64,000 nt of DNA from Luminiphilus sp. (GTDB lineage: Bacteria > Pseudomonadota > Gammaproteobacteria > Pseudomonadales > Halieaceae), in the NCBI GenBank assembly GCA_029242325.1, contig JAQWUD010000016.1:186001-250000 (forward strand). The letters are read 5' to 3'. A model generated the notes under the pieces. It saw only the letters and a program-made list of their open reading frames with translations. It was not told the origin of the DNA and ran no database searches. Position 1 is the first letter of the stretch. The number at the start of each line of letters is the position of its first letter. Shown one piece after another: positions 1 to 64,000 of this stretch. The position numbers and the translations under genes are program-made.

Positions 1-563
1 TCAACACCGCTCGGGTTGTGGCAACAACCATGAAGCAGTACGACGTCCCCGGCTGCGGCTGAATCCAGATCTGCGAGCATCGCCTCAAAATCCAACCCCC
101 TCAGCTCGGGTGAATAATATCGGTAGGTCTTAAATTGCAGGCCGACAGAGCCCATCAATGGAATATGAACCGGCCATGTAGGATCGCTGACCCATACGGT
201 GGCTCCCGGCGCAGCCGCGAACAGGACCTCGGCCCCGAGGCGGACCGCGCCGCATCCTCCAGGCGTTTGGACGGCAGACACTCTGTCGCCCAGCGTTTTC
301 CCCGTTGCGGTTCCTAACACCAAGGCACAGATACCAGAGACATAGTCGGCATCACCCTGCGGGGGCATGTAGACTTTCGTCTGCTCCTCTCCCACCAGAC
401 TTTGCTGTGCCTGCTTCACCGCTTCAAATACAGGGCACAGGCCCGATTCATCCATATACACACCCAAAGTCAGATCAACCTTGTCGGGGTCTGGGTCCGC
501 CCGGCAGGCAGCGGCAAGACCCAATATAGAATCGGGTGGGAGAATCGGAAGCGAATCAAACAC
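1..563 (-). CDS. Class I aspartate/aromatic aminotransferase, N-terminal part
   Basis: PLP-dependent transaminase of the AspC/TyrB group, which moves amino groups between aspartate or aromatic amino acids and 2-oxoglutarate in the cytoplasm. Only about 187 N-terminal residues lie in the window, and the gene runs off its left edge before the PLP lysine. The translation shows LGVYMDESG near residue 34, then QTPGGCGAVRLGAEVL, a WVSDPTWPVH stretch and GDVVLLHGCCHNPSGV. All are close to AspC/TyrB signatures in the same order. The start is taken as a GTG at 563-561, preceded by GAGG about 7 nt upstream; the ATG at 575 runs into a stop after six codons. Which of AspC or TyrB it is cannot be decided from this part. 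Confidence 0.9.
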   Translation of the reverse strand, partial: MFDSLPILPPDSILGLAAACRADPDPDKVDLTLGVYMDESGLCPVFEAVKQAQQSLVGEEQTKVYMPPQGDADYVSGICALVLGTATGKTLGDRVSAVQTPGGCGAVRLGAEVLFAAAPGATVWVSDPTWPVHIPLMGSVGLQFKTYRYYSPELRGLDFEAMLADLDSAAAGDVVLLHGCCHNPSGV

Positions 564-674
564 GAAAAAACCTCATGGCCGTGACTGAAATAACCGAGCA
601 GAGTATGCGCGAGTACCCGAGGGTGCTACAAGCCCTGTTATCCTCTCCCGACCGAGACTAATCCAACCTTGAAC

Positions 675-1418
675 ATGTCGACAAAACAGACCCCGCCCAC
701 CGACACGCTTTTCGCTGAACCGCTAGCAGACCCCGGCCTGTTTACCTTTAACGATGCGGTCGCGTCTGTCTTCCCTGATATGATAAATCGTTCTGTTCCG
801 GGCTACTCCACCGTCGTTGCCATGACCGGTGTACTGGCCTCGCAACACGCTCGTCCAGGATCTCGTATTTATGATCTGGGCTGCTCCTGGGGGGCCTCAC
901 TGCTCTCTGCAGCACGAGAGCCTGCATGCGGCAGCTGCGAGCTGATTGGAATAGACAATTCAGCCGCCATGCTCACTCAGGCCAAACTCCATCTGGCCTC
1001 GCTACCAGAAGGTAAGCGTATTTCCTTCAAACAAGCAAACATCATCGATGCCAATTTGGATAATGCTAGTGTAGTGATCCTGAATTACACGCTGCAATTT
1101 ATCCCTGTCGCTCAAAGAGCAGCTCTCCTGAACCGGATTCGACAAGCAATGAGCCCCGGCGATGTACTGATACTTTCGGAGAAGCTGACCTTGCCAGATA
1201 AACGTCTCAACGATTATCTGATCGATCTGCACCACGACTTCAAACGGCAACAGGGGTATAGCGATCTACAGATCGCTCAAAAGCGGCAGGCGCTTGAGGA
1301 TGTGCTGGTGCCAGAAACTCGGCAAGCGCATATTGATCGGCTCGATACAGTCGGATTCAGCCGCAGCGACACCTGGTTCCAGTGCCTCAATTTTGCGTCG
1401 ATGATCGCCATCGCATGA
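675..1418 (+). CDS. cmoA: Carboxy-S-adenosyl-L-methionine synthase CmoA
   Basis: CmoA converts SAM and prephenate to carboxy-SAM, the carboxymethyl donor used by CmoB to make cmo5U at wobble position 34 of tRNAs. The protein (247 residues, the same length as E. coli CmoA) has a Rossmann methyltransferase fold with the SAM-binding stretch YDLGCSWGASLLS near residue 60 and IGIDNSAAML after it. A TTG two codons upstream (669) is an alternative start; the ATG was preferred because it gives the family length. Neither start has a strong ribosome binding site. The stop overlaps the start of cmoB (ATGA), so the two are translationally coupled. Confidence 0.93.
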   Translation: MSTKQTPPTDTLFAEPLADPGLFTFNDAVASVFPDMINRSVPGYSTVVAMTGVLASQHARPGSRIYDLGCSWGASLLSAAREPACGSCELIGIDNSAAMLTQAKLHLASLPEGKRISFKQANIIDANLDNASVVILNYTLQFIPVAQRAALLNRIRQAMSPGDVLILSEKLTLPDKRLNDYLIDLHHDFKRQQGYSDLQIAQKRQALEDVLVPETRQAHIDRLDTVGFSRSDTWFQCLNFASMIAIA

Positions 1419-2407
1419 CACTTCCCCCCGAACTGACTTCGGACTGGGCCGCACTGTCATCACGCTGGACAGACGAGGCGCTGCAGGCCTGGCTCGACCC
1501 GCTCCGTGACGAATTCCAACGCGGTTTATCGGTGACACGGCACGGAGACCTGCCTCGCTGGCGGGCGGCGCTTTCCCGCTTACCAGAGCTTCCCGCGGGC
1601 CAGCTGCAACTCGACGCGCCGCGAGTTGGCTTGAACGGGTGGGCACCTCAGGCCGATCTCGAGCGTCTTGAAACTGCACTGAAGGGGCTGCACCCCTGGC
1701 GCAAAGGGCCATTCGAACTACTTGGCCTGCACATCGATACGGAGTGGCAGTCTGACTGGAAGTGGGACCGACTCAAACCAGCGCTTGCAACCCTCGAGGG
1801 CAAACGCGTGCTGGATGTGGGCTGCGGCAATGGGTATCACTGTTGGCGTATGTTGGGTGAGGGTGCAAAAGAAGTCATCGGCATCGACCCGACACCACTG
1901 TTTCTCATGCAATTCAAGGCCATTCAGAAGTATCTGCAACAACCCAACATCCACCTGTTGCCGTTGAGATTGGAGGCCATGCCATCACACCTGCCGGTCT
2001 TTGATACCGTGTTTTCAATGGGCGTCCTGTATCACCAACGCGACCCGCTCGCACATTTGAGTGACTTGAGAGCAAAACTTATCCCCGGAGGACAATTAAT
2101 TCTGGAGACACTGGTGATTGAGGGCGATGAGGACGCGATCCTGGAGCCCGCGGGCCGCTACGCCCGAATGAGCAACGTCTGGAAACTTCCCAGCCCTTCG
2201 CTTGCGCAACGATGGCTACGAGATTCAGGATTTCAACAAGCTCAGATCGTCGACGTCACTGTGACGGCGCAGGATGAACAGCGCCGTACTGAATGGATGA
2301 CCTTCCATTCACTGAAGGAATTTCTCAATCCCGAGGACCGCTCGCTCACGATCGAAGGGTTCCCGGCGCCCAAGCGGGCCATTCTGGTAGCCCACAATCC
2401 CAGTTGA
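1415..2407 (+). CDS. cmoB: tRNA 5-carboxymethoxyuridine methyltransferase CmoB
   Basis: CmoB transfers the carboxymethyl group of carboxy-SAM to 5-hydroxyuridine 34 of tRNA, completing cmo5U. The 330-residue product has the helical N-terminal region and a C-terminal methyltransferase domain with VLDVGCGNGYHCWRMLGEGA, EVIGIDPTPLFLMQF and FDTVFSMGVLYHQRDPL, all typical of the family (E. coli CmoB 323 residues). The reading frame is open from 1382, but the ATG at 1415 overlaps the cmoA stop and is the natural start. The gene is followed by a hairpin and then convergent lon. Confidence 0.94.
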   Translation: MTLPPELTSDWAALSSRWTDEALQAWLDPLRDEFQRGLSVTRHGDLPRWRAALSRLPELPAGQLQLDAPRVGLNGWAPQADLERLETALKGLHPWRKGPFELLGLHIDTEWQSDWKWDRLKPALATLEGKRVLDVGCGNGYHCWRMLGEGAKEVIGIDPTPLFLMQFKAIQKYLQQPNIHLLPLRLEAMPSHLPVFDTVFSMGVLYHQRDPLAHLSDLRAKLIPGGQLILETLVIEGDEDAILEPAGRYARMSNVWKLPSPSLAQRWLRDSGFQQAQIVDVTVTAQDEQRRTEWMTFHSLKEFLNPEDRSLTIEGFPAPKRAILVAHNPS

Positions 2408-2411
2408 TCAA

Positions 2412-2434
2412 ACCCGCTTACTACAAAAGCGGGT
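2412..2434. terminator. Hairpin between convergent cmoB and lon
   Basis: An 8-bp perfect stem (ACCCGCTT / AAGCGGGT) with a 7-nt loop fills the 26-bp gap between the two convergent stop codons. Neither side has a clear T-run, so it may be a weak bidirectional terminator or an mRNA 3'-end stabiliser. Confidence 0.5.
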
Positions 2435-4878
2435 CAATGTAAGTGCTGACGCGTCGTCGCCGTGTCGAAAACAATATTGACTACCTCTCTAAAGGTGCGG
2501 ACAAAGTGCGCCTGCATACCCTCCTTGAGGTAGTCAGGTAACGCATCGAAATCGCTCCGATTAGCAAAGGGCAGAATGACCTCGCCAATACGGGCGCGAC
2601 GCGCCGCAATGATTTTCTCCCGGATACCCCCCACCGCCAATACCTGCCCGGTCAATGTAAGCTCGCCCGTCATAGCCAGCGGCCTGCGAAATCGGTCACA
2701 TCTCGCAAGCGACACCAGCGCCGTGGCCATAGTGATACCCGCACTCGGACCATCTTTTGGCGTCGCCCCCTCTGGCACATGTAAATGCACCATAGACATA
2801 TCAAAGAAGTCCGGCTCACAGCCCAGTTCCCTCAGGTGAGCCACCACAAAACTATAGGCGATTTCGGCGCTCTCTTTCATCACCTCGCCAAGCTGTCCAG
2901 TGAGTTTGAAGCCACGATTGAGGGTATGAATTTTCGACGATTCAATGCTCAGCGTCGCACCTCCCATCGCCGTCCATGCGAGACCTGTCACCACACCCTT
3001 TCCTCGCGCAGGGCGCTCCGCGCGAAATTTGGGTTGTCCGAGAATGTCCTCCACTTCCCGCTTTCCGATTCGAATCCGCTCAACGTCGTTATCAACAATA
3101 TTAAGAATCGATGCACGCATGAGTTTGCCAAGCCGCTTCTCGAGGCCGCGCACGCCAGCCTCGCGGCAGTAAGCGTCTATCACCAGCCGCAGTGCCGCAT
3201 CATTAATGCGGATCTGACGCGGTTGCGCCCCATGGCGCTCAAGTAGCTTTGGCCAGAGATGATTTTTAGCGATGGAAAGTTTTTCTTCAGCAATGTATCC
3301 CGATAACCGGATCTCTTCCATCCGATCAAGTAGGGGCCCCGGTATGGTGTCGAGCTGATTGGCCGTGCATACGAACAGCACTTTGGAGAGATCAACGCGG
3401 AGATCAAGATAATGATCCAAAAACTCTTTGTTCTGCTCGGGGTCGAGCACCTCAAGCAGGGCAGAGGCCGGATCGCCCTGAAAAGAGGCGCCAATCTTGT
3501 CAATTTCATCCAGCATGATGACGGGATTGGCCACTTCCACTTCTTTCAGCGCCTGCACCAGCTTACCCGGCATTGCCCCCACATAGGTTCGGCGATGACC
3601 CTTGATCTCAGCCTCGTCGCGCATACCACCTAAACTAAAGCGGTAAAATTGTCGTCCCAGCGCTGCAGCAATAGACTTACCAATGCTAGTTTTACCTACG
3701 CCGGGGGGGCCGACCAACAACAGGATGGACCCATCAATACTCCCCTTAAATGCGCCCACTGCCAGAAACTCGATAATCCTCGCTTTAACGTCTTCCAGAC
3801 CATCATGATGCGCTGCCAGCTCCTCTCGAGCATGCGCGAGGTCAAGGTTATCCTCGGAATAAACCCCCCATGGTACTGACGTCGCCCAATCCAGATAGTT
3901 GCGGGTCACTCCGTACTCTGGGGAGCCGGATTCCAATATTTTGAGTTTGCTGAGTTCCTCCTCCAATCTATCCAGCACCCTCGCCGGCGGATTCAACCGC
4001 TCCAACCGAAACAGAAATCGTTCCAGATCAGAGGTATTGTCGTCCTTGGACAAACCCAACTCTTTTTCGATCACTTTCATCTGCTCGCGCAGGAAAAACT
4101 CTCGCTGGTTGCTCGCGACTTTCTCGTTGACCTGAGTAGTAATTTGTCCTTGTAGCTCAGCGACTTCTTTTTCACGTTTCAGCAATTCCAGCACGGTCGA
4201 CATGCGCGCAGTCAGAGGAAGCGTCTCGAGTACGCGTTGCAATTGCTCACCACTTGCAGTCGTTAACGCCGCAGCAAAATCCGCCAACAAACTGGGCTGA
4301 TTCGGATTGAACTGCCCAATATGCTGCTTGAGTTCCTCGCTATACAGCGGATTCAGGGGCAGCAGCTCCTTGATGGCAGCAATGATTGCCATCGAGTAAG
4401 CCTTGATCTCGTCACTCTCTCGGTCGCCCTGACTCCGAGGGTACTCAACCTGCGCGATCAATGGACTCTCTGTGCTGAGCCAGCGCACAATCCGGAAACG
4501 GCGCAGTCCCTGGGCTAAAAACTGTCCGGCATGCTCCCGCATGCCCGACGGCCGATGCAGCCTGACCACGCACCCCGTATTGGGAAATTGATCAGTGTTC
4601 GCCTGACCGGGGTCAGCCGCATCAACAAAGGCCAGCCCCAGCAAATTCGACCCTTGCTGCGCTATTGCATCCAGCGTTGCCTGCCAGCTATCCGGATTAA
4701 ACGACACGGGTTGCACCTGCCCAGGGAAAAAAGGGCGCCCGGGCAGCGGCAACAACACCAGCGTATCGGGCAACACCTCATCAGCTACAGCAGGCGTGTT
4801 GGATTCGCGCTCATCGTCTGGCCGCCCTTCTGGCGGCAAAACCTCGCCATCGTGCTGGGCGGTTTCTTCCTGATCCAC
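2434..4878 (-). CDS. lon: ATP-dependent protease Lon
   Basis: Lon (La, S16 family) is the cytoplasmic AAA+ serine protease that degrades damaged and regulatory proteins. Order of domains: an N-terminal LON substrate-binding domain beginning LVLLPLPGRPFFPG near residue 40, a coiled-coil region, an AAA+ module with Walker A GPPGVGKTS near 390, and the protease domain. The catalytic Ser (in DGPSAG, about 712) and Lys (in GIREK, about 755) are 43 residues apart as in E. coli. The start is taken as a GTG at 4878 because GAGAGG lies 5 nt upstream; an in-frame TTG at 4896 is possible. The product has about 30 more N-terminal acidic/polar residues than E. coli Lon. A sigma32-type promoter lies upstream. 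Confidence 0.96.
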   Translation of the reverse strand: MDQEETAQHDGEVLPPEGRPDDERESNTPAVADEVLPDTLVLLPLPGRPFFPGQVQPVSFNPDSWQATLDAIAQQGSNLLGLAFVDAADPGQANTDQFPNTGCVVRLHRPSGMREHAGQFLAQGLRRFRIVRWLSTESPLIAQVEYPRSQGDRESDEIKAYSMAIIAAIKELLPLNPLYSEELKQHIGQFNPNQPSLLADFAAALTTASGEQLQRVLETLPLTARMSTVLELLKREKEVAELQGQITTQVNEKVASNQREFFLREQMKVIEKELGLSKDDNTSDLERFLFRLERLNPPARVLDRLEEELSKLKILESGSPEYGVTRNYLDWATSVPWGVYSEDNLDLAHAREELAAHHDGLEDVKARIIEFLAVGAFKGSIDGSILLLVGPPGVGKTSIGKSIAAALGRQFYRFSLGGMRDEAEIKGHRRTYVGAMPGKLVQALKEVEVANPVIMLDEIDKIGASFQGDPASALLEVLDPEQNKEFLDHYLDLRVDLSKVLFVCTANQLDTIPGPLLDRMEEIRLSGYIAEEKLSIAKNHLWPKLLERHGAQPRQIRINDAALRLVIDAYCREAGVRGLEKRLGKLMRASILNIVDNDVERIRIGKREVEDILGQPKFRAERPARGKGVVTGLAWTAMGGATLSIESSKIHTLNRGFKLTGQLGEVMKESAEIAYSFVVAHLRELGCEPDFFDMSMVHLHVPEGATPKDGPSAGITMATALVSLARCDRFRRPLAMTGELTLTGQVLAVGGIREKIIAARRARIGEVILPFANRSDFDALPDYLKEGMQAHFVRTFREVVNIVFDTATTRQHLH

Positions 4879-4951
4879 ACTGACCTCTCTCGGCAAAATG
4901 CACTATCAAACAGCGCAATCCAAACCGCTATCCTGAACACCTCACTGACAG

Positions 4952-4980
4952 ATTTGGGGCCCATAAATGATATTTTCAAG
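4952..4980 (-). promoter_or_regulatory. Heat-shock (sigma32) promoter of lon
   Basis: On the minus strand CTTGAAA (4980-4974) is followed after 14 nt by CCCCAAAT (4959-4952). The sigma32 consensus is CTTGAAA, a 11-16 nt spacer, then CCCCATnT. Only one or two -10 positions differ. The expected start site is near 4945, giving a leader of about 65 nt before the lon GTG. lon is a classical heat-shock gene in E. coli, so the placement is as expected. Confidence 0.75.
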
Positions 4981-5081
4981 GCCTGCCAGCTTCGGTGGGC
5001 GCCCCAAGACCACGTCGCGATCACAAGGATCCCCCGGCATGCCTGCGGGAGGTTTATATGCCTACCGGGAGGCCTGAAATG

Positions 5082-5420
5082 CTATTCGTCGCTGCGTGAG
5101 GGGACCATGGGGGGCGGAGAAAGGGGGAAGGGGGCAATTTTGGCACCGCTATTGTCGGAGATGCGCGAGGCGCCCTCCTTGTCCACCTCGTCTATTCGAA
5201 CAATAGATTGAAGGGGAATATAGCTTCGCTTGACGCCCGAGAACTCGTTTTTCAACTTTTCTTCGCCGGGATCGACCAGAATCTGAGATCGCTCTCCAAA
5301 CACGAGCTCCTCTATCTCAACAAAACCCCACATATCGCTCTGATAGATCTGACGGGCGAACACCTCGTATACCTGTCCACTGTTGTGGAAAATCACTTTG
5401 TACATGGGCTGAGGCGGCAT
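5082..5420 (-). CDS. DUF1820 family protein
   Basis: A small conserved protein of unknown function, 112 residues. It carries the family core MYKVIFHNSGQVYEVFAR, then WGFVEIEELVFGERSQ, VDPGEEKLKNEFSGVKRSY and IPLQSIVRIDEV. The C-terminal tail is proline/serine-rich and looks disordered. The ATG at 5420 is chosen because GGGAG lies 5 nt upstream and the conserved core starts directly after it; the frame stays open to a GTG at 5474. It lies upstream of and in the same direction as lon, with 203 bp between that contain lon's own promoter. No catalytic motif was recognised. Confidence 0.85.
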   Translation of the reverse strand: MPPQPMYKVIFHNSGQVYEVFARQIYQSDMWGFVEIEELVFGERSQILVDPGEEKLKNEFSGVKRSYIPLQSIVRIDEVDKEGASRISDNSGAKIAPFPLSPPPMVPSRSDE

Positions 5421-5572
5421 GTTGGCTCCCGGGAAACCGAGGTGACATTGCAAAATGGGGCGGAATGTTAACACTTTGCGCGCAAACCTCCACCGCTGAG
5501 CAAAATTTTTAGCGCTTAGACGCTATACTCCGCGGCCCACGCGCCGCTGAAGCACATCCCGGGCCCTGAAAA

Positions 5573-6919
5573 ATGACAGAGATAGCGAAGAGAAAGCTCT
5601 TCATCGAGACACACGGTTGCCAGATGAATGAGTATGACTCGGCGAGAATGTCGGACCTGCTCGAAACCAGCCACGAACTGGTCCCGACAGACTCGGCAGA
5701 GGACGCCGATGTGCTGTTACTCAACACCTGCTCCATCCGAGAGAAAGCGCAGGAGAAAGTGTTCCATCAACTCGGCCGCTGGAAGCACCTCAAACAAAGA
5801 AAGCCCGACCTTATCATCGGCGTTGGCGGCTGTGTCGCCAGTCAGGAGGGTGCCGAGATTGGGAAACGCGCGCCTTATGTCGATCTGATATTCGGCCCCC
5901 AAACGCTGCATCGCCTGCCGGAGATGATTGAAGGCCGCCGCAATGGAGATTCTATCGTTGTTGACGTCAGCTTCCCTGAAATTGAAAAATTTGATCGTTT
6001 GCCAGAACCCAGCGTAGACGGCCCTACGGCTTTCGTTTCCATCATGGAAGGCTGTAGCAAGTACTGCACGTTCTGTGTCGTACCCTACACTCGGGGCGAG
6101 GAAGTCTCGCGCCCGGTTGACGATGTGATCGCCGAAATCGCTGGCTTGGCAGATCGCGGCGTGAGGGAAGTGAACCTTCTGGGGCAGAATGTGAATGCCT
6201 TTCGCGGGCACAATCATGTCGACGAAATGGTGGACTTCGCTGACCTGCTTCACCTTGTCAACCGTGTGCCGGGTATTGAGCGTATTCGGTATACCACCTC
6301 CCACCCGGTGGAATTTTCTGACGCATTGGTTAATTGCTATGCAGAGATCCCCGCTCTGGTCGATCATCTGCACCTGCCTGTTCAGAGCGGCTCGGATCGG
6401 ATTTTGATGGCAATGAAACGCGGGCATACCGCTCTGGAGTACAAAGCCATCATACGCGCCCTGCGTCGGATTCGACCCAATATCTCACTCTCCTCAGATT
6501 TCATCGTCGGATTTCCCGGTGAGACAGAAACAGACTTTGCGGCCACTATGAAACTGATAGAGGAGATGGGCTTCGACACTTCGTTCAGCTTTCTTTACAG
6601 CGCCCGCCCGGGTACTCCCGCTGCAGAGCTGCCTGACGAGGTCTCTAAGGAAGTGAAGAAACAACGGCTACACACTCTTCAGGCGCGCATCGCTCAGCAG
6701 GCGCGATACATTTCCGAATCCATGGTGGGCACCGTTCAGCGAATACTTGTCACCGGTCGTGCAAAGCGGGATCCAGGGCAACTCTCCGGCCGCACCGAAA
6801 ACAATCGCGTGGCCAACTTTCCGTGCCAGGATACGAGTCTGATCGGCGACTTTGTCGACGTGGAAATCACCTCAGCCTTCACAAATTCGCTTCTGGGGCG
6901 TCTCAACGAGCCGTCTTAA
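5573..6919 (+). CDS. miaB: tRNA-2-methylthio-N6-dimethylallyladenosine synthase MiaB
   Basis: MiaB is the radical-SAM methylthiotransferase that turns i6A37 into ms2i6A37 in tRNAs reading UNN codons. The N-terminal MTTase domain has Cys16, Cys53 and Cys87 for the auxiliary 4Fe-4S cluster. The radical SAM cluster motif is GCSKYCTFC (Cys161, 165, 168), followed by a C-terminal TRAM domain ending near residue 440. The length of 448 fits the family (E. coli 474). The ATG at 5573 follows shortly after AT-rich promoter-like sequence. In many gammaproteobacteria miaB is followed directly by the ybeZ-ybeY-corC-lnt genes, as here. Confidence 0.97.
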
Positions 6920-6934
6920 TCACCGACACAGGAG

Positions 6935-6962
6935 TTGACTCAGCCCGCAAGGCGAGTATCTT
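6935..6962 (+). promoter_or_regulatory. Possible sigma70 promoter of the ybeZ operon
   Basis: TTGACT at 6935-6940 and TATCTT at 6957-6962 are separated by 16 nt in the 79-bp gap between miaB and the ybeZ-like gene. The match is moderate; transcription could equally run on from miaB. Confidence 0.35.
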
Positions 6963-6998
6963 TTCTGTCCCAATGTGAAAGAGGCGGCGTGAAAACCG

Positions 6999-8042
6999 TT
7001 GGACACAGAGCAATCGGCGCCCGAGGCAAACCCTCAGGGGTCAGCCTCCCACATCACACTTTCCCTCGAACCAAATGACGCGCGTAATCTGGCAGTCCTC
7101 TGTGGGCAGCTGGACAGCCATCTGCGCCAAATCGAGAAGCGTCTTGGCGTTACGATCCAAAACCGAAGCAATCACTTTGAGCTGTGTGGGTCACAAGCAC
7201 GCTGCGAGCAGGCCGCCTCGTTGCTCTCTTCACTCTATATCGATGTCGAACATGGTGCTCAGCTGAGCCCAGAGAGCATCCATTTGCGGCTACAGGAGGC
7301 AGACCTGGAGATGCTCGCCGCCCAAGATGGCGCGGAGATGACTACCGACACCGCCAGCCTGATTCGTACCAAGCGCATTTCGGTCAGACCCAGAGGCCAA
7401 CATCAGCGTCAGTATGTCTCCGCTATCAGCACCCACGATATTAATTTCGGGGTGGGTCCTGCTGGCACGGGCAAGACTTATCTCGCTGTTGCTTGCGCGG
7501 TCCGCGCGCTACTCGATGAGCAGGTAAAGCGAATATTGCTGGTTCGACCCGCGGTTGAAGCCGGTGAGCGGCTCGGGTTTCTGCCCGGCGACTTGTCGCA
7601 GAAGGTCGACCCCTACTTGAGACCACTTTACGACGCGCTCTATGAGATGCTCGGCTTCGAGGCCGTCAATAAATATATTGAACGTCACGTCATCGAAGTA
7701 GCGCCTTTGGCATTTATGCGGGGCCGGACCCTCAATCACGCGTTCATCATTCTTGATGAGGCGCAGAACACCACGCGGGAGCAAATGAAAATGTTCCTCA
7801 CTCGGATCGGCTTCGGGTCGACTGCCGTAGTCACTGGCGATACGAGCCAAATCGATCTTCCCAGAGGCACTCAGAGTGGCCTCACCCACGCCGAGATGGT
7901 GCTTGAAGATATTGCGGGCATTACCTTTACCCGTTTTGGGAACAAGGACGTTGTCCGTCACCCTCTCGTGCAACGCGTGGTCAGTGCCTACGATGCACAT
8001 GAGCAGCAGTCAAGATCGCCACGTGGTGAGGGTCCTCCGTGA
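6999..8042 (+). CDS. ybeZ: PhoH-like ATPase YbeZ
   Basis: A PhoH-family NTPase working with the endoribonuclease YbeY in ribosomal RNA processing. The 347-residue protein has an N-terminal KH-like segment, then the PhoH domain with Walker A GPAGTGKTY near residue 153 and Walker B FIILDEAQN. A stop at 6990 leaves the TTG at 6999 as the first possible start in this frame; no strong ribosome binding site is near it. The stop overlaps the GTG of ybeY by 4 nt, so translation is coupled. Confidence 0.93.
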   Translation: MDTEQSAPEANPQGSASHITLSLEPNDARNLAVLCGQLDSHLRQIEKRLGVTIQNRSNHFELCGSQARCEQAASLLSSLYIDVEHGAQLSPESIHLRLQEADLEMLAAQDGAEMTTDTASLIRTKRISVRPRGQHQRQYVSAISTHDINFGVGPAGTGKTYLAVACAVRALLDEQVKRILLVRPAVEAGERLGFLPGDLSQKVDPYLRPLYDALYEMLGFEAVNKYIERHVIEVAPLAFMRGRTLNHAFIILDEAQNTTREQMKMFLTRIGFGSTAVVTGDTSQIDLPRGTQSGLTHAEMVLEDIAGITFTRFGNKDVVRHPLVQRVVSAYDAHEQQSRSPRGEGPP

Positions 8043-8527
8043 ATATTCTGCTTTCCGTGGATCGAACAACCGACCTGCCCTCGCCCACAGACGACGCCAT
8101 TCAGGTCTGGGTCAGCCGTGTACTCTCTCAAGCAGTCGACCTGAGCGGTGAGATGCCAGAGGTATCCATCCGGATCACAGACAGCACTGAGGCGGCGCAA
8201 TTCAATCAGACATACCGCGCGAAAGCCGGCCCGACCAACGTACTGTCCTTCCCGGCAGATCTGCCGCCAGAAGCCGCCTCAGGCTTGCTGGGAGATCTGG
8301 TGATCTGCGCACCGCTGGTGCAGCGAGAGGCCGCCCAGCAACGAAAATCAGAGGAGGCGCACTGGGCCCACCTTGTTGTGCATGGCGTGCTGCACCTGCT
8401 CGGCCATGATCATCAGGCCCCCGCCGAAGCCAAACGAATGGAAGCACTCGAAATCAACTTACTCAGCTGTCTCGGCTTCCCCAACCCTTATGAGACAGAA
8501 CAACCCCCGGAGGGTGCAGGATCGTGA
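8039..8527 (+). CDS. ybeY: Endoribonuclease YbeY
   Basis: YbeY is a single-strand-specific, zinc-dependent endoribonuclease needed for 16S rRNA 3'-end maturation and ribosome quality control. The family metal motif H-x3-H-x5-H is visible as HGVLHLLGHDH, preceded by a segment with NVLSFPAD and LLGDLVI. Length 162 residues (E. coli 155). It starts with GTG inside the ybeZ stop and its own stop overlaps the GTG of corC, placing it in the middle of a tightly coupled operon. Confidence 0.96.
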   Translation: MNILLSVDRTTDLPSPTDDAIQVWVSRVLSQAVDLSGEMPEVSIRITDSTEAAQFNQTYRAKAGPTNVLSFPADLPPEAASGLLGDLVICAPLVQREAAQQRKSEEAHWAHLVVHGVLHLLGHDHQAPAEAKRMEALEINLLSCLGFPNPYETEQPPEGAGS

Positions 8528-9381
8528 ACGATGATCGCAAGGTGGATTCGGAAGAGCGATCCTGGCTGGACCGCCTCACACATTTCATCAGTGGTGAACC
8601 GCAAAATAAATCTGATCTTGGAGGGGTACTCTCGCTAGCAGAAGAGCATGAAATTATTGACGAAGATGCGCGAAAAATCATGGAAGGCGCACTGTCCGTA
8701 ACCGATATGCAAGTGCGTGATATTATGATTCCGCGAGCTCAAATGGTGGTCATAGATTCTGATCAGCCTTTGCTGGAAGCGATACCTCAAATCATTCAGG
8801 CTGGCCACTCACGCTACCCCGTGATTGGCGACGGCATCGATGATGTGATCGGCATCCTGTTAGCCAAAGACCTGCTTCCGCTTGTACAGGCGAATATGGA
8901 CGTGCCGAGTATTACGGAGCTCATGCGGCCGGTGATCGCCGTGCCAGAGAGCAAACGTCTGAACGTACTGCTGCGCGAATTTCGCCAGAACCGTAATCAT
9001 ATGGCCATTGTCATTGACGAATACGGTGGTATCGCGGGCGTGATCACCATTGAAGACGTGCTAGAGGAAATTGTCGGCGAGATCGAAGACGAGACAGATG
9101 TCGAAGAAGGCCAACTGATCCGTCCAGTAAGCGACATCACGTTTATAGTAGAAGCGCTCACGCCGATCGAGGACTTCAACGCGTTTTTTGATACGTCTTT
9201 CAGCGATGAAGAGTTCGACACTATTGGCGGCCTGGTGATCAATGCCTTCGGGCAGCTTCCCACACGCAATCAAACCATTCGTTTGAATCAGTTTGAGTTC
9301 AAAGTAACCCACGCTGACGAAAGAAGACTGACACGCCTTCGCGTGACCACCAACGAACTCCCTGAATCTCGGGATCAGTGA
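8524..9381 (+). CDS. corC: CorC/HlyC-type CBS-domain protein
   Basis: Cytosolic CBS-pair protein of the CorC (YbeX) group, linked to magnesium/cobalt efflux and, through its operon, to ribosome maturation. The two CBS motifs cover about residues 65-185, with VRDIMIPRAQM and GHSRYPVIGDGIDDVIGIL, then DEYGGIAGVITIEDVLEEIVG. The C-terminal CorC/HlyC transporter-associated domain starts near residue 200. It lacks membrane segments. The GTG start overlaps the ybeY stop, and its TGA overlaps the lnt start. Length 285 (E. coli 292). Confidence 0.92.
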   Translation: MNDDRKVDSEERSWLDRLTHFISGEPQNKSDLGGVLSLAEEHEIIDEDARKIMEGALSVTDMQVRDIMIPRAQMVVIDSDQPLLEAIPQIIQAGHSRYPVIGDGIDDVIGILLAKDLLPLVQANMDVPSITELMRPVIAVPESKRLNVLLREFRQNRNHMAIVIDEYGGIAGVITIEDVLEEIVGEIEDETDVEEGQLIRPVSDITFIVEALTPIEDFNAFFDTSFSDEEFDTIGGLVINAFGQLPTRNQTIRLNQFEFKVTHADERRLTRLRVTTNELPESRDQ

Positions 9382-10856
9382 TGCGCCAGTGGTCAACCTG
9401 GGGCCTCGCTTTACTGGCAGGGATGCTGTTTCCTCTGGGATTGGCGCCCTTTGATATCTGGCCCATCGTTCCACTCAGTGCGGCCCTCCTCTACACCGTG
9501 CTGGTCAAGGCAGACAGGGAATCTCCATCAGGTTTAGGTTTAGGTTTCTGTTACGGCGTCGGATTTTTCAGCGTTGGCGTCTCATGGGTGTATGTCAGCA
9601 TTCATGTTTATGGCAACACTCCCATTTGGGTGGCCGTCTGTCTGACCGCCCTTTTCTGCAGTGGATTGGCGCTGCTCTTTTCGATGCAAAGCGGCCTCTT
9701 TCATCGCTTGGCAAGCCAGCACTGGGGATGGCGAAGCATTCAGTTTGCTTCGCTCTGGGTGCTCTTCGAATGGCTTAGAAGCTGGTTGCTAACGGGCTTT
9801 CCCTGGGCCTATGCAGGTTATGCGGCTCTCGATTCGCCAGTCTCGGGCTGGATTCCAGTATTGGGCGTATATGGCTTGTCATGGCTGCTGGTGTTATTGG
9901 GCTGTCTCTGGGTGGAAGCACTATTACGTCCGCGGATACCACTGCGCTGGGTCATTGCTACAACGAGCACCGGCATTATTGTGATGTCTGGCCTGTGGTT
10001 GCAGGGAGTAAATTGGTCCTCGCCCCTCGGAGAGCCGCTCAGGGTCGCTGCCATACAGCCCAATGTGCCACTCAAAGAGAAGTGGCAGCCAAGATATCGC
10101 TCTCAAATTCTTCACGACTTTGCCACGCTGACGGCCCAGTATGAGGAAGGTCACGACATTGTGATCTGGCCGGAATCAGCGCTGCCGGGCTACCGCGATC
10201 AACTCGAAGAGTTGCTGGATCAAGCGGATCGCCGCGGCCGGGACACCGAAACCACCCTCATTACCGGCTTGCCAACACGCGATGCGGCGGGGCGCTACAA
10301 CAGTATCATTGCGCTGGGTAAGGGCAGCGGCACCTACCACAAGCAGAAGCTGGTGCCCTTCGGTGAATATGTTCCAATGGAGAGGTGGCTGCGGGGCTTG
10401 ATCGGCTTTTTTGATCTGCCAATGTCTCAATTCACTGCCGGACCAACCGATCAGTATCCGCTCATTGCGGATGAAATTCTTCTGGCCAGTTTCATCTGTT
10501 ATGAGGTGGTCTATCCCGATTTCGTTCAATCGCAGAGCCGAGAGGCCGCAGTGCTCGTGACCATCAGCAATGACACCTGGTTCGGTGACACCTCAGGGCC
10601 ATGGCAGCACTTCCAAATGGCCCGCTATCGCGCGCGAGAGCTTGAACGCGACCTCGTGCGCAGCACTAATGACGGGGTCAGCGCCTTGATCAGCGCAGCC
10701 GGCGACGTTATCGCAGCGGCACCGCAGTTCACTGAAGCTGTCGTGACAGGAACGGTCCAGCCCAGAATCGGCCACACGCCCTTTGCTGCAACGGGCAGCT
10801 TACCGGTTCTGGTTTTTGCGTTGATCACGCTGGTATTGGGTCGAGACCGGCTTTAA
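9381..10856 (+). CDS. lnt: Apolipoprotein N-acyltransferase Lnt
   Basis: Lnt adds the third acyl chain to the N-terminal cysteine of outer-membrane lipoproteins, in the inner membrane. About six hydrophobic segments occupy residues 5-210, followed by the periplasmic nitrilase domain. The catalytic triad is visible: Glu265 in WPESALP, Lys323 in HKQKLVPFGEYVP and Cys373 in ICYEVVYPD. A GTG directly before the ATG (9378) would add one residue. The lipoproteins encoded nearby (LptE and the lipocalin, for example) are presumed substrates. Length 491. Confidence 0.96.
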   Translation: MRQWSTWGLALLAGMLFPLGLAPFDIWPIVPLSAALLYTVLVKADRESPSGLGLGFCYGVGFFSVGVSWVYVSIHVYGNTPIWVAVCLTALFCSGLALLFSMQSGLFHRLASQHWGWRSIQFASLWVLFEWLRSWLLTGFPWAYAGYAALDSPVSGWIPVLGVYGLSWLLVLLGCLWVEALLRPRIPLRWVIATTSTGIIVMSGLWLQGVNWSSPLGEPLRVAAIQPNVPLKEKWQPRYRSQILHDFATLTAQYEEGHDIVIWPESALPGYRDQLEELLDQADRRGRDTETTLITGLPTRDAAGRYNSIIALGKGSGTYHKQKLVPFGEYVPMERWLRGLIGFFDLPMSQFTAGPTDQYPLIADEILLASFICYEVVYPDFVQSQSREAAVLVTISNDTWFGDTSGPWQHFQMARYRARELERDLVRSTNDGVSALISAAGDVIAAAPQFTEAVVTGTVQPRIGHTPFAATGSLPVLVFALITLVLGRDRL

Positions 10857-10964
10857 TGCTGGTAAACTCCGCGTGTTCAACAGCGAGGCCATGAACCCAA
10901 CTGACCGTATTAGAGTAGTTGGCGGACTAGGCAAGTCTTTCAACACAGCCAGCATCGGGTAGAA

Positions 10965-13415
10965 ATGAGCCAGGAATACACACCGCAGACGCTTGAAGTC
11001 ACGCTACAGAAGGAGTGGTCTCAAACAGGCCGCTTTACTGTCCAGCAGGATGACGCTCGAGAGAAATTCTACTGTCTCGCGATGTTCCCGTACCCCAGCG
11101 GCAAATTGCACATGGGTCATGTCAGGAATTACACCATTGCCGATGTCATTGCCCGGTATCAACGCATGCAGGGGAAGAACGTATTGCAGCCAATGGGCTG
11201 GGATGCCTTCGGCCTACCTGCCGAAAATGCAGCCATCGCTAATAAGGTAGCCCCTGCCACTTGGACTCGGGAAAACATCGATCACATGCGCGCTCAGTTG
11301 CGGCGCCTAGGCTACGCCTATGACTGGGACCGGGAAATTGCAACCTGCGACCCAAAGTACTACCAGTGGGAGCAATGGTTCTTCACCCAACTCTACGAAC
11401 GAGGCCTGGTGTACAAAAAAATGGCAACGGTCAACTGGGATCCGGTGGATCAGACCGTGCTGGCCAACGAGCAAGTCATTGATGGACGCGGTTGGCGCTC
11501 GGGCGCAGTGGTTGAACGACGCGAGATTCCACAGTGGTTTATTCGCATCACTGCCTACGCGGAAGAGTTGCTGGAGAGTTTGGCTACCCTGGATGGCTGG
11601 CCTGAGGCCGTGCGCACCATGCAGCGGAACTGGATCGGAAAGAGCCGCGGCGTGAAGCTGGCGTTCGGATTAGATTCCCCGATTGCAAACCTTGATCGCA
11701 TCGAGGTCTATACCACTCGACCCGATACGCTCTATGGCGTGACCTACATCAGCCTTGCCGCTGAACATCCTATTACGCTGGCGCTGGCCGATAGCAATAC
11801 TGAACTCACCGACTTTATCGCCACCTGCAAGCAGTTATCGGTGGCAGAAGCCGACATGGCTCAAGCCGAGAAGCTAGGTATGGATACCGGCCTGCGTGCC
11901 ACACACCCCCTGACAGGTGAAGCAATCCCGGTGTGGGTGGCAAATTATGTGCTTATGGACTATGGGTCGGGTGCGGTGATGGCGGTGCCTGCTCACGATG
12001 AGCGGGATTGGGAATTTGCGCGCAAATATGCCCTGCCGATGAAGACGGTAGTCTGCGATTCAGACGGCAAGCCAGCCGATATATCGGATAACGCCTACGC
12101 GGAGCACGGCATACTGACCGCATCCGAGGAGTTTGATGGCTGCGACTTTGACCAGGCTTTTGAGGGAATTTCCGAGCGGCTGGAGGCCACAGCGATGGGC
12201 GAGACGACCACCCAGTTCCGACTCAGAGACTGGGGCGTATCGCGGCAACGCTACTGGGGAACGCCGATCCCTATGCTCAACCTCGAAGATGGGCGCGACA
12301 TTCCCATTCCAGCAGATCGCCTACCTTCATTATTACCAGAAGACGTAGCGATGGATGGCGTGGCATCGCCTATCAAGGCAAATCTCGAATGGCGCCAATT
12401 CGAGTTTGAGGGCCAGGCGTGTGAGCGCGAAACCGATACCTTCGACACGTTTGTACAGTCTTCTTGGTACTACGCACGCTTCACCTGCCCGCACTACGCA
12501 GAGGGCATGCTAGACAGTACCCAGGCCAATTATTGGCTACCGGTCGATCAATATGTCGGTGGAATCGAGCATGCTATTTTACATCTACTCTACTCCCGCT
12601 TCTTTCATAAGCTGATGCGAGACGCTGGTTTGGTGACAAGCGATGAGCCCTTCAAGCGACTGCTCACTCAGGGCATGGTGCTCAAAGACGGCATAAAAAT
12701 GTCCAAGTCCCGTGGCAATACGGTTGACCCACAAACCCTCATTGATCGCTATGGTGCGGATACTGTTCGTCTGTTCAGCATGTTTGCGGCACCGCCCGAG
12801 CAATCCCTCGAATGGTCCGACTCTGGCGTCGAAGGCGCCCACAGGTTTATCAAGCGCCTCTGGCGTCTGGTTCATGACTTCGGCTCGGCGGGCGAATCAG
12901 CGCTGCCCACTGCATTGAGCGCTGAACAAAAGAATCTGCGCCGAAAAATCCACGAGACCATCACCAAGGTCAATGATGACTATGGGCGCCGGCAGACTTT
13001 TAATACCGCTATTGCCGCGGTCATGGAGTTGTGTAACGAGCTGGGTCGTCATAGCAGCGAAAGCAGTGCTGATCGCGCAGTAATCTGTGAGGGTTTGCAC
13101 GCTGTGTTACTGATGCTATGGCCCATTACACCTCACATCGCTGAGCATCTTTGGCAGCAGTTGACGGGCGAGGCTTTCACAGAGGGCAGTTGGCCGGCGG
13201 TCGATGAGACAGCGCTTAATCGGGACGAACTCGAGATCGTAGTGCAGGTCAATGGTAAGGTCCGGGGTAAAGTCACGGTGCCGGCATCAGCCGATAGAGC
13301 TGAAATTGAGACGCTGGCGATCAATCAGGATAACGTTCAGCGCTTTCTCAATGACAAAACCGTCCGCAAGGTGATTGTAGTGCCGCAGAAACTGGTAAAT
13401 ATCGTCGCACAATGA
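10965..13415 (+). CDS. leuS: Leucyl-tRNA synthetase
   Basis: Class I aminoacyl-tRNA synthetase that charges tRNA-Leu. It has the HIGH-type motif in [14 protein letters not shown] near residue 50, the CP1 editing domain with [17 protein letters not shown], and the KMSKS signature in [16 protein letters not shown] near residue 580. The anticodon-binding domain and C-terminal region follow. Length 816, slightly shorter than E. coli (860) but intact. The ATG at 10965 follows a 108-bp intergenic gap in which no attenuator was recognised. Its stop overlaps lptE by 4 nt. Confidence 0.98.
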
Positions 13416-13933
13416 CAGAACTCTCCCGAGACAAGCAGCATGCAGCGCGCAAAGGCATCTGGCTACTGACTGGCTTGCTGCTCCTGACAGGGTGCGGCTT
13501 TCAACTCAAGGGAAGTGACAGTAGCGACAGTGGGTTGTCTGGCGTAGCGGTTCGTCTCATCAGCAGTCAACCTCGCGCCGAACTCACCAGGGAAGTGACT
13601 CGAGAACTGAGCGCCAGCGGCGCAGTACTGGCAGACAGCAATACGGCCAGGCTCTCGCTCACCATCCAACCCGAGCAGTTCACACAGCGCAATGTTTCGC
13701 TCACTGCGCAGGCGCGTGCTGCCGAGCTAGAACTGACGCTGTCTGCGAGCTTTATCTTGCAGCAATCCGGACGAGACCCGATTGATGCCACCGCTAACGT
13801 CAGCCGTCAGATGCTGAATGACCCGCGCAACGTTGTGGGCAAAACTGAAGAACTGCGGTTGCTCCGGGCAGAAATGAGACAGGACCTGGCGGCACAAATC
13901 GTCCGCCGAGCGAGCCGCAGCCTGCCCGACTGA
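13412..13933 (+). CDS. lptE: LPS-assembly lipoprotein LptE
   Basis: LptE forms the plug of the LptD/LptE outer-membrane complex that inserts lipopolysaccharide. The 173-residue product has a lipoprotein signal with lipobox LLTG-C (Cys28), followed at once by GFQLKG, a hallmark of LptE. The remainder is a small alpha/beta domain. It starts with ATG overlapping the leuS stop and its own stop overlaps the holA start. The gene order leuS-lptE-holA is the standard gammaproteobacterial one and supports the call despite weak sequence conservation. Confidence 0.92.
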
Positions 13934-14967
13934 TGCAACTCAAACCCGAGCAACTGGAAACTCACCTTGCTGGCACACTGGCGACCTGTTACCTCATTTC
14001 AGGTGATGAGCCTTTACTCGCTCAGGAATCTGCCGATGCTATCCGGCAGGCAGCGCGAGCGAGTGGCTGCAACGAACGCCAACGGATCCATATTGCAAAT
14101 AAGGATGACTGGCTCACGCTAGGACACAGCGCTGGCTCTTTATCGTTATTTTCTGACCGAAAGCTCATCGAGGTATTCCTGCCCACCGGCAAGCCCGGTG
14201 CTGAAGGTAGCAGAGCGTTACAGGAATACCTCACTGGCGAATCTGAAGATGTTTTGCTGATTGTCAGCGGACGTATCGATAAACAATCTCAGAAGAGCAA
14301 ATGGTATTCGGCGCTCGATCGTGCCGGCGTGGTCGTGCCCATCTGGCCTGTCTCACCAGCAGAATTGCCTGCCTGGATCGCGGCGCGAATGAAAACGGCA
14401 GGACTATCAGGCGAAAGAGAGGCTGTCGCGCTGCTCGCCGAGCGAATGGAGGGTAATCTCCTTGCAGCCGCCCAAGAAATTGAGAAACTCCGCTTGCTTC
14501 ACGGTGAGCAGCGTATCACCGCGGACATGATCGCCGACACGGTGTCCGACAACGCTCGTTACGACGCGTTCAGGCTGGTCGATGTGGCACTCTCTGGGGA
14601 TGCGCGAGGCGCCTTGAGAACGCTGAGGGGACTGAGGGCAGAAGCGATACAACCACCTGTCCTACTGTGGGCCGTCGCCAGAGAGGTTCGCCTGCTGGCG
14701 GATCTCAAGCGCGATGTGGCCGATGGCACGCCCATCAATAGTGCGTTGACTCAGCGAGGCGTGTGGCGCAGTCGACAAGCGATGGTGCGGTCAGCCACTC
14801 AGCGTCTTTCCGGCCGCGATCTCGCAGAGATGCAAGCTCTGAGTTTTCAGGCTGATGGCGCCAGTAAAGGTTTTCTGGCTGGCGAACCCTGGAGTCTACT
14901 AGAGAGCCTCATGGTGGTAATGGCTCAGGGATTGCCCGTCGACAGCAGGAGTGAACGCCTCGCGTAG
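13933..14967 (+). CDS. holA: DNA polymerase III subunit delta
   Basis: The delta subunit of the clamp loader opens the beta sliding clamp during DNA replication. The 344-residue protein carries the family features CYLISGDEPLLAQESADAIR at the N-terminus and EKLRLLHGEQRITADMIADTV in the middle, with the helical C-terminal collar domain after it. The ATG overlaps the lptE stop (TGATG). Its 3' end overlaps the convergent transporter gene by 43 bp. Confidence 0.94.
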   Translation: MQLKPEQLETHLAGTLATCYLISGDEPLLAQESADAIRQAARASGCNERQRIHIANKDDWLTLGHSAGSLSLFSDRKLIEVFLPTGKPGAEGSRALQEYLTGESEDVLLIVSGRIDKQSQKSKWYSALDRAGVVVPIWPVSPAELPAWIAARMKTAGLSGEREAVALLAERMEGNLLAAAQEIEKLRLLHGEQRITADMIADTVSDNARYDAFRLVDVALSGDARGALRTLRGLRAEAIQPPVLLWAVAREVRLLADLKRDVADGTPINSALTQRGVWRSRQAMVRSATQRLSGRDLAEMQALSFQADGASKGFLAGEPWSLLESLMVVMAQGLPVDSRSERLA

Positions 14968-16187
14968 AGTGTGAGCACCAGGCCCAGACCCATCGTCCCC
15001 GCAAGCAGCGATACCAGAGCAAAGCCATACCCATCTACGCCCGCACCGAGTGCCGCTGCGCCCAGTGCGGGTGCCCCCATCGCCAGCATAGTCCAGACAC
15101 TCATCACCCGCCCGCGGTACTCTCTCTCGGCAGTCAGCTGTATCAGGGTCTGCGATCCTGTGCCGGCGACTGTCGTCACCACGCTCAAGCAGGATACCCA
15201 CACGGCCATACCAGCCATGCCCGAGAACCACTGCAAACTGATGAGGCTCAGACTGGCCAGTCCGATCGCAGCGCACACCAATGCCAAAAGTCGACCCAGC
15301 TGTGCTGCCTGCCGACTCACCAGCAAACCGCCCAACACCGAACCGAAGCCGGCCATGGCCACCAGAACAGCCAACTCTGCCGACCCTCCCTGCAGCACAT
15401 GACCTGACAGTGCTGGCAGCAACTCGATAATCGTGCGCCCCAGTAGGCCGTTGAGTGCAGTCAGTGCAAGAAGGAGCCGCAAATCGGCGCGTTGCAGCAA
15501 GTGCCTGAAACCGGCAACCAACTGCTGTGGATATGAGGTTTGCGGCCCGTCAGGAGGATCCCAGGCTATGGACAATCGCGTGAGTCCCAGAAAAGAGATC
15601 GCGAACATGAGCATGGCAGCCAACCACGCCGCAGTAATATCCAGCTGGGCAACCAATGCAGCACCCATTGCTGGCCCGACCATGCGCGCTATATTGAAAG
15701 ACATCGCGGAGTAACCCACCGCACTGGGCAGTGCCTCGCGAGAGACCAACAGAGGCACCAGCGCCAATCGCATCGGAGAGTGAAGTGAAGTCGCCACACC
15801 CAGAGTGGCTGCCAAGACAACCAGCATGGTGCGGTCGTATACACCCATCCATGCGGTCCCGGCACCCATCAGGGTGATTACACTGTGAATGACCATTGAC
15901 AATCGCAGCCCCTGCCTTGGATTGACCCGATCTGACAGAATGCCAAACCACGGTGACAGGAACAGGGCAGGGGCAAGCATCAGTGCCCCGACGATACCAA
16001 CCCAGGTAGCGGAATGAGTCAGGTCCCAAGCGCTCCATCCCAGCAGGAAGCGCAGCAACCAGGCCCCCATGCTGGAAAACCAGCTGGCCGGGTAATAGCG
16101 CCGAAATCGTGCATCTGCAAGCGCCGATTGGTGCACCTGTCGCTTTTCGCGACAGTCTGAAAAATTCTTTCTTGATTTTTTAACCAT
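14925..16187 (-). CDS. MFS transporter, EntS/MFS_3-like
   Basis: A major facilitator superfamily permease with about 12 membrane segments, resembling the exporter subgroup of EntS. The conserved loop after segment 2 reads FGILSDRVNPRQG. The ATG at 16187 gives 420 residues with a basic cytosolic N-terminus (MVKKSRKN...). The frame is open up to 16253, but that would put a LexA box inside the coding region. The box lies 10 bp upstream of the ATG, shared with imuA in the other direction, so SOS control is plausible. The substrate cannot be inferred. The 3' end overlaps holA. Confidence 0.8.
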   Translation of the reverse strand: MVKKSRKNFSDCREKRQVHQSALADARFRRYYPASWFSSMGAWLLRFLLGWSAWDLTHSATWVGIVGALMLAPALFLSPWFGILSDRVNPRQGLRLSMVIHSVITLMGAGTAWMGVYDRTMLVVLAATLGVATSLHSPMRLALVPLLVSREALPSAVGYSAMSFNIARMVGPAMGAALVAQLDITAAWLAAMLMFAISFLGLTRLSIAWDPPDGPQTSYPQQLVAGFRHLLQRADLRLLLALTALNGLLGRTIIELLPALSGHVLQGGSAELAVLVAMAGFGSVLGGLLVSRQAAQLGRLLALVCAAIGLASLSLISLQWFSGMAGMAVWVSCLSVVTTVAGTGSQTLIQLTAEREYRGRVMSVWTMLAMGAPALGAAALGAGVDGYGFALVSLLAGTMGLGLVLTLYARRSLLLSTGNP

Positions 16188-16196
16188 GCTCAAATA

Positions 16197-16212
16197 CTGT
16201 CTATTTATACAG
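16197..16212. promoter_or_regulatory. LexA (SOS) box between MFS gene and imuA
   Basis: CTGTCTATTTATACAG matches the gammaproteobacterial LexA consensus CTGT-N8-ACAG exactly. It sits 85 bp before the imuA ATG and 9 bp before the ATG of the divergent MFS gene, so it could repress both. Confidence 0.85.
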
Positions 16213-16297
16213 TGTTTGAACTGCTGTAGCCGAACCACCAGCAGATTTCGCATCAGCGACGGTGATCAAGGGCAGCAACATGTCATAGGAGTGCATC

Positions 16298-17074
16298 ATG
16301 AATTATCTACTGGAAGATATTTTCCGCCGTGCCGACACGTGGCAAGGCATGGGCCAATACGGTATGGGTCCCTCTGGTATCGGTCAACAAAATCGTGTTT
16401 TTCTGCATCCCAATGTCGCCGCCGCGAACGCTGAGGCACACATTGTGCACGGCGTCAAAACCGGCTTTGATGTACTGGATGCGCAACTTTATAACAGGGG
16501 ATGGCCACCAGGGGGATGCGTCGAGGTTATCAGCGATCAGTGTGGATTGGATGCCATGGGGGTTTTTATGCCCACAATGAAAGTCCTATCCGGCCAAGAG
16601 CGCTGGCAAGTATTTATTGATCCCCCCTACACACCCTATGCACCGCTCCTTGCAAACGAAGGTATCGATCTTCAGGAAATCATGCTGGTTCATCCGCGAA
16701 ATCGTGAAGAAGTGCTGTGGTCAATTGAGCAGGCTTTGCGCAGTACCACTTGCAGTGCCGTATTTGCCTGGCTTGGCGCCACACATTACCGATACGCGGA
16801 GCTGCGCAAAATACAGTTGGCAGCGGCCAGTCATGACACGCTCGCCGTACTATTTCGCTCTTCTGAAGCGCTGGAGCAAACCTCCCCTGCCAGTCTGAAG
16901 ATTCAGATTGACGGCTACCGTCAGATCAAAATTCTCAAACAACGGGGTGGAAGCCAGAGCCCAACCATTCCACTACCCATGGATGAGTCACTGTCTGATA
17001 CTTCTCCCACGTGGGTATCGCTAGAGCCATTGCAAACACTTCCCCAGCATGCAGATTGCCGGCCTTCTGCCTGA
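16298..17074 (+). CDS. imuA: Translesion synthesis accessory protein ImuA
   Basis: ImuA is a RecA/SulA-like protein that works with ImuB and DnaE2 in SOS mutagenesis. The 258-residue product contains the family stretch TGFDVLDAQLYNRGWPPGGCVEVIS (near residues 57-80). The RecA-type Walker A lysine/threonine is missing there, as usual for the family. The ATG at 16298 has AGGAG 6 nt upstream. A perfect LexA box lies 85 bp upstream. Unlike the common imuA-imuB-dnaE2 operon, imuB is 5.2 kb away. Identification rests on the central motif and the genomic setting; SulA-like is the alternative label. Confidence 0.82.
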   Translation: MNYLLEDIFRRADTWQGMGQYGMGPSGIGQQNRVFLHPNVAAANAEAHIVHGVKTGFDVLDAQLYNRGWPPGGCVEVISDQCGLDAMGVFMPTMKVLSGQERWQVFIDPPYTPYAPLLANEGIDLQEIMLVHPRNREEVLWSIEQALRSTTCSAVFAWLGATHYRYAELRKIQLAAASHDTLAVLFRSSEALEQTSPASLKIQIDGYRQIKILKQRGGSQSPTIPLPMDESLSDTSPTWVSLEPLQTLPQHADCRPSA

Positions 17075-17176
17075 ACCGCGGCCCATCTCTGCCAAACAGC
17101 AGCTGACAATATTGGGTGGCATCAATGGCAGAGAGCCGCTATCCTTGCGCCCGCTTCTCATCATACTCAGACTGCC

Positions 17177-17626
17177 ATGCAGGACTTTCCCCATTATTAT
17201 CGCTGCGTCGCGACCGCAAACGCCGACCAATCCCGAGTGCGTATCTCCAGTAACGGACTGGAGGATCTAAGCACCGACGTTCCTACAGAGTTCGGCGGTC
17301 CAGGCGACCAGTGGTCACCGGAGGCACTGCTGATTGCGGCCGTAGCAGACTGTTTTGTGCTGACCTTTCGCGCTATGGCCAAACCGTCGCGAGTCACCTG
17401 GTATGCGCTGGACTGCGATGCAACAGGTACTTTGGAGCGCGCCGATCGCTCTACTCGATTTACCGAGATTCAACTCTCTGTTCGCATCAGTATCCCCGAT
17501 GATTTGGAAGAGGAAAAAGTACTGCGCGTTCTGAAAAAGGCGGAGGAAAACTGCCTCATTACAAATTCGCTAACCGCAACAGTGACGCTGAATACCGATA
17601 TCACTCGTCAATCTTCTGCCGTTTGA
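17177..17626 (+). CDS. OsmC/Ohr family peroxiredoxin-like protein
   Basis: An OsmC-fold protein (149 residues). This family reduces organic hydroperoxides through two cysteines. Both are visible: one in AVADCFVLTFRAMA near residue 59 and one in AEENCLITNSL near 127. The N-terminus lacks features of the Ohr branch, so a general OsmC label is safer. It is 102 bp downstream of imuA in the same direction and precedes a bidirectional terminator facing katG, so two peroxide-handling genes are neighbours here. Confidence 0.85.
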   Translation: MQDFPHYYRCVATANADQSRVRISSNGLEDLSTDVPTEFGGPGDQWSPEALLIAAVADCFVLTFRAMAKPSRVTWYALDCDATGTLERADRSTRFTEIQLSVRISIPDDLEEEKVLRVLKKAEENCLITNSLTATVTLNTDITRQSSAV

Positions 17627-17680
17627 AGATCATCATTCAGTACTGATTGGGGTTAGCGTAGCAAACGGCCACAACCAGAG

Positions 17681-17713
17681 TAAAAAAAGCCCCGCCTATG
17701 CGGGGCTTTTTCT
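17681..17713. terminator. Bidirectional terminator between osmC-like gene and katG
   Basis: The stem AGCCCCGC / GCGGGGCT with loop CTAT is flanked by an A-run on the left and a T-run on the right, so it works as an intrinsic terminator for both convergent genes. Confidence 0.92.
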
Positions 17714-17731
17714 TATACATTCCTTGGCCAA

Positions 17732-19996
17732 TTACTGGGCCACACTCACCACGACATTGCCGGAGTCTTCGATATCGAAACGATCCGCATCCATCACCTT
17801 GGTCCAGGCACTGGCAAAGTCCTTGATGAAGCGCTGACGACTCTCGTCAAAAGCATAGAACTCAACAACCGCTCGCAACTCCGAGTTGGATCCAAATACC
17901 AGATCAAACTCTGTCGCAGTCCACTTGAGATCTCCTGTTTGACGATCACGCCCTTCGAAAACATAGGCTTCTCCCGAAGGCCCCCATGCGGTGCTCATAT
18001 CGAGCAGATTGACAAAAAAGTCATTACTCAACACACCGGGCCGATCGGTCAGCACGCCGTTATTGCTGACACCCGCGTTGGCATTCATGGCACGCAGACC
18101 GCCCAACAACACCGTCATTTCGGACACGGTGAGGTTAAGCATGTCTGCCTTGTCGATGAGGGCCTGAGCCGGCGTCATGAACCCTAGGTCGGCCATGTAA
18201 TTACGGAAACCGTCGTGACGCGGCTCCAACACTGACATAGAGACGACGTCTACAGATCCTTCGGTCGCATCTACTCGCCCTGAGGTAAAAGGAATCGATA
18301 CCTCAACGCCGAACTCTGCTGCCGCCTGCTCAACACCCACGTTACCCGCCAGCACTATTACATCCGCCAGAGATATCTGTTTGCCACGAGACAACCCACT
18401 GTTGAAGTCGCCCTGCACATTTTCCAGTGCCGAGATCACTTCAGACAATGAAGCCGGATCGTTAATCGCCCATTGATTTTGGGGCGCCAGGCGAATGCGG
18501 GCACCATTAGCCCCACCGCGCATGTCTGTGCCACGGAACGTCGAGGCGGATGCCCATGCACTGCTCACCAGCTGCGTATTGGTCAACCCACTGTCAGCAA
18601 TTGCCGCCTTGAGCTTAACAATGTCGCTATCACCTGCCAGCTTGTAATCACGCTCGGGCAAGGGATCCTGCCAGGCCAGAACTTCTGCGGGGACATCGTC
18701 TCCCAGATAGCGAATCTTCGGCCCCATATCTCGATGGGTCAGCTTGAACCACGCTTTGGCAAACGCCAGCTCAAATTCCTCGGGGTTTGACAAAAACCGT
18801 TGCGAAATCTCGCGGTAACTGGGATCAAACTTAAGGGACAGATCCGTGGTAAGCATAACCGGTGCGTGTGAAACATCTGCACGGTGCGCATCAGGCACTG
18901 TGCCCACCGCCGCACCGTCCTTTGGCTGCCACTGTAAAGCGCCCGCCGGGCTGCGCGTCTGGTCCCACTCGTAGGCAAACAAGTTCGCGAGGTACATCAT
19001 GGACCACTGGGTAGGTGTCGCCGTCCAAGCACCCTCAAGACCTGAGGTCACTGTATCTTCAGCATTACCTTTCCCGCACGTGTTCTTCCACCCAAACCCC
19101 TGCTCAGCAATCGCCTCACCCGTGGGTTCGGGACCGACACAGTCGTCAGGTTTATGCGCGCCGTGCGCTTTCCCAAAAGAATGTCCACCCGCAATCAGCG
19201 CGACGGTTTCCTCATCGTTCATTGCCATGCGGCCGAACGTCTCGCGGATGTCATGTGCCGCTAGCACAGGATCAGAGTTACCGTTAGGGCCTTCTGGGTT
19301 CACATAAATGAGCCCCATCTGCACTGCGGCAAGGCCTGTGCGCAACTGCCTGCCTTCAGCGTAGCGCTCGTCCGCCAACATCTTGGCCTCAGGGCCCCAA
19401 TAAACCCACTCAGGTTCCCAGTCATCCGTGCGGCCTCCTGCAAAGCCAAAGGTTTTGAAGCCCATATTTTCCATCGCCACATTACCCGCGAGCACCATCA
19501 GATCGGCCCATGAAATCTGGTTGCCATGCTTTTGCTTGATGGACCATAGCAAGCGACGGGCTTTGTCAAGATTGCCATTGTCGGGCCAGCTGTTGAGCGG
19601 CTCAAAACGTTGCTGTCCGCCATCGGCTCCGCCGCGACCATCTGTGGTGCGGTAAGTGCCCGCACTGTGCCAAGCCATCCGGACAAAAAACGGACCGTAG
19701 TTACCGTAATCGGCAGGCCACCAAGGCTGCGAGGTGGTCAGCGTGTCATTGATATCGGCCTTAAGGGCTTCAAGATCAAGTCGTGCAAACTCTGCCGCGT
19801 AATCAAAATCCTCACCCAAAGGGTTCGTGCTTCGCTCATTCTGTCGCAAAGGCGACAGATCGAGGCTGGCAGGCCACCAGGCCTGAGTACTTTTAGGCGT
19901 ACTGCGCGCCACTGATTCTACAACCGGCAGGGCTACCAAGGCCGCCGCCAGCGCAGTGTGCACGATCGCCGTTCTCATTAACGTTACTTTCATCAT
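17732..19996 (-). CDS. katG: Catalase-peroxidase, exported form
   Basis: Bifunctional heme catalase-peroxidase that removes hydrogen peroxide. The distal residues Arg106, Trp109 and His110 are in [12 protein letters not shown], the adduct tyrosine in [10 protein letters not shown], and the proximal histidine in [11 protein letters not shown] second, non-heme peroxidase-like half follows. At 754 residues it is longer than cytosolic KatG because of an N-terminal hydrophobic signal peptide (about residues 8-31, ending VESVARS), which suggests periplasmic export, like KatP/KatG2. A double ATG follows GAGGA by 4-7 nt. It shares a terminator with the OsmC-like gene. Confidence 0.95.
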
Positions 19997-20211
19997 GCTG
20001 TCCTCAATTGATGATTCTTACCTCAGACGATACTGTAGTCATTCTGGGGTAACATTGAAAAGATGATTGTTTAAGAAACTTCCATCGTTTTTTTCGATGG
20101 CAGGGAGGGCCAGATGTGCAAGGTCACTGCACCCGCACCACTGCTATTGGCGTAGACCCCCGCACTCAGGGAGAACCAAGCAAGCTCCTTCCCTGCCGCT
20201 ATCGGAGCGCT

Positions 20212-22128
20212 TCATTTCGAGTGATTGACCAGCGCTGCCTGAATGAGACTTTGAATACTGGCCTCTAACTGGTCGAGTGGCACCGCCCCAGAACCCAGCA
20301 CAGTGTCATGAAAGATTCGGATATCAAATTGATCACCCAGCGCTTCACGCGCCATCTCTCGCAGCTCAACAATCCGTAATTTGCCAATCATGTAGGCCGT
20401 CGCCTGACCGGGCATAGCAATATACCGCTCAATGGCGCGTTCACAGTCATATTCAGCATTGGGCGTATTCGTAACCAAATAAGCAATCGCTTGCTCTCTC
20501 GTCCACCGCTTATGGTGTAGGCCGGTATCCACTACCAGTCTGGCTGCGCGCCATAGTTCCATCGCCAGGCGCCCAAAATTCGAGTAAGGATCCTGATAGA
20601 AGCCCATTTCTCGTGCCAGATATTCGGAATACAGCCCCCAACCCTCTGTGTAAGCTGTGAATCGGGTATGACGCTGGAAATCGGGCACATCACCGAGTTC
20701 CGCCGAGATGGCCCGCTGTAAATGATGTCCCGGTAATCCCTCGTGATAAGCCAGCGCTTCCAAATCCGTAACCGGCATCGAATTCATATCGTACAAATTG
20801 GCGTAATAAATGCCGGGACGGGACCCATTAGAAGGCGGGCTCTGATAAAACGCTTTGCCTGCTGAACGTTCACGATAAGCCTCTACCCGCTTCACGATCA
20901 ATTCAGATTGTGGCAGCAAACCAAAATATTCAGGCAGCTTCTCCGCCATGCTCACAATTGCTTTCCGGGCGGCCTCCAGATAAGAGCTACGTCCCTCATC
21001 AGTATTCGGATATCGCAAGGAGGCGTCATTGCGGACCTGCACCAGAAATTCTGACAGTTCGCCCTCCGCGCCCAATTCGACCATGACTGTGCGCATCTCG
21101 TCATGCAATCGCGCAACATTAGTGAGGCCGGCTTGGTGAACTTCCTCCGCAGTAAGATCGGTCGTGGTAAAAGCCTGCAGCCTGTCTGCGTAGAAAGCGT
21201 CACCGTCTGGGAAACGCCACACCCCGTCTGCGGAAGCCACTTTATCTTGCTGCGATGCGATCACGCCAATCAAACGCTCATAGGCAGGTTTGACCGCCGT
21301 CAGCAACGCGGTTCGAGCAGCTTCCCGCAACCGCTCCGACGCAGCCGACTCCAAAACCAGCCGATCCAGCTTGTCGTTAAAGTCCGCCCAAATTACAGAG
21401 GGTTCTCTGCTATCGTCAAACGGCGCCCCTGACAAGACATTGCCGGCTGATTCCACCATCTTGGGAATCATCCAATCCACCAGATAAAGGCCTTTGTCTG
21501 CGCGGAGATGAATTTGCTCGATCACACCGTCAAAGTACTCGGGCAAGTTGTTAAGCCTCGCAATGTATGCAATGGCATCCTCCTTGGAGGTAATAGAGTG
21601 AATATTGATTAACAGACTGACAACACTGGTGTGAGGGCCCCGATACTGATGGATCACATAGCGATGATGTCGAAAGGGTGCTCCCGCTAACGTGCGCTCG
21701 AGCTCAAGACGGTAAAGGCGATAGGACAGTTGACGCTCAGCTGATAACTGCGTTGTATCAATGTCCTCCAAAAAGGTCAGGCGCTCTCTGGCAATGTGGA
21801 GTGATTCCAGCTGAAAAGACTCCGATAGATTGTTCCATCGATCTTGTTGGTCCCGAACGCCAAGATAGCTGGCCGTGGCAGGATTGCGCGCCAGATCCTC
21901 CTTCCAGCTAGCAGAAAAGAATGCTTCTAACCGCGCTTGCTCAGCTGACATGAGCGGTGCAACAACTGTTTCAGAGGCGACCGGGGCACCTGATTCTCCG
22001 CAGGAGGAAACCAGCATACTGGCGATCAACAGACACAACCAGCGACGACAAAGGAACACAATGTAGTCAAGCCAGCGTCTTGAAAAGGAGAGCGTGTGGC
22101 TGCGGCGGGAGTGGGCGTCACCAGACAT
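20212..22128 (-). CDS. DUF885 family lipoprotein, putative metallopeptidase
   Basis: A 638-residue DUF885 protein. The family is related to zinc peptidases, and the signature YHEGLPGHHLQ near residue 470 fits a metal site. A basic, hydrophobic N-terminus with lipobox VSSC (about residue 43) indicates a lipoprotein, probably on the periplasmic side of a membrane. The N-terminal 30 residues before the signal are long, so the true start may be further in. It is divergent from imuB, with a LexA box and a long inverted repeat in the shared 153-bp region. The substrate is unknown. Confidence 0.85.
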   Translation of the reverse strand: MSGDAHSRRSHTLSFSRRWLDYIVFLCRRWLCLLIASMLVSSCGESGAPVASETVVAPLMSAEQARLEAFFSASWKEDLARNPATASYLGVRDQQDRWNNLSESFQLESLHIARERLTFLEDIDTTQLSAERQLSYRLYRLELERTLAGAPFRHHRYVIHQYRGPHTSVVSLLINIHSITSKEDAIAYIARLNNLPEYFDGVIEQIHLRADKGLYLVDWMIPKMVESAGNVLSGAPFDDSREPSVIWADFNDKLDRLVLESAASERLREAARTALLTAVKPAYERLIGVIASQQDKVASADGVWRFPDGDAFYADRLQAFTTTDLTAEEVHQAGLTNVARLHDEMRTVMVELGAEGELSEFLVQVRNDASLRYPNTDEGRSSYLEAARKAIVSMAEKLPEYFGLLPQSELIVKRVEAYRERSAGKAFYQSPPSNGSRPGIYYANLYDMNSMPVTDLEALAYHEGLPGHHLQRAISAELGDVPDFQRHTRFTAYTEGWGLYSEYLAREMGFYQDPYSNFGRLAMELWRAARLVVDTGLHHKRWTREQAIAYLVTNTPNAEYDCERAIERYIAMPGQATAYMIGKLRIVELREMAREALGDQFDIRIFHDTVLGSGAVPLDQLEASIQSLIQAALVNHSK

Positions 22129-22243
22129 AGGTCATTTCCTGATTGCGTCGAGGTCGAGGGCGAGAGCAGAACGTCGCTTCATCTTACCGAATTGCCGCTC
22201 TCCCGGGATATTCCCCGGCGCCACCGCAATAAAGTGAAGACCA

Positions 22244-22279
22244 CGCCATTATACTGTATAAAAATACAGTATAATGGCG
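22244..22279. repeat. 36-bp perfect inverted repeat over the imuB SOS box
   Basis: Two 16-bp arms (22244-22259 and 22264-22279), exact reverse complements, are separated by AAAA. The LexA box is the centre of this palindrome, and the arms extend 10 bp beyond it on each side, into the -10 region of imuB. Confidence 0.9.
22254..22269. promoter_or_regulatory. LexA (SOS) box and promoter of imuB
   Basis: CTGTATAAAAATACAG is a perfect LexA box. It is followed directly by TATAAT (22270-22275), a consensus -10, so the box itself is the 16-bp spacer of the promoter, the same arrangement as the E. coli recA promoter. The imuB ATG is 6 nt after the -10. Confidence 0.92.
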
Positions 22280-22281
22280 TA

Positions 22282-23769
22282 ATGTCATTGTGGCTCTGCC
22301 TTCGTTTTGATTCGCTCCCACTGGAAACGCTGCTGAAGCAGCGGGGTGAGTCCGACAATATGGCTGTTATCGTCGCAGCTCGGCGACGCGTTGTAATCTG
22401 TAACGAACTGGCTTGTCTTGCCGGGGTTCTGCCCGGACAAAGTATCAGCACGGCGCAGGCGCTGCTCGTACAAAGCGAATACTGTGTGCTGGAGCGCGCA
22501 CCGCAAACAGAAGAGGCGCTGCTAAAACAACTCACTGTCTGGGCATATGGGCTGTCGCCCCATCTGCAACGATGGCGAGACAATGCATTGATGCTCGAAA
22601 TTGGCAGCTGCCTGCGGCTACATCACGGCCTTGAAGCCCTTTTAAACTGCATCGATAAAGAGATGTGCCTACGCGGTCTGACCGTCGCAATGGGAGTCGC
22701 TGAGACGCGTGCGGCGGCTTGGCTACTGAGCCATGCCGAGCGAGACATAGCCTGCCACCCAGAAAAGCTTCTTACTGAACGACTAGGGCCCATGCCCCTT
22801 CATCTGATCGAAGCCGATTTCCCCGCGGTCCTGAAAAGACTGGAGAAAACCGGCTTACGGCAATTCAGGCAATTGCTCGATATTCCCCCATCTGCACTGG
22901 GTAAACGTTGTGGGGAACCTTTCCTGAATTGGCTTAATCAACTCACGGGAAATCAGCAGGAGCCGGTCATTACATATCAGCCACCTCAACGCTTTGAGGA
23001 TACCCTCTGGTTCGGCTTTGATATTCAGAATCGGCAGGAGCTGCACCCTGCGATGCAACGCCTGCTAACCCATTTCTGTCAATTCCTGATGAATACACAA
23101 CTCTGCAGTGGCGTGATCGAGTGGCGCTATCTACAACCGCAGCAGCCACAACCGCAGCAGCCACAAACACAGGATACGCCGTCAGAAACCGCCTACACCG
23201 CTTTCAAGGTGTTTTCGGATTCTGCTCAAAAAAATGCAGCGCTCTGGCTCGAGCTCTCTCGTCTACAGCTGGAGAACCAATCTCTGCCGGAGGGCATCGA
23301 AGGGCTTTCACTGATCGTAGAAGAACTGCAGGAAGCCAGGACTGCACCACAAGATTTATTTCATGCCGGCGTCAGTACGGCGTCACGATACGAGCTGGTA
23401 GACCGGCTGCGTAGCCGTCTCGGATTGCAGGCTGTTGGTTACCTCGACTCTCGTAGCGAACACCTGCCGGAAGATGCTGTCATGGAAACCCACACCCTGA
23501 CTCCCCGCAACGATACCGACAACCATCCTCTGGGACAGCGTCCTTTCTGGCTGCTACCGGCACCACAACCTATTCATCAAAGTGCAGAACAGCTTTACTG
23601 GAACGGCGCACTGGATATTCTTCATGGACCGGAACGTATTGAAGATCAATGGTGGCATGCACCCGTCAGTCGGGATTACTACATCGCCTGCACACCTCAA
23701 AAACAGCCTGTCTGGATATATCAGGACCGACACAACCGACGCTGGTATCTACACGGGCTCTTTGCCTGA
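22282..23769 (+). CDS. imuB: Inactive Y-family polymerase ImuB
   Basis: ImuB is a Y-family polymerase homologue that has lost catalysis and serves as the clamp-binding hub of the ImuA-ImuB-DnaE2 mutasome. The 495-residue product begins MSLWLCLRFDSLPLE. The first catalytic Asp of active Y polymerases is replaced by Arg here, and the later Asp-Glu pair is also absent (NALMLEIGS), as expected for ImuB. A Gln/Pro-rich run (QPQQPQPQQPQ) from a short DNA repeat interrupts the middle. RPFWLLP near the C-terminus resembles other ImuB tails. The frame is open further upstream, but the ATG at 22282 follows the SOS promoter and gives the family N-terminus. There is no Shine-Dalgarno sequence. Confidence 0.92.
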   Translation: MSLWLCLRFDSLPLETLLKQRGESDNMAVIVAARRRVVICNELACLAGVLPGQSISTAQALLVQSEYCVLERAPQTEEALLKQLTVWAYGLSPHLQRWRDNALMLEIGSCLRLHHGLEALLNCIDKEMCLRGLTVAMGVAETRAAAWLLSHAERDIACHPEKLLTERLGPMPLHLIEADFPAVLKRLEKTGLRQFRQLLDIPPSALGKRCGEPFLNWLNQLTGNQQEPVITYQPPQRFEDTLWFGFDIQNRQELHPAMQRLLTHFCQFLMNTQLCSGVIEWRYLQPQQPQPQQPQTQDTPSETAYTAFKVFSDSAQKNAALWLELSRLQLENQSLPEGIEGLSLIVEELQEARTAPQDLFHAGVSTASRYELVDRLRSRLGLQAVGYLDSRSEHLPEDAVMETHTLTPRNDTDNHPLGQRPFWLLPAPQPIHQSAEQLYWNGALDILHGPERIEDQWWHAPVSRDYYIACTPQKQPVWIYQDRHNRRWYLHGLFA

Positions 23770-23946
23770 CCAGAGCGGGTAATGCTCATGCAATTGTCCA
23801 CTCCCGCTCGTTGCAGACACTGAGCCAACCTCGGTAATCCAACACGTTATACCTGTCAGGAACTCAATGAGGCCTTGATAAACTTGCCAGCAGCACAGCT
23901 CATACGAGCGCTGAGCACACGATACCGACAGCGCAACCGATCCCGC

Positions 23947-24504
23947 CTATGGGTTATCAATCCGAGTGCTGACAGTGTCGTTCAGCCAGACCAACCCGGC
24001 AGGGTCAAATCCCAGCTCAGCGACAGTCTCCAGGAAGTGGTCCTGCAACGCGCTACCAACCTCAGGGGTGCGAGCAAGTAGCCACAGGTAATCGCGGTTA
24101 AAACCGGAGACGAAGGCATAGTCGTAATCCTCTCCCAAGTCAAACACGATATAACTGCCATAGAATGGTCCAAAAAAAGACACTTTCAAGTGTGCGATAT
24201 CGGGTGATTGAACGAAACGTGCGACGCCTTCCGCTTCGCGCCATTCACTCTTATCAACATCAAACCCCCGATTCAGTACCGCAATACTGCCGTCAGGATT
24301 GAGCCGATACGTTGCCGTAACCTGGCTGAGGCCCCGCTCAAAACTGTGATCGAGTCGTGCGATCTCGTACCATCTACCCAGATAACGGCTCTGATCAAAG
24401 GCCGTGACAGGCTCGATACCATCAGGAACACCGGTACAAGCAGTTAAGAACAAGTACAAACCCATCAGGGCATAACGGGCTATCTGTGTGAGACTCACTG
24501 TCAC
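23947..24504 (-). CDS. blc: Lipocalin lipoprotein, Blc-like
   Basis: An outer-membrane lipocalin (185 residues) that binds fatty acids or lysophospholipids. The signal sequence ends in lipobox LTAC (about residue 23). The lipocalin signature GRWYEIARLDHSFERG follows near residue 44, then YDYAFVSGFNRDYLWLLARTP. It lies opposite to and between imuB and dnaE2, separating two genes that normally adjoin. The 177 bp between imuB and this gene show no supported feature. Confidence 0.92.
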   Translation of the reverse strand: MTVSLTQIARYALMGLYLFLTACTGVPDGIEPVTAFDQSRYLGRWYEIARLDHSFERGLSQVTATYRLNPDGSIAVLNRGFDVDKSEWREAEGVARFVQSPDIAHLKVSFFGPFYGSYIVFDLGEDYDYAFVSGFNRDYLWLLARTPEVGSALQDHFLETVAELGFDPAGLVWLNDTVSTRIDNP

Positions 24505-24617
24505 GCTCTCCCAGTACCGGGTTGCGTCGAAGAGTTCACCACCACAACCCCTAGTAAAAATAGTCTACGCTATTTTACGACAGCGCTTTTCAAGCTGAAG
24601 CGTATGACGCTAATATA

Positions 24618-24633
24618 CTGTTTATTTATACAG
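24618..24633. promoter_or_regulatory. LexA (SOS) box and promoter of dnaE2
   Basis: CTGTTTATTTATACAG is a perfect LexA box. It is followed directly by TATATT (24634-24639), a good -10, so the box again forms the promoter spacer. The dnaE2 GTG lies 5 nt further on. Confidence 0.92.
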
Positions 24634-24644
24634 TATATTTTGTT

Positions 24645-27600
24645 GTGTACGCCGAACTTCACTGCCTAAGCCACTACAGCTTTCTCCGTGGCGCCTCTGC
24701 ACCGGATGAACTTGTCAGCCGTGCCGCCACCTGCCGCTACCATGCTTTGGCCATCACCGATGAATGCTCTCTGGCAGGCGTCGTAAAAGCACATGTTGCC
24801 GCGAAAGCATTGGGTTTAAAACTGATTATTGGCAGCGAATTCACTTTGACCGAAGGCATACGATTGGTGGCACTGACGCCCAATCGCGAAGCATACGGAG
24901 AACTCTCGGGGCTGATCAGCCGAGCTCGCAGACGAGCTGGCAAGGGAAGCTATACCATCCACTTGCGCGATGTGATTTTTCATCTCAAGCGCTGCCTACT
25001 TATCCTGTTGCCGGATGACACCGACAACCAGAGCATTCACCTCCAACAGCTCGCCAGATTATGCAAAGACCGCGTCTGGATTGGTGTCAGTCGCCTGCTC
25101 GGCAATGATGAATGGCGGCGCTTCAAGCACCGCTACCATATTGCGCAAACCCTGCAGGTGCCAATGGTGGCATGCGGCGAAGTGCAGATGCACAGTGCCA
25201 AACGAAAAGCCTTACACGATGTCCTCACCGCCATCAGGACACAAACCCCGGTACAACAGCTGGGGCACCGGCGGTTAATCAACAGTCAGCAACACCTCCG
25301 CACACTGGAGACACTAAAGTCGCTCTATCCCGAGACACTCATCACTGAAACACGTCATATCGCCGATCAGTGCCAGTTCAGTCTTGATGAATTGCGCTAC
25401 GAGTATCCGGAAGAGGTCGTCCCTTCACACCATACTGCCAACAGCTATCTCCGACAGGAAGTCGCTGCTGGTGCCCGGCAACGCTGGCCAGAAGGCGTAC
25501 CAGAGCCAGTACAAAATCGGATACATCAGGAACTCGATCTGATTACCGAGCTCTCCTATGAATATTATTTCCTGACCGTTTACGACATCGTTCGTTTTGC
25601 CAAATCACGCCATATCCTCTGTCAGGGAAGAGGCTCAGCCGCCAATTCAGTTGTCTGCTATTGCCTGCATATTACTGAGGTCTCTCCAGAAAAAATATCA
25701 CTTCTTTTCGAACGGTTCATCTCTCGTGAACGCGATGAGCCACCTGATATCGATGTGGACTTCGAACATGAAAGGCGCGAAGAAGTGATCCAGTACATCT
25801 ATAAAAAATATACGCGTCGCCGCGCCGCTCTGGCCGCAACAGTGATTACCTATCGCTCACGCAGCGCTGTACGCGATGTCGGTAAAGCCATGGGTTTTGA
25901 CTCAAACTTTATCGACGAATTGTCGAGCTCTCTGGCATGGTGGAATCGAGAGCGGGAACTGACCAGCCGATTTCAGCAGCAAGGGATGCAGCGCTCAGGG
26001 CAGCTAGCGGAACACTTTCTGGCAAGAGTTCAGGAAATACTGGGCTTTCCACGTCACCTATCACAGCATGTCGGCGGTTTTGTCATCAGCCGCGGACCCA
26101 TTTCAAATCTGGTACCGGTGGAAAACGCCAGCATGCCAGACCGGACTGTCATTCAGTGGGACAAAGAAGACATCGAGTCTCTGGGGCTACTCAAAGTCGA
26201 TATTCTGGCCCTCGGTATGTTATCGGCCATTCGCAAAACACTGGAAATGGTCAGTCGGGATCACCCTGATATCCAGTGCATACAGGACATTCCCCGGGAA
26301 GACGCGACCACTTATCGAATGTTACAACGAGCCGACACGCTGGGCGTCTTTCAAATTGAGTCCCGTGCACAAATGTCTATGCTACCGCGACTAAAACCGG
26401 CATGTTTTTACGATCTTGTTATCGAAATTGCCATCGTCCGGCCCGGTCCAATTCAAGGAGATATGGTTCACCCCTATCTACGTCGCAAAGCAGGTCTGGA
26501 ATCCATCAGCTACCCAAACAAAGCCATTGAATCCGTACTTTCACGCACTTTGGGAGTTCCTATTTTTCAGGAACAGGTCATACGGCTTGCTATGGTGGCA
26601 GCAGGCTTCACTGGAGGAGAAGCCGATGCCTTGAGGCGCGCCATCAGTAACTGGGGTAAAAATAGCAAACTGCTCACATTCGAACATAAACTTAAAAAAG
26701 GCATGATCAACAAAGGGTATACACCAGAATTTGCTGATCGCCTGTTCAACCAGATCAAAGGGTTTGGCGGTTACGGATTTCCAGAATCCCACTCCGCAAG
26801 CTTTGCATTGCTAGCCTATATATCCGCTTGGTTAAAGTGCCATCATCCAGCCGCCTTTTATGTTGGATTGCTTAACAGCCAGCCAATGGGCTTCTATTCC
26901 CCCTCACAGCTGATACAGGATGCTCGGCGACACCATATCTTGATCCTGCCCATCGACGTGAATCACAGTCACTGGAACCACCTGCTACTACCTTCCAAAA
27001 ACAACAAGCAACCACATATCAGGCTGGGCCTGAGATTGGTTAAAGGCCTCAGTACAACTGCAGGTCTCCGTATTGCCGAGACACAACAAACCCGTATTTT
27101 TTCTGACGTAGCAGACTTACGTCAGCGAGCATCGCTCGATCGCGCCAACCTGGAGGCGCTTGCTGCAGCAGATGCACTGTCCAGCATTAGCGGGCACCGC
27201 TACCAGTCTCACTGGCAAACCATGGCGCTGGAAGATGATCGGCCACTACTGCCAGCTGATTCGACACTACGGCATCATCATGGCGATGATGTCGCTTTAT
27301 CAGCGCCCAATCTGGTCGAAGACGTCATTGCAGATTATCAAAGTACGGGGCTGACCCTGCGAGCACACCCACTTGCACTGTTACGTCATCAGCGTCCTTT
27401 TAATCAGTGCAAACGACAAACGGAACTCGAGGCTTTGGGTAATCATCGCTTCGTCCGGGTAGCGGGTTTAGTGACTTGTCGTCAGCGGCCGGGAACAGCC
27501 TCAGGGGTGGTATTCCTCACGCTTGAGGATGAAACGGGGAACATCAACGTGATCGTTTGGCCAGCTGTTCAGGAACGCTATCGGCAAAGCTTGATGACGG

Positions 27601-27728
27601 CCCAGCTACTCTTGGTCAAGGGCACAGTGGAGTCGCGTGAAGGCGTGACCCATGTGATTGCCGGAACACTTGAAGATTGCAGTGCTGAATTGACTGCTTT
27701 GTCGGTGCAATCCCGGGATTTTCATTGA
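24645..27728 (+). CDS. dnaE2: Error-prone DNA polymerase DnaE2
   Basis: DnaE2 (ImuC) is the C-family polymerase that carries out SOS translesion synthesis with ImuA and ImuB. The 1027-residue protein has the PHP domain at the N-terminus (MYAELHCLSHYSFLRGAS), the polymerase acidic motif PPDIDVDFEHER at about 366-377, KVDILALGML, and a C-terminal OB-fold domain with FLTLEDETGNINVIVWP. The length and N-terminus are typical. The start is a GTG at 24645, placed right after the SOS promoter with no Shine-Dalgarno sequence. The replicative DnaE would be longer (about 1160) and lacks this N-terminus. Confidence 0.96.
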   Translation: MYAELHCLSHYSFLRGASAPDELVSRAATCRYHALAITDECSLAGVVKAHVAAKALGLKLIIGSEFTLTEGIRLVALTPNREAYGELSGLISRARRRAGKGSYTIHLRDVIFHLKRCLLILLPDDTDNQSIHLQQLARLCKDRVWIGVSRLLGNDEWRRFKHRYHIAQTLQVPMVACGEVQMHSAKRKALHDVLTAIRTQTPVQQLGHRRLINSQQHLRTLETLKSLYPETLITETRHIADQCQFSLDELRYEYPEEVVPSHHTANSYLRQEVAAGARQRWPEGVPEPVQNRIHQELDLITELSYEYYFLTVYDIVRFAKSRHILCQGRGSAANSVVCYCLHITEVSPEKISLLFERFISRERDEPPDIDVDFEHERREEVIQYIYKKYTRRRAALAATVITYRSRSAVRDVGKAMGFDSNFIDELSSSLAWWNRERELTSRFQQQGMQRSGQLAEHFLARVQEILGFPRHLSQHVGGFVISRGPISNLVPVENASMPDRTVIQWDKEDIESLGLLKVDILALGMLSAIRKTLEMVSRDHPDIQCIQDIPREDATTYRMLQRADTLGVFQIESRAQMSMLPRLKPACFYDLVIEIAIVRPGPIQGDMVHPYLRRKAGLESISYPNKAIESVLSRTLGVPIFQEQVIRLAMVAAGFTGGEADALRRAISNWGKNSKLLTFEHKLKKGMINKGYTPEFADRLFNQIKGFGGYGFPESHSASFALLAYISAWLKCHHPAAFYVGLLNSQPMGFYSPSQLIQDARRHHILILPIDVNHSHWNHLLLPSKNNKQPHIRLGLRLVKGLSTTAGLRIAETQQTRIFSDVADLRQRASLDRANLEALAAADALSSISGHRYQSHWQTMALEDDRPLLPADSTLRHHHGDDVALSAPNLVEDVIADYQSTGLTLRAHPLALLRHQRPFNQCKRQTELEALGNHRFVRVAGLVTCRQRPGTASGVVFLTLEDETGNINVIVWPAVQERYRQSLMTAQLLLVKGTVESREGVTHVIAGTLEDCSAELTALSVQSRDFH

Positions 27729-27757
27729 GCGAACACGCACACTCCGCTAGCCACTCT

Positions 27758-27955
27758 CTATTCGATGTCGGAACGGACCTCGGCTTGCAACCAGCCAGCA
27801 GCAGCTTCTCGCAAACGAAACTCAATCGGACGACAGCAGACCTGACAGTCCTCTATGTATTCAAGTCCCACATCTTCAGGATTCAGCAAAACCTCGATAG
27901 ATTCGCCACAATACGGACAATAGACACTACTTTCCTGCAGAGACGGTGCCACCAT
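27758..27955 (-). CDS. CPXCG motif cysteine-rich protein
   Basis: A 65-residue protein with CPYCG near residue 13 and CQVCCRPIEF near 38, matching the small CPXCG cysteine-rich family, probably a zinc ribbon. Function unknown. It starts 6 nt after the stop of the flavin monooxygenase gene upstream, so the two are likely cotranscribed. It is convergent with dnaE2. Confidence 0.85.
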   Translation of the reverse strand: MVAPSLQESSVYCPYCGESIEVLLNPEDVGLEYIEDCQVCCRPIEFRLREAAAGWLQAEVRSDIE

Positions 27956-27961
27956 CAGCGA

Positions 27962-29500
27962 TCAACTCACCTTCTGAAGTTCAGAGGCTTCGGCCCTCAC
28001 TTCCAAGCGCTCCAGTACCAGATCATTATCCTCAATCGGATCATCGCGGAACATCTTACGGTCTCTACGGTAGTCCTGAGGATTCATCCAGGGCATTTGA
28101 TCACCCTGCTTGGGGAAACGCTGCATCATTCGCTGCATATACCCGGCAGAAAAATCATCAATCCAGAAGCGCCGACTCATTGATGCAGCGAGCTCATCGG
28201 AAATTCTCGGTGTAGCCGTTGTCTCACCGCTTTCTCGCATGTGATTCAACAAGCGACAGGTCCACCCGGCAATCAAGTCCGCGCGTAATGTCCATGAGGC
28301 GTTGATGTAGCCGAAGGTGTGCACCATATTCGGGATGTTCGAGCACATCATGCCTTTGTAGGTCCACTCATTGGCAAGATCGATCGCCTGCCCATCGAGG
28401 GTAAATTCAGCACCACCCAGAATGACCAGCTCAAGTCCCGTTGCACAGACAATGATATCGGCATCGAGGTGCTCACCCGATTCTAATTGGATGCCCCGCT
28501 CCGAAATACTCTCGATGTGATCAGTAACCACGGAGGCTTTACCGGCTTGGATGGAGCGAAACAGGTCATCGTCGGGCACCAGACACAGACGCTGGTCCCA
28601 AGGGTTATATCGCGGCGTAAAGTGTTTATCGACATCGACCACCTCGCCGATTTCTTCCCGCACTTTCTTCAGTAGAGAGCGCTTGAGCACGCCGGGAGCT
28701 ACCCGGGAGAGTCGATATATCCACTGCTGCCAGAGCGTGTTGCGCCAGCGCACAATGTCATAGGCCAGCTTCGCCGGCAGACATCGCCGCAACCAATTGG
28801 CAAAGCTATCGACAGATGGCCTGGAAATAACGTAGGTCGGTGAGCGCTGAAGCATGGTCACATGCGCGGCCTGCCGAGACATGTTGGGCACCAGCGTCAT
28901 AGCGGTTGCACCTGAGCCAATCACCACCACTTTCTTGCCCGTGTGGTCCAAATTGTCCGGCCAGAACTGAGGATGCACCCACTGACCCGCGAAGGAATCC
29001 TTGCCCTCAAACGCAGGCTCGTAGCCCTGATCATAGCTATAATAACCTGCGCACAGCATCAAGAACCCACAGCGATAACGCCGCGTTCCCTCAGGCGTTT
29101 CAACGGTGAGTTGCCATTGGCCTCGCTCACTACACCAATCGGCAGTCAATAATTTTTGACTGAAGCGAATGTGCTCACGAACGCGGTACTCGTCCGCCGT
29201 CTCATTTATGTAGCTGAGGATCGAAGGCCCGTCAGCAATGCTTTTGTCCGCCTCCCAGGGTTTGAAATCGTAACCCAGTGTATGCATGTCACTATCGGAA
29301 CGAATACCCGGATAACGGAACAAGTCCCATGTCCCTCCAATGGCTTCACGACGTTCAAGCAAAATAAAATCCCGATCCGGGCAGTCACGCTGAAGACGAA
29401 CCGCTGCTCCAATACCAGACAATCCAGCTCCGATGATGATGACATCAAAGGCCTCAGCGTCAGCATGCTGCACGGCTGTTATATCGATGGTTGAGTTCAT
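27962..29500 (-). CDS. Flavin-containing Baeyer-Villiger-type monooxygenase
   Basis: An FAD/NADPH monooxygenase of 512 residues. The FAD-binding GAGLSG is at 24-29, and the Baeyer-Villiger fingerprint F-x-G-x3-H-x3-W-P is visible as FAGQWVHPQFWP, followed by the NADP site VVVIGSGATAMTLVP. Such enzymes convert ketones to esters or oxidise heteroatoms; the substrate is unknown. The frame is open to a TTG at 29689, but conserved sequence begins after the ATG at 29500, which stands 2 nt after a ten-G tract that must serve as the ribosome binding site. Confidence 0.88.
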   Translation of the reverse strand: MNSTIDITAVQHADAEAFDVIIIGAGLSGIGAAVRLQRDCPDRDFILLERREAIGGTWDLFRYPGIRSDSDMHTLGYDFKPWEADKSIADGPSILSYINETADEYRVREHIRFSQKLLTADWCSERGQWQLTVETPEGTRRYRCGFLMLCAGYYSYDQGYEPAFEGKDSFAGQWVHPQFWPDNLDHTGKKVVVIGSGATAMTLVPNMSRQAAHVTMLQRSPTYVISRPSVDSFANWLRRCLPAKLAYDIVRWRNTLWQQWIYRLSRVAPGVLKRSLLKKVREEIGEVVDVDKHFTPRYNPWDQRLCLVPDDDLFRSIQAGKASVVTDHIESISERGIQLESGEHLDADIIVCATGLELVILGGAEFTLDGQAIDLANEWTYKGMMCSNIPNMVHTFGYINASWTLRADLIAGWTCRLLNHMRESGETTATPRISDELAASMSRRFWIDDFSAGYMQRMMQRFPKQGDQMPWMNPQDYRRDRKMFRDDPIEDNDLVLERLEVRAEASELQKVS

Positions 29501-29502
29501 TA

Positions 29503-29512
29503 CCCCCCCCCC
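29503..29512 (-). repeat. G10 homopolymer at the monooxygenase ribosome binding site
   Basis: Ten consecutive G on the coding strand lie 2 nt before the ATG, in the Shine-Dalgarno position. The remaining 263 bp up to argG show no supported feature; the palindrome CGGTTTTAAACCG near 29710 lacks a T-run. Confidence 0.8.
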
Positions 29513-29775
29513 TTTGGGCGTTGCGGTGGCGCACTCATCGGGCAGTTTACTGCCAGGCCCACCTATTAAAACCTTGGCGAAAATTTTGCGCTCCGCGCTC
29601 GCTCGCCAACGCCGAAGTGACTGACCACCGCACCATTGTGCTTGCCACATGCCACCCGCTAGACGATGCGACTTGGACAGACAATACAAACCCGTCCTAC
29701 TCTACACGGTTTTAAACCGGCATGTGCCGAACTGCGCCCACCAGACGCTGCCCCCAGACCGGGGCAAGATGACTA

Positions 29776-30993
29776 CTAGTGCTGCCGACCCTTGTTTGCA
29801 GCGATACGCAGACGCAAGGCATTGAGTTTGATGAACCCCTCAGCATCTTTCTGATCATACGCACCGCCATCAGCTTCAAAAGTGGCGATACTCTCGTCAA
29901 ATAGTGAATCGCTGGATCTGCGGCCGGTCACCGTTACATTGCCCTTATAGAGCGACACCCTCACGTCGCCGTTTACCACTGACTGAGTTTGATCAATGGC
30001 GGCCTGAAGCGCATGGCGCTCGGGAGACCACCAATAACCGTTGTAAATGAGCTTGGCGTATCGCGGCATGAGGTCGTCCTTGAGATGCGCCACTTCCCGA
30101 TCGAGGGTGATGGATTCGATTGCGCGATGAGCCCGCAGTAAAATACTGCCGCCCGGCGTTTCGTAGCAGCCCCGAGACTTCATTCCCACATAGCGGTTCT
30201 CCACGATATCTGCACGGCCAATGCCATTGGCGCCACCCCGCTCATTGAGCCTCGCCAGCACCTGCGCGGCCGTCATGGGCTCACCATCAATCGCGACAAC
30301 ATCCCCCTGCTCGAAAGTCAGCGTCAGTTCTTCTGCCCGGTCGGGGGCTGCCTGTGGACTGACCGTCCAGCGCCACATGTCCTCTTCGGGCGGCACCCAT
30401 GGGTCCTCCAGAACATCGCCCTCATAGGAGATGTGGAGGAGGTTAGCATCCATCGAGTAGGGCGATTTTTTCTGAGCATTAGCGAAATCCACCGCGATCT
30501 CATGCTGCTCACAATACGCCATTAGTGCCTCTCTGGAATTAAGGTCCCAGTCACGCCACGGCGCAATCACGTGAATACCCGGTTTTAGCGCGTAAGCGCC
30601 CAGCTCGAAGCGCACCTGGTCGTTTCCTTTGCCCGTAGCGCCGTGCGCAATAGCATCAGCACCGGTCTCATTGGCGATCTCGACGAGGCGTTTCGCAATC
30701 AGCGGCCTTGCGATCGACGTGCCCAAAAGGTATTCGCCCTCATATACCGTGTTGGCCCGGAACATGGGGAACACAAATTCGCTGACGAATGACTCGCGCA
30801 GATCTTCAATATAGATTTCTTCGACCCCTAACGCCTCCGCCTTGGCTCTGGCGGGCTCAACCTCCTCTCCCTGGCCGATATCTGCCGTGAAAGTCACGAC
30901 CTCGCATTGATAGGTTTCCTGCAACCAACGCACGATGACGGAGGTATCCAAACCACCCGAGTACGCCAGAACCACTTTGTTGACAGCCGCCAT
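29776..30993 (-). CDS. argG: Argininosuccinate synthase
   Basis: ArgG joins citrulline and aspartate with ATP to argininosuccinate in arginine synthesis. The 405-residue protein begins [19 protein letters not shown], containing the N-type ATP pyrophosphatase motif, and later has [16 protein letters not shown]. It belongs to the roughly 400-residue type found in Pseudomonas rather than the 447-residue E. coli type. The ATG at 30993 is preceded by AGG-rich sequence; the frame upstream to 31044 is not conserved. It is divergent from pyrC across about 120 bp. Confidence 0.97.
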
Positions 30994-31113
30994 AACCTTA
31001 CCTACAAAAAATAGGGGGCGTAGTGTACGTCTGTGAATGCCCATGCGCCACAGATGCCGGTGTACTCGACAGACCTCTGCTACACTACTTGCACCAACAC
31101 TGTAGCCGTTCCC

Positions 31114-32154
31114 ATGACTTCGCTGAGCCTGACATTACCCGACGACTGGCATATTCATCTCAGGGATGGGATTGCCCTGAGCACGACCGTTCCAGATGTC
31201 GCGCGCTGGGCGGGTCGTGCGATTGTCATGCCGAATTTGACGCCGCCGGTACTGAATGTAGCCGATGCTCTGTCGTACCGCGATCGAATTCTCGCTCAGG
31301 TACCTGCCGGCTGCTCCTTCGAACCTCTCATGACCCTCTATCTGACCGATCACACTAGCAAAAAGATGGTCTCCGAAGCAGCAGCCTGCCCTATAGTGCA
31401 TGGCATCAAGTTGTACCCGGCAGGCGCTACGACCAACTCGGCAGCGGGAGTGACCACATTGGAAGCGCTCTACCCAGTGCTCGAAGCTATGGAATCCTGT
31501 GACGTCCCGTTGCTGATTCACGGCGAGGTCACCCGGGAGGACTGCGATATTTTCGACCGGGAGAAGGCTTTTATCGATTCCGCGCTGGTGCCACTGGTGG
31601 AGCGGTTCCCTGCGCTACGTGTGGTGTTCGAGCACATTACCACCAGTGAAGCCGTCCAGTTTGTCATGGGGGCTTCTCAACATGTCGCTGCTACGGTGAC
31701 AGCGCACCATCTTCTCTACAATCGAAACGACCTGTTGGTCGGCGGCGTCAAGCCACACCTGTTTTGCTTACCCGTTTTAAAACGAGACCATCATCAACTG
31801 GCGCTGAGAGCAGCCGTGACCTCCGGTAACAGCCGTTTTTTTCTAGGCACGGATTCAGCGCCACATACCCGACATGACAAGGAATCCAGCTGTGGTTGCG
31901 CTGGGTGTTACACCGCACATGCCGCGCTTGGGCTATATACGGAGGTTTTTGATGAAGAAAATGCGCTCGATAAACTGGAGGCGTTTGCCAGTTTCAATGG
32001 GCCGGACTTCTATCGCCTGCCTCGCAATAGCACTTCAGTAACCCTGACAAAACAGGCACAAGCGGTTCCAGAGGAAATCCCTCTCGGGCAGGACGCCCTG
32101 ATCCCGATTCGCGCGGGCGATACGGTGGGTTGGACAGTGACCTCAAGAAACTGA
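31114..32154 (+). CDS. pyrC: Dihydroorotase
   Basis: Zinc dihydroorotase, the third step of pyrimidine synthesis, interconverting carbamoyl aspartate and dihydroorotate. The metal motif [10 protein letters not shown] is at residue 12, and [21 protein letters not shown] marks the C-terminal active-site region. The 346-residue length and N-terminus match class II PyrC (E. coli 348). The ATG at 31114 is chosen because upstream codons are not conserved. The stop overlaps the start of rnt. Confidence 0.96.
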
Positions 32155-32795
32155 TGTCCGTGCCCGCGCAACCATTAATTAAAGACCGCTTTCGCGGTTT
32201 TCTACCCGTTGTGGTCGATATCGAGACAGGCGGTTTTAACTGTCAAACCGACGCCATTTTGGAAATCGCGGTCACGCTATTGGAGATGGACGAGGAGGGT
32301 AATCTGGCCATCGCTGAGACGCATAGCCGCAACGTTGAACCCTTTGAAGGCGCCAATTTGGAGCCCTCGGCTTTGGAATTCACCGGTATCGACCCCGAGA
32401 GCCCGCTCAGGGGTGCCGTGCCAGAGGAAATTGCACTGGGCGAGTTGTTTGCGATCGTCAGACAGTCCGTAAAATCTCAACTCTGCAATCGCGCCGTCCT
32501 CGTGGGCCACAACGCTCATTTCGACGCAGGATTTCTCAATGTGGCGACGGAGCGAATCGGACTCAAACGCAATCCGTTTCACCCCTTCTCTTATTTTGAC
32601 ACCTCAACCCTCGCCGGCCTCGCGTTTGGCCACACCGTTCTCGCTCGCGCCTGTGCGCTCGCTAACATCCCCTTCGACAACAACGAGGCGCATTCAGCTG
32701 AATACGATGCAATGAAAACGGCAGAGCTCTTCTGTCTTATCGTGAATCGCTGGCAATCACTGGGGGGATGGACACCGCCTGCGGCCCCCGAATAA
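32154..32795 (+). CDS. rnt: Ribonuclease T
   Basis: RNase T is a 3'-5' exoribonuclease of the DEDDh group that trims tRNA CCA ends, 5S and 23S rRNA. The three Exo motifs are visible: VVDIETGGF near residue 20, GHNAHFD in the middle, and [10 protein letters not shown] near the C-terminus. Length 213 (E. coli 215). The ATG overlaps the pyrC stop (TGATG). Its 3' end overlaps the convergent deacylase gene by 59 bp. Confidence 0.95.
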
Positions 32796-34488
32796 CCCGG
32801 CCGGGATATTCTCCAGTGCTCTTCCCGCCACGAAAAGTCACTCGGCCAGACTTGATCGTATAGTCGTAACCCGAGGCCGTCTGCAGCAAGCGTCTCCCGC
32901 CTGCCGGCAAATCGAAGGCGACCGTTGGGAGATGAAGCTCCAGTGATTCCAGATCAATCACATTGAGGTCTGCCAGCAACCCTGGCGCCAACACACCCCG
33001 ATCTTCAAAACCGTACAGTCTCGCCGTATCGTGACACTGGCGCCTGATCGCCCGCTCCAGCGGAACGCGGTTTCCCGCCCGGTCACGGACCCAGTGCTGC
33101 AACATGAAGGTTGTGGCCGCAGCGTCGCAAATAGTGCCACAGTGTGCACCGCCGTCTGAAAGGGAGTTCACACAGTCATCGGAGTCCAGCGCTCCTTCAA
33201 GGAAATCAAGATTACCGTTTGCGTAGTTGAGGAGCGGAAAATAAATCATGCCCGATCCTTCCCCACGCATCATGAAATCATAGACATACTCATCGGGTGA
33301 TACACCTGCAGCCAAGGCGCGTTGCTCAATTGACTCCTCAACCGTGGGTTCGTAGTTGAACCCGGGCAACATCTCATACTGCATGGAATGGGCGGTCTCC
33401 ATTAAATCGGCAATCAACTGGAGATCACTCCCGGTTGGCTCTCCCCGCTCGGACAAAAGACGGGACCTGAAGTCGGCGTCCTGCAACTGCTGCCACTGCT
33501 CCTCCCAAGGCTTGTCCGCAATTGCCTTCCAACTAGGTCGCTGCGAAAAGGGATGAAACGTGGAGCGCCAGCCCAAAATCAGCCCGGTGCCCCGCATGGA
33601 AATCTGCGCAACGATATTCCCTCCTTTGCGGTTTTGGGCACGCATCTCGGCGAGCTGATCTTTGAACGGTAAGCCTTTGATGGGAGATTCCAACGCGGTA
33701 AACGTCACCGGCGCCCCTGTTTCTCGACTCAGATCACCCATCCACTCGAACTCGTTCCACTCAGGCAATAAATCGCTCGCCATCTCAAATACACCGTGCC
33801 CCGCCCGTTTCAATGCATGCCCTATCCCTATCAACTCCTCCTTGGTCGCCGTAGTGCCTGGCACCAGTTCACCGTCGATGGACTTGTGGAGAATCGTCCG
33901 CGAAGTGGAGAAACCCACCGCACCTGCTGTCAGGCCCTCTTCCACGATCGCCGACATGCGCGCAATCTCAGTTTCGGTGGGTTCCTCATCAGCGGCGCCA
34001 CGATCTCCCATCACGTAGGCTCGCACTGCCCCGTGGGGGACCTGAGCAGCCACATCAACCGCACGATCCAGTCCCTCCAAAGCATCCAGATATTCAGGAA
34101 ACGATTCCCAGTTCCATGTCATACCCTCGGTCAGTGCACTACCCGGGATATCTTCCACGCCTTCCATGAGTCCGACTAACCATTCTTGGCGATCAGGCGC
34201 GGCGGGCGCAAAGCCGACTCCGCAGTTACCCATCACCACTGTCGTAACGCCATGCCATGAGGACGGTGCCATTTCCTGATCCCAAGTTGCCTGGCCATCA
34301 TAGTGCGTGTGGATATCAACAAAACCCGGTATCACGATGCGACCCGTGGCATCGATCTCCTCGGTGCCGTTCTCGATCAGATCGCCCATCGCTACAATAC
34401 GATCACCAATGACCCCGACGTCCATTACTTCCGCCCGGTTGCCTGTACCGTCCACTACCAGACCACCGGATATCTTTAAATCAAACAT
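32737..34488 (-). CDS. N-acyl-D-amino-acid deacylase family amidohydrolase
   Basis: Metal-dependent hydrolase of the D-aminoacylase/dihydroorotase superfamily (583 residues). The N-terminal metal motif is [19 protein letters not shown] at about residue 52, and the late aspartate is in [15 protein letters not shown]. The family removes N-acyl groups from D-amino acids, but many members have other substrates, so the exact reaction is open. It is the last gene of a leftward block with mpl, an RND transporter, a YkgJ-like and a LON-domain gene, and overlaps rnt at the 3' end. Confidence 0.85.
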
Positions 34489-34544
34489 CGTTTCACTTCC
34501 TTTTCTGTCACGGGCCCGCAGTCGGGCTTGTCGATATACTGATC

Positions 34545-35147
34545 CTATCTGGCCTCGTCGCCGCTCAGTGCCACCAATATCTTATCCATTTCATCAAGTA
34601 ACGGCTCAATCTCGGTCATGCCCTGAAGGTGATATTTGATTTCCTCTTCTATAGGCAGCAACTGAGCAAGTTGGGCACTCACGCACCAAGCATCCGACAG
34701 ATCACTGCGCAAAGATAAACGCTGAATCTGAGGGTGCCGAAGTAAGCCAGTCAGCACCTCCGCAAGACCGGTGTAAGCCTCGGGCAGGGGTACAGGCTGT
34801 GGCGGCTGATGTAACTGCACCTCCGCCTTGACTAGACCATCCGGCTCTCGCCATACCGACCCCACATCAAAACTCTGCTGTCCCTCAATCATAATGCCAA
34901 GCAGACCGTTGGATAGCTGATCCCAATCAACAATACGGGCATAGGTGCCGTACTGGCCCACGTTAGGGGCATTACGGGATCCGCCTGAAACCTCAGATCC
35001 CTGTTTTAGCCAAACGACCCCAAAACCTTCATCTTCGCGCATGCATCGGGCAACAAGATCTACATATCTTTGCTCGAAGATTTGCAAGGACATCCGCCCG
35101 AGGGGCATGAGAATAGATGACAGGGGAAACAGGGCGATTTCAGTCAT
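34545..35147 (-). CDS. LON substrate-binding domain protein
   Basis: A 200-residue protein that consists only of the LON N-terminal domain, with ALFPLSSILMPLGRMSLQIFEQRYVDLVARC at the start (given here as the span of residues 5-35), without ATPase or protease parts. Such stand-alone proteins are common in proteobacteria and of unclear role, perhaps binding protein substrates. It lies 4 nt after the YkgJ-like gene in the same direction. Confidence 0.85.
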   Translation of the reverse strand: MTEIALFPLSSILMPLGRMSLQIFEQRYVDLVARCMREDEGFGVVWLKQGSEVSGGSRNAPNVGQYGTYARIVDWDQLSNGLLGIMIEGQQSFDVGSVWREPDGLVKAEVQLHQPPQPVPLPEAYTGLAEVLTGLLRHPQIQRLSLRSDLSDAWCVSAQLAQLLPIEEEIKYHLQGMTEIEPLLDEMDKILVALSGDEAR

Positions 35148-35151
35148 GGCA

Positions 35152-35412
35152 TCAAGCTACCGTGGTCGTGGTGCGCTCGAGAAGCCGGAGCAACAAGCGC
35201 GCCTCATCTTGGCTGTTACCGCATATGGACGGCTCTGGCATAAATGCATGGCAAGCTGCCGGGCGCCGCGGATCCCCGAACAACCCGCAACGCGAGTCGG
35301 GCAACAAATGCAGGCAACGGACCCCCGCCGGCTTGCCATCAGGCATATCCAGAAAGGCCCGGGTAATGCCTGGCTCGATACAACACGCCCCACAGTTTGG
35401 TCGACATTCCAT
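35152..35412 (-). CDS. YkgJ family cysteine cluster protein
   Basis: An 86-residue protein with the N-terminal cluster CRPNCGACC and later cysteines in VRCLHLLPDSRCGLFG, ACHAF and SICGN. The family (UPF0153/YkgJ) is thought to hold a zinc or iron-sulfur site; function unknown. Its ATG overlaps the TGA of the RND transporter gene by one base (TGATG on the minus strand), so translation is coupled. Confidence 0.87.
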   Translation of the reverse strand: MECRPNCGACCIEPGITRAFLDMPDGKPAGVRCLHLLPDSRCGLFGDPRRPAACHAFMPEPSICGNSQDEARLLLRLLERTTTTVA

Positions 35413-37937
35413 CAGCGGTCTTCAGGTCCAAATGGCCTGAACATCATAATCAGCTTTGGCAATAGAAGCAGCGCACCCGCTACCGCGGCGACCATGGCGA
35501 CCACGGTGAGCACACCAAAATAAAGGCTGGGAGTGAAATTAGAGAGCGTGAGCATAGAGAAGCCAACGACCACGGTAAGCGTCGTGTAATACATAGCCCT
35601 TCCAATACTCCCGTGACTACGACGCATGGCCGCGCGGTAGTTTCGATCAACAGCAATCTCTTCTCTGAACCGGTGTAAATAGTGGATACAGTCGTCGACG
35701 CCTATCCCGACCACAATCGCAGCAATGGTGATGGTCATGATATCCAGTGGAATGCCGGTCAGCCCCATAAGACCCAAGACAAGGCCGGCAGCCAACAGAT
35801 TCGGCGCGAGTGCTAGTAACGCTATGGAAAGCGATCGGAATAACGCCCAGAACATCAGCCCGATGGCAGTGAAGACGGCGCCCAGCGTCATAATCTGCGA
35901 CTGAAACAGACTCTGTAGCACGTTGTTATAAAGCACCAGTAAAGAAGTAAATCGCAATCTGTCGGGTTCGATACCCGTCCGCTCAAGAATCTCTGCGCGC
36001 AGTTCCCGCAAGTAGGTATCGCGCCGCAAAGACTCGCTGGTTTCGCGAACCCTCACACTGAGGCGCGTCTCCTGACCGGCAGCAAAATAGTAGGGCGTCA
36101 CCAATGCGTCATTCACATCGTCTGGCAGGCTGCTCTCAATCAGCGCCAGCTCGACTCCACCGAGTTTCCCTCCGTACAGGCCATCCATCACCTCGAAGGC
36201 TGTCGACAGCGACAGCACTTTGCCGCTTTCTTCCCTCGCGGTAATGATCTCTTGCACTTCATCAATAAGTTGCCGCCCCGGCACCGAAAACCAATAACCC
36301 GCGCGCTCGCTGTCCTCTGCGCCAAACCCGAAATCAATGCCGAAGGCCTCATCAAAGAAACCATCGCCCTCTTCCCAATCATCGGTGCCTGGGGAGGTTT
36401 CCGCGCTATCGACCGCCTCCACATCAGCGGGCGCCAACAAGATCACATCGAGCGGAATCGTACCGCCCAGCCGGGCGTCAAGAAGTTCCATGCCCTGATA
36501 GATTTCTGTGTGCTCTTTAAAATAGTCGATGAAGCGATTCTCGACTTCAAGCGCGCGGATTCCTGCCACAGAAAGAACAACGAGGCCCATTGTCACCACG
36601 ACCACCGACCGGCCATGGCGTTCAACGATCCCTGCGAATCGGGCGGTAAACGGCACATCGGGCTTGCCGGTCGTCGACAAGGTTCTGTCGGGGATGATCG
36701 CCATGAGCGCGGGGACTACCGTGAAAGCCGAGCAAAACCCGATCACGATGCCGGTTGTCATCATCCACCCAAAATCGATTACCGGTTGAAGCCCCGCCAC
36801 TACCAGAGAAGCAAAAGCCACGATCGTTGTCATGGCGGTGTACAGGCAGGGCACCAACATCAAGCGAGTTGCGTCCGCCGCGAGTTTTTTTTGCGGTGTA
36901 TCGGGCTGCTTGTGCTGCAATTCTCGATAGCGCACGACAAGGTGTATCGAGAGTGACAGGGTAACAATCAAGAGCACGGCAACCGAATTGGAAGAGATGA
37001 CGGTCATACGCCAATCGGTACCAGCTAACACCCCCAGTAGCAGTGTGGCGGTGCTACTGCAGGCAAACAGCGGGATAAATACCCACTTCAGACTCCGAAA
37101 AATCAGCCACAACACGATCGCCATCACGGCTAAAATCGCAGTGCCAAAGGTGACCAAATCGGAGCGGACGAATGCCATCATGTCCGCGGCGATCATGGGC
37201 ACGCCGCCAACGAAAATTCTGGCGTACGGCCTAAAACGCTCCGCAACCGCCCTCACGGAAGCGACCACCCGATCTCGCTCAGTGGCTATCCTCGCCAATG
37301 ACTGATCATATGCCGCCTCTACCTGCTGCAACCGAAGTATGCCCGGGGCATCCAGTTGTTCTAATCGAGCGAGCTCGCGCAACGACTCCCGCTCCACCAA
37401 CAATGCCTCTGCTTCAGCGTCCCGCTGCAGAGACACCTGAACGGCCGTCAGATCCCCTTCCTCGCTGACCAAAAGATTCCGATAGATAGGGCTCGAAGTC
37501 AGCTCAGCCAGCGCAAGCGCTCGATCGACAGTCGGGTCGCGTAAGGTAGGCATGCTATTCGCACTGGCTAAATCTGTGAGTGACAGCGGAGGGCTCTCAA
37601 GGAGTGGCACATCCAGTAGCGTCGTCACGCCCTGCACCCCCGGCAGACGCGACAATTCGTCAGCCATAGCGGCCAAAGGCTCAAGCGAATCAGGCGACAA
37701 AAGCGCGACACCCGGCTCCCAGGTCAGGATCAGAAACTCATTACCCGCATATTTTTCTGAAGACGACCGAAAGTAGGCCAGGTCAGGATCACCCTGGAGC
37801 AAAAGCGAATCCGAGGAGGCATCGAGTCTGAGCTTGGGGAGTTGCCAGAGCGCACTTGCCACAATCAGGGCGAAGCACAGGAGCACCAACCAAGGTCGCC
37901 GAAGGATCAACTCATAAAACCGCTCTGCAATACTCAC
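35412..37937 (-). CDS. MMPL/RND superfamily transporter
   Basis: A large membrane protein of 841 residues with two repeats, each of a single segment, a periplasmic domain and five clustered segments (12 in total). The second cluster has GIGVDDCIHYLHRFREE, characteristic of MMPL/HpnN/SecD-like RND proteins. These usually move lipids or hydrophobic compounds towards the outer membrane; no adaptor or outer-membrane partner gene is beside it. An acidic insert (TSPGTDDWEEGDG) lies in the second periplasmic domain near residue 530. It starts with ATG 2 nt after the mpl stop. Confidence 0.88.
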   Translation of the reverse strand: MSIAERFYELILRRPWLVLLCFALIVASALWQLPKLRLDASSDSLLLQGDPDLAYFRSSSEKYAGNEFLILTWEPGVALLSPDSLEPLAAMADELSRLPGVQGVTTLLDVPLLESPPLSLTDLASANSMPTLRDPTVDRALALAELTSSPIYRNLLVSEEGDLTAVQVSLQRDAEAEALLVERESLRELARLEQLDAPGILRLQQVEAAYDQSLARIATERDRVVASVRAVAERFRPYARIFVGGVPMIAADMMAFVRSDLVTFGTAILAVMAIVLWLIFRSLKWVFIPLFACSSTATLLLGVLAGTDWRMTVISSNSVAVLLIVTLSLSIHLVVRYRELQHKQPDTPQKKLAADATRLMLVPCLYTAMTTIVAFASLVVAGLQPVIDFGWMMTTGIVIGFCSAFTVVPALMAIIPDRTLSTTGKPDVPFTARFAGIVERHGRSVVVVTMGLVVLSVAGIRALEVENRFIDYFKEHTEIYQGMELLDARLGGTIPLDVILLAPADVEAVDSAETSPGTDDWEEGDGFFDEAFGIDFGFGAEDSERAGYWFSVPGRQLIDEVQEIITAREESGKVLSLSTAFEVMDGLYGGKLGGVELALIESSLPDDVNDALVTPYYFAAGQETRLSVRVRETSESLRRDTYLRELRAEILERTGIEPDRLRFTSLLVLYNNVLQSLFQSQIMTLGAVFTAIGLMFWALFRSLSIALLALAPNLLAAGLVLGLMGLTGIPLDIMTITIAAIVVGIGVDDCIHYLHRFREEIAVDRNYRAAMRRSHGSIGRAMYYTTLTVVVGFSMLTLSNFTPSLYFGVLTVVAMVAAVAGALLLLPKLIMMFRPFGPEDR

Positions 37938-37939
37938 TG

Positions 37940-39313
37940 CTACACTGCTCCATCCAGCGCCGCCAACAAGCGGCCATGGAGACCATCAAAGCCGCCATTG
38001 CTCATGATTACCACGCTATCCCCCGACGCAGTTAGCGTCAGGAGCCTTTCAATAATCGCTTCTGTGTTGAAGAGTACTTCGTGTCCCACCTCGCCGCCCA
38101 CCGCACTTTCAAGCTCCCAATCCAAACCTGACGGCTGTAGCCACAAAGTATTGCTCGCCGATCGAGTGCAGTCTGCAAGCGTCGCGCTGTGCTCTCCGAG
38201 GCGCATGGTATTGGAGCGCGGTTCGATCACGGCAACCAGTTTCCCGGATGCCGTCTGCGCCCGCAACGCCTCGAGTGTGCTAGCAATAGCCGTCGGGTGA
38301 TGGGCGAAATCGTCGTACACCGCGACGCCGGCCGGGCAACCAATCAATTCCAGTCTTCGCTTTACGCCTCGGAATGTCGTCAACGCAGTGACAGCGTGCT
38401 CCAACGTCACGCCCACATGCGCTGCGGCAGCGATGGCTGCTGTCGCGTTCGCAGCATTATGTTCGCCAATTAATGACCAGCCAAGACTCGCAGTCTCGCC
38501 AGTCGGAGAGGTCACGACCAGCTGATCCGCCTGAGCGGACAGCGCGCGCCATGACCAGCACGCCTCATTCCCATGCTTGATGGGCTGGACCGTTACAACG
38601 GGTGTCCAAACTCCTCGCTGCAGAACCCTATCGATGGCCATCCCGGGGCCGCGAATGATCTGGCCCTCACCCGGGACACAGCGCACTAAATGGTGGAACT
38701 GCGTCTCGATGGCTGCCAGATCTGGAAAGATGTCGGCATGGTCATACTCCAGATTGTTGATCACCAACGTGCGCGGACGGTAATGAACAAACTTGGAGCG
38801 CTTGTCGAAAAACGCAGCGTCATACTCGTCTGCCTCGACGACGAAAAACCGGCCACCCCCCAACCTGGCCGAGATCTCAAAATTCCCGGGCACACCACCG
38901 ATCAAAAAGCCGGGTTCCAGCCCCGCACAGTCCAATATCCAGGCCAACATGCTGGCGGTACTGGTTTTACCGTGGGTGCCCGCTACGGCCAGCACCCACT
39001 GATCTTGCAAAATATGTCTACCCAACCATTCAGGCCCCGAGACATACCGCAAGCCTCTGCTGAGCGTCGCCTCAACAACAGGGAGACCTCGGGACAGTGC
39101 GTTACCCACCACCACGCAGCCGGGGGTTGGCGTTAGCTGTTCCTCGCCATAGCCATCGACCAGCGGGATACCACTGTCGGCTAGCTGGGTGCTCATAGGG
39201 GGGTATATATTGCGGTCAGATCCCGTCACGTCAAAACCCGACTCCCTCGCGAGCAACGCCAATCCGCCCATGAAGGTACCGCATATACCCAGAATATGAA
39301 TGTGATCAGACAA
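37940..39313 (-). CDS. mpl: UDP-MurNAc:L-Ala-gamma-D-Glu-meso-Dap ligase Mpl
   Basis: Mpl recycles murein tripeptide by joining it to UDP-N-acetylmuramic acid. The N-terminus MSDHIHILGICGTFMGGLA and the ATP motif VAGTHGKTSTASML near residue 112 are typical of Mpl and distinguish it from MurC. The start is taken as TTG at 39313, with GGAG 7 nt upstream; this gives 457 residues, exactly the E. coli length. The frame is open to 39406. It begins the leftward block of envelope-related genes and is divergent from the phosphofructokinase gene. Confidence 0.93.
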   Translation of the reverse strand: MSDHIHILGICGTFMGGLALLARESGFDVTGSDRNIYPPMSTQLADSGIPLVDGYGEEQLTPTPGCVVVGNALSRGLPVVEATLSRGLRYVSGPEWLGRHILQDQWVLAVAGTHGKTSTASMLAWILDCAGLEPGFLIGGVPGNFEISARLGGGRFFVVEADEYDAAFFDKRSKFVHYRPRTLVINNLEYDHADIFPDLAAIETQFHHLVRCVPGEGQIIRGPGMAIDRVLQRGVWTPVVTVQPIKHGNEACWSWRALSAQADQLVVTSPTGETASLGWSLIGEHNAANATAAIAAAAHVGVTLEHAVTALTTFRGVKRRLELIGCPAGVAVYDDFAHHPTAIASTLEALRAQTASGKLVAVIEPRSNTMRLGEHSATLADCTRSASNTLWLQPSGLDWELESAVGGEVGHEVLFNTEAIIERLLTLTASGDSVVIMSNGGFDGLHGRLLAALDGAV

Positions 39314-39416
39314 GGGGGTTCTCCACACTAAGAAGAGGTTATCACGCGCAGTTTGCCATTGCGTCTCGTGGGGACTACGGTACGCACTTCTCTCGCGTCC
39401 AGCCAAGTGCTTGATA

Positions 39417-40676
39417 ATGAAAAAACGTAACCTTTTCTACGCCCAATCTGGGGGTGTAACACCGGTAATCAATGCTTCCGCAGCAGGTGTCATCGAGGCG
39501 GCTACAGAGTATCCAGCTCGAATCGGTAAAGTTTTCGCAGGCCACAACGGTATTTTGGGTGCACTGCGCGAGGAACTAATCGACACATCGCGAGAGACTC
39601 GCCGCGCCATTCAGGGGCTGAAGAACACGCCCGGCGGTGCATTTGGATCTTGCCGATACAAAATGAAAAGTCTTGAAGAAAATCGTGCCGAGTACGAGCG
39701 ACTTATTAGCGTATTCCGGGCACATAACATCGGCTATTTTCTGTACAACGGCGGCGGGGACTCTGCAGACACCTGCCTAAAGGTGTCCCAGATGAGTGCG
39801 CAAATGGGATATCCCATTCAGGCCATTCACGTGCCGAAAACGATCGATAACGACCTGCCGCTCACCGATAATTGTCCCGGCTTCGGGTCCGTCGCAAAAT
39901 ACGTAGCAATCTCCACGCGTGAAGCGGCATTGGATATCGAGTCAATGTGCGCCACATCGACCAAGGTTTTCATCCTCGAAGTAATGGGTAGGCATGCGGG
40001 CTGGATCGCGGGCGCCAGTGCGCTGGCCGCTAACGAGAGAGGCGACGCGCCTCACCTCATCCTGTTTCCAGAAATTGCTTTCGATCAAAGGCGATTCCTC
40101 AATAAAGTCACGCAGAGTGTGGAGCGCTACGGCTATTGCGTCGTCGTTGCCTCCGAAGGAGCCAGCACAGCAGACGGGCGGTTACTGTCTGATCAGGGGG
40201 AGCGGGATGCCTTCGGCCACGCACAACTGGGAGGGCTGGCGCCTCTCCTCGCAGGCATGATCAAAGAGCACCTGGGATACAAATATCATTGGGCCGTCGC
40301 CGATTATCTGCAACGTGCGGCGCGCCATGTGGCAAGCCAAACAGATCTGGATCAGGCGATCTCACTCGGTCGCGCGGCAGTCAAGCTCGCCATGGAAGGG
40401 GCCAATGCGGTGATGCCGACGGTGGAGCGCCGATCAAACAAACCCTATCGCTGGCGGATTGGCACAGCGCCACTGCACAAGGTGGCGAATCGTGAAAAGA
40501 AAATGCCACGCCGATTCATTACCAAAGACGGCTTCGGTGTGACGGCTGCCGGCAGAGCCTACTTCGAGCCCCTCATTGCCGGCGAAGCCTACCCCAACTA
40601 CGACAGAGGAATGCCTCGCTACACTCGCCTCAAAAAAATGCTGGTGCCAAAGCGCTGTGAACCCTGGGAAGAATGA
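39417..40676 (+). CDS. Pyrophosphate-dependent 6-phosphofructokinase
   Basis: Phosphorylates fructose 6-phosphate, using pyrophosphate rather than ATP, reversibly. The 419-residue protein has the N-terminal YAQSGGVTPVINASAAG, then NGGGDSADT and PKTIDNDLPLTD. The Lys in PKTIDND, where ATP enzymes have Gly, marks the PPi-dependent group. GRHAGWIAG follows. The ATG at 39417 is chosen over an in-frame TTG at 39411. The reversible PPi enzyme would serve glycolysis and gluconeogenesis. Confidence 0.9.
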   Translation: MKKRNLFYAQSGGVTPVINASAAGVIEAATEYPARIGKVFAGHNGILGALREELIDTSRETRRAIQGLKNTPGGAFGSCRYKMKSLEENRAEYERLISVFRAHNIGYFLYNGGGDSADTCLKVSQMSAQMGYPIQAIHVPKTIDNDLPLTDNCPGFGSVAKYVAISTREAALDIESMCATSTKVFILEVMGRHAGWIAGASALAANERGDAPHLILFPEIAFDQRRFLNKVTQSVERYGYCVVVASEGASTADGRLLSDQGERDAFGHAQLGGLAPLLAGMIKEHLGYKYHWAVADYLQRAARHVASQTDLDQAISLGRAAVKLAMEGANAVMPTVERRSNKPYRWRIGTAPLHKVANREKKMPRRFITKDGFGVTAAGRAYFEPLIAGEAYPNYDRGMPRYTRLKKMLVPKRCEPWEE

Positions 40677-40709
40677 GGTGGCGGCAACCCATCGGCATCA
40701 GACCGCCAA

Positions 40710-41423
40710 TCACTGCAATGATCCTGTAATGGTCACAAACCGCTCGAGGAGTGCCTCAGCTTGGCTCTCTACCACACTTAACATGGCCAGTGGGTGATGC
40801 GATACACCCATTGCATCGGGCTTCCCTTGCCATAGCGGCAACAGCATGGCGGGCGTCGCGAGACCTTCGTAGAGTGCTGCAACGGGACGATAGCTGATGT
40901 GCCAAGCTTCTGGCGCCACACCGCCGTAATCAGCACTGTATGGCTTGAAAAAACCCTCTGCGTCGTCGGCCGCAATGCGCTCATCGAGCCAATGTGTCAT
41001 GTCGGCGAATGGACCGCACACCTCATACTCGGAAGGAGAGAGACTGGGAACATAGTCTTCACTCACTGCCGCGGCATCCCAGACATCCAGATCGGTTCCC
41101 CAGTGATGCCGGGAAGTGCCGGGCAAAGCTGAGAAGCGGAGTATGGCATCGCGCCAAGCAATATCAGGTTGCGAACCCCGTTCCAACACGCCGCCTTCAG
41201 CGTCGGTCACCGGCCGATCTCCCAACCATTTGCCATTCATGATCTGGTTTTGGCGGTCATAGTTCCTGAAGGCAGAGAGTCCCCGTAAGTCAAAACCTGC
41301 ATCCGCCGCCCTGTGGATCAGCGCCTCGAAAGCGGCAGCCGTATCCGGATCAACACACAGACCTCCGCTCAGCGAGACGAGATGTGTGTTACTCAACCCC
41401 AACGCAATGAGTGATCGCTTCAT
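40710..41423 (-). CDS. VanY-like D-alanyl-D-alanine carboxypeptidase (M15)
   Basis: A 237-residue zinc peptidase of family M15B. The metal ligands are visible in SRHHWGTDLDVW near residue 105 and PEAWHISYRP near 170, and FRNYDRQNQI near 55 is also typical. It cleaves the terminal D-Ala from peptidoglycan peptides. No convincing signal peptide was seen, which is unusual for a periplasmic activity and leaves location open. The start overlaps the sfsA stop by 4 nt. Confidence 0.88.
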   Translation of the reverse strand: MKRSLIALGLSNTHLVSLSGGLCVDPDTAAAFEALIHRAADAGFDLRGLSAFRNYDRQNQIMNGKWLGDRPVTDAEGGVLERGSQPDIAWRDAILRFSALPGTSRHHWGTDLDVWDAAAVSEDYVPSLSPSEYEVCGPFADMTHWLDERIAADDAEGFFKPYSADYGGVAPEAWHISYRPVAALYEGLATPAMLLPLWQGKPDAMGVSHHPLAMLSVVESQAEALLERFVTITGSLQ

Positions 41424-42127
41424 ATCGAGAACGAGTCTAGTTTGGTCATGGCGCGAGGATAGATGCCGTCCGTCGTGATGTCATTGAAAAGAACATAGAC
41501 CTCAAGCCCGCACGCCATAACATCGAGTAGCTGTTCGGCATAAACGGGGTCAATGTCAGCGGCCGGCAACACCCTGCAGATCCCTTCATGCATGACACAA
41601 AATACCAGCGCAGAGCGATGGCCGCGGCGTAAAGCAGCGTGCAATTCATGAAGATGCTTGGTGGCACGACGACTCACCGTATCGGGAAATGCGCCCTCAC
41701 CTTGCCCGCGGTGGAGTGTGACGGACTTGACCTCGATGTATACGCCCTCTCCAGAGGGGACAAAAAAATCGACCCTTGAGTCCTGTCCCAAAGGAACCTC
41801 CCGGCACAAAACTTCGCTGGGCGAAAATAAATCGGGAAGCAATCCGTTCAGCAGTGCCTCTTCAACCACACGATTCGCCAGCGCAGAATGGATACAAGCC
41901 AAACCGGCACCCGTTTGGACGAGCTCCCAGGTCCAGGGCAGCTTGCGTCGAGGGTTAGCATGATGTGACAACCAAACCGGCGCGTTGGGAGACTGACAGC
42001 CGGTCATAGCGCCCGTATTGGGGCAATGCGCTTGAACCACTGTTTTCTCGCCTTCTAGCTCAACATCTGCCAGAAAACGTTTATATCGCGACTGTAATGC
42101 GCCTTTGGTCAACGTTGGGAACTTCAC
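41420..42127 (-). CDS. sfsA: DNA/RNA nuclease SfsA
   Basis: SfsA (sugar fermentation stimulation protein A) has an OB-like N-terminal domain and a PD-(D/E)XK nuclease-like fold. The 235-residue sequence has the family stretches YKRFLADVELEG, CPNTGAMTGC near residue 36, VDFFVPSGEGVYIEVKSVT near 120 and FPDTVSRRATKHL. The Glu-Val-Lys pair in YIEVKS is part of the nuclease motif. It overlaps the VanY-like gene and is divergent from dksA across 168 bp. In E. coli and Pseudomonas sfsA also lies next to dksA. Confidence 0.94.
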   Translation of the reverse strand: MKFPTLTKGALQSRYKRFLADVELEGEKTVVQAHCPNTGAMTGCQSPNAPVWLSHHANPRRKLPWTWELVQTGAGLACIHSALANRVVEEALLNGLLPDLFSPSEVLCREVPLGQDSRVDFFVPSGEGVYIEVKSVTLHRGQGEGAFPDTVSRRATKHLHELHAALRRGHRSALVFCVMHEGICRVLPAADIDPVYAEQLLDVMACGLEVYVLFNDITTDGIYPRAMTKLDSFSI

Positions 42128-42295
42128 ATCTACATCGTCCTCTGCGCCTCATGACGCATAAAACCCGTCTGACATGCCATCCCGATCAAAAACCAAAATC
42201 AGCGCTAGCACCGATGAGAGAAGTCTGATAGCTTCCCGAGCCCAATTGGTTGCGACAATCTTCCGACGCAACACTTTACGAGGAATCGGATCATT

Positions 42296-42997
42296 ATGGC
42301 CAGTCGAAAATCTGCCTCCAAAAAGGCACCAGCCAAAAAACAGGCTGGCAAGAAGGCCCGCGCGAAGAAAAAAGCAGTAGCCAAAAAAGCACCCGCCAAA
42401 AAAGCGCCCGCGAAGAAAAAAGCAGTAGCCAAAAAGGCACCCGCCAAAAAAGCGCCCGCAAAGAAAAAAGCAGTAGCCAAAAAGGCACCCGCCAAAAAAG
42501 CGCCCGCAAAGAAAAAAGCAGTAGCCAAAAAGGCACCCGCTAACAAGACCACCGCCAAGCTGGCTCGCGCAGTGGGGGAACTGCAGAAGTTTGACGACTT
42601 CAAACCCTACAAGCCCGGCCGCGGAGAGAGTTACATGAATGATGGGCAAATTGAGCACTTCAGAGCTATTTTGCTCAATTGGCGGGGTGAACTGGTTGAT
42701 GAGGTATCCAGGACGGTATCTCACATGAAAGATGAGGCCGCCAATTTCCCGGATCCCGCAGATCGAGCCACGCAAGAAGAGGAGTTTAGCCTCGAGTTAC
42801 GCACGCGCGATCGCGAGCGCAAGCTCATCAAAAAAATTGACTCTACGTTGGATCGGCTGCAAAACGACGACTACGGGTATTGCGATGCATGCGGCATCGA
42901 AATTGGCGTTCAGCGGCTTGAGGCTAGACCCACCGCCACAATGTGCATAGACTGCAAGACGCTCGCCGAAATCAAGGAGCGTCAGGAGCTGGGTTGA
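42296..42997 (+). CDS. dksA: RNA polymerase-binding factor DksA with Lys/Ala-rich tail
   Basis: DksA binds the RNA polymerase secondary channel and acts with ppGpp in the stringent response. The C-terminal 150 residues are a normal DksA: coiled-coil tip [11 protein letters not shown], and the zinc finger CDACG ... CIDC at the end. The first 85 residues are a low-complexity Lys/Ala/Pro tail of repeated KKAPAKK and KKKAVA units, like histone H1 or AlgP tails. The product is therefore 233 residues against 151 in E. coli. The ATG at 42296 begins the tail, and the reading frame through it is uninterrupted. It precedes gluQ with overlap. Confidence 0.95.
42363..42540 (+). repeat. 48-bp tandem repeats in the dksA tail
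   Basis: About 3.7 copies of a 48-bp unit start at 42363, 42411, 42459 and 42507, differing by only a few bases. Each encodes 16 residues of the Lys/Ala-rich tail. High identity between copies makes unit number variation likely. Confidence 0.93.
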
Positions 42998-43854
42998 ACA
43001 ACAATCCCGTGGTTGAAGAGGACGTTCAGCCATACCGGGGGCGCTTTGCGCCCTCTCCCACTGGCCCCCTGCATGCGGGATCTTTGACTTCCGCCTTGGC
43101 CAGCTTTCTTGATGCACGATCGCTCAAAGGAATATGGCGACTCCGAATCGACGATATTGACCCACCGCGGGCGGCTAAAGGGAGCGTCGAGGCGATCCGT
43201 TCAGCGCTGATTTCCCACGGGCTGATATGGGACGAACCCGTCCTCTACCAATCTTGGGCAAGCGAGTGTTATGAAAGAGCGTTGCGCCAGTTATCTGAGA
43301 AGGGCTGGCTGTTTCGGTGTATCTGCACCCGAACTCACCTGACAGCGCGTGGCACTTGTGGGCAGGCATGCGCAGATCAAAATATCTCCTCCGATTTACC
43401 ACACAGCCTTCGCGTCAAAGTGGATCGGAGGCGGCTCACAGGATTCGAAGACCGTTTTCTTGGCATGCAAACCGCTGCTCGGGCCGACGTCTCTGAGGAT
43501 TTCATCGTAAAGCGCCGTGATGGGCTATACGCCTACCAACTGGCCGCAGCTGTGGATGATGCACAGCCGCATTTCACGCATATCGTACGCGGTGCCGACT
43601 TACTTACCTCTACCCACCGGCAACGTTGGCTTCAGGACCTGTTGGCGCTCGTATCACCATCGTACGGACATGTTCCCTTAGTCTTCGATCGCCAAGGCCA
43701 TAAACTCAGTAAACAAACGGGGGCACCTGCTCTCAACGTACACGCACCCGAAGACAACCTTCGCGCCAGCTTGAACCACCTGGACCAAGTCACCCCACCC
43801 ACGACAGCCCGCACAGTCGCTGAAATCCTCGAGCACGCCATTGCACACTGGTAA
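42994..43854 (+). CDS. gluQ: Glutamyl-Q tRNA(Asp) synthetase
   Basis: GluQ-RS attaches glutamate to queuosine 34 of tRNA-Asp. It resembles the catalytic half of GluRS: HIGH-type motif in [15 protein letters not shown] near residue 14-28, KMSKS-type KLSKQTGAP near 230, and cysteines in [18 protein letters not shown] for zinc. It lacks the anticodon-binding domain, hence only 286 residues. The TTG start at 42994 overlaps the dksA stop and has AGGAG 5 nt upstream. The dksA-gluQ pair is standard in gammaproteobacteria. Confidence 0.93.
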
Positions 43855-43953
43855 TCGCAGTCGAGGCACCATGGGGGCAGCAATGTGTTACCTTTTCACT
43901 CGACCGGTGACATTCTCCGGTAACAACCGGGGACGCCAGCCGCACGAGGCAGC

Positions 43954-45303
43954 ATGAAAATCCATTTGATCGAGACAGACCGCGATCTCAGAGCAGCGCT
44001 TTCACAGCAGCTGATGAATCGTGGTGTCATCGTTGAAGAGGTTGCACAAGACGCAGAACGTGTGGCCGCACGCGCACATTGCGACGGTGACTTGGTTGTG
44101 GTCGGTCACCACACCGCCGCGAGCGAATTAGCTGCACTCGCCAGCGCCATCTGGCCGACGCCCTTGGCTGCGTTACTACCTGTCTTCGACACCTCTCATA
44201 TCGTTGGAGCAGTGAAAGCAGGTGCGGTCGACGTATTTGACCGTTCTGCAGCCTCTGATGTGGTCGCTGAGTGGATTGTGCAATGCTGCTCCACTCAGCA
44301 GACCACAGCAGCCAATCATTCACTGGCAGGCACATTTTTCAGCAATACCTGCTCTGAAATGCAGACTATGCAGCATACGATTGAGCGCATCGCCATCACC
44401 GACTCAACCGTATTAATAGCGGGCGAGACAGGAACAGGCAAGGAACTGGCCGCCCGTCAGATCCACCGCATGGGGGCGCGCGCAGAGCAACCGATGGTCA
44501 CCGTTAACTGCGCTGCAATTCCCGACACTTTGATCGAATCTGAATTATTCGGTTATGAAAAAGGGGCTTTTACTGGCGCCACCAGCAACCGCATCGGACT
44601 GATTGAAGCAGCCGATCGGGGCACGCTGTTTTTGGATGAGATTGGTGAATTACCCCTAGCAGCGCAGGCTCGCTTGCTTCGTTTTATCCAAGAAGGGGAA
44701 ATACGCAGGATCGGCTCGGTAACCAGCAGGAAAGTCGACGTCAGATTAATTTGTGCCACGCATCGTGATCTGGCCAGACTGGCAGCCATTAACGAATTCC
44801 GAAGGGATCTCTTCTACCGCATTGATGTCCTGAGGCTCGATATTCCCCCCTTGAGAGGTCGAGGTCACCACGTCATTGAAATGGCTAATTGGTTTATTGA
44901 AAAGCAAGCCCAGAAGCTGGGACTGCCTGCGAAATCTCTTTCAAACGACAGCATGCAGGCCATGCTGCGACATCGATGGCCGGGCAATGTGCGAGAGCTA
45001 CAGAACGTGATTGAGCGTGCTTTGGTAATGTCGACCGGGGCGACATTGCAAGTCACACTGTCTAGCTCCCAACAGGCTAGCCAACATGACGAGCCCGGCA
45101 TTGATCGCCCTCTGCCGGCGTCACTTAACGAGGATAGTGTCGAGGAGCTGTCGCTGGAGGATTATTTCCAACGATTTGTGCTGGAACATCAAGACGCTAT
45201 GAATGAGACGGAGTTGGCTCATAAATTGGGTATCAGTCGCAAATGCCTCTGGGAGCGCCGCCAGCGCTTTGGTCTTCCGCGCAGAAAGCATAAGACCGCT
45301 TAA
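43954..45303 (+). CDS. Sigma54-dependent activator, CbrB-like, with degenerate receiver
   Basis: An NtrC-type enhancer-binding protein (449 residues). The receiver-like domain spans 1-110. The AAA+ domain has Walker A GETGTGKE near 157 and the sigma54 contact GAFTGA at 204-209. A Fis-type helix-turn-helix lies at the end ([19 protein letters not shown]). The position between gluQ and pcnB is that of cbrB in Pseudomonas, so CbrB orthology is likely. The receiver is altered: Gly51 stands where the phospho-acceptor Asp should be (DLVVVGHH), the acidic pocket reads ETD, and the Lys site reads DRS. No cbrA-like kinase gene lies in the 99-bp gap before it. Activation may thus not need phosphorylation. 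Confidence 0.88.
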
Positions 45304-45327
45304 CCGACCATCTGGAAGAGAGATTTC

Positions 45328-45382
45328 GTAACACGGTGGTGCAAATACGTAACACTCTGAGCCCCTCCCAGCTCCGTAACCC
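45328..45382 (+). promoter_or_regulatory. Three GTAAC repeats, candidate activator sites
   Basis: GTAACAC at 45328-45334, GTAACAC at 45349-45355 and GTAACCC at 45376-45382 lie 47-101 bp before a sigma54 promoter. The first two are 21 bp apart, two helical turns. The CbrB site known in Pseudomonas is TGTTAC-N14-GTAACA, so the half-site matches, though here the copies are direct. Confidence 0.65.
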
Positions 45383-45428
45383 GGTAATAAATTGGACAAC
45401 GCAATGTTTTATATGAACTTTCTCAATG

Positions 45429-45444
45429 TGGCATGTGACCTGCA
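45429..45444 (+). promoter_or_regulatory. Sigma54 (-24/-12) promoter
   Basis: TGGCATGTGACCTGCA fits TGGCACG-N4-TTGCW with the invariant GG and GC at the right distance and two mismatches in the less critical positions. Transcription should start near 45455. Confidence 0.75.
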
Positions 45445-45454
45445 AAGTACTGAC

Positions 45455-45545
45455 CAGAGCCGAAATAACAATAATGGGCCTAATAAAAAAAATGATGTCA
45501 TAACGGACCTGGGTGGGGAAGGCGACTTCCCCATGTTTCTTTTTG
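45455..45545 (+). ncRNA. Predicted CrcZ-like small RNA
   Basis: A transcript of about 90 nt is predicted from the sigma54 promoter to the terminator. It carries two A-rich tracts made of four AAN triplets each: AATAACAATAAT at 45464-45475 and AATAAAAAAAAT at 45482-45493. Such AAN repeats are the CA motifs that bind the distal face of Hfq in the Pseudomonas sRNAs CrcZ, CrcY and CrcX. crcZ lies between cbrB and pcnB in Pseudomonas, as this does. It is much shorter than P. aeruginosa CrcZ (about 400 nt). The overlapping frame at 45392-45634 is not a credible gene. The rest of the gap to pcnB shows no further feature. Confidence 0.68.
45514..45545 (+). terminator. Intrinsic terminator of the predicted sRNA
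   Basis: An 8-bp perfect stem TGGGGAAG / CTTCCCCA with a GCGA (GNRA) tetraloop is followed by a T-rich run (TGTTTCTTTTT). Confidence 0.85.
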
Positions 45546-45630
45546 TTCGTCCCACTTCACCTTCTCCCCCAAATGCCCCCCCAAACGCAATACCTTCTAG
45601 CGCACTGGGTCATTCCCCGGCGACCGCATC

Positions 45631-46902
45631 GTGAGCACCGAGTCATCGAGCCCGCTGTTCCGGGCAAGCGACTTTTCACGAGGAGCGCTGCAAGTTGTAG
45701 AGCGGCTACAACATGAGGGCTTTGATGCTTTCGTCGTAGGCGGCGCAGTGCGGGATCTGCTGCTAGGCAAGCAGCCGAAAGATTTCGACGTAGCGACGTC
45801 TGCCAACCCGGAGCAAATTAAAGACTGCTTTCGTAACGCCCGGATCGTGGGCCGACGCTTTCAAATTGTCCACGTGCGTTCCGGCGGGGAAATTATAGAA
45901 GTGACGACCTTTCGCCGCGGCCATGACGTCAGTCACTCCGGTCAGGATGCCAAGTCGAGCCAATCCGGCCGTCTGTTGAGAGATAACGTTTACGGCACGC
46001 TCGATGAAGACGCGCGGCGACGTGATCTCACGATCAACGCCCTTTACTACGATACCGAGACCCATACCCTGATTGATCAATTAGGGGGTCGCACCGACAT
46101 CGAAGCGGGAATCGTTCGCATCATTGGCGATCCGGCCGATCGCTATCGCGAGGATCCCGTGAGAATGCTTCGAGTCATCAGGTTCGGTGCACGCCTTCAA
46201 TTCAAATTGGAATCGAAAACAGAGACCGCGATCTCAGAGACTCGGTCCTTGCTGCGGGATATTCCATCGGCGCGGTTGTTTGACGAATGGCTGAAACTGT
46301 TCATGAATGGATTTTCAGCCCCCACTTTTGCACTGCTGAGAGCGCATGAGGTGCTTATCCCTCTCATGGGTAATGGGGTCTGCGACGCGCTGATCAGAAC
46401 TTCCGCTGAGCACCTACAATCACTTGCGCTTCGCAATACCGATCAGCGGGTCGCAGATGGCCGTCCCGTGACACCCGCGTTTTTGCTCGCGGCGCTGTAT
46501 TGGCCTGCAACAGAGCACCGAGCCTCGGCTCTTGCGGAAGAAGGGGAACCCACTATTCAAGCGATGCACAGCTCGGGCCAGCAGATCGCGCATGATGTCT
46601 GTCAACACCTGGCTATCCCCAAGCGATTTTCTCTCGCCATGCGTGATATCTGGGATCTTCAGCCTCGGCTGGAGCGCAGGCAACCGAAGAAAGTAAAAGA
46701 TTTGCTAGCGCATCGCTGGTTTCGCGCGGCCTTCGACCTGCGTTTATTGCGGGAGGAGACTGAAGCGTTGGGTAGCGACTGCAGCGCATTCTGGACCCTT
46801 CAACAACAGCAGTTTCCAGAGCTGGTGGGTAGCGCAAGAAGCCGGCACGATGATCATCGCAAAGGCCGATCACGGCCACAACGCAGGAACCAGAGCAAAT
46901 GA
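45631..46902 (+). CDS. pcnB: Poly(A) polymerase I
   Basis: PcnB adds 3' poly(A) tails that speed RNA decay. The nucleotidyltransferase motif is GGAVRDLLLGKQPKDFDVAT near residue 37-57, and RRRDLTINALYYD follows near 125. The C-terminus is basic (RSRPQRRNQSK), typical of the enzyme and distinct from CCA-adding enzymes. Length 423. The start is GTG at 45631. The stop overlaps folK by 4 nt, so the pcnB-folK pair is coupled as in E. coli and Pseudomonas. Confidence 0.95.
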   Translation: MSTESSSPLFRASDFSRGALQVVERLQHEGFDAFVVGGAVRDLLLGKQPKDFDVATSANPEQIKDCFRNARIVGRRFQIVHVRSGGEIIEVTTFRRGHDVSHSGQDAKSSQSGRLLRDNVYGTLDEDARRRDLTINALYYDTETHTLIDQLGGRTDIEAGIVRIIGDPADRYREDPVRMLRVIRFGARLQFKLESKTETAISETRSLLRDIPSARLFDEWLKLFMNGFSAPTFALLRAHEVLIPLMGNGVCDALIRTSAEHLQSLALRNTDQRVADGRPVTPAFLLAALYWPATEHRASALAEEGEPTIQAMHSSGQQIAHDVCQHLAIPKRFSLAMRDIWDLQPRLERRQPKKVKDLLAHRWFRAAFDLRLLREETEALGSDCSAFWTLQQQQFPELVGSARSRHDDHRKGRSRPQRRNQSK

Positions 46903-47393
46903 GCCAGGCATTTGTTGCAATGGGATCCAACATGAACGATCCAATGCAGCAACTCTCAGTGGCCTACGGCAGCCTCGTACGATACGCCTGCATCACGCCC
47001 ACGGCGGCCTCACATGTTTACCTTTCATCACCCATGGGCCCCCAAGATCAGCCCGATTTCTATAATGCCGTCGTTGCCGTGAGGACATCGCTGGAGCCCC
47101 AGCAGCTTCTGGAAACTCTCCTTCTGACCGAGCGATCTATGGGCAGGCAACGCACCAGACATTGGGGTGAGCGGTGCATTGATCTGGATCTCCTTTTCTA
47201 CGATGACAGGCAAATCAACACTGATTCATTGGTGCTGCCCCACCCGCGCGCCCATCAACGCCTCTTCGTTTTGGACCCATTGATTGAACTGCTGGGGGAA
47301 CGCTACATTTTTCAAGGAAAAGGGCTTCTGCAATCGCTCCGAGCGCAGTGCACCGGCCAAACGATTCGCGTATTGTGTGATTTTCCGGCATGA
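46899..47393 (+). CDS. folK: HPPK (dihydropterin pyrophosphokinase)
   Basis: FolK transfers pyrophosphate from ATP to 6-hydroxymethyl-dihydropterin in folate synthesis. The 164-residue protein begins AFVAMGSNMNDP and contains the signature RHWGERCIDLDLLFYDD near residue 87, followed by LPHPRAHQRLFVLDPL. The ATG overlaps the pcnB stop, and the stop overlaps the deoxynucleoside kinase gene start. Confidence 0.96.
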   Translation: MSQAFVAMGSNMNDPMQQLSVAYGSLVRYACITPTAASHVYLSSPMGPQDQPDFYNAVVAVRTSLEPQQLLETLLLTERSMGRQRTRHWGERCIDLDLLFYDDRQINTDSLVLPHPRAHQRLFVLDPLIELLGERYIFQGKGLLQSLRAQCTGQTIRVLCDFPA

Positions 47394-48100
47394 CCAGCGC
47401 TTCAGGAGAGAGTGTATTGCCAGAGCAAAACGCTTTACTCAGCGTGTCTCTGCGTGGACGAAAAGTGCCTAATTATATCGCCGTGGAGGGACCCATTGGT
47501 GTTGGCAAGACCACGCTCGCCCGCCGCATCGCAGATACTTTTGAGCATGAGTTATTGCTTGAGGAAGCCGAGCTGAATCCATTTCTGGAGCGCTTCTATC
47601 AAGACAGACATCAGACAGCTCTGGCAACACAGCTGTTCTTCCTATTTCAGAGAGCACAAAAGATTACGGAACTCAAACAGCGTGACATGTTCGAGCAGGC
47701 CCGCGTTGCCGATTTTGTACTCGAAAAGGACCCCCTTTTTGCACGCGTCAATCTCGATCCTGACGAGTACGCACTTTACAACAAAGTTTTTGAGAAGATG
47801 CGCGTCGATGCACCGGCGCCTGACTTGGTAATCTATCTACAGGCCAGCCCGGATCGCCTATTGGAAAGAATTGAGCGCAGAGGTATTGATGCAGAACGAC
47901 TGATCGATCGCCACTATCTCGAGCAACTCAATGAGGTGTACAGCGAGTTCTTTCTTTACTACGATGCCGCGCCTCTACTCATTGTTAATGCCAATGAGAT
48001 TGATTTGGCGCAAGGTGACAGAGATTATGAGCAGCTGATTGACTACATGCTGAACATTAAGAAGGGTAGGCACTATTTCAACCCTACGATTTTCAGCTAG
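47390..48100 (+). CDS. Deoxynucleoside kinase family protein
   Basis: A 236-residue P-loop kinase of the deoxynucleoside kinase (dNK/dGK) family, which phosphorylates deoxyribonucleosides for salvage. The P-loop is [13 protein letters not shown] near residue 34, [14 protein letters not shown] follows, and [20 protein letters not shown] matches the lid region. The N-terminus is about 25 residues longer than usual, so an internal start is possible, but the ATG at 47390 overlaps the folK stop. This kinase is also found between folK and panB in related gammaproteobacteria. Confidence 0.86.
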
Positions 48101-48135
48101 AAACCAGCTCCCTTGAGCAGTCTGGAGTCGACACA

Positions 48136-48930
48136 ATGAACAAGCGAATCACCATCAGCACCTTGGATGACATGAAGGCATCCGGTGATAAATTCGTGAT
48201 GATCACTGCCTATGACGCAACATTCGCCAGATTGGCTAGCGATGCCGGTGCCGAGACGATCTTGGTGGGCGACTCACTGGGCATGGTGCTGCAGGGACAT
48301 GAAACAACTATCCCCGTGTCACTCGACGCGATGGCGTATCACACAGAGTGCGTGGCGCGAGCCAGACCTCATTCGCTCATTGTCGCAGATCTACCCTTCA
48401 TGAGTTTTTCAAACGCCGATGACGCACTTCACGCCAGCACCAGACTCATGCAAGCGGGAGCACAGATGATCAAACTTGAGGGGGGCACCTGGCTGAGCGA
48501 CAGCATCCACCGATTGGTAGAACGTGGCGTGCCAGTCTGTGCACACCTCGGGCTCACCCCTCAATCGGTAAACGTATTTGGTGGCTACCGGGTACAAGGC
48601 CGAACGCCCAAAGAAGCGAAGTCTATTCTCGCTGATGCTGTAGAAATTCAGGATGCTGGGGCGAACCTTCTCGTGCTGGAGTGCATTCCAGCCGAACTTG
48701 CTGCAGATATTTCGTCGAAACTCGATATCCCCGTTATCGGGATTGGAGCCGGCAGCGGGACCGACGCACAGGTGCTGGTGCTACATGACATGCTCGGTAT
48801 GACTGAATCGGCGCCCAAGTTCGTACAGAACTTTATGGAGGGCGCGCCTTCCATCCAAGCCGCGCTGAAAGCCTTTGTTCAGGCGGTCAAATCGGGCGAA
48901 TACCCGAAAGAAGAGCATACCTACGCCTGA
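48136..48930 (+). CDS. panB: Ketopantoate hydroxymethyltransferase
   Basis: PanB makes ketopantoate from 2-oxoisovalerate and methylene-tetrahydrofolate, the first step to pantothenate and CoA. The 264 residues match E. coli in length. Metal-binding and active-site stretches are [14 protein letters not shown] near 22, [14 protein letters not shown] near 40 and [20 protein letters not shown] near 200. The ATG at 48136 stands 35 bp after the kinase gene. panC follows 9 bp after its stop. Confidence 0.97.
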
Positions 48931-48939
48931 GGCCCGACC

Positions 48940-49794
48940 ATGAACGTTGCGTCGGATATCGGCCTCCTCCATGAATTCATAGCCTCTCTCAGAGGGCGGG
49001 TCGCTCGGATCGCTTTTGTGCCTACTATGGGCAATCTCCACAACGGCCATCTTGCGCTCGTAAATCAAGCACTCGAAACCGCGGATGCCGTGATCGTCTC
49101 TATCTTTGTAAATCCGACACAATTCGCGGCACACGAAGACCTCGATACCTACCCTCGTACCCTCGAGGCTGATCTCACTGCGCTGGAAAGCGCAGGCGTA
49201 GACCTCGTTTTCACCCCTACCGCGAGCGAAATCTATCCGGAAGGGGGCGAGGTACATACCAAGATCCATGTCCCGAAATTGGGTGACGAACTCTGCGGGA
49301 AAGATCGTCCCGGACACTTTGACGGCGTCTGTACCGTGATCTACAGATTATTCCAAATAATCACGCCCGATCTGGCCATATTCGGCGAGAAGGATCTGCA
49401 GCAGCTTTTGATTCTCGAAAAAATGGTGAGCGATCTGAGCTTGCCGGTTGAGATCCAGAGTGGCGCCACGCACCGCGCAGAAGATGGGCTTGCTCTCAGT
49501 TCACGAAACCAATACCTCTCTCAATCAGAGAGAGCGATTGCCCCAACGCTCTGGCAGACACTGCAGCAATGCGTCAGAGCGATTAGCGAACCAACAGCTG
49601 AACCCTTTCAATCAGCGCAGCTATCTGCCTGCCGGTCACTCGAGGAAGCGGGCTTTACTGTCGATTATCTGGAACTGCGGACACTTTCGGCGCTGAGCCA
49701 GACTGATTCATTGATAGAAGATTGTGCGCTCTTCGCTGCAGCGCGGCTCGGCACAACTCGGCTCATCGACAACATACAAATTCGACGCAACTAA
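48940..49794 (+). CDS. panC: Pantothenate synthetase
   Basis: PanC joins pantoate and beta-alanine with ATP. The class I nucleotidyltransferase motif is FVPTMGNLHNGHLALV near residue 26, and IFVNPTQFAAHEDLDTYPRT, FGEKDLQQL and LSSRNQYLS follow. Length 284 (E. coli 283). No panD is visible in the window. Its stop overlaps the convergent symporter gene by 4 bp. Confidence 0.97.
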   Translation: MNVASDIGLLHEFIASLRGRVARIAFVPTMGNLHNGHLALVNQALETADAVIVSIFVNPTQFAAHEDLDTYPRTLEADLTALESAGVDLVFTPTASEIYPEGGEVHTKIHVPKLGDELCGKDRPGHFDGVCTVIYRLFQIITPDLAIFGEKDLQQLLILEKMVSDLSLPVEIQSGATHRAEDGLALSSRNQYLSQSERAIAPTLWQTLQQCVRAISEPTAEPFQSAQLSACRSLEEAGFTVDYLELRTLSALSQTDSLIEDCALFAAARLGTTRLIDNIQIRRN

Positions 49795-51515
49795 ATTGCT
49801 CGGGGGGATACCGGCACACGGATGTCGTCGACCAATTCCCTCACAGAGTCGGGTGGCGGTGATGTAATGCGAGTGACACCCAGCGCCACGGCAAAATTCA
49901 CCAGCGCGCCCACGACACCAAAACCATTGGGCTCGATACCCAGAAACCAATTCGGTGGCAGGTCGCCCAAGAAACTGGTGCCAGGGATGAACATGATCCC
50001 CTTGTGCTGAAAAACGTACGCCAGCGTCACGCCGATACCGGCCAGCATCCCCAGAATCGCCCCTTCCCGCGTCACCCGCTTGGAAAAAATCCCAAGCAAC
50101 AACGCGGGAAACAATGAGGCCGCGGCGAGCCCAAAGGCCAATGCCACCGTCCCCGCTGCAAAGCCGGGAGGGTTGAGGCCCAGATAGCCGGCACCAAGCA
50201 CTGCCGCGGCCATCGCGAGCCGCGAGGCCATCAGCTCCTGACGCTCCGAGATAGCGGGCATGAATGTGCGTTTGAGCAAATCATGGGAGATCGCAGAAGA
50301 GATAGCCAGTAACAAGCCTGCGGCTGTGGAAAGTGCGGCCGCAAGACCACCCGCTGCTACCAATGCGATCACCCAATTGGGCAGATTTGCAATTTCTGGG
50401 TTAGCCAGCACAAGAATGTCATTGTCCAGCGTTACCAGTTCATTGGTAACGGGATCCGCTGAGTATTGAATCAGTCCATCAGCATTTTTGTCTTCAATAC
50501 CCAAGAGGCCGGTCTGCTCCCAGTTTTTGAACCATGCCGGCCGCTCATTAATGGCAAGATGTTGTCCCGGCTCGGGCTGCAAGGTTTGAATGATGTTAAG
50601 CCGCGCCATCGCCGCCACTGCTGGCGCCGTGGTGTAGAGAATGGCAATGAACACCAGCGCCCAGCCAGCTGATGTTCTGGCAGCACGAACGGTTGGCACC
50701 GTAAAAAATCGGATAATGACGTGAGGCAAACCCGCTGTGCCAATCATGAGTGAGGCGGTAAAAGCAGCCATATTGAGCGTGCTGCCTCTTACCGATGTTG
50801 TGTATTCCTGAAAACCGAGATCCAACAGTATTTGATCAAGTTTGTGCAGTAGATAAGTGCCGTCGGCCAACGTGGAACCTAATCCCAGCTGAGGAATGGG
50901 CTGGCCAGTAAGCTGCAAGCTGATAAAAATAGCCGGTACGGTGTAGGCGAAGATCAGCACACAAAACTGTGCAATCTGTGTGTAGGTAATCCCCTTCATA
51001 CCGCCTAGAACAGCATAGAAAAATACGATCACCATGCCCGACAGCAAGCCGGTCTCGTAATCGGTCTCGAGAAACCGTGAGAAGGCAACGCCAATCCCCT
51101 TCATTTGCCCAATCACATAAGTCACTGAACAGATAATCAGGCAGATCACCGCCACGACGCGGGCCGCACTAGAGTAGTAACGATCTCCAATAAATTCGGG
51201 CACCGTGAACTTGCCATATTTTCGGAGGTAGGGTGCGATCAGCATAGCCAGTATCACGTACCCCCCTGTCCAACCCATGAGAAAGACAGAGCCGCCATAC
51301 CCGTTGTATGAGAGGCCGATCAGACCCGCCATGGAGATAAAGGATGCCGCGGACATCCAGTCGGCAGCCGTCGCCATCCCGTTTGCGACAGGGTGGATAC
51401 CCCCCCCCGCCACATAGAACTCCTGCGTGGAGCCTGCGCGCGCGCGAATCGCGATGATAATGTAGAGGGCAAAGGAGGCACCCACCACCCAATAGGTGGT
51501 CTCGGTGAGACTCAT
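49791..51515 (-). CDS. Sodium:solute symporter, acetate permease-like
   Basis: An SSS-family cation symporter of 574 residues with about 13-14 membrane segments, of the type paired with a DUF4212 subunit and resembling acetate/short-chain carboxylate permeases. AADWMSAASFISMAGLIG near residue 51 is a family feature. A hydrophilic insert of about 60 residues lies in the middle. The ATG at 51515 overlaps the DUF4212 stop (ATGA); longer open frame upstream is not conserved. A G9 tract lies in codons 36-39. Acetate is inferred from similarity and the divergent acs gene. Confidence 0.87.
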   Translation of the reverse strand: MSLTETTYWVVGASFALYIIIAIRARAGSTQEFYVAGGGIHPVANGMATAADWMSAASFISMAGLIGLSYNGYGGSVFLMGWTGGYVILAMLIAPYLRKYGKFTVPEFIGDRYYSSAARVVAVICLIICSVTYVIGQMKGIGVAFSRFLETDYETGLLSGMVIVFFYAVLGGMKGITYTQIAQFCVLIFAYTVPAIFISLQLTGQPIPQLGLGSTLADGTYLLHKLDQILLDLGFQEYTTSVRGSTLNMAAFTASLMIGTAGLPHVIIRFFTVPTVRAARTSAGWALVFIAILYTTAPAVAAMARLNIIQTLQPEPGQHLAINERPAWFKNWEQTGLLGIEDKNADGLIQYSADPVTNELVTLDNDILVLANPEIANLPNWVIALVAAGGLAAALSTAAGLLLAISSAISHDLLKRTFMPAISERQELMASRLAMAAAVLGAGYLGLNPPGFAAGTVALAFGLAAASLFPALLLGIFSKRVTREGAILGMLAGIGVTLAYVFQHKGIMFIPGTSFLGDLPPNWFLGIEPNGFGVVGALVNFAVALGVTRITSPPPDSVRELVDDIRVPVSPRAI

Positions 51516-51787
51516 TCGTCTGGCTCCTCGAGACCAAGGCGCTCTTCCAGTCGCGCCATAACGCGTGCGTAAGCGAAGATCAGAACGATGAACGTGTAGA
51601 TCGCGCCCTGTTGCGCGAACCAAAAACCCAGCTTGAAACCACCCATTTGAATCTGGTTGAGCGGCTCTACCCACAACACACCGCATCCCAGGCTCACCGC
51701 AAACCAAATAGTTCCGAAAATGGCCATCCAGCGGAGATTCTCTCGCCAGTAAATACGGCGACGAGCGTCAGACTGCGGTTGTTCCAT
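51512..51787 (-). CDS. DUF4212 small membrane subunit
   Basis: A 91-residue protein with two membrane segments (IFGTIWFAVSLGCGVLWV and AQQGAIYTFIVLIFAYAR), preceded by RRRIYWRENLRWM. It matches the DUF4212 family, which accompanies SSS-type symporters as a small partner. An in-frame ATG at 51826 would add 13 residues, and neither start has a convincing ribosome binding site. It overlaps the symporter gene by 4 nt. Confidence 0.85.
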   Translation of the reverse strand: MEQPQSDARRRIYWRENLRWMAIFGTIWFAVSLGCGVLWVEPLNQIQMGGFKLGFWFAQQGAIYTFIVLIFAYARVMARLEERLGLEEPDE

Positions 51788-52010
51788 AGAAGGCCATCCA
51801 AAAATGTACTGATTGATGCGACGCATGATAAACCGCTGTAACGGCCACCGATATCACTTTCTATCCGATTACGCAGGCCACTGGGCGAGCGGTTCAACGT
51901 ACAATGTGCCATGCGCGTTTTGCCAGCGCCGAAACCCATTCGGCGACGGGCTTGTTGAGCTTGTTCGCGTCACTTAACATCTGCCCCTCGTTACTGATCG
52001 GAAACAATTC

Positions 52011-53942
52011 ATGACGGAATCCGCTGTTTACCCCATTCCCGCCGGTTTTAGCGATGCACACATAACACCTGAAAAATATGAGGTGCTGTACCGGCAATCT
52101 CTCGAAGATCCGGATACCTTCTGGTCTGAGCAAGCCGCTTTGCTGGATTGGCATCGCTCCTGGACGTCGGTATCGGAAGCAGATCTTGCGACCGGTTCAG
52201 CACGTTGGTTCGTGGGCGCGCAGCTGAATGTTTCAGTCAATTGCATAGATCGACACCTGCCCCAACGTGCGGAAGATGTGGCAATTATCTGGGAAGGAGA
52301 CGACCCCAAAGACAGCCAGTACTTTACGTTTCAGGAACTGAAAGACCATGTCTGCCGCTTTGCCAATATCCTGAAAGACCGTGGGGTAGGTAAAGGCGAT
52401 CGGGTCTGCATCTACATGCCTATGATCCCTGAGGCGGCTTTCGCGATGCTTGCCTGCGCCCGCATCGGGGCAATTCACTCAGTCGTTTTTGGAGGCTTTT
52501 CTCCAGAAGCTTTGAAGGATCGCATCAACGATGCCACCTGTCGGTTAGTCATTACGGCTGACGAGGGCATGCGAGGCGGTAAAACCGTGCCGCTTAAAAA
52601 CAATGTTGACGCAGCGCTGAAACAAGTGGATTGCGTGGATACCGTCATTGTGATCAGGCGGACGGGGGCAGAGACCACTTGGTCCGAGGGTCGTGACATT
52701 TGGTACCACGAAGCGCTTGAATCCGTGAGCGTCCATTGCGAACCTCAGTGGATGGACAGTGAAGATCCACTGTTTATTCTCTACACCTCCGGTTCGACAG
52801 GGAAACCGAAGGGGGTGCTCCACACCACCGGCGGCTATTTGCTGCAGGCGGCGATGACAATGCAGTACGTCTTTGACTACCGCGCCGGCGAGACCTACTG
52901 GTGCACCGCCGACGTTGGCTGGGTCACTGGGCACACCTATATTGTCTATGGCCCACTTGCGATCGGCGCACGCACGTTGATGTTTGAGGGCATTCCCACC
53001 TATCCTCATGGCGATCGCTTCTGGGAGGTCATCGCTAAACACCGGGTGAATTCGTTCTTCACGGCCCCAACCGCTATTCGCGCCTTGCACGGACTCGGTG
53101 ATGATCTCGTGACACGGCATGAGCTGGGATCGCTTCGCATCATCGGCTCGGTGGGCGAGCCCATAAACCCCGAGGCCTGGGAGTGGTACCACAGGGTAGT
53201 TGGCGGAGGCCGATGCCCGATCGTCGATACCTGGTGGCAAACTGAAACCGGCGGCATCATGATCACGCCCCTTCCGGGAGCACATGCACTCAAACCCGGC
53301 TTCGCCAGCTTTCCTTTCTTTGGCGTAGAGCCCGCATTACTCGATGAGCAGGGCCATGAAATCTCGGGGGCGGGATCGGGATATTTAGTGATCAAACGAT
53401 CATGGCCTGGACAGATTCGTACCGTCTACGGCGACCACCAGCGCATGATAGACACATATTTCACTGCCTATCCCGGTCACTACTTTACCGGCGATGGCGC
53501 GCTGCGCGACGAAGAGGGCTATCTGCGCATCACGGGCCGCGTGGATGATGTGCTCAACGTGTCGGGCCACAGAATGGGCACTGCCGAAGTAGAGAGCGCT
53601 CTGGTGCTCCATAAAGACATCGCGGAAGCGGCCGTGGTGGGTTTTCCCCACGACATCAAGGGTCAGGGAATTTACGCCTACGTGACACCGATGACCGGGG
53701 TGAAGGTTTCGGAATCACTGCGCGCGGAGTTAATCGCGCTCTGTGTGCGGGAAATTGGCGCCATCGCGAAGCCGGATCGCATTCAATGGGCGCCAGGACT
53801 CCCCAAGACCCGATCTGGCAAGATCATGCGGCGAATTTTACGTAAAATCGCCGAAAATGAGCTAAATAGCCTGGGCGACACTTCGACGTTGGCTGACCCT
53901 TCAGTGGTCGATGACTTGGTCGCAAGTCGGGTCGAAAACTAA
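52011..53942 (+). CDS. acs: Acetyl-CoA synthetase
   Basis: Acs activates acetate to acetyl-CoA through acetyl-AMP. The 643-residue protein has the P-loop-like [15 protein letters not shown] near residue 260, [30 protein letters not shown], and the catalytic and acetylation-target lysine in [12 protein letters not shown] near 600. The ATG at 52011 follows GGAAAC. It is divergent from the DUF4212-symporter pair, together forming an acetate scavenging module. The 223-bp shared region holds no confident promoter. Confidence 0.97.
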
Positions 53943-54044
53943 CGAAGCCATCGACAATGGACTGGCAACCCTGCAGCCTCTTTTGCCAAGTTCAATTATT
54001 CACGTTTTCCCCGCAAGCATTTGGTTTGACCTTAATTATAATAA

Positions 54045-54080
54045 TTGCCGGCTTGGCATCAGCTAAGCCAATACCGGCAA
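54045..54080. other. Stem-loop upstream of the TonB receptor gene
   Basis: TTGCCGG pairs with CCGGCAA, and inside it TTGGC pairs with GCCAA around a 9-nt loop. It lies about 120 bp before the receptor start in the 256-bp gap after acs. There is no T-run in either direction, so an operator or a structured leader is as likely as a terminator. The rest of the gap shows nothing convincing. Confidence 0.5.
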
Positions 54081-54198
54081 GAAGGTGGTTAAAAACCGTG
54101 TCAGATCCAACGGAGTAACTCCCGATGATTTCTGAGCACTGGTTTTTGTCGTCATCACTGTTTGCTGTATTCGATATTTTCAAACCACGGAGAACCCA

Positions 54199-56742
54199 AT
54201 GAGATTTCCCATCTGCACACTTGCAGTTGCTGTTGCAACCGCCCTGCTCGTGCCGACTCACGCGACCGTTGCTCAGGATGAAAACCTGACAGAAGAAGTC
54301 GTGGTTATCGGTACCCGCACCGAGGGGCGCTCTGCCCTTGACTCACCCGCGCCGATCGACGTGATCGGCGGTGAGACCATGAGCAATCAGGGCGACACAG
54401 ACATGAGCAATCTGCTCCGAAACGTCGTCCCTTCTTACAATGTGAATGACCAGCCAATCAGCGACGCGGCAACTCTGGTGCGACCCGCGAACCTCCGTGG
54501 CCTCGCGCCCGACCACACACTAATGTTGGTCAACGGCAAGCGCCGGCATCGCGCATCAGTCATTACATGGCTGGGTAACGGTATTTCAAACGGCTCTCAA
54601 GGCCCTGACGCTGCGGCAATCCCCGCGCTCGCGCTGAAGCGCATTGAAGTGCTGCGCGATGGCGCATCCGCCCAATACGGCTCTGATGCGATCGCCGGCG
54701 TGATGAACTTTGTTCTGAACGACGCCTCCGAAGGAGGTTCTTTCGAGGTCCGATACGGCGAATATGGGGAAGGTGACGGCGAGCAGGTCACGATTGCAGG
54801 CAATATCGGCCTGCCATTGGGCGACGCAGGCTTCCTGAACCTGACTGCTGAGTGGGGGGAGTCTGATCCGACCAGCCGGTCAGAGCAGCGCGGTGATGCG
54901 CAAACCCTGATCGACAACGGATACCAGAATGTACCGGCACCCGCCATGATTTGGGGTCGACCTATTGTCAACGACGACATGAAGCTGTGGGCGAACTTTG
55001 GCTTGGACCTGAGTGACACCCTCGAGCTGTACGGCCACGCCAATTACAACAGCAAAGAAGTCGACGGCGGCTTCTTCTTCCGTAACCCGACCAACCGCGG
55101 CGCGGTTTATAGCGGCGACAGTGGTGAGACGCTACTGATTGGCGACCTCACTCCAAATGATGGTGTTAGCTGTCCTGTCGTCGCCCTCGGTGGCCCCGAC
55201 GGCGTCACCCCTGATGCAGCTGCGTTTGCACAGGTTCAGGCTGACCCCAACTGCTTCAGCTTTCAGGAGACCATCACCGGTGGATTCACTCCACGTTTCG
55301 GCGGCGACGTCACTGATATGTCTTTCCTGGTTGGATTGCGCGGCGAAATCAACGACAACCTGCGTTGGGATGTGAGCGCCTATCGTGGCGAGCACGAGGC
55401 AGACTTCTTCATCAACAATACGGTGAATGCGAGCCTCGGTCCCGATACCCCGCGTGACTTTGACCCAGGCCTGTACAAGCAGACCGACACCAATTTCAAC
55501 GCGGACCTGAGCTGGAGCGTGTCAGACACCCTGAACATCGGCTTTGGTGGCGAATTCCGAAACGAGGAATTCGAAATCGGCCCGGGTCAGGTGGAATCCT
55601 ACACCGCTGGTCCTCTCGCAGATCAGGGCTTCAGCACCTCATCCAACGGCTTCCCAGGTTTCCCTGCTGCGACCTCTGGGACCTTTGAGCGCGAAAACTA
55701 CGCAGTTTATGTCGACGCTGAGTGGACGCCCACTGACAACCTGATCACGCAGGGTGCGATCCGTTTCGAGGACTTTGATGGCTTCGGCAGCACAACCAAC
55801 TTTAAGGTCGGTGCTAACTACGCTATCTCGGACAACTTCGGTGTGCGTTCTACCTACAGCACAGGCTTTAAAGCCCCGACCCCCGGTCAGGCTAATGCCT
55901 CCAATACCTCAACCGAGCTCATCAACGTCAATGGCGTTCCAACACTGGTGAATAACGGCACGATTCCGGCCACTAGCCCAGTCGCTCTGTCAGTCGGTGG
56001 TAAGGAGCTTGATCCAGAGGAGTCTACTAACTTCACTGCTGGTCTATACGCAACGTTGGGTAACTTCGAAATCACCGTCGACTACTACGATATCGACGTG
56101 GAAGACCGTATCAATCTGTCTTCAGAGGTGGTCCTGTCGCAAGACCAGATCGACCAGCTGATCGCGGACAATGTTCCCGGTGCGGGCGACCTGACCCAGT
56201 TCCGATTCTTCACCAATGACTTCGACACCAACACCCATGGTGTGGATATAGTAGTGTCGACCTACACGGAATGGTTAGGTGGCACGACGGATTGGAACCT
56301 GGCTTTCAACAACAACAAAACAGAAGTTGAAAAGTACAACCCTGACACAATCGGCCCCAGTCGTATTCGTCAGATAGAACTCACAACGCCAGAAACACGA
56401 TGGAATCTGTCCGGCAATCACACCGTCGGTAACTTCCGGTTACTCGCGCGCGTGAGCTTCTATGATGACTGGTATGACAGCTTTGAAAATGACGTCTTTG
56501 GTAGTGACGCCATCTTCGACAGCGAGTACCTGATCGACCTTGAGGTGGAATATATGATCGGGGACCACTCCAGCATTCTCATTGGCGGTAACAACGTCTT
56601 TGACGAAAATGGCCAAAAGGCGACCGACGTGAATAACTTGGGATATAACTCTGCATCAGTCCTAGGCAACACCTACAGCCAGTACTCGCCCTTCGGCATT
56701 AGTGGCGCTTTCTGGTATGCACGCTACCGCTACAACTTCTAA
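54199..56742 (+). CDS. TonB-dependent outer-membrane receptor
   Basis: An outer-membrane active transporter of 847 residues. A signal peptide (about 1-25, ending THATVAQ) precedes a TonB-box-like EEVVVIGTR at about residue 32, a plug domain (PIDVIGGETMSNQGDTDMSNLL, with VNGKRRHRASV) and a long beta barrel ending in the aromatic C-terminus YARYRYNF. Substrate cannot be read from sequence; no siderophore or sugar gene stands beside it except a downstream amidohydrolase. Codons and composition look like the surroundings. A terminator follows. Confidence 0.92.
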   Translation: MRFPICTLAVAVATALLVPTHATVAQDENLTEEVVVIGTRTEGRSALDSPAPIDVIGGETMSNQGDTDMSNLLRNVVPSYNVNDQPISDAATLVRPANLRGLAPDHTLMLVNGKRRHRASVITWLGNGISNGSQGPDAAAIPALALKRIEVLRDGASAQYGSDAIAGVMNFVLNDASEGGSFEVRYGEYGEGDGEQVTIAGNIGLPLGDAGFLNLTAEWGESDPTSRSEQRGDAQTLIDNGYQNVPAPAMIWGRPIVNDDMKLWANFGLDLSDTLELYGHANYNSKEVDGGFFFRNPTNRGAVYSGDSGETLLIGDLTPNDGVSCPVVALGGPDGVTPDAAAFAQVQADPNCFSFQETITGGFTPRFGGDVTDMSFLVGLRGEINDNLRWDVSAYRGEHEADFFINNTVNASLGPDTPRDFDPGLYKQTDTNFNADLSWSVSDTLNIGFGGEFRNEEFEIGPGQVESYTAGPLADQGFSTSSNGFPGFPAATSGTFERENYAVYVDAEWTPTDNLITQGAIRFEDFDGFGSTTNFKVGANYAISDNFGVRSTYSTGFKAPTPGQANASNTSTELINVNGVPTLVNNGTIPATSPVALSVGGKELDPEESTNFTAGLYATLGNFEITVDYYDIDVEDRINLSSEVVLSQDQIDQLIADNVPGAGDLTQFRFFTNDFDTNTHGVDIVVSTYTEWLGGTTDWNLAFNNNKTEVEKYNPDTIGPSRIRQIELTTPETRWNLSGNHTVGNFRLLARVSFYDDWYDSFENDVFGSDAIFDSEYLIDLEVEYMIGDHSSILIGGNNVFDENGQKATDVNNLGYNSASVLGNTYSQYSPFGISGAFWYARYRYNF

Positions 56743-56764
56743 GTCGTAACGACTGTAGACTAGC

Positions 56765-56790
56765 AAGGGGGGCGTCGGCCCCCCTTTTTA
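56765..56790 (+). terminator. Intrinsic terminator after the TonB receptor
   Basis: AAGGGGGG pairs with CCCCCCTT around a 6-nt loop and is followed by TTTTTA. The next gene starts 44 bp further on, so it probably has its own promoter or depends on read-through. Confidence 0.88.
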
Positions 56791-56833
56791 TTACTTGAAA
56801 TAAGCCTTAGGCTCGGCCCTTAACTGCAGAGGA

Positions 56834-58546
56834 ATGTTCATGCTGGCGGTCAGACAAGCACTCATTATTCTCGTAGCAATAGGCCTCATTGCCTGCGAAT
56901 CGTCAGAACTTGAAGCAGAACATTCGCCGGATACTATCGTGATCGGCACGCTATACACCATGAACCCGCTGCAGCCCCGGGTAGAAGCAGTCGCCATCAG
57001 AAATGGGATTTTTGTGTTTGTCGGTGGCGAGGACGCTGCGCTTGAACTAGCGAGTCCTGCTACCCGTTTAATCGAACTTAATGAAGATACAGCGCTGCCG
57101 GGTCTGATTGACGCACATGTCCACATTGCAGGTATTGGCTCAGCCATGCGATCAGTTGATCTCACCGGGGCGGGTAGCTTCGACGAGATTGTCGCGCGCA
57201 TCAAAGAGCGGGCCAGTAACCTTCCGGAAAACCTCGCAGTATTGGGTCGAGGTTGGCACCAGAGCAAATGGCGGACCACACCAGAGGGCGCCGTCGATGG
57301 TTTCCCGACTCATCACACACTCTCGGCAGCGGTGCCGTCACACGCCGTAGTACTCGAACATGCTAATGGCCATTCTGCTTTGCTCAATCAACGGGCAATG
57401 GACCTGCTGGACATTAACGCGGCTTCCGTTGTGCCGGAGGGCGGTGTCATCGTGATGCACGATGGGCGCCCTACCGGACTATTACATGAAACCGCCATCG
57501 ATCTTGCGACGCCCCTGAAGGCCTATGACCTGCAGACCGCGGAAGAGCTTGTCGACCTAGCCCAGCAGCATCTGCTGAGCCAGGGAATCACCACGGCGCA
57601 TGACGCAGGTGCGCTCAAGATCGATCTCGATGCGCAGCTAGCGATGGCTGAGCGAGGAGATCTGAACCTACGGCTTTACTCCATGGTCTATGCGAGTGAC
57701 GAGAGAGCGCTATCGGAGTGGCTGGACCGAGGGCCCCTGATCAACGCAGGGGATTCGCGGTTCACAGTACGCTCCATAAAAGTTCAGGCCGATGGCGCAC
57801 TGGGATCGAGAACCGCTTGGCTACACGCTCCCTACGCTGATGCGCCCGATACTGCGGGAGTACTGACTTACGATCTGGCAGCACTCTCAGAGCTTATTGG
57901 AGTGTCACGCGAAGACAGCTGGCAAATGAGCGTCCACGCAATTGGTGATCGGGCAAATTCTGAAGTGCTATCGGTCTTCGCACCCTACACACAAGCCGAT
58001 ACCGATCACCGCTTTAGAATTGAACACGCCCAGCATCTAAGACGCGGAGACGGACCACTATTTGCCCAACAAGGCGTTATTGCCTCAATGCAACCCATTC
58101 ATCTCAGCTCGGACCGGCTCTGGGCGATTGACCGACTCGGGCCGCAACGTATCGATGAGGGTGCCTATATTTGGCGGGATCTTCTGAACGAAGGCGTAGT
58201 GATCGCCGCTGGCACTGACTCACCGGTAGAACCGGTCAATCCGATTGCCAATTTTTATGCCGCCATCACACGCAAAACGCTGACTGGCCAGCCGGGAGCA
58301 GGTTTCGAACCTGCACAAAAACTGACGCGCCTGGAGGCGCTCCATTCGATGACGCTAGCGGCCGCCTATGCCGGGTTTGAAGAGCAGAACAAGGGCTCGA
58401 TTGAGGTCGGGAAGCTAGCCGACCTGACGATACTGTCGCAGGATCTACTGACCATTCCTGAAGCGCGTATTTTGGAGACTGAAGTCACCATGACACTCGT
58501 CGGTGGCAAAGTGATGTATCGTCGACAGGCTGACTCAACCCAATAA
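56834..58546 (+). CDS. Amidohydrolase family 3 (YtcJ-like) lipoprotein
   Basis: A 570-residue metal-dependent hydrolase. The N-terminus has a hydrophobic segment and lipobox LIAC (about residue 21), so it is a lipoprotein. The metal motif LPGLIDAHVHIAG is near residue 90, QADGALGSRTAW in the middle and AAGTDSPVEPVNP near 460, all typical of the YtcJ group. Substrate unknown. It follows the TonB receptor gene in the same direction, so a link (import, then processing) is possible but only inferred from adjacency. Confidence 0.87.
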   Translation: MFMLAVRQALIILVAIGLIACESSELEAEHSPDTIVIGTLYTMNPLQPRVEAVAIRNGIFVFVGGEDAALELASPATRLIELNEDTALPGLIDAHVHIAGIGSAMRSVDLTGAGSFDEIVARIKERASNLPENLAVLGRGWHQSKWRTTPEGAVDGFPTHHTLSAAVPSHAVVLEHANGHSALLNQRAMDLLDINAASVVPEGGVIVMHDGRPTGLLHETAIDLATPLKAYDLQTAEELVDLAQQHLLSQGITTAHDAGALKIDLDAQLAMAERGDLNLRLYSMVYASDERALSEWLDRGPLINAGDSRFTVRSIKVQADGALGSRTAWLHAPYADAPDTAGVLTYDLAALSELIGVSREDSWQMSVHAIGDRANSEVLSVFAPYTQADTDHRFRIEHAQHLRRGDGPLFAQQGVIASMQPIHLSSDRLWAIDRLGPQRIDEGAYIWRDLLNEGVVIAAGTDSPVEPVNPIANFYAAITRKTLTGQPGAGFEPAQKLTRLEALHSMTLAAAYAGFEEQNKGSIEVGKLADLTILSQDLLTIPEARILETEVTMTLVGGKVMYRRQADSTQ

Positions 58547-58616
58547 GGATTCGATCGCGGTCGGTGCGCAGCTGCGGCGCTAAGGACGCTGCCCGCCTGC
58601 AAATTAAGCAACGAAA

Positions 58617-58643
58617 AAAAACCGCGGTCAAAGCCGCGGTTTT
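58617..58643. terminator. Bidirectional terminator between amidohydrolase gene and pnp
   Basis: AAAACCGCGG and CCGCGGTTTT pair perfectly around TCAAAG, giving an A-run on the left and a T-run on the right. It can serve both convergent genes. Confidence 0.93.
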
Positions 58644-58687
58644 CCATGTTAAAGCGCGCTACAGATCAGGAGCCGCATCCTGATCGC

Positions 58688-60835
58688 TTACTTATCTGCC
58701 AAAGACTCTTCCTCTGGCGCTGCATCGGCATCTCCTGAATCCGCCTGCGCCGCGTCAGCAGCCACTTCTCGCATCGAAAGTTTGATACGGCCGCGCTGGT
58801 CGACGTCGAGGACTTTGACCTGAACTTCCTGCCCTTCAGACAGATAGTCAGTGACATTTTCGACGCGCTCATCGGCAATCTGCGAGATATGGACGAGACC
58901 GTCCTTACCGGGAAGGATCGTGACAAACGCCCCAAAGTCGACAATCCGCGCCACGGTGCCAGTGTAGATTGCACCAACTTCAGCCTCGGCAGTGATGGCT
59001 TGAATCATCTCCACCGCGGCATCGCGTGCGGCTGCATTTTGACCAAACACCTTCACCGTGCCGTCGTCATCGATATCAACGGTAGCGCCTGACTCTTCGG
59101 TGATCTGACGAATCATCGCGCCACCCTTACCAATGATGTCGCGGATCTTGTCCTGATCAACCTTGAGCGTGGTCATGCTCGGTGCATTTTCTGAGGTGAT
59201 CTCACGGGGAGCGTCAAGGACAGTGTTCATCTGTCCGAGAATGTGCAGTCGTGCTTCCAACGCCTGCTCCAGTGCTCGCTCCATAATCTCTTCATTGATG
59301 CCCTCGATTTTGATATCCATCTGGAGCGCGGTGACACCCTTGGCTGTACCCGCGACTTTGAAGTCCATATCACCGAGGTGGTCTTCGTCACCCAAAATAT
59401 CGGTCAAAACGGCAAACTGATTACCATCCTTGACCAAGCCCATCGCAATCCCTGCTACGGGGGCTGCGAGTGGGACACCCGCCGCCATCATCGAGAGTGA
59501 ACCCACACAGACAGATGCCATTGAGCTGGAGCCATTGGATTCAGTGATCTCAGAGACGACTCTTATCGTGTAAGGGAATTCTTCATTGCTAGGCAGTACC
59601 GCAGCCAAACCGCGCCTCGCGAGGCGGCCATGGCCGATTTCACGCCGGCTGGTAAAGCCTATGCGCCCTGCCTCACCTACAGAATAGGGAGGAAAATTAT
59701 AGTGCAGCATGAATGGATCGCGGCGCTCACCCTCGAGCGCGTCGATGATCTGCGCGTCACGGGTGGATCCCAGCGTCACGGCACCAATAGCCTGAGTTTC
59801 ACCGCGGGTAAAGAGTGCAGAACCGTGTGCCTTGGGCAATACATCCACCTCGCAGGCAATCGCTCTGACCGTGCGGTTGTCTCGCCCGTCGATGCGCGGC
59901 TCGCCCGCCAGAATACGACTACGAACAATGTTCTTTTCAAGCGTCTTGAACACGTCTTTAACGTCGTCTGCGGCAGGGCCATTTTCTGTTGCCAGTTGGG
60001 CGACAACCTCGTCCTTTACTTGACCGACACGCTCATAGCGAGCAGATTTCTCGGTGATTCGGTAAGCCTCACCCAGTGGCCCGGAGGCGGCAGCTTCTAC
60101 CGCCGCAACCAGCTCTGCATCAGCTTCAGGAGCCTGCCATTCCCAGCGAGGCTTGCCCGCCTCGGTGACGAGCTCGTTGATCGCATTGATCACTATCTGC
60201 ATCTCTTGATGTGCAAACAATACAGCCCCGAGCATTTGGTCTTCAGTGAGCTCTTTGGCCTGCGACTCGACCATCAGCACCGCATCTTTCGTGCCGGCCA
60301 CCACCATATCGAGGTGGCTATTTGCCAGCGCTGAATAGGTCGGGTTTAAAATGTAACCGCTGGCTTCGGTAAAGCCCACCCGCGCGCCCCCGATCGGGCC
60401 GTTAAATGGACAACCTGAGATCGCCAGAGCTGCTGAAGTACCGATCATCGCGGGAATATCAGGATCAGTGTCTTTATCAGCTGACATAACGGTACAGACC
60501 ACCTGTACCTCGTTCATAAAACCGTCTGCAAAAAGCGGGCGAATAGGACGGTCAATCAAGCGTGAGGTCAAAGTCTCTTTTTCATTCGGTCGCGCTTCTC
60601 GCTTAAAAAATCCACCCGGGATTTTTCCAACCGAGTAAGTCTTTTCGATGTAATGCACACCCAAAGGAAAGAATGGCTGTCCTGGCTTCGCTTTGGGGTC
60701 TGCAACGACAGTACACAGCACGCTAGTGCTTCCCATCGATATCAATACTGATCCGGACGCCTGTCGTGCAATACGGCCGGTTTCCAGCGTGACTTCTTGG
60801 TCACCGTACTGAAAAGTTTTTTTCACTACATTCAC
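58688..60835 (-). CDS. pnp: Polynucleotide phosphorylase
   Basis: PNPase degrades RNA 3'-5' by phosphorolysis and is part of the degradosome. Two RNase PH domains are joined by a helical domain, then a KH domain with [12 protein letters not shown] near residue 563 and an S1 domain with [19 protein letters not shown] near 635. Length 715 (E. coli 711). The start is ATG at 60835. The tail is acidic. It follows rpsO with a 52-bp gap that contains a strong hairpin, as in the E. coli rpsO-pnp operon. Confidence 0.98.
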
Positions 60836-60856
60836 GTGTTTTCTCCAAATATGACG

Positions 60857-60877
60857 GGGCCGGCGCTGGGCCGGCCC
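60857..60877 (-). promoter_or_regulatory. GC-rich hairpin between rpsO and pnp
   Basis: GGGCCGGC and GCCGGCCC pair perfectly around a 5-nt loop. On the coding strand it is followed by CGTCATATTT rather than a clean T-run. It could be a partial terminator of rpsO or part of the pnp leader processed by RNase III, as in E. coli. Confidence 0.6.
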
Positions 60878-60887
60878 TTTCTGATCC

Positions 60888-61157
60888 TCAGCGGCGCAGA
60901 CCCAATCGCTTAATCAACTCTGCATAGCGGGCGGTATCTTTTTGCTTGAGGTAGTCGAGTAACTTTCGACGCTGGTTTACCATGCGAATCAAACCCCGCC
61001 GTGAGTGGTGGTCCTGCGCATGGTCCTTAAAATGAGACTGCAGCTGCTCGATATTGGCCGTGAGCAGAGCGACCTGTACTTCCGGAGATCCGGTGTCGCC
61101 CTCTGATTGCTGATAATCCTTAACAATTTGCGCCTTGGTGGCTGCATCCAACGCCAT
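60888..61157 (-). CDS. rpsO: Ribosomal protein S15
   Basis: A 30S subunit protein of 89 residues, the same as E. coli. It contains the family stretches [39 protein letters not shown] and the C-terminus [12 protein letters not shown]. The ATG at 61157 has GGAG upstream. It stands between truB and pnp, the standard order. Confidence 0.98.
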
Positions 61158-61246
61158 GATATTTCTCCAACCTGCTTGCTTAGGCGAGCCTGTCCGTGCA
61201 GGTTTACAGACAGGTTCGTGGAACGGCTCATGCCGTCTATCTATTG

Positions 61247-62170
61247 CTATTGGGCGAGAAGTCTAGTTGGGGTCAATTTCCCATCATTTCGCACATCGCC
61301 TATGCCGAGGAACTTCCCCGCCACGTCAGCGATGCGCACCATACCACTCTGAGATCGGTTTGGCACTACTACCGGTTGCCCCTGCCGAATGTAAAAAGTT
61401 GCGGCTTCTGACAGCGACACCCTAGGCAAATGCTGCAGACAAGCGTCAACAGGAAGCAATAAAGTATCCAGAGCCGCCTCTGACTCGTCCTCTTTCAGGG
61501 TCGTCATCTGTTCAAGCGTCAGTCCGTCACCCAGATCAAAAGGGCCCGATTGGCATCTTCTGAGTGCACTGACGTGGGCAGGCACCTCCAGTGCAGCACC
61601 AAGATCCTCGGCCAGCGCGCGTATATAGGTTCCTTTGCTGCATAGGACCTGGACCTTTATCACAGCGCGCTCACCCGGAGTAAACGACAGCAGGTCAAAT
61701 TGTCGTATCTCGACACGGCGCGCTGCCCGCTCAACCTCCTCACCCGCGCGCGCACGCTTATAAAGCGGCTGTCCATTAACTTTCAAAGCTGAGTACATTG
61801 GAGGCACCTGCGCGATGGCGCCAGTTAGCGCCTCTATCCCGCGCTCTATCGCTTCCCGTGTGACACCAGCAGCAGATGACCTCGCGATCACCGCCCCATC
61901 AGCGTCTGCGGTATCGGTGCTCTCACCCAATACAAAGGTGCTTAGATACCCTTTATCAGCGTCCAGCAGAAATTGGGAAAACTTGGTGGCCTCACCGAAA
62001 CACAGTGGCAGAACGCCCGTTGCCAGCGGGTCTAGGCTCCCGGTATGTCCCGCCTTCGCAGCCCCAAAAAGCCGCTTCACTCGCTGTAAGGCTCCGTTGG
62101 AAGACATCCCCGCCGGCTTGTCTAGTATCAACAGGCCGTTAACCGGCCGCCCTTTTCTTCTTCTAGCCAT
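61247..62170 (-). CDS. truB: tRNA pseudouridine 55 synthase
   Basis: TruB makes pseudouridine 55 in the T-loop of tRNAs. The catalytic Asp47 is in [12 protein letters not shown]. The N-terminus [18 protein letters not shown] and [13 protein letters not shown] near 180 are typical, and a C-terminal PUA-like domain follows. Length 307 (E. coli 314). It begins 2 nt after rbfA ends. Confidence 0.97.
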
Positions 62171-62172
62171 GG

Positions 62173-62583
62173 TCAGCCTGAAGAATCAGAGGTGGAACCC
62201 TCCGAAGAGGTTGCCTGAACCTGCTCGTCTGCTCGTCGCACCTCGCGTAGTAGGCTCTCCATATCACGCCCACGCCCGACACTCTCGTCAAACCGGAAGC
62301 TGAGGCGCGGAACGGTCCGCATGGATGAGCCTTTCGCCAGCTGAGAACGCAAAAAACCCGACACGGCAGCCAGAGCAGACGTCACCTCGTTCAGCTGCTC
62401 AGGCGTCACCACATCAATCAGCGTAAAAAACACCTTGGCGTGAGACAAGTCTCGATTAACCTCAACCCCCGTGACATTCACGCCCTTGAGGCGCGGATCT
62501 CGCACCGCGGTCTGGAGCAGCCGGGCCAGTTCCTCGTGAAGGAAGTGGCTCACCCGTTGTGTTCGCTCAAATTCTTTGGCCAT
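62173..62583 (-). CDS. rbfA: Ribosome-binding factor A
   Basis: RbfA is a KH-fold factor for late 30S subunit maturation. The 136 residues begin MAKEFERTQRVSHFLHEELA and include VNRDLSHAKVFFTLI and RTVPRLSFRFDES, all typical. The C-terminal tail is Ser/Thr/Gln-rich and looks disordered. It stands 11 nt after infB and 2 nt before truB. Confidence 0.96.
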   Translation of the reverse strand: MAKEFERTQRVSHFLHEELARLLQTAVRDPRLKGVNVTGVEVNRDLSHAKVFFTLIDVVTPEQLNEVTSALAAVSGFLRSQLAKGSSMRTVPRLSFRFDESVGRGRDMESLLREVRRADEQVQATSSEGSTSDSSG

Positions 62584-62594
62584 ACCGGGCGGTG

Positions 62595-64000
62595 TCAGAG
62601 GCTTCTGGCAATCTCATTGACGTCAAAGACTTCGATGAGATCTCCAACCTTCACGTCGGTATAGTTCTTCACTCCGATGCCACACTCAGTACCGTTGCGT
62701 ACCTCGCTCGCATCATCCTTAAAGCGCCTCAGCGACTCCAGTTCTCCCTGATAGATGACCACGTTGTCGCGCAATACGCGGATGGGCTTAGAGCGATGAA
62801 CCGTACCCTCCACTACCATGCATCCGGCAATCATACCGAACTTGGGTGACCGGAAGATGTCTCGCACTTCTGCAATGCCGACAATTTCCTCGCGCATCTC
62901 AGGCGAGAGCATGCCTGAGAGCGCGGCGCGGACATCATCAATCAGATCATAAATGACATTGTAGTAGCGGATCTCAACGCCCTCATTCTCGGCCAAGGCG
63001 CGCGCCTTGGCATCGGCACGAGCGTTAAAGCCGACAATAATCGCTGAGCTGGTCATGGCGAGGCTGATGTCGGTCTCGGAAATACCGCCCACACCACCGG
63101 ACACAATATTCACTTTGACCTCATCATTACCTAAGTCACCCAACGCACCCTGCAGTGCCTCAAACGACCCTCGCACATCGGCCTTTATCACCAGATTCAA
63201 AGTCTCGACAGAGCCCGCTGTCATCGTCTCGAACATGTTATCGAGCTTGGCTGCCTGCTGACGGGCAAGTTTGGAGGAGCGCATTTTATCCTGACGGAAA
63301 TCTGCGATTTCCCTCGCTTTCTTCTCACTTTCCACTGCCACAACGGGATCGCCTGCGTCGGGTGTACCGTCAAGCCCTAGAATTTCCACGGGGACACTGG
63401 GTCCCGCTTCGCTAATGGGCTGACCGTTTTCGTCGAGCATGGCTCTCACGCGACCGGACTGAAGCCCTGCCAGAACGATGTCGCCCTGACGAAGCGTACC
63501 CTGCTGGATCAACAAAGACGCAACGGCACCGCGGCCTTTATCTAGGCGTGACTCAATGACGATTCCAGAGGCGGGCACATCGGTGGGCGCGGTGAGCTCC
63601 TGCAGTTCAGACTGAAGTAAGAGTGCATCCAGCAGTTCATCAACGCCCTGACCGGTGTGTGCTGATACAGGGATAAACTGAGTGTCACCACCCCAGTCCT
63701 CAGGAATCACCTCTTTTGCAGACAACTCGGTTTTGACGCGTTCAGGATCAGCAGCCTCCTTATCGATCTTGTTGACTGCCACGACGATCGGGACACCCGC
63801 GGCGCGGGCGTGCTGAACAGCCTCTTCTGTTTGCGGCATTACACCGTCATCGGCTGCGACCACCAACACCACGATATCGGTCGATTTGGCGCCTCGGGCG
63901 CGCATAGCTGTGAACGCAGCGTGCCCTGGCGTATCGAGGAAGGTGATCATCCCCTTGGCTGTCTGCACGTGGTACGCACCAATGTGCTGGGTAATTCCAC
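62595..64000 (-). CDS. infB: Translation initiation factor IF-2, C-terminal part
   Basis: IF-2 is the GTPase that places fMet-tRNA on the 30S subunit. The visible 468 residues include G3 ([18 protein letters not shown]) and G4 (AVNKIDK) of the G domain, then the beta-barrel domains and C-terminal fMet-tRNA binding domain ending [12 protein letters not shown]. The frame runs on without a start to the right window edge ([16 protein letters not shown]), so the G1 region and the N-terminus lie outside. Confidence 0.97.

Follow-up and report, generated by a model that had tools for sequence, protein, structure and literature searches.

A predicted 90-nt CrcZ-like small RNA gene beside cbrB in Luminiphilus, a genus in which CbrA was not found

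Does the short gap between a sigma54 activator gene and pcnB in Luminiphilus sp. (Halieaceae) hold a counterpart of crcZ, and what would control such an RNA in a genus in which no CbrA was found? In the published model, CbrB and a sigma54 promoter make the small RNA CrcZ, which draws Hfq away from A-rich ribosome-binding sites by acting as a decoy (PMC4063720, PMC8871633, PMC6296734, PMC6292655). A 2022 review describes CbrAB as unique to Pseudomonadaceae on the grounds of cbrA-cbrB-crcZ synteny and gives Pseudomonas and Azotobacter as the sole genera with that described arrangement (PMC8871633), and a 2018 paper likewise terms CbrAB unique to this family (PMC6296734). Judging from sequence comparisons, we consider it probable (roughly 80%) that positions 45455-45544 of the window, by which we mean the whole 64-kb stretch of DNA analyzed here, are a small RNA gene, namely the Luminiphilus counterpart of crcZ, with a product that would serve as an Hfq decoy. 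Transcription, binding, titration and targets we infer, and with them Hfq/Crc carbon catabolite control in Luminiphilus.

The gene order at this locus is dksA, gluQRS, cbrB, the gap, pcnB, folK, a deoxynucleoside-kinase-like gene, panB and panC, with the neighboring genes named by eye and gluQRS and pcnB confirmed by profile match. The GTAAC repeats, the -24/-12 element, the two AAN tracts and the terminator that a first-pass annotation of the sequence had reported were all found where it had placed them. The features, in coordinates of the window, are:

42943-43854, plus strand: gluQRS (TIGR03838/NF004314 above cut-off), separated from cbrB by about 100 nt
43887-43924, plus strand: half-sites GTTAC (43887) and GTAAC (43920) upstream of cbrB, from sequence
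43954-45303, plus strand: cbrB orthologue, a sigma54 activator, from similar proteins across the family and synteny
45304-45630: gap between cbrB and pcnB, 327 nt
45328-45332, plus strand: putative CbrB half-site GTAAC, R type, conserved, from sequence and relatives
45349-45353, plus strand: second putative CbrB half-site GTAAC, R type, 21 nt past the first and likewise conserved, from sequence and relatives
45376-45380, plus strand: third GTAAC, from sequence, absent at that position in the 18 closest relatives
45429-45444, plus strand: sigma54 -24/-12 element TGGCATGTGACCTGCA, of the form GG-N10-GC, from sequence, shuffles and relatives
45455-45544, plus strand: predicted CrcZ-like small RNA of about 90 nt, the conservation core (RF01675 below gathering)
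45459-45479, plus strand: weak GCC/GGC stem with CA tract 1 in its loop, from the predicted fold
45464-45475, plus strand: CA tract 1, (AAN)4, AATAACAATAAT, putative Hfq distal-face site
45482-45493, plus strand: CA tract 2, (AAN)4, AATAAAAAAAAT, putative Hfq distal-face site
45507-45512, plus strand: ACCTGG element, invariant in module alignment A1
45514-45544, plus strand: intrinsic terminator with an 8-bp hairpin, GCGA loop and T-run, from sequence and fold
45631-46902, plus strand: pcnB (TIGR01942 above cut-off)

The terminator hairpin reads TGGGGAAG-GCGA-CTTCCCCA (45514-45533) and is followed by the T-run TTTCTTTTT (45536-45544), the end of which lies 86 nt before the start of pcnB on the same strand. 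The predicted transcript start, near 45455, is 12 nt past the C of the -12 GC.

To see how readily such a layout arises by chance, we shuffled the 327-nt gap 20,000 times with its dinucleotides preserved. None of these shuffles (0 of 20,000) contained the full set of features in order. Of the single features, three or more GTAAC arose in 76 shuffles; the sigma54 pattern was matched in 47, a pair of GTAAC with a spacing of 20-22 nt was seen in 17, and 3 had two (AAN)3AA tracts. The strict sigma54 pattern TGGCAYGN4YTGCW has a single match in the 64-kb window on both strands, which is the one in this gap; the looser TGGCAY-N6-TGC matches the gap and three minus-strand places. The exact double site GTAACA-N15-GTAACA occurs once in the whole genome of this organism, again in this gap. 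Double sites with one mismatch are present at seven other places in the genome, no more than expected by chance, and a CbrB regulon built on them was rejected because the reversed control pattern gives more matches (17 versus 8). CA-type tracts elsewhere in the window were also rejected as targets, as the two other plus-strand (AAN)3AA matches fall within long ORFs. A minus-strand (AAN)3AA match at 45547 overlaps the T-run. In a pattern scan of named genomes, records of Prevotella, Corynebacterium, Oscillospiraceae and Lysobacterales also matched (80 of 110 stretches listed).

A DNA search with the gap found it in 51 of 57 Luminiphilus genomes, including 17 of the 17 good ones, and the weaker matches contract to about 45455-45545 (query positions 152-242), which is the predicted transcript. 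A contig spans cbrB to pcnB in 50 Luminiphilus genomes, and each of these 50 loci has the ACCTGG hairpin and the sigma54 element together with two or more AANAANAA tracts and a pair of half-sites spaced 20-24 nt; a triple site that begins with GTTAC is found at one of the 50. Outside this set, G020 and G047 show the RNA and pcnB with no cbrB in the stretch, and neither the RNA nor a CbrB-level match was found in G013, G034, G039, G043 and G051, which are 54-83% complete. The other genera of Halieaceae provided 24 loci with a complete gap from 23 genomes (L058 and L075 belong to one genome). The sigma54 element, the AAN tracts and the hairpin were each found at 24 of these 24 loci, at least two half-sites at 23 and the spaced pair at 20. 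The expectation of the first-pass annotation that the -24/-12 element and the AAN tracts would be conserved in relatives was thus borne out both within the genus (50/50) and in the rest of the family (24/24). Two further loci, L073 and L077, were excluded from the 24-locus count because the pcnB match is missing in the stretch. Every element is present in L077, and L073 has the half-sites, the AAN tracts and ACCTGG with no sigma54 match.

Among 18 close relatives, mean identity to the window is 0.38 ahead of the sites and 0.86 across them (45328-45354), 0.67 from the sites to the -24 position, 0.83 at -24/-12, 0.16 from -12 to +1, 0.89 in the transcript and 0.34 in the DNA downstream; it reaches 98.4% at 45507-45520. 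The flanking end of cbrB stands at 0.70 and the first 20 codons of pcnB at 0.47. Conservation drops at the ends of the predicted transcript. Three GTAAC repeats had been put forward originally, and that claim stands for the first two, which precede the sigma54 element by 100-102 and 79-81 nt in 18 of 18 close relatives, but not for the third (45376), as 0 of the 18 have GTAAC at that position. The GNRA cap ascribed to the terminator fared similarly: a GNRA loop is frequent in Luminiphilus but the loop is variable elsewhere by eye. Between the sites and the promoter, an IHF-like sequence with at most one mismatch occurs at 22 of 50 Luminiphilus and 15 of 24 other Halieaceae loci, compared with 7% of shuffled DNA; with two mismatches allowed, the counts are 46/50 and 22/24, compared with 46% of shuffled DNA.

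In the predicted fold of the RNA, a 3-bp GCC/GGC stem carries tract 1 in its loop and tract 2 is open, followed by ACCTGG and the terminator, with a distance from start to hairpin end of 76-79 nt in Luminiphilus. The stem of the CA loop is often longer, and of other sequence, in other genera. When the partner arms were shuffled among 23 sequences of other genera, the observed complementarity was reached in 0 of 2000 trials. The same procedure on 39 Luminiphilus sequences had shuffled partners doing equally well (1924 of 2000), and there is no stem signal within the genus because the arms barely vary. The terminator helix has 98.9% of cells paired (26 sequences) with little covariation, which is uninformative here because the terminator is too conserved. 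As a whole, the fold has no clear advantage in stability over shuffled sequences (z -1.06, with 27 of 200 folding as well).

All 26 modules in alignment A1 share the ACCTGG element unchanged, and most of it is unpaired in the centroid fold. It abuts the terminator hairpin, and no part of the RNA is more constant, which also applies to related modules outside Pseudomonas-type loci. CsrA/RsmA binding through the GGA of GGACCTGG was considered and rejected, because this GGA is not kept in second modules and other families, which read GAGACCTGG or AAAGACCTGG. A second module (module B) lies further downstream at 17 of the 24 other Halieaceae loci, from 16 genomes. It consists of AAN tracts plus, mostly, an GACCTGGATGGGGAA-type hairpin and is nearly always without a recognized promoter of its own. 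The first hairpin in these two-module loci has a poor T-run, and read-through may therefore yield a longer RNA there. The loci with module B are L058/L075, L064, L068-L072, L074, L076, L078-L081 and L097-L099. No second RNA module was found in Luminiphilus.

How closely does this RNA resemble CrcZ itself? Both share the place between cbrB and pcnB, GTTAC/GTAAC half-sites, a sigma54 promoter and a terminal hairpin, and the Rfam model of CrcZ contains AAN tracts, one of them in a hairpin loop, as in the window RNA. Compared with CrcZ of Pseudomonas, the window RNA is 90 nt long, has two AAN tracts and no central domain, and carries the additional ACCTGG; the CrcZ of P. aeruginosa is described with six A-rich stretches in place of these two tracts (PMC4063720). 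It also differs in falling below the Rfam gathering cut-off and in belonging to a genus in which no CbrA was found. RF01675 (CrcZ) is the best Rfam match by E-value in the surrounding kilobase, at 14.5 bits (E 0.19) against a gathering cut-off of 95 bits, and matches at or above gathering were found in 0 of 140 Halieaceae genomes; weak matches to this model also occur in 4 of 14 unrelated control genomes. Because it scores below the cut-off, we class the window RNA as a CrcZ-like variant and not as a member of RF01675. Of the properties that characterize CrcZ, the locus has the cbrB-pcnB location, a sigma54 promoter with upstream CbrB half-sites as judged by sequence (two conserved R-type sites), several CA motifs in the form of two (AAN)4 tracts, and a genome that encodes Hfq and Crc; two-component control by CbrA and CbrB was not found. 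The identification as a CrcZ-type RNA made at the outset agrees with the synteny, the promoter layout and the partners CbrB, Hfq, a Crc-type protein and RpoN, and a CrcZ-like identity appears well supported by comparison. That it is a shortened counterpart also holds, in view of its size (about 90 nt versus 390-405 nt at four Pseudomonas-type loci) and of the second module carried by 17 of 24 other Halieaceae loci.

Related decoys provide a further comparison. CrcY (P. putida and Azotobacter) and CrcX (P. syringae) are described as Hfq/Crc decoys, and crcY is driven by CbrB and sigma54, as predicted for the window RNA (PMC8871633, PMC6292655). The crcY genes of P. putida and A. vinelandii lie elsewhere in the genome, whereas the window RNA is linked to cbrB (PMC6292655). 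The half-site form, IHF and GG-N10-GC described for P. putida are as at the window promoter (PMC6296734).

Beyond the family, a covariance model of the module was run on 390 genomes of the order and matched 89 at E 0.1 per genome, 75 of them also at E 0.01 (hand count). Among 369 genomes drawn from the class, the model found the organism's own genome and one weak match at E 0.01; this match (L273, E 0.007, outside the order) was rejected as being at chance level for 369 genomes. We inspected 32 locus ids in other families, corresponding to 31 places (L122 and L254 are identical). The gap is flanked by cbrB and pcnB at 26 of these loci, from 12 families, and the full layout (a sigma54 element with two or more each of half-sites and AAN tracts) is present at 24 of the 26, from 10 families, shares that are not order-wide frequencies because the loci were chosen by model match. 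The exceptions are L255, with no sigma54 match, and L259, with no second AAN tract. The six ids with no cbrB/pcnB pair are L122, L251, L254, L260, L263 and L264, the last of which was rejected as an RNA locus, having neither a sigma54 element nor an AAN tract. Four loci of one family (L245-L248) have the full layout and no ACCTGG; we term them Pseudomonas-type because they score 317-334 bits with the Rfam CrcZ model, and the RNA of such loci is 390-405 nt. None of eleven other loci scored with this model reaches gathering. L252, L256 and L257 have two copies of a sigma54 promoter plus RNA in one gap, and L251 and L254 hold promoter-plus-RNA units with no adjoining cbrB or pcnB; both arrangements are reminiscent of the CrcY/CrcX paralogues. 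L251 also has no ACCTGG.

We identified the window CbrB as an orthologue by synteny and full-length similarity. Its AAA+ domain (GAFTGA) and HTH are intact in conserved columns. The receiver is degenerate and not of the phosphorylatable kind, with Gly at the phospho-Asp position (residue 51) and no Pfam Response_reg match at E 0.001. A predicted structure of moderate confidence (mean pLDDT 73, pTM 0.48) retains the alternating strands and helices of a receiver, and the best 50 matches listed from a structure search are sigma54 activators or their relatives. After partial and duplicate proteins were excluded, the phospho-Asp column of 48 Luminiphilus rows reads Gly in 19 (the window included), Asp in 16 and Glu in 13, so that the residue is replaced in 32 of 48; the Gly group has also lost the active-site Lys and Thr. 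The phospho-Asp is kept in 23 of 23 rows from other Halieaceae genera. CbrB of Pseudomonas has the same receiver-AAA+-HTH layout and an adjoining RNA with half-sites, but the window CbrB lacks the phospho-Asp and its partner kinase was not found. A Glu at the receiver phospho position (D54E) is described as phosphomimetic, rendering NmpR active (PMC6211767). This is the same Asp-to-Glu change as in one Luminiphilus CbrB group; the NmpR change was experimental, whereas the one in Luminiphilus is natural and lies in an activator beside a predicted sRNA gene.

Where gluQRS is visible, loci of other genera have an ORF of 996-1130 aa between gluQRS and cbrB, except L067 and L073, and all Luminiphilus loci have a gluQRS match ending 103-148 nt before cbrB, with no cbrA ORF between. 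One such ORF contains PAS, HisKA and HATPase domains and an N-terminal half with no Pfam match, which, judging from its length, is probably the transporter half of CbrA. A search of the family with this protein gave near-full-length matches in 66 of 83 non-Luminiphilus Halieaceae genomes and partial matches of at least 44% identity in a further 10 (both hand counts), with no such match in the remaining seven (G062-G064, G072, G097, G117, G119). Among the 57 Luminiphilus genomes, many of which are incomplete, no match exceeded 34% identity or 137 bits; weak matches (E 1e-30), to transporter-kinase or other histidine kinases, were found in 12 of the 57. G062-G064 are without a CbrB-level match too. 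G097, however, has cbrB (L073): with no CbrA match in this genome, the phospho-Asp is changed to Asn and no pcnB match lies downstream. L073 is possibly an independent loss of CbrA outside Luminiphilus, and its Asp-to-Asn change hints that kinase loss and Asp loss go together. L077 has a CbrA-size ORF and keeps the phospho-Asp. In G068-G071 (genus g7 of the family, e.g., L067) the CbrA match is limited to the kinase half, with frames of 394-404 aa; these genomes may represent an intermediate on the way to CbrA loss.

The GTTAC/GTAAC pair before cbrB in the window is found at similar positions in the closest relatives. Of the Luminiphilus rows listed, 43 of 43 have at least two such half-sites in the region of the cbrB start, and 18 of 24 other-genus loci have at least one near cbrB, both counts being without a chance control. 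These half-sites suggest autoregulation by CbrB, which, if present, would not be limited to the genus without CbrA.

The proteins with which the RNA would act are encoded in the same genome. Hfq is present, with Tyr25 by hand count, and a change of this residue is described to leave the Hfq of P. aeruginosa with a defect in binding CrcZ (PMC4063720). RpoN is encoded in this genome and in 49 of 57 Luminiphilus genomes, and was not found in 8 of the 57, two of which are among the 17 good ones. P. aeruginosa Crc has two matches among the proteins of the genome. The ExoIII catalytic residues are kept in one; in the other (G000:C49), which is encoded between pyrE and rph, they are lost. In Pseudomonas, too, pyrE and rph are neighbors of crc. 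The best PDB match of the dead Crc-type protein is Crc (189 bits, versus 125 for an entry named as an exodeoxyribonuclease). The ORF at L104 is ExoIII-like with its catalytic residues replaced (Glu to Asp, Asp151 to Gly, Asn153 to Gly, Asp to Arg), and among the loci fetched L299, L301 and L303 also have replaced residues. The view that this genome has no Crc was rejected, being refuted by the second, catalytically dead paralogue that matches Crc best. Most of the 40 genomes tested that lie outside the Pseudomonas-type family have two Crc matches.

If the locus works as a counterpart of crcZ, CbrB would bind at the two GTAAC half-sites, which lie 76-101 nt ahead of the -24/-12 element, IHF would probably bend the DNA between the half-sites and the promoter, and sigma54 polymerase would start near 45455 and stop at the hairpin. 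Because no CbrA was found and the usual Asp is gone, the RNA level would probably depend on how much CbrB there is, through its putative autoregulatory sites, or on CbrB acting without phosphorylation, and not on a two-component signal. Upstream read-through is described as an additional supply of processed CrcZ in Azotobacter and P. putida (PMC6292655), and it could supply RNA at the window locus too. Among the loci examined, the window RNA appears to hold the parts of a decoy in their smallest form; with two Hfq sites compared with six A-rich stretches, titration would therefore need many RNA copies. A fuller account is tentative, and we would put it at somewhat short of even odds. It holds that CbrA was lost in Luminiphilus and that the CbrB receiver became a pseudo-receiver, with an Asp-to-Glu change in one group that could mimic phosphorylation. 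CbrB would then be a phosphorylation-independent sigma54 activator with a level set by its own sites, the single exact tandem site in the window's genome would be that of the 90-nt Hfq decoy, and the invariant ACCUGG would provide a second RNA function.

Some of the evidence can be read differently. Signaling may survive, with another kinase phosphorylating or binding CbrB in place of CbrA; the Asp kept in 16 of 48 Luminiphilus rows and the transporter-kinase or other histidine kinases weakly matching CbrA in 12 of 57 genomes would fit, but the Gly or Glu in the other 32 rows, including that of the window, and the loss of the active-site Lys and Thr in the Gly group make this somewhat unlikely. 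We consider it unlikely, to a slightly greater degree, that the RNA is a base-pairing, Hfq-dependent sRNA with ACCUGG as its seed and AAN tracts that merely load Hfq. Such a seed would account for an element that never varies among the 26 aligned modules, is mostly free of pairing in the centroid fold and occurs at 19 of the 26 cbrB-pcnB loci of other families, a count biased by a search model that holds the element. However, ACCTGG is missing from the four Pseudomonas-type loci and is therefore not required for CrcZ-type work, its position against the hairpin may reflect a role in termination or stability, and at least two AAN tracts are retained at 50 of 50 Luminiphilus loci.

That the sigma54 promoter drives the pcnB mRNA, with the AAN tracts and hairpin attenuating in cis and no free sRNA, is improbable. 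pcnB does begin on the same strand 86 nt past the T-run, and other families show the cbrB-RNA-pcnB order as well. Yet the DNA from the hairpin to pcnB is 34% identical among close relatives compared with 89% for the RNA, Luminiphilus gaps, taken up to where the pcnB match begins, range from 297 to 581 nt, and L251 and L254 have promoter and RNA with no adjoining cbrB or pcnB. Least credible of all is a decaying remnant of a system that went out of use in Luminiphilus after the loss of CbrA. Its appeal lies in the CbrA that was not found, the changed receiver, the missing second RNA module, a GTTAC-first triple site at just 1 of 50 loci, and L073, which is also without CbrA and has no recognizable sigma54 element. 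A remnant would hardly be conserved better than the adjoining ends of both protein genes, with every element kept in 50 of 50 genomes beside a CbrB with intact AAA+ and HTH.

A CrcZ-like decoy in Luminiphilus would extend the known range of this regulation. Halieaceae are described as abundant in coastal seawater (PMC10100682). With the cbrB-pcnB gap in 12 further families, 10 of which (one Pseudomonas-type) have the full layout, in addition to the marine Halieaceae, Hfq/Crc catabolite control may therefore be far more widespread than thought. CrcZ together with Marinobacter was not found in the open-access literature, with subscription papers mostly outside this search; three open-access papers mention CrcZ along with Pseudomonadales, and among the open-access matches listed there were none with CrcZ beside marine genus or family names or with CbrB beside Halieaceae-type names. 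New in this analysis are an RNA seemingly reduced to two putative Hfq sites and a conserved ACCUGG element, and a CbrA that was not found in any of the 57 Luminiphilus genomes searched, with the CbrB phospho-Asp changed in 32 of 48 rows. The first-pass annotation had not anticipated the missing CbrA, the changed CbrB receiver or the conserved ACCUGG. A 2025 review describes the activation of pseudo-receivers as a mystery (PMC12632262). The Luminiphilus CbrB proteins offer natural cases of a sigma54 activator without its kinase, and the RNA may be so near the minimum for the job that the number of Hfq sites needed becomes directly testable. Symporters are typical Crc targets, and one of the VC_2705 family of sodium/solute symporters is encoded directly behind panC in this window, on the minus strand at 49791-51707.
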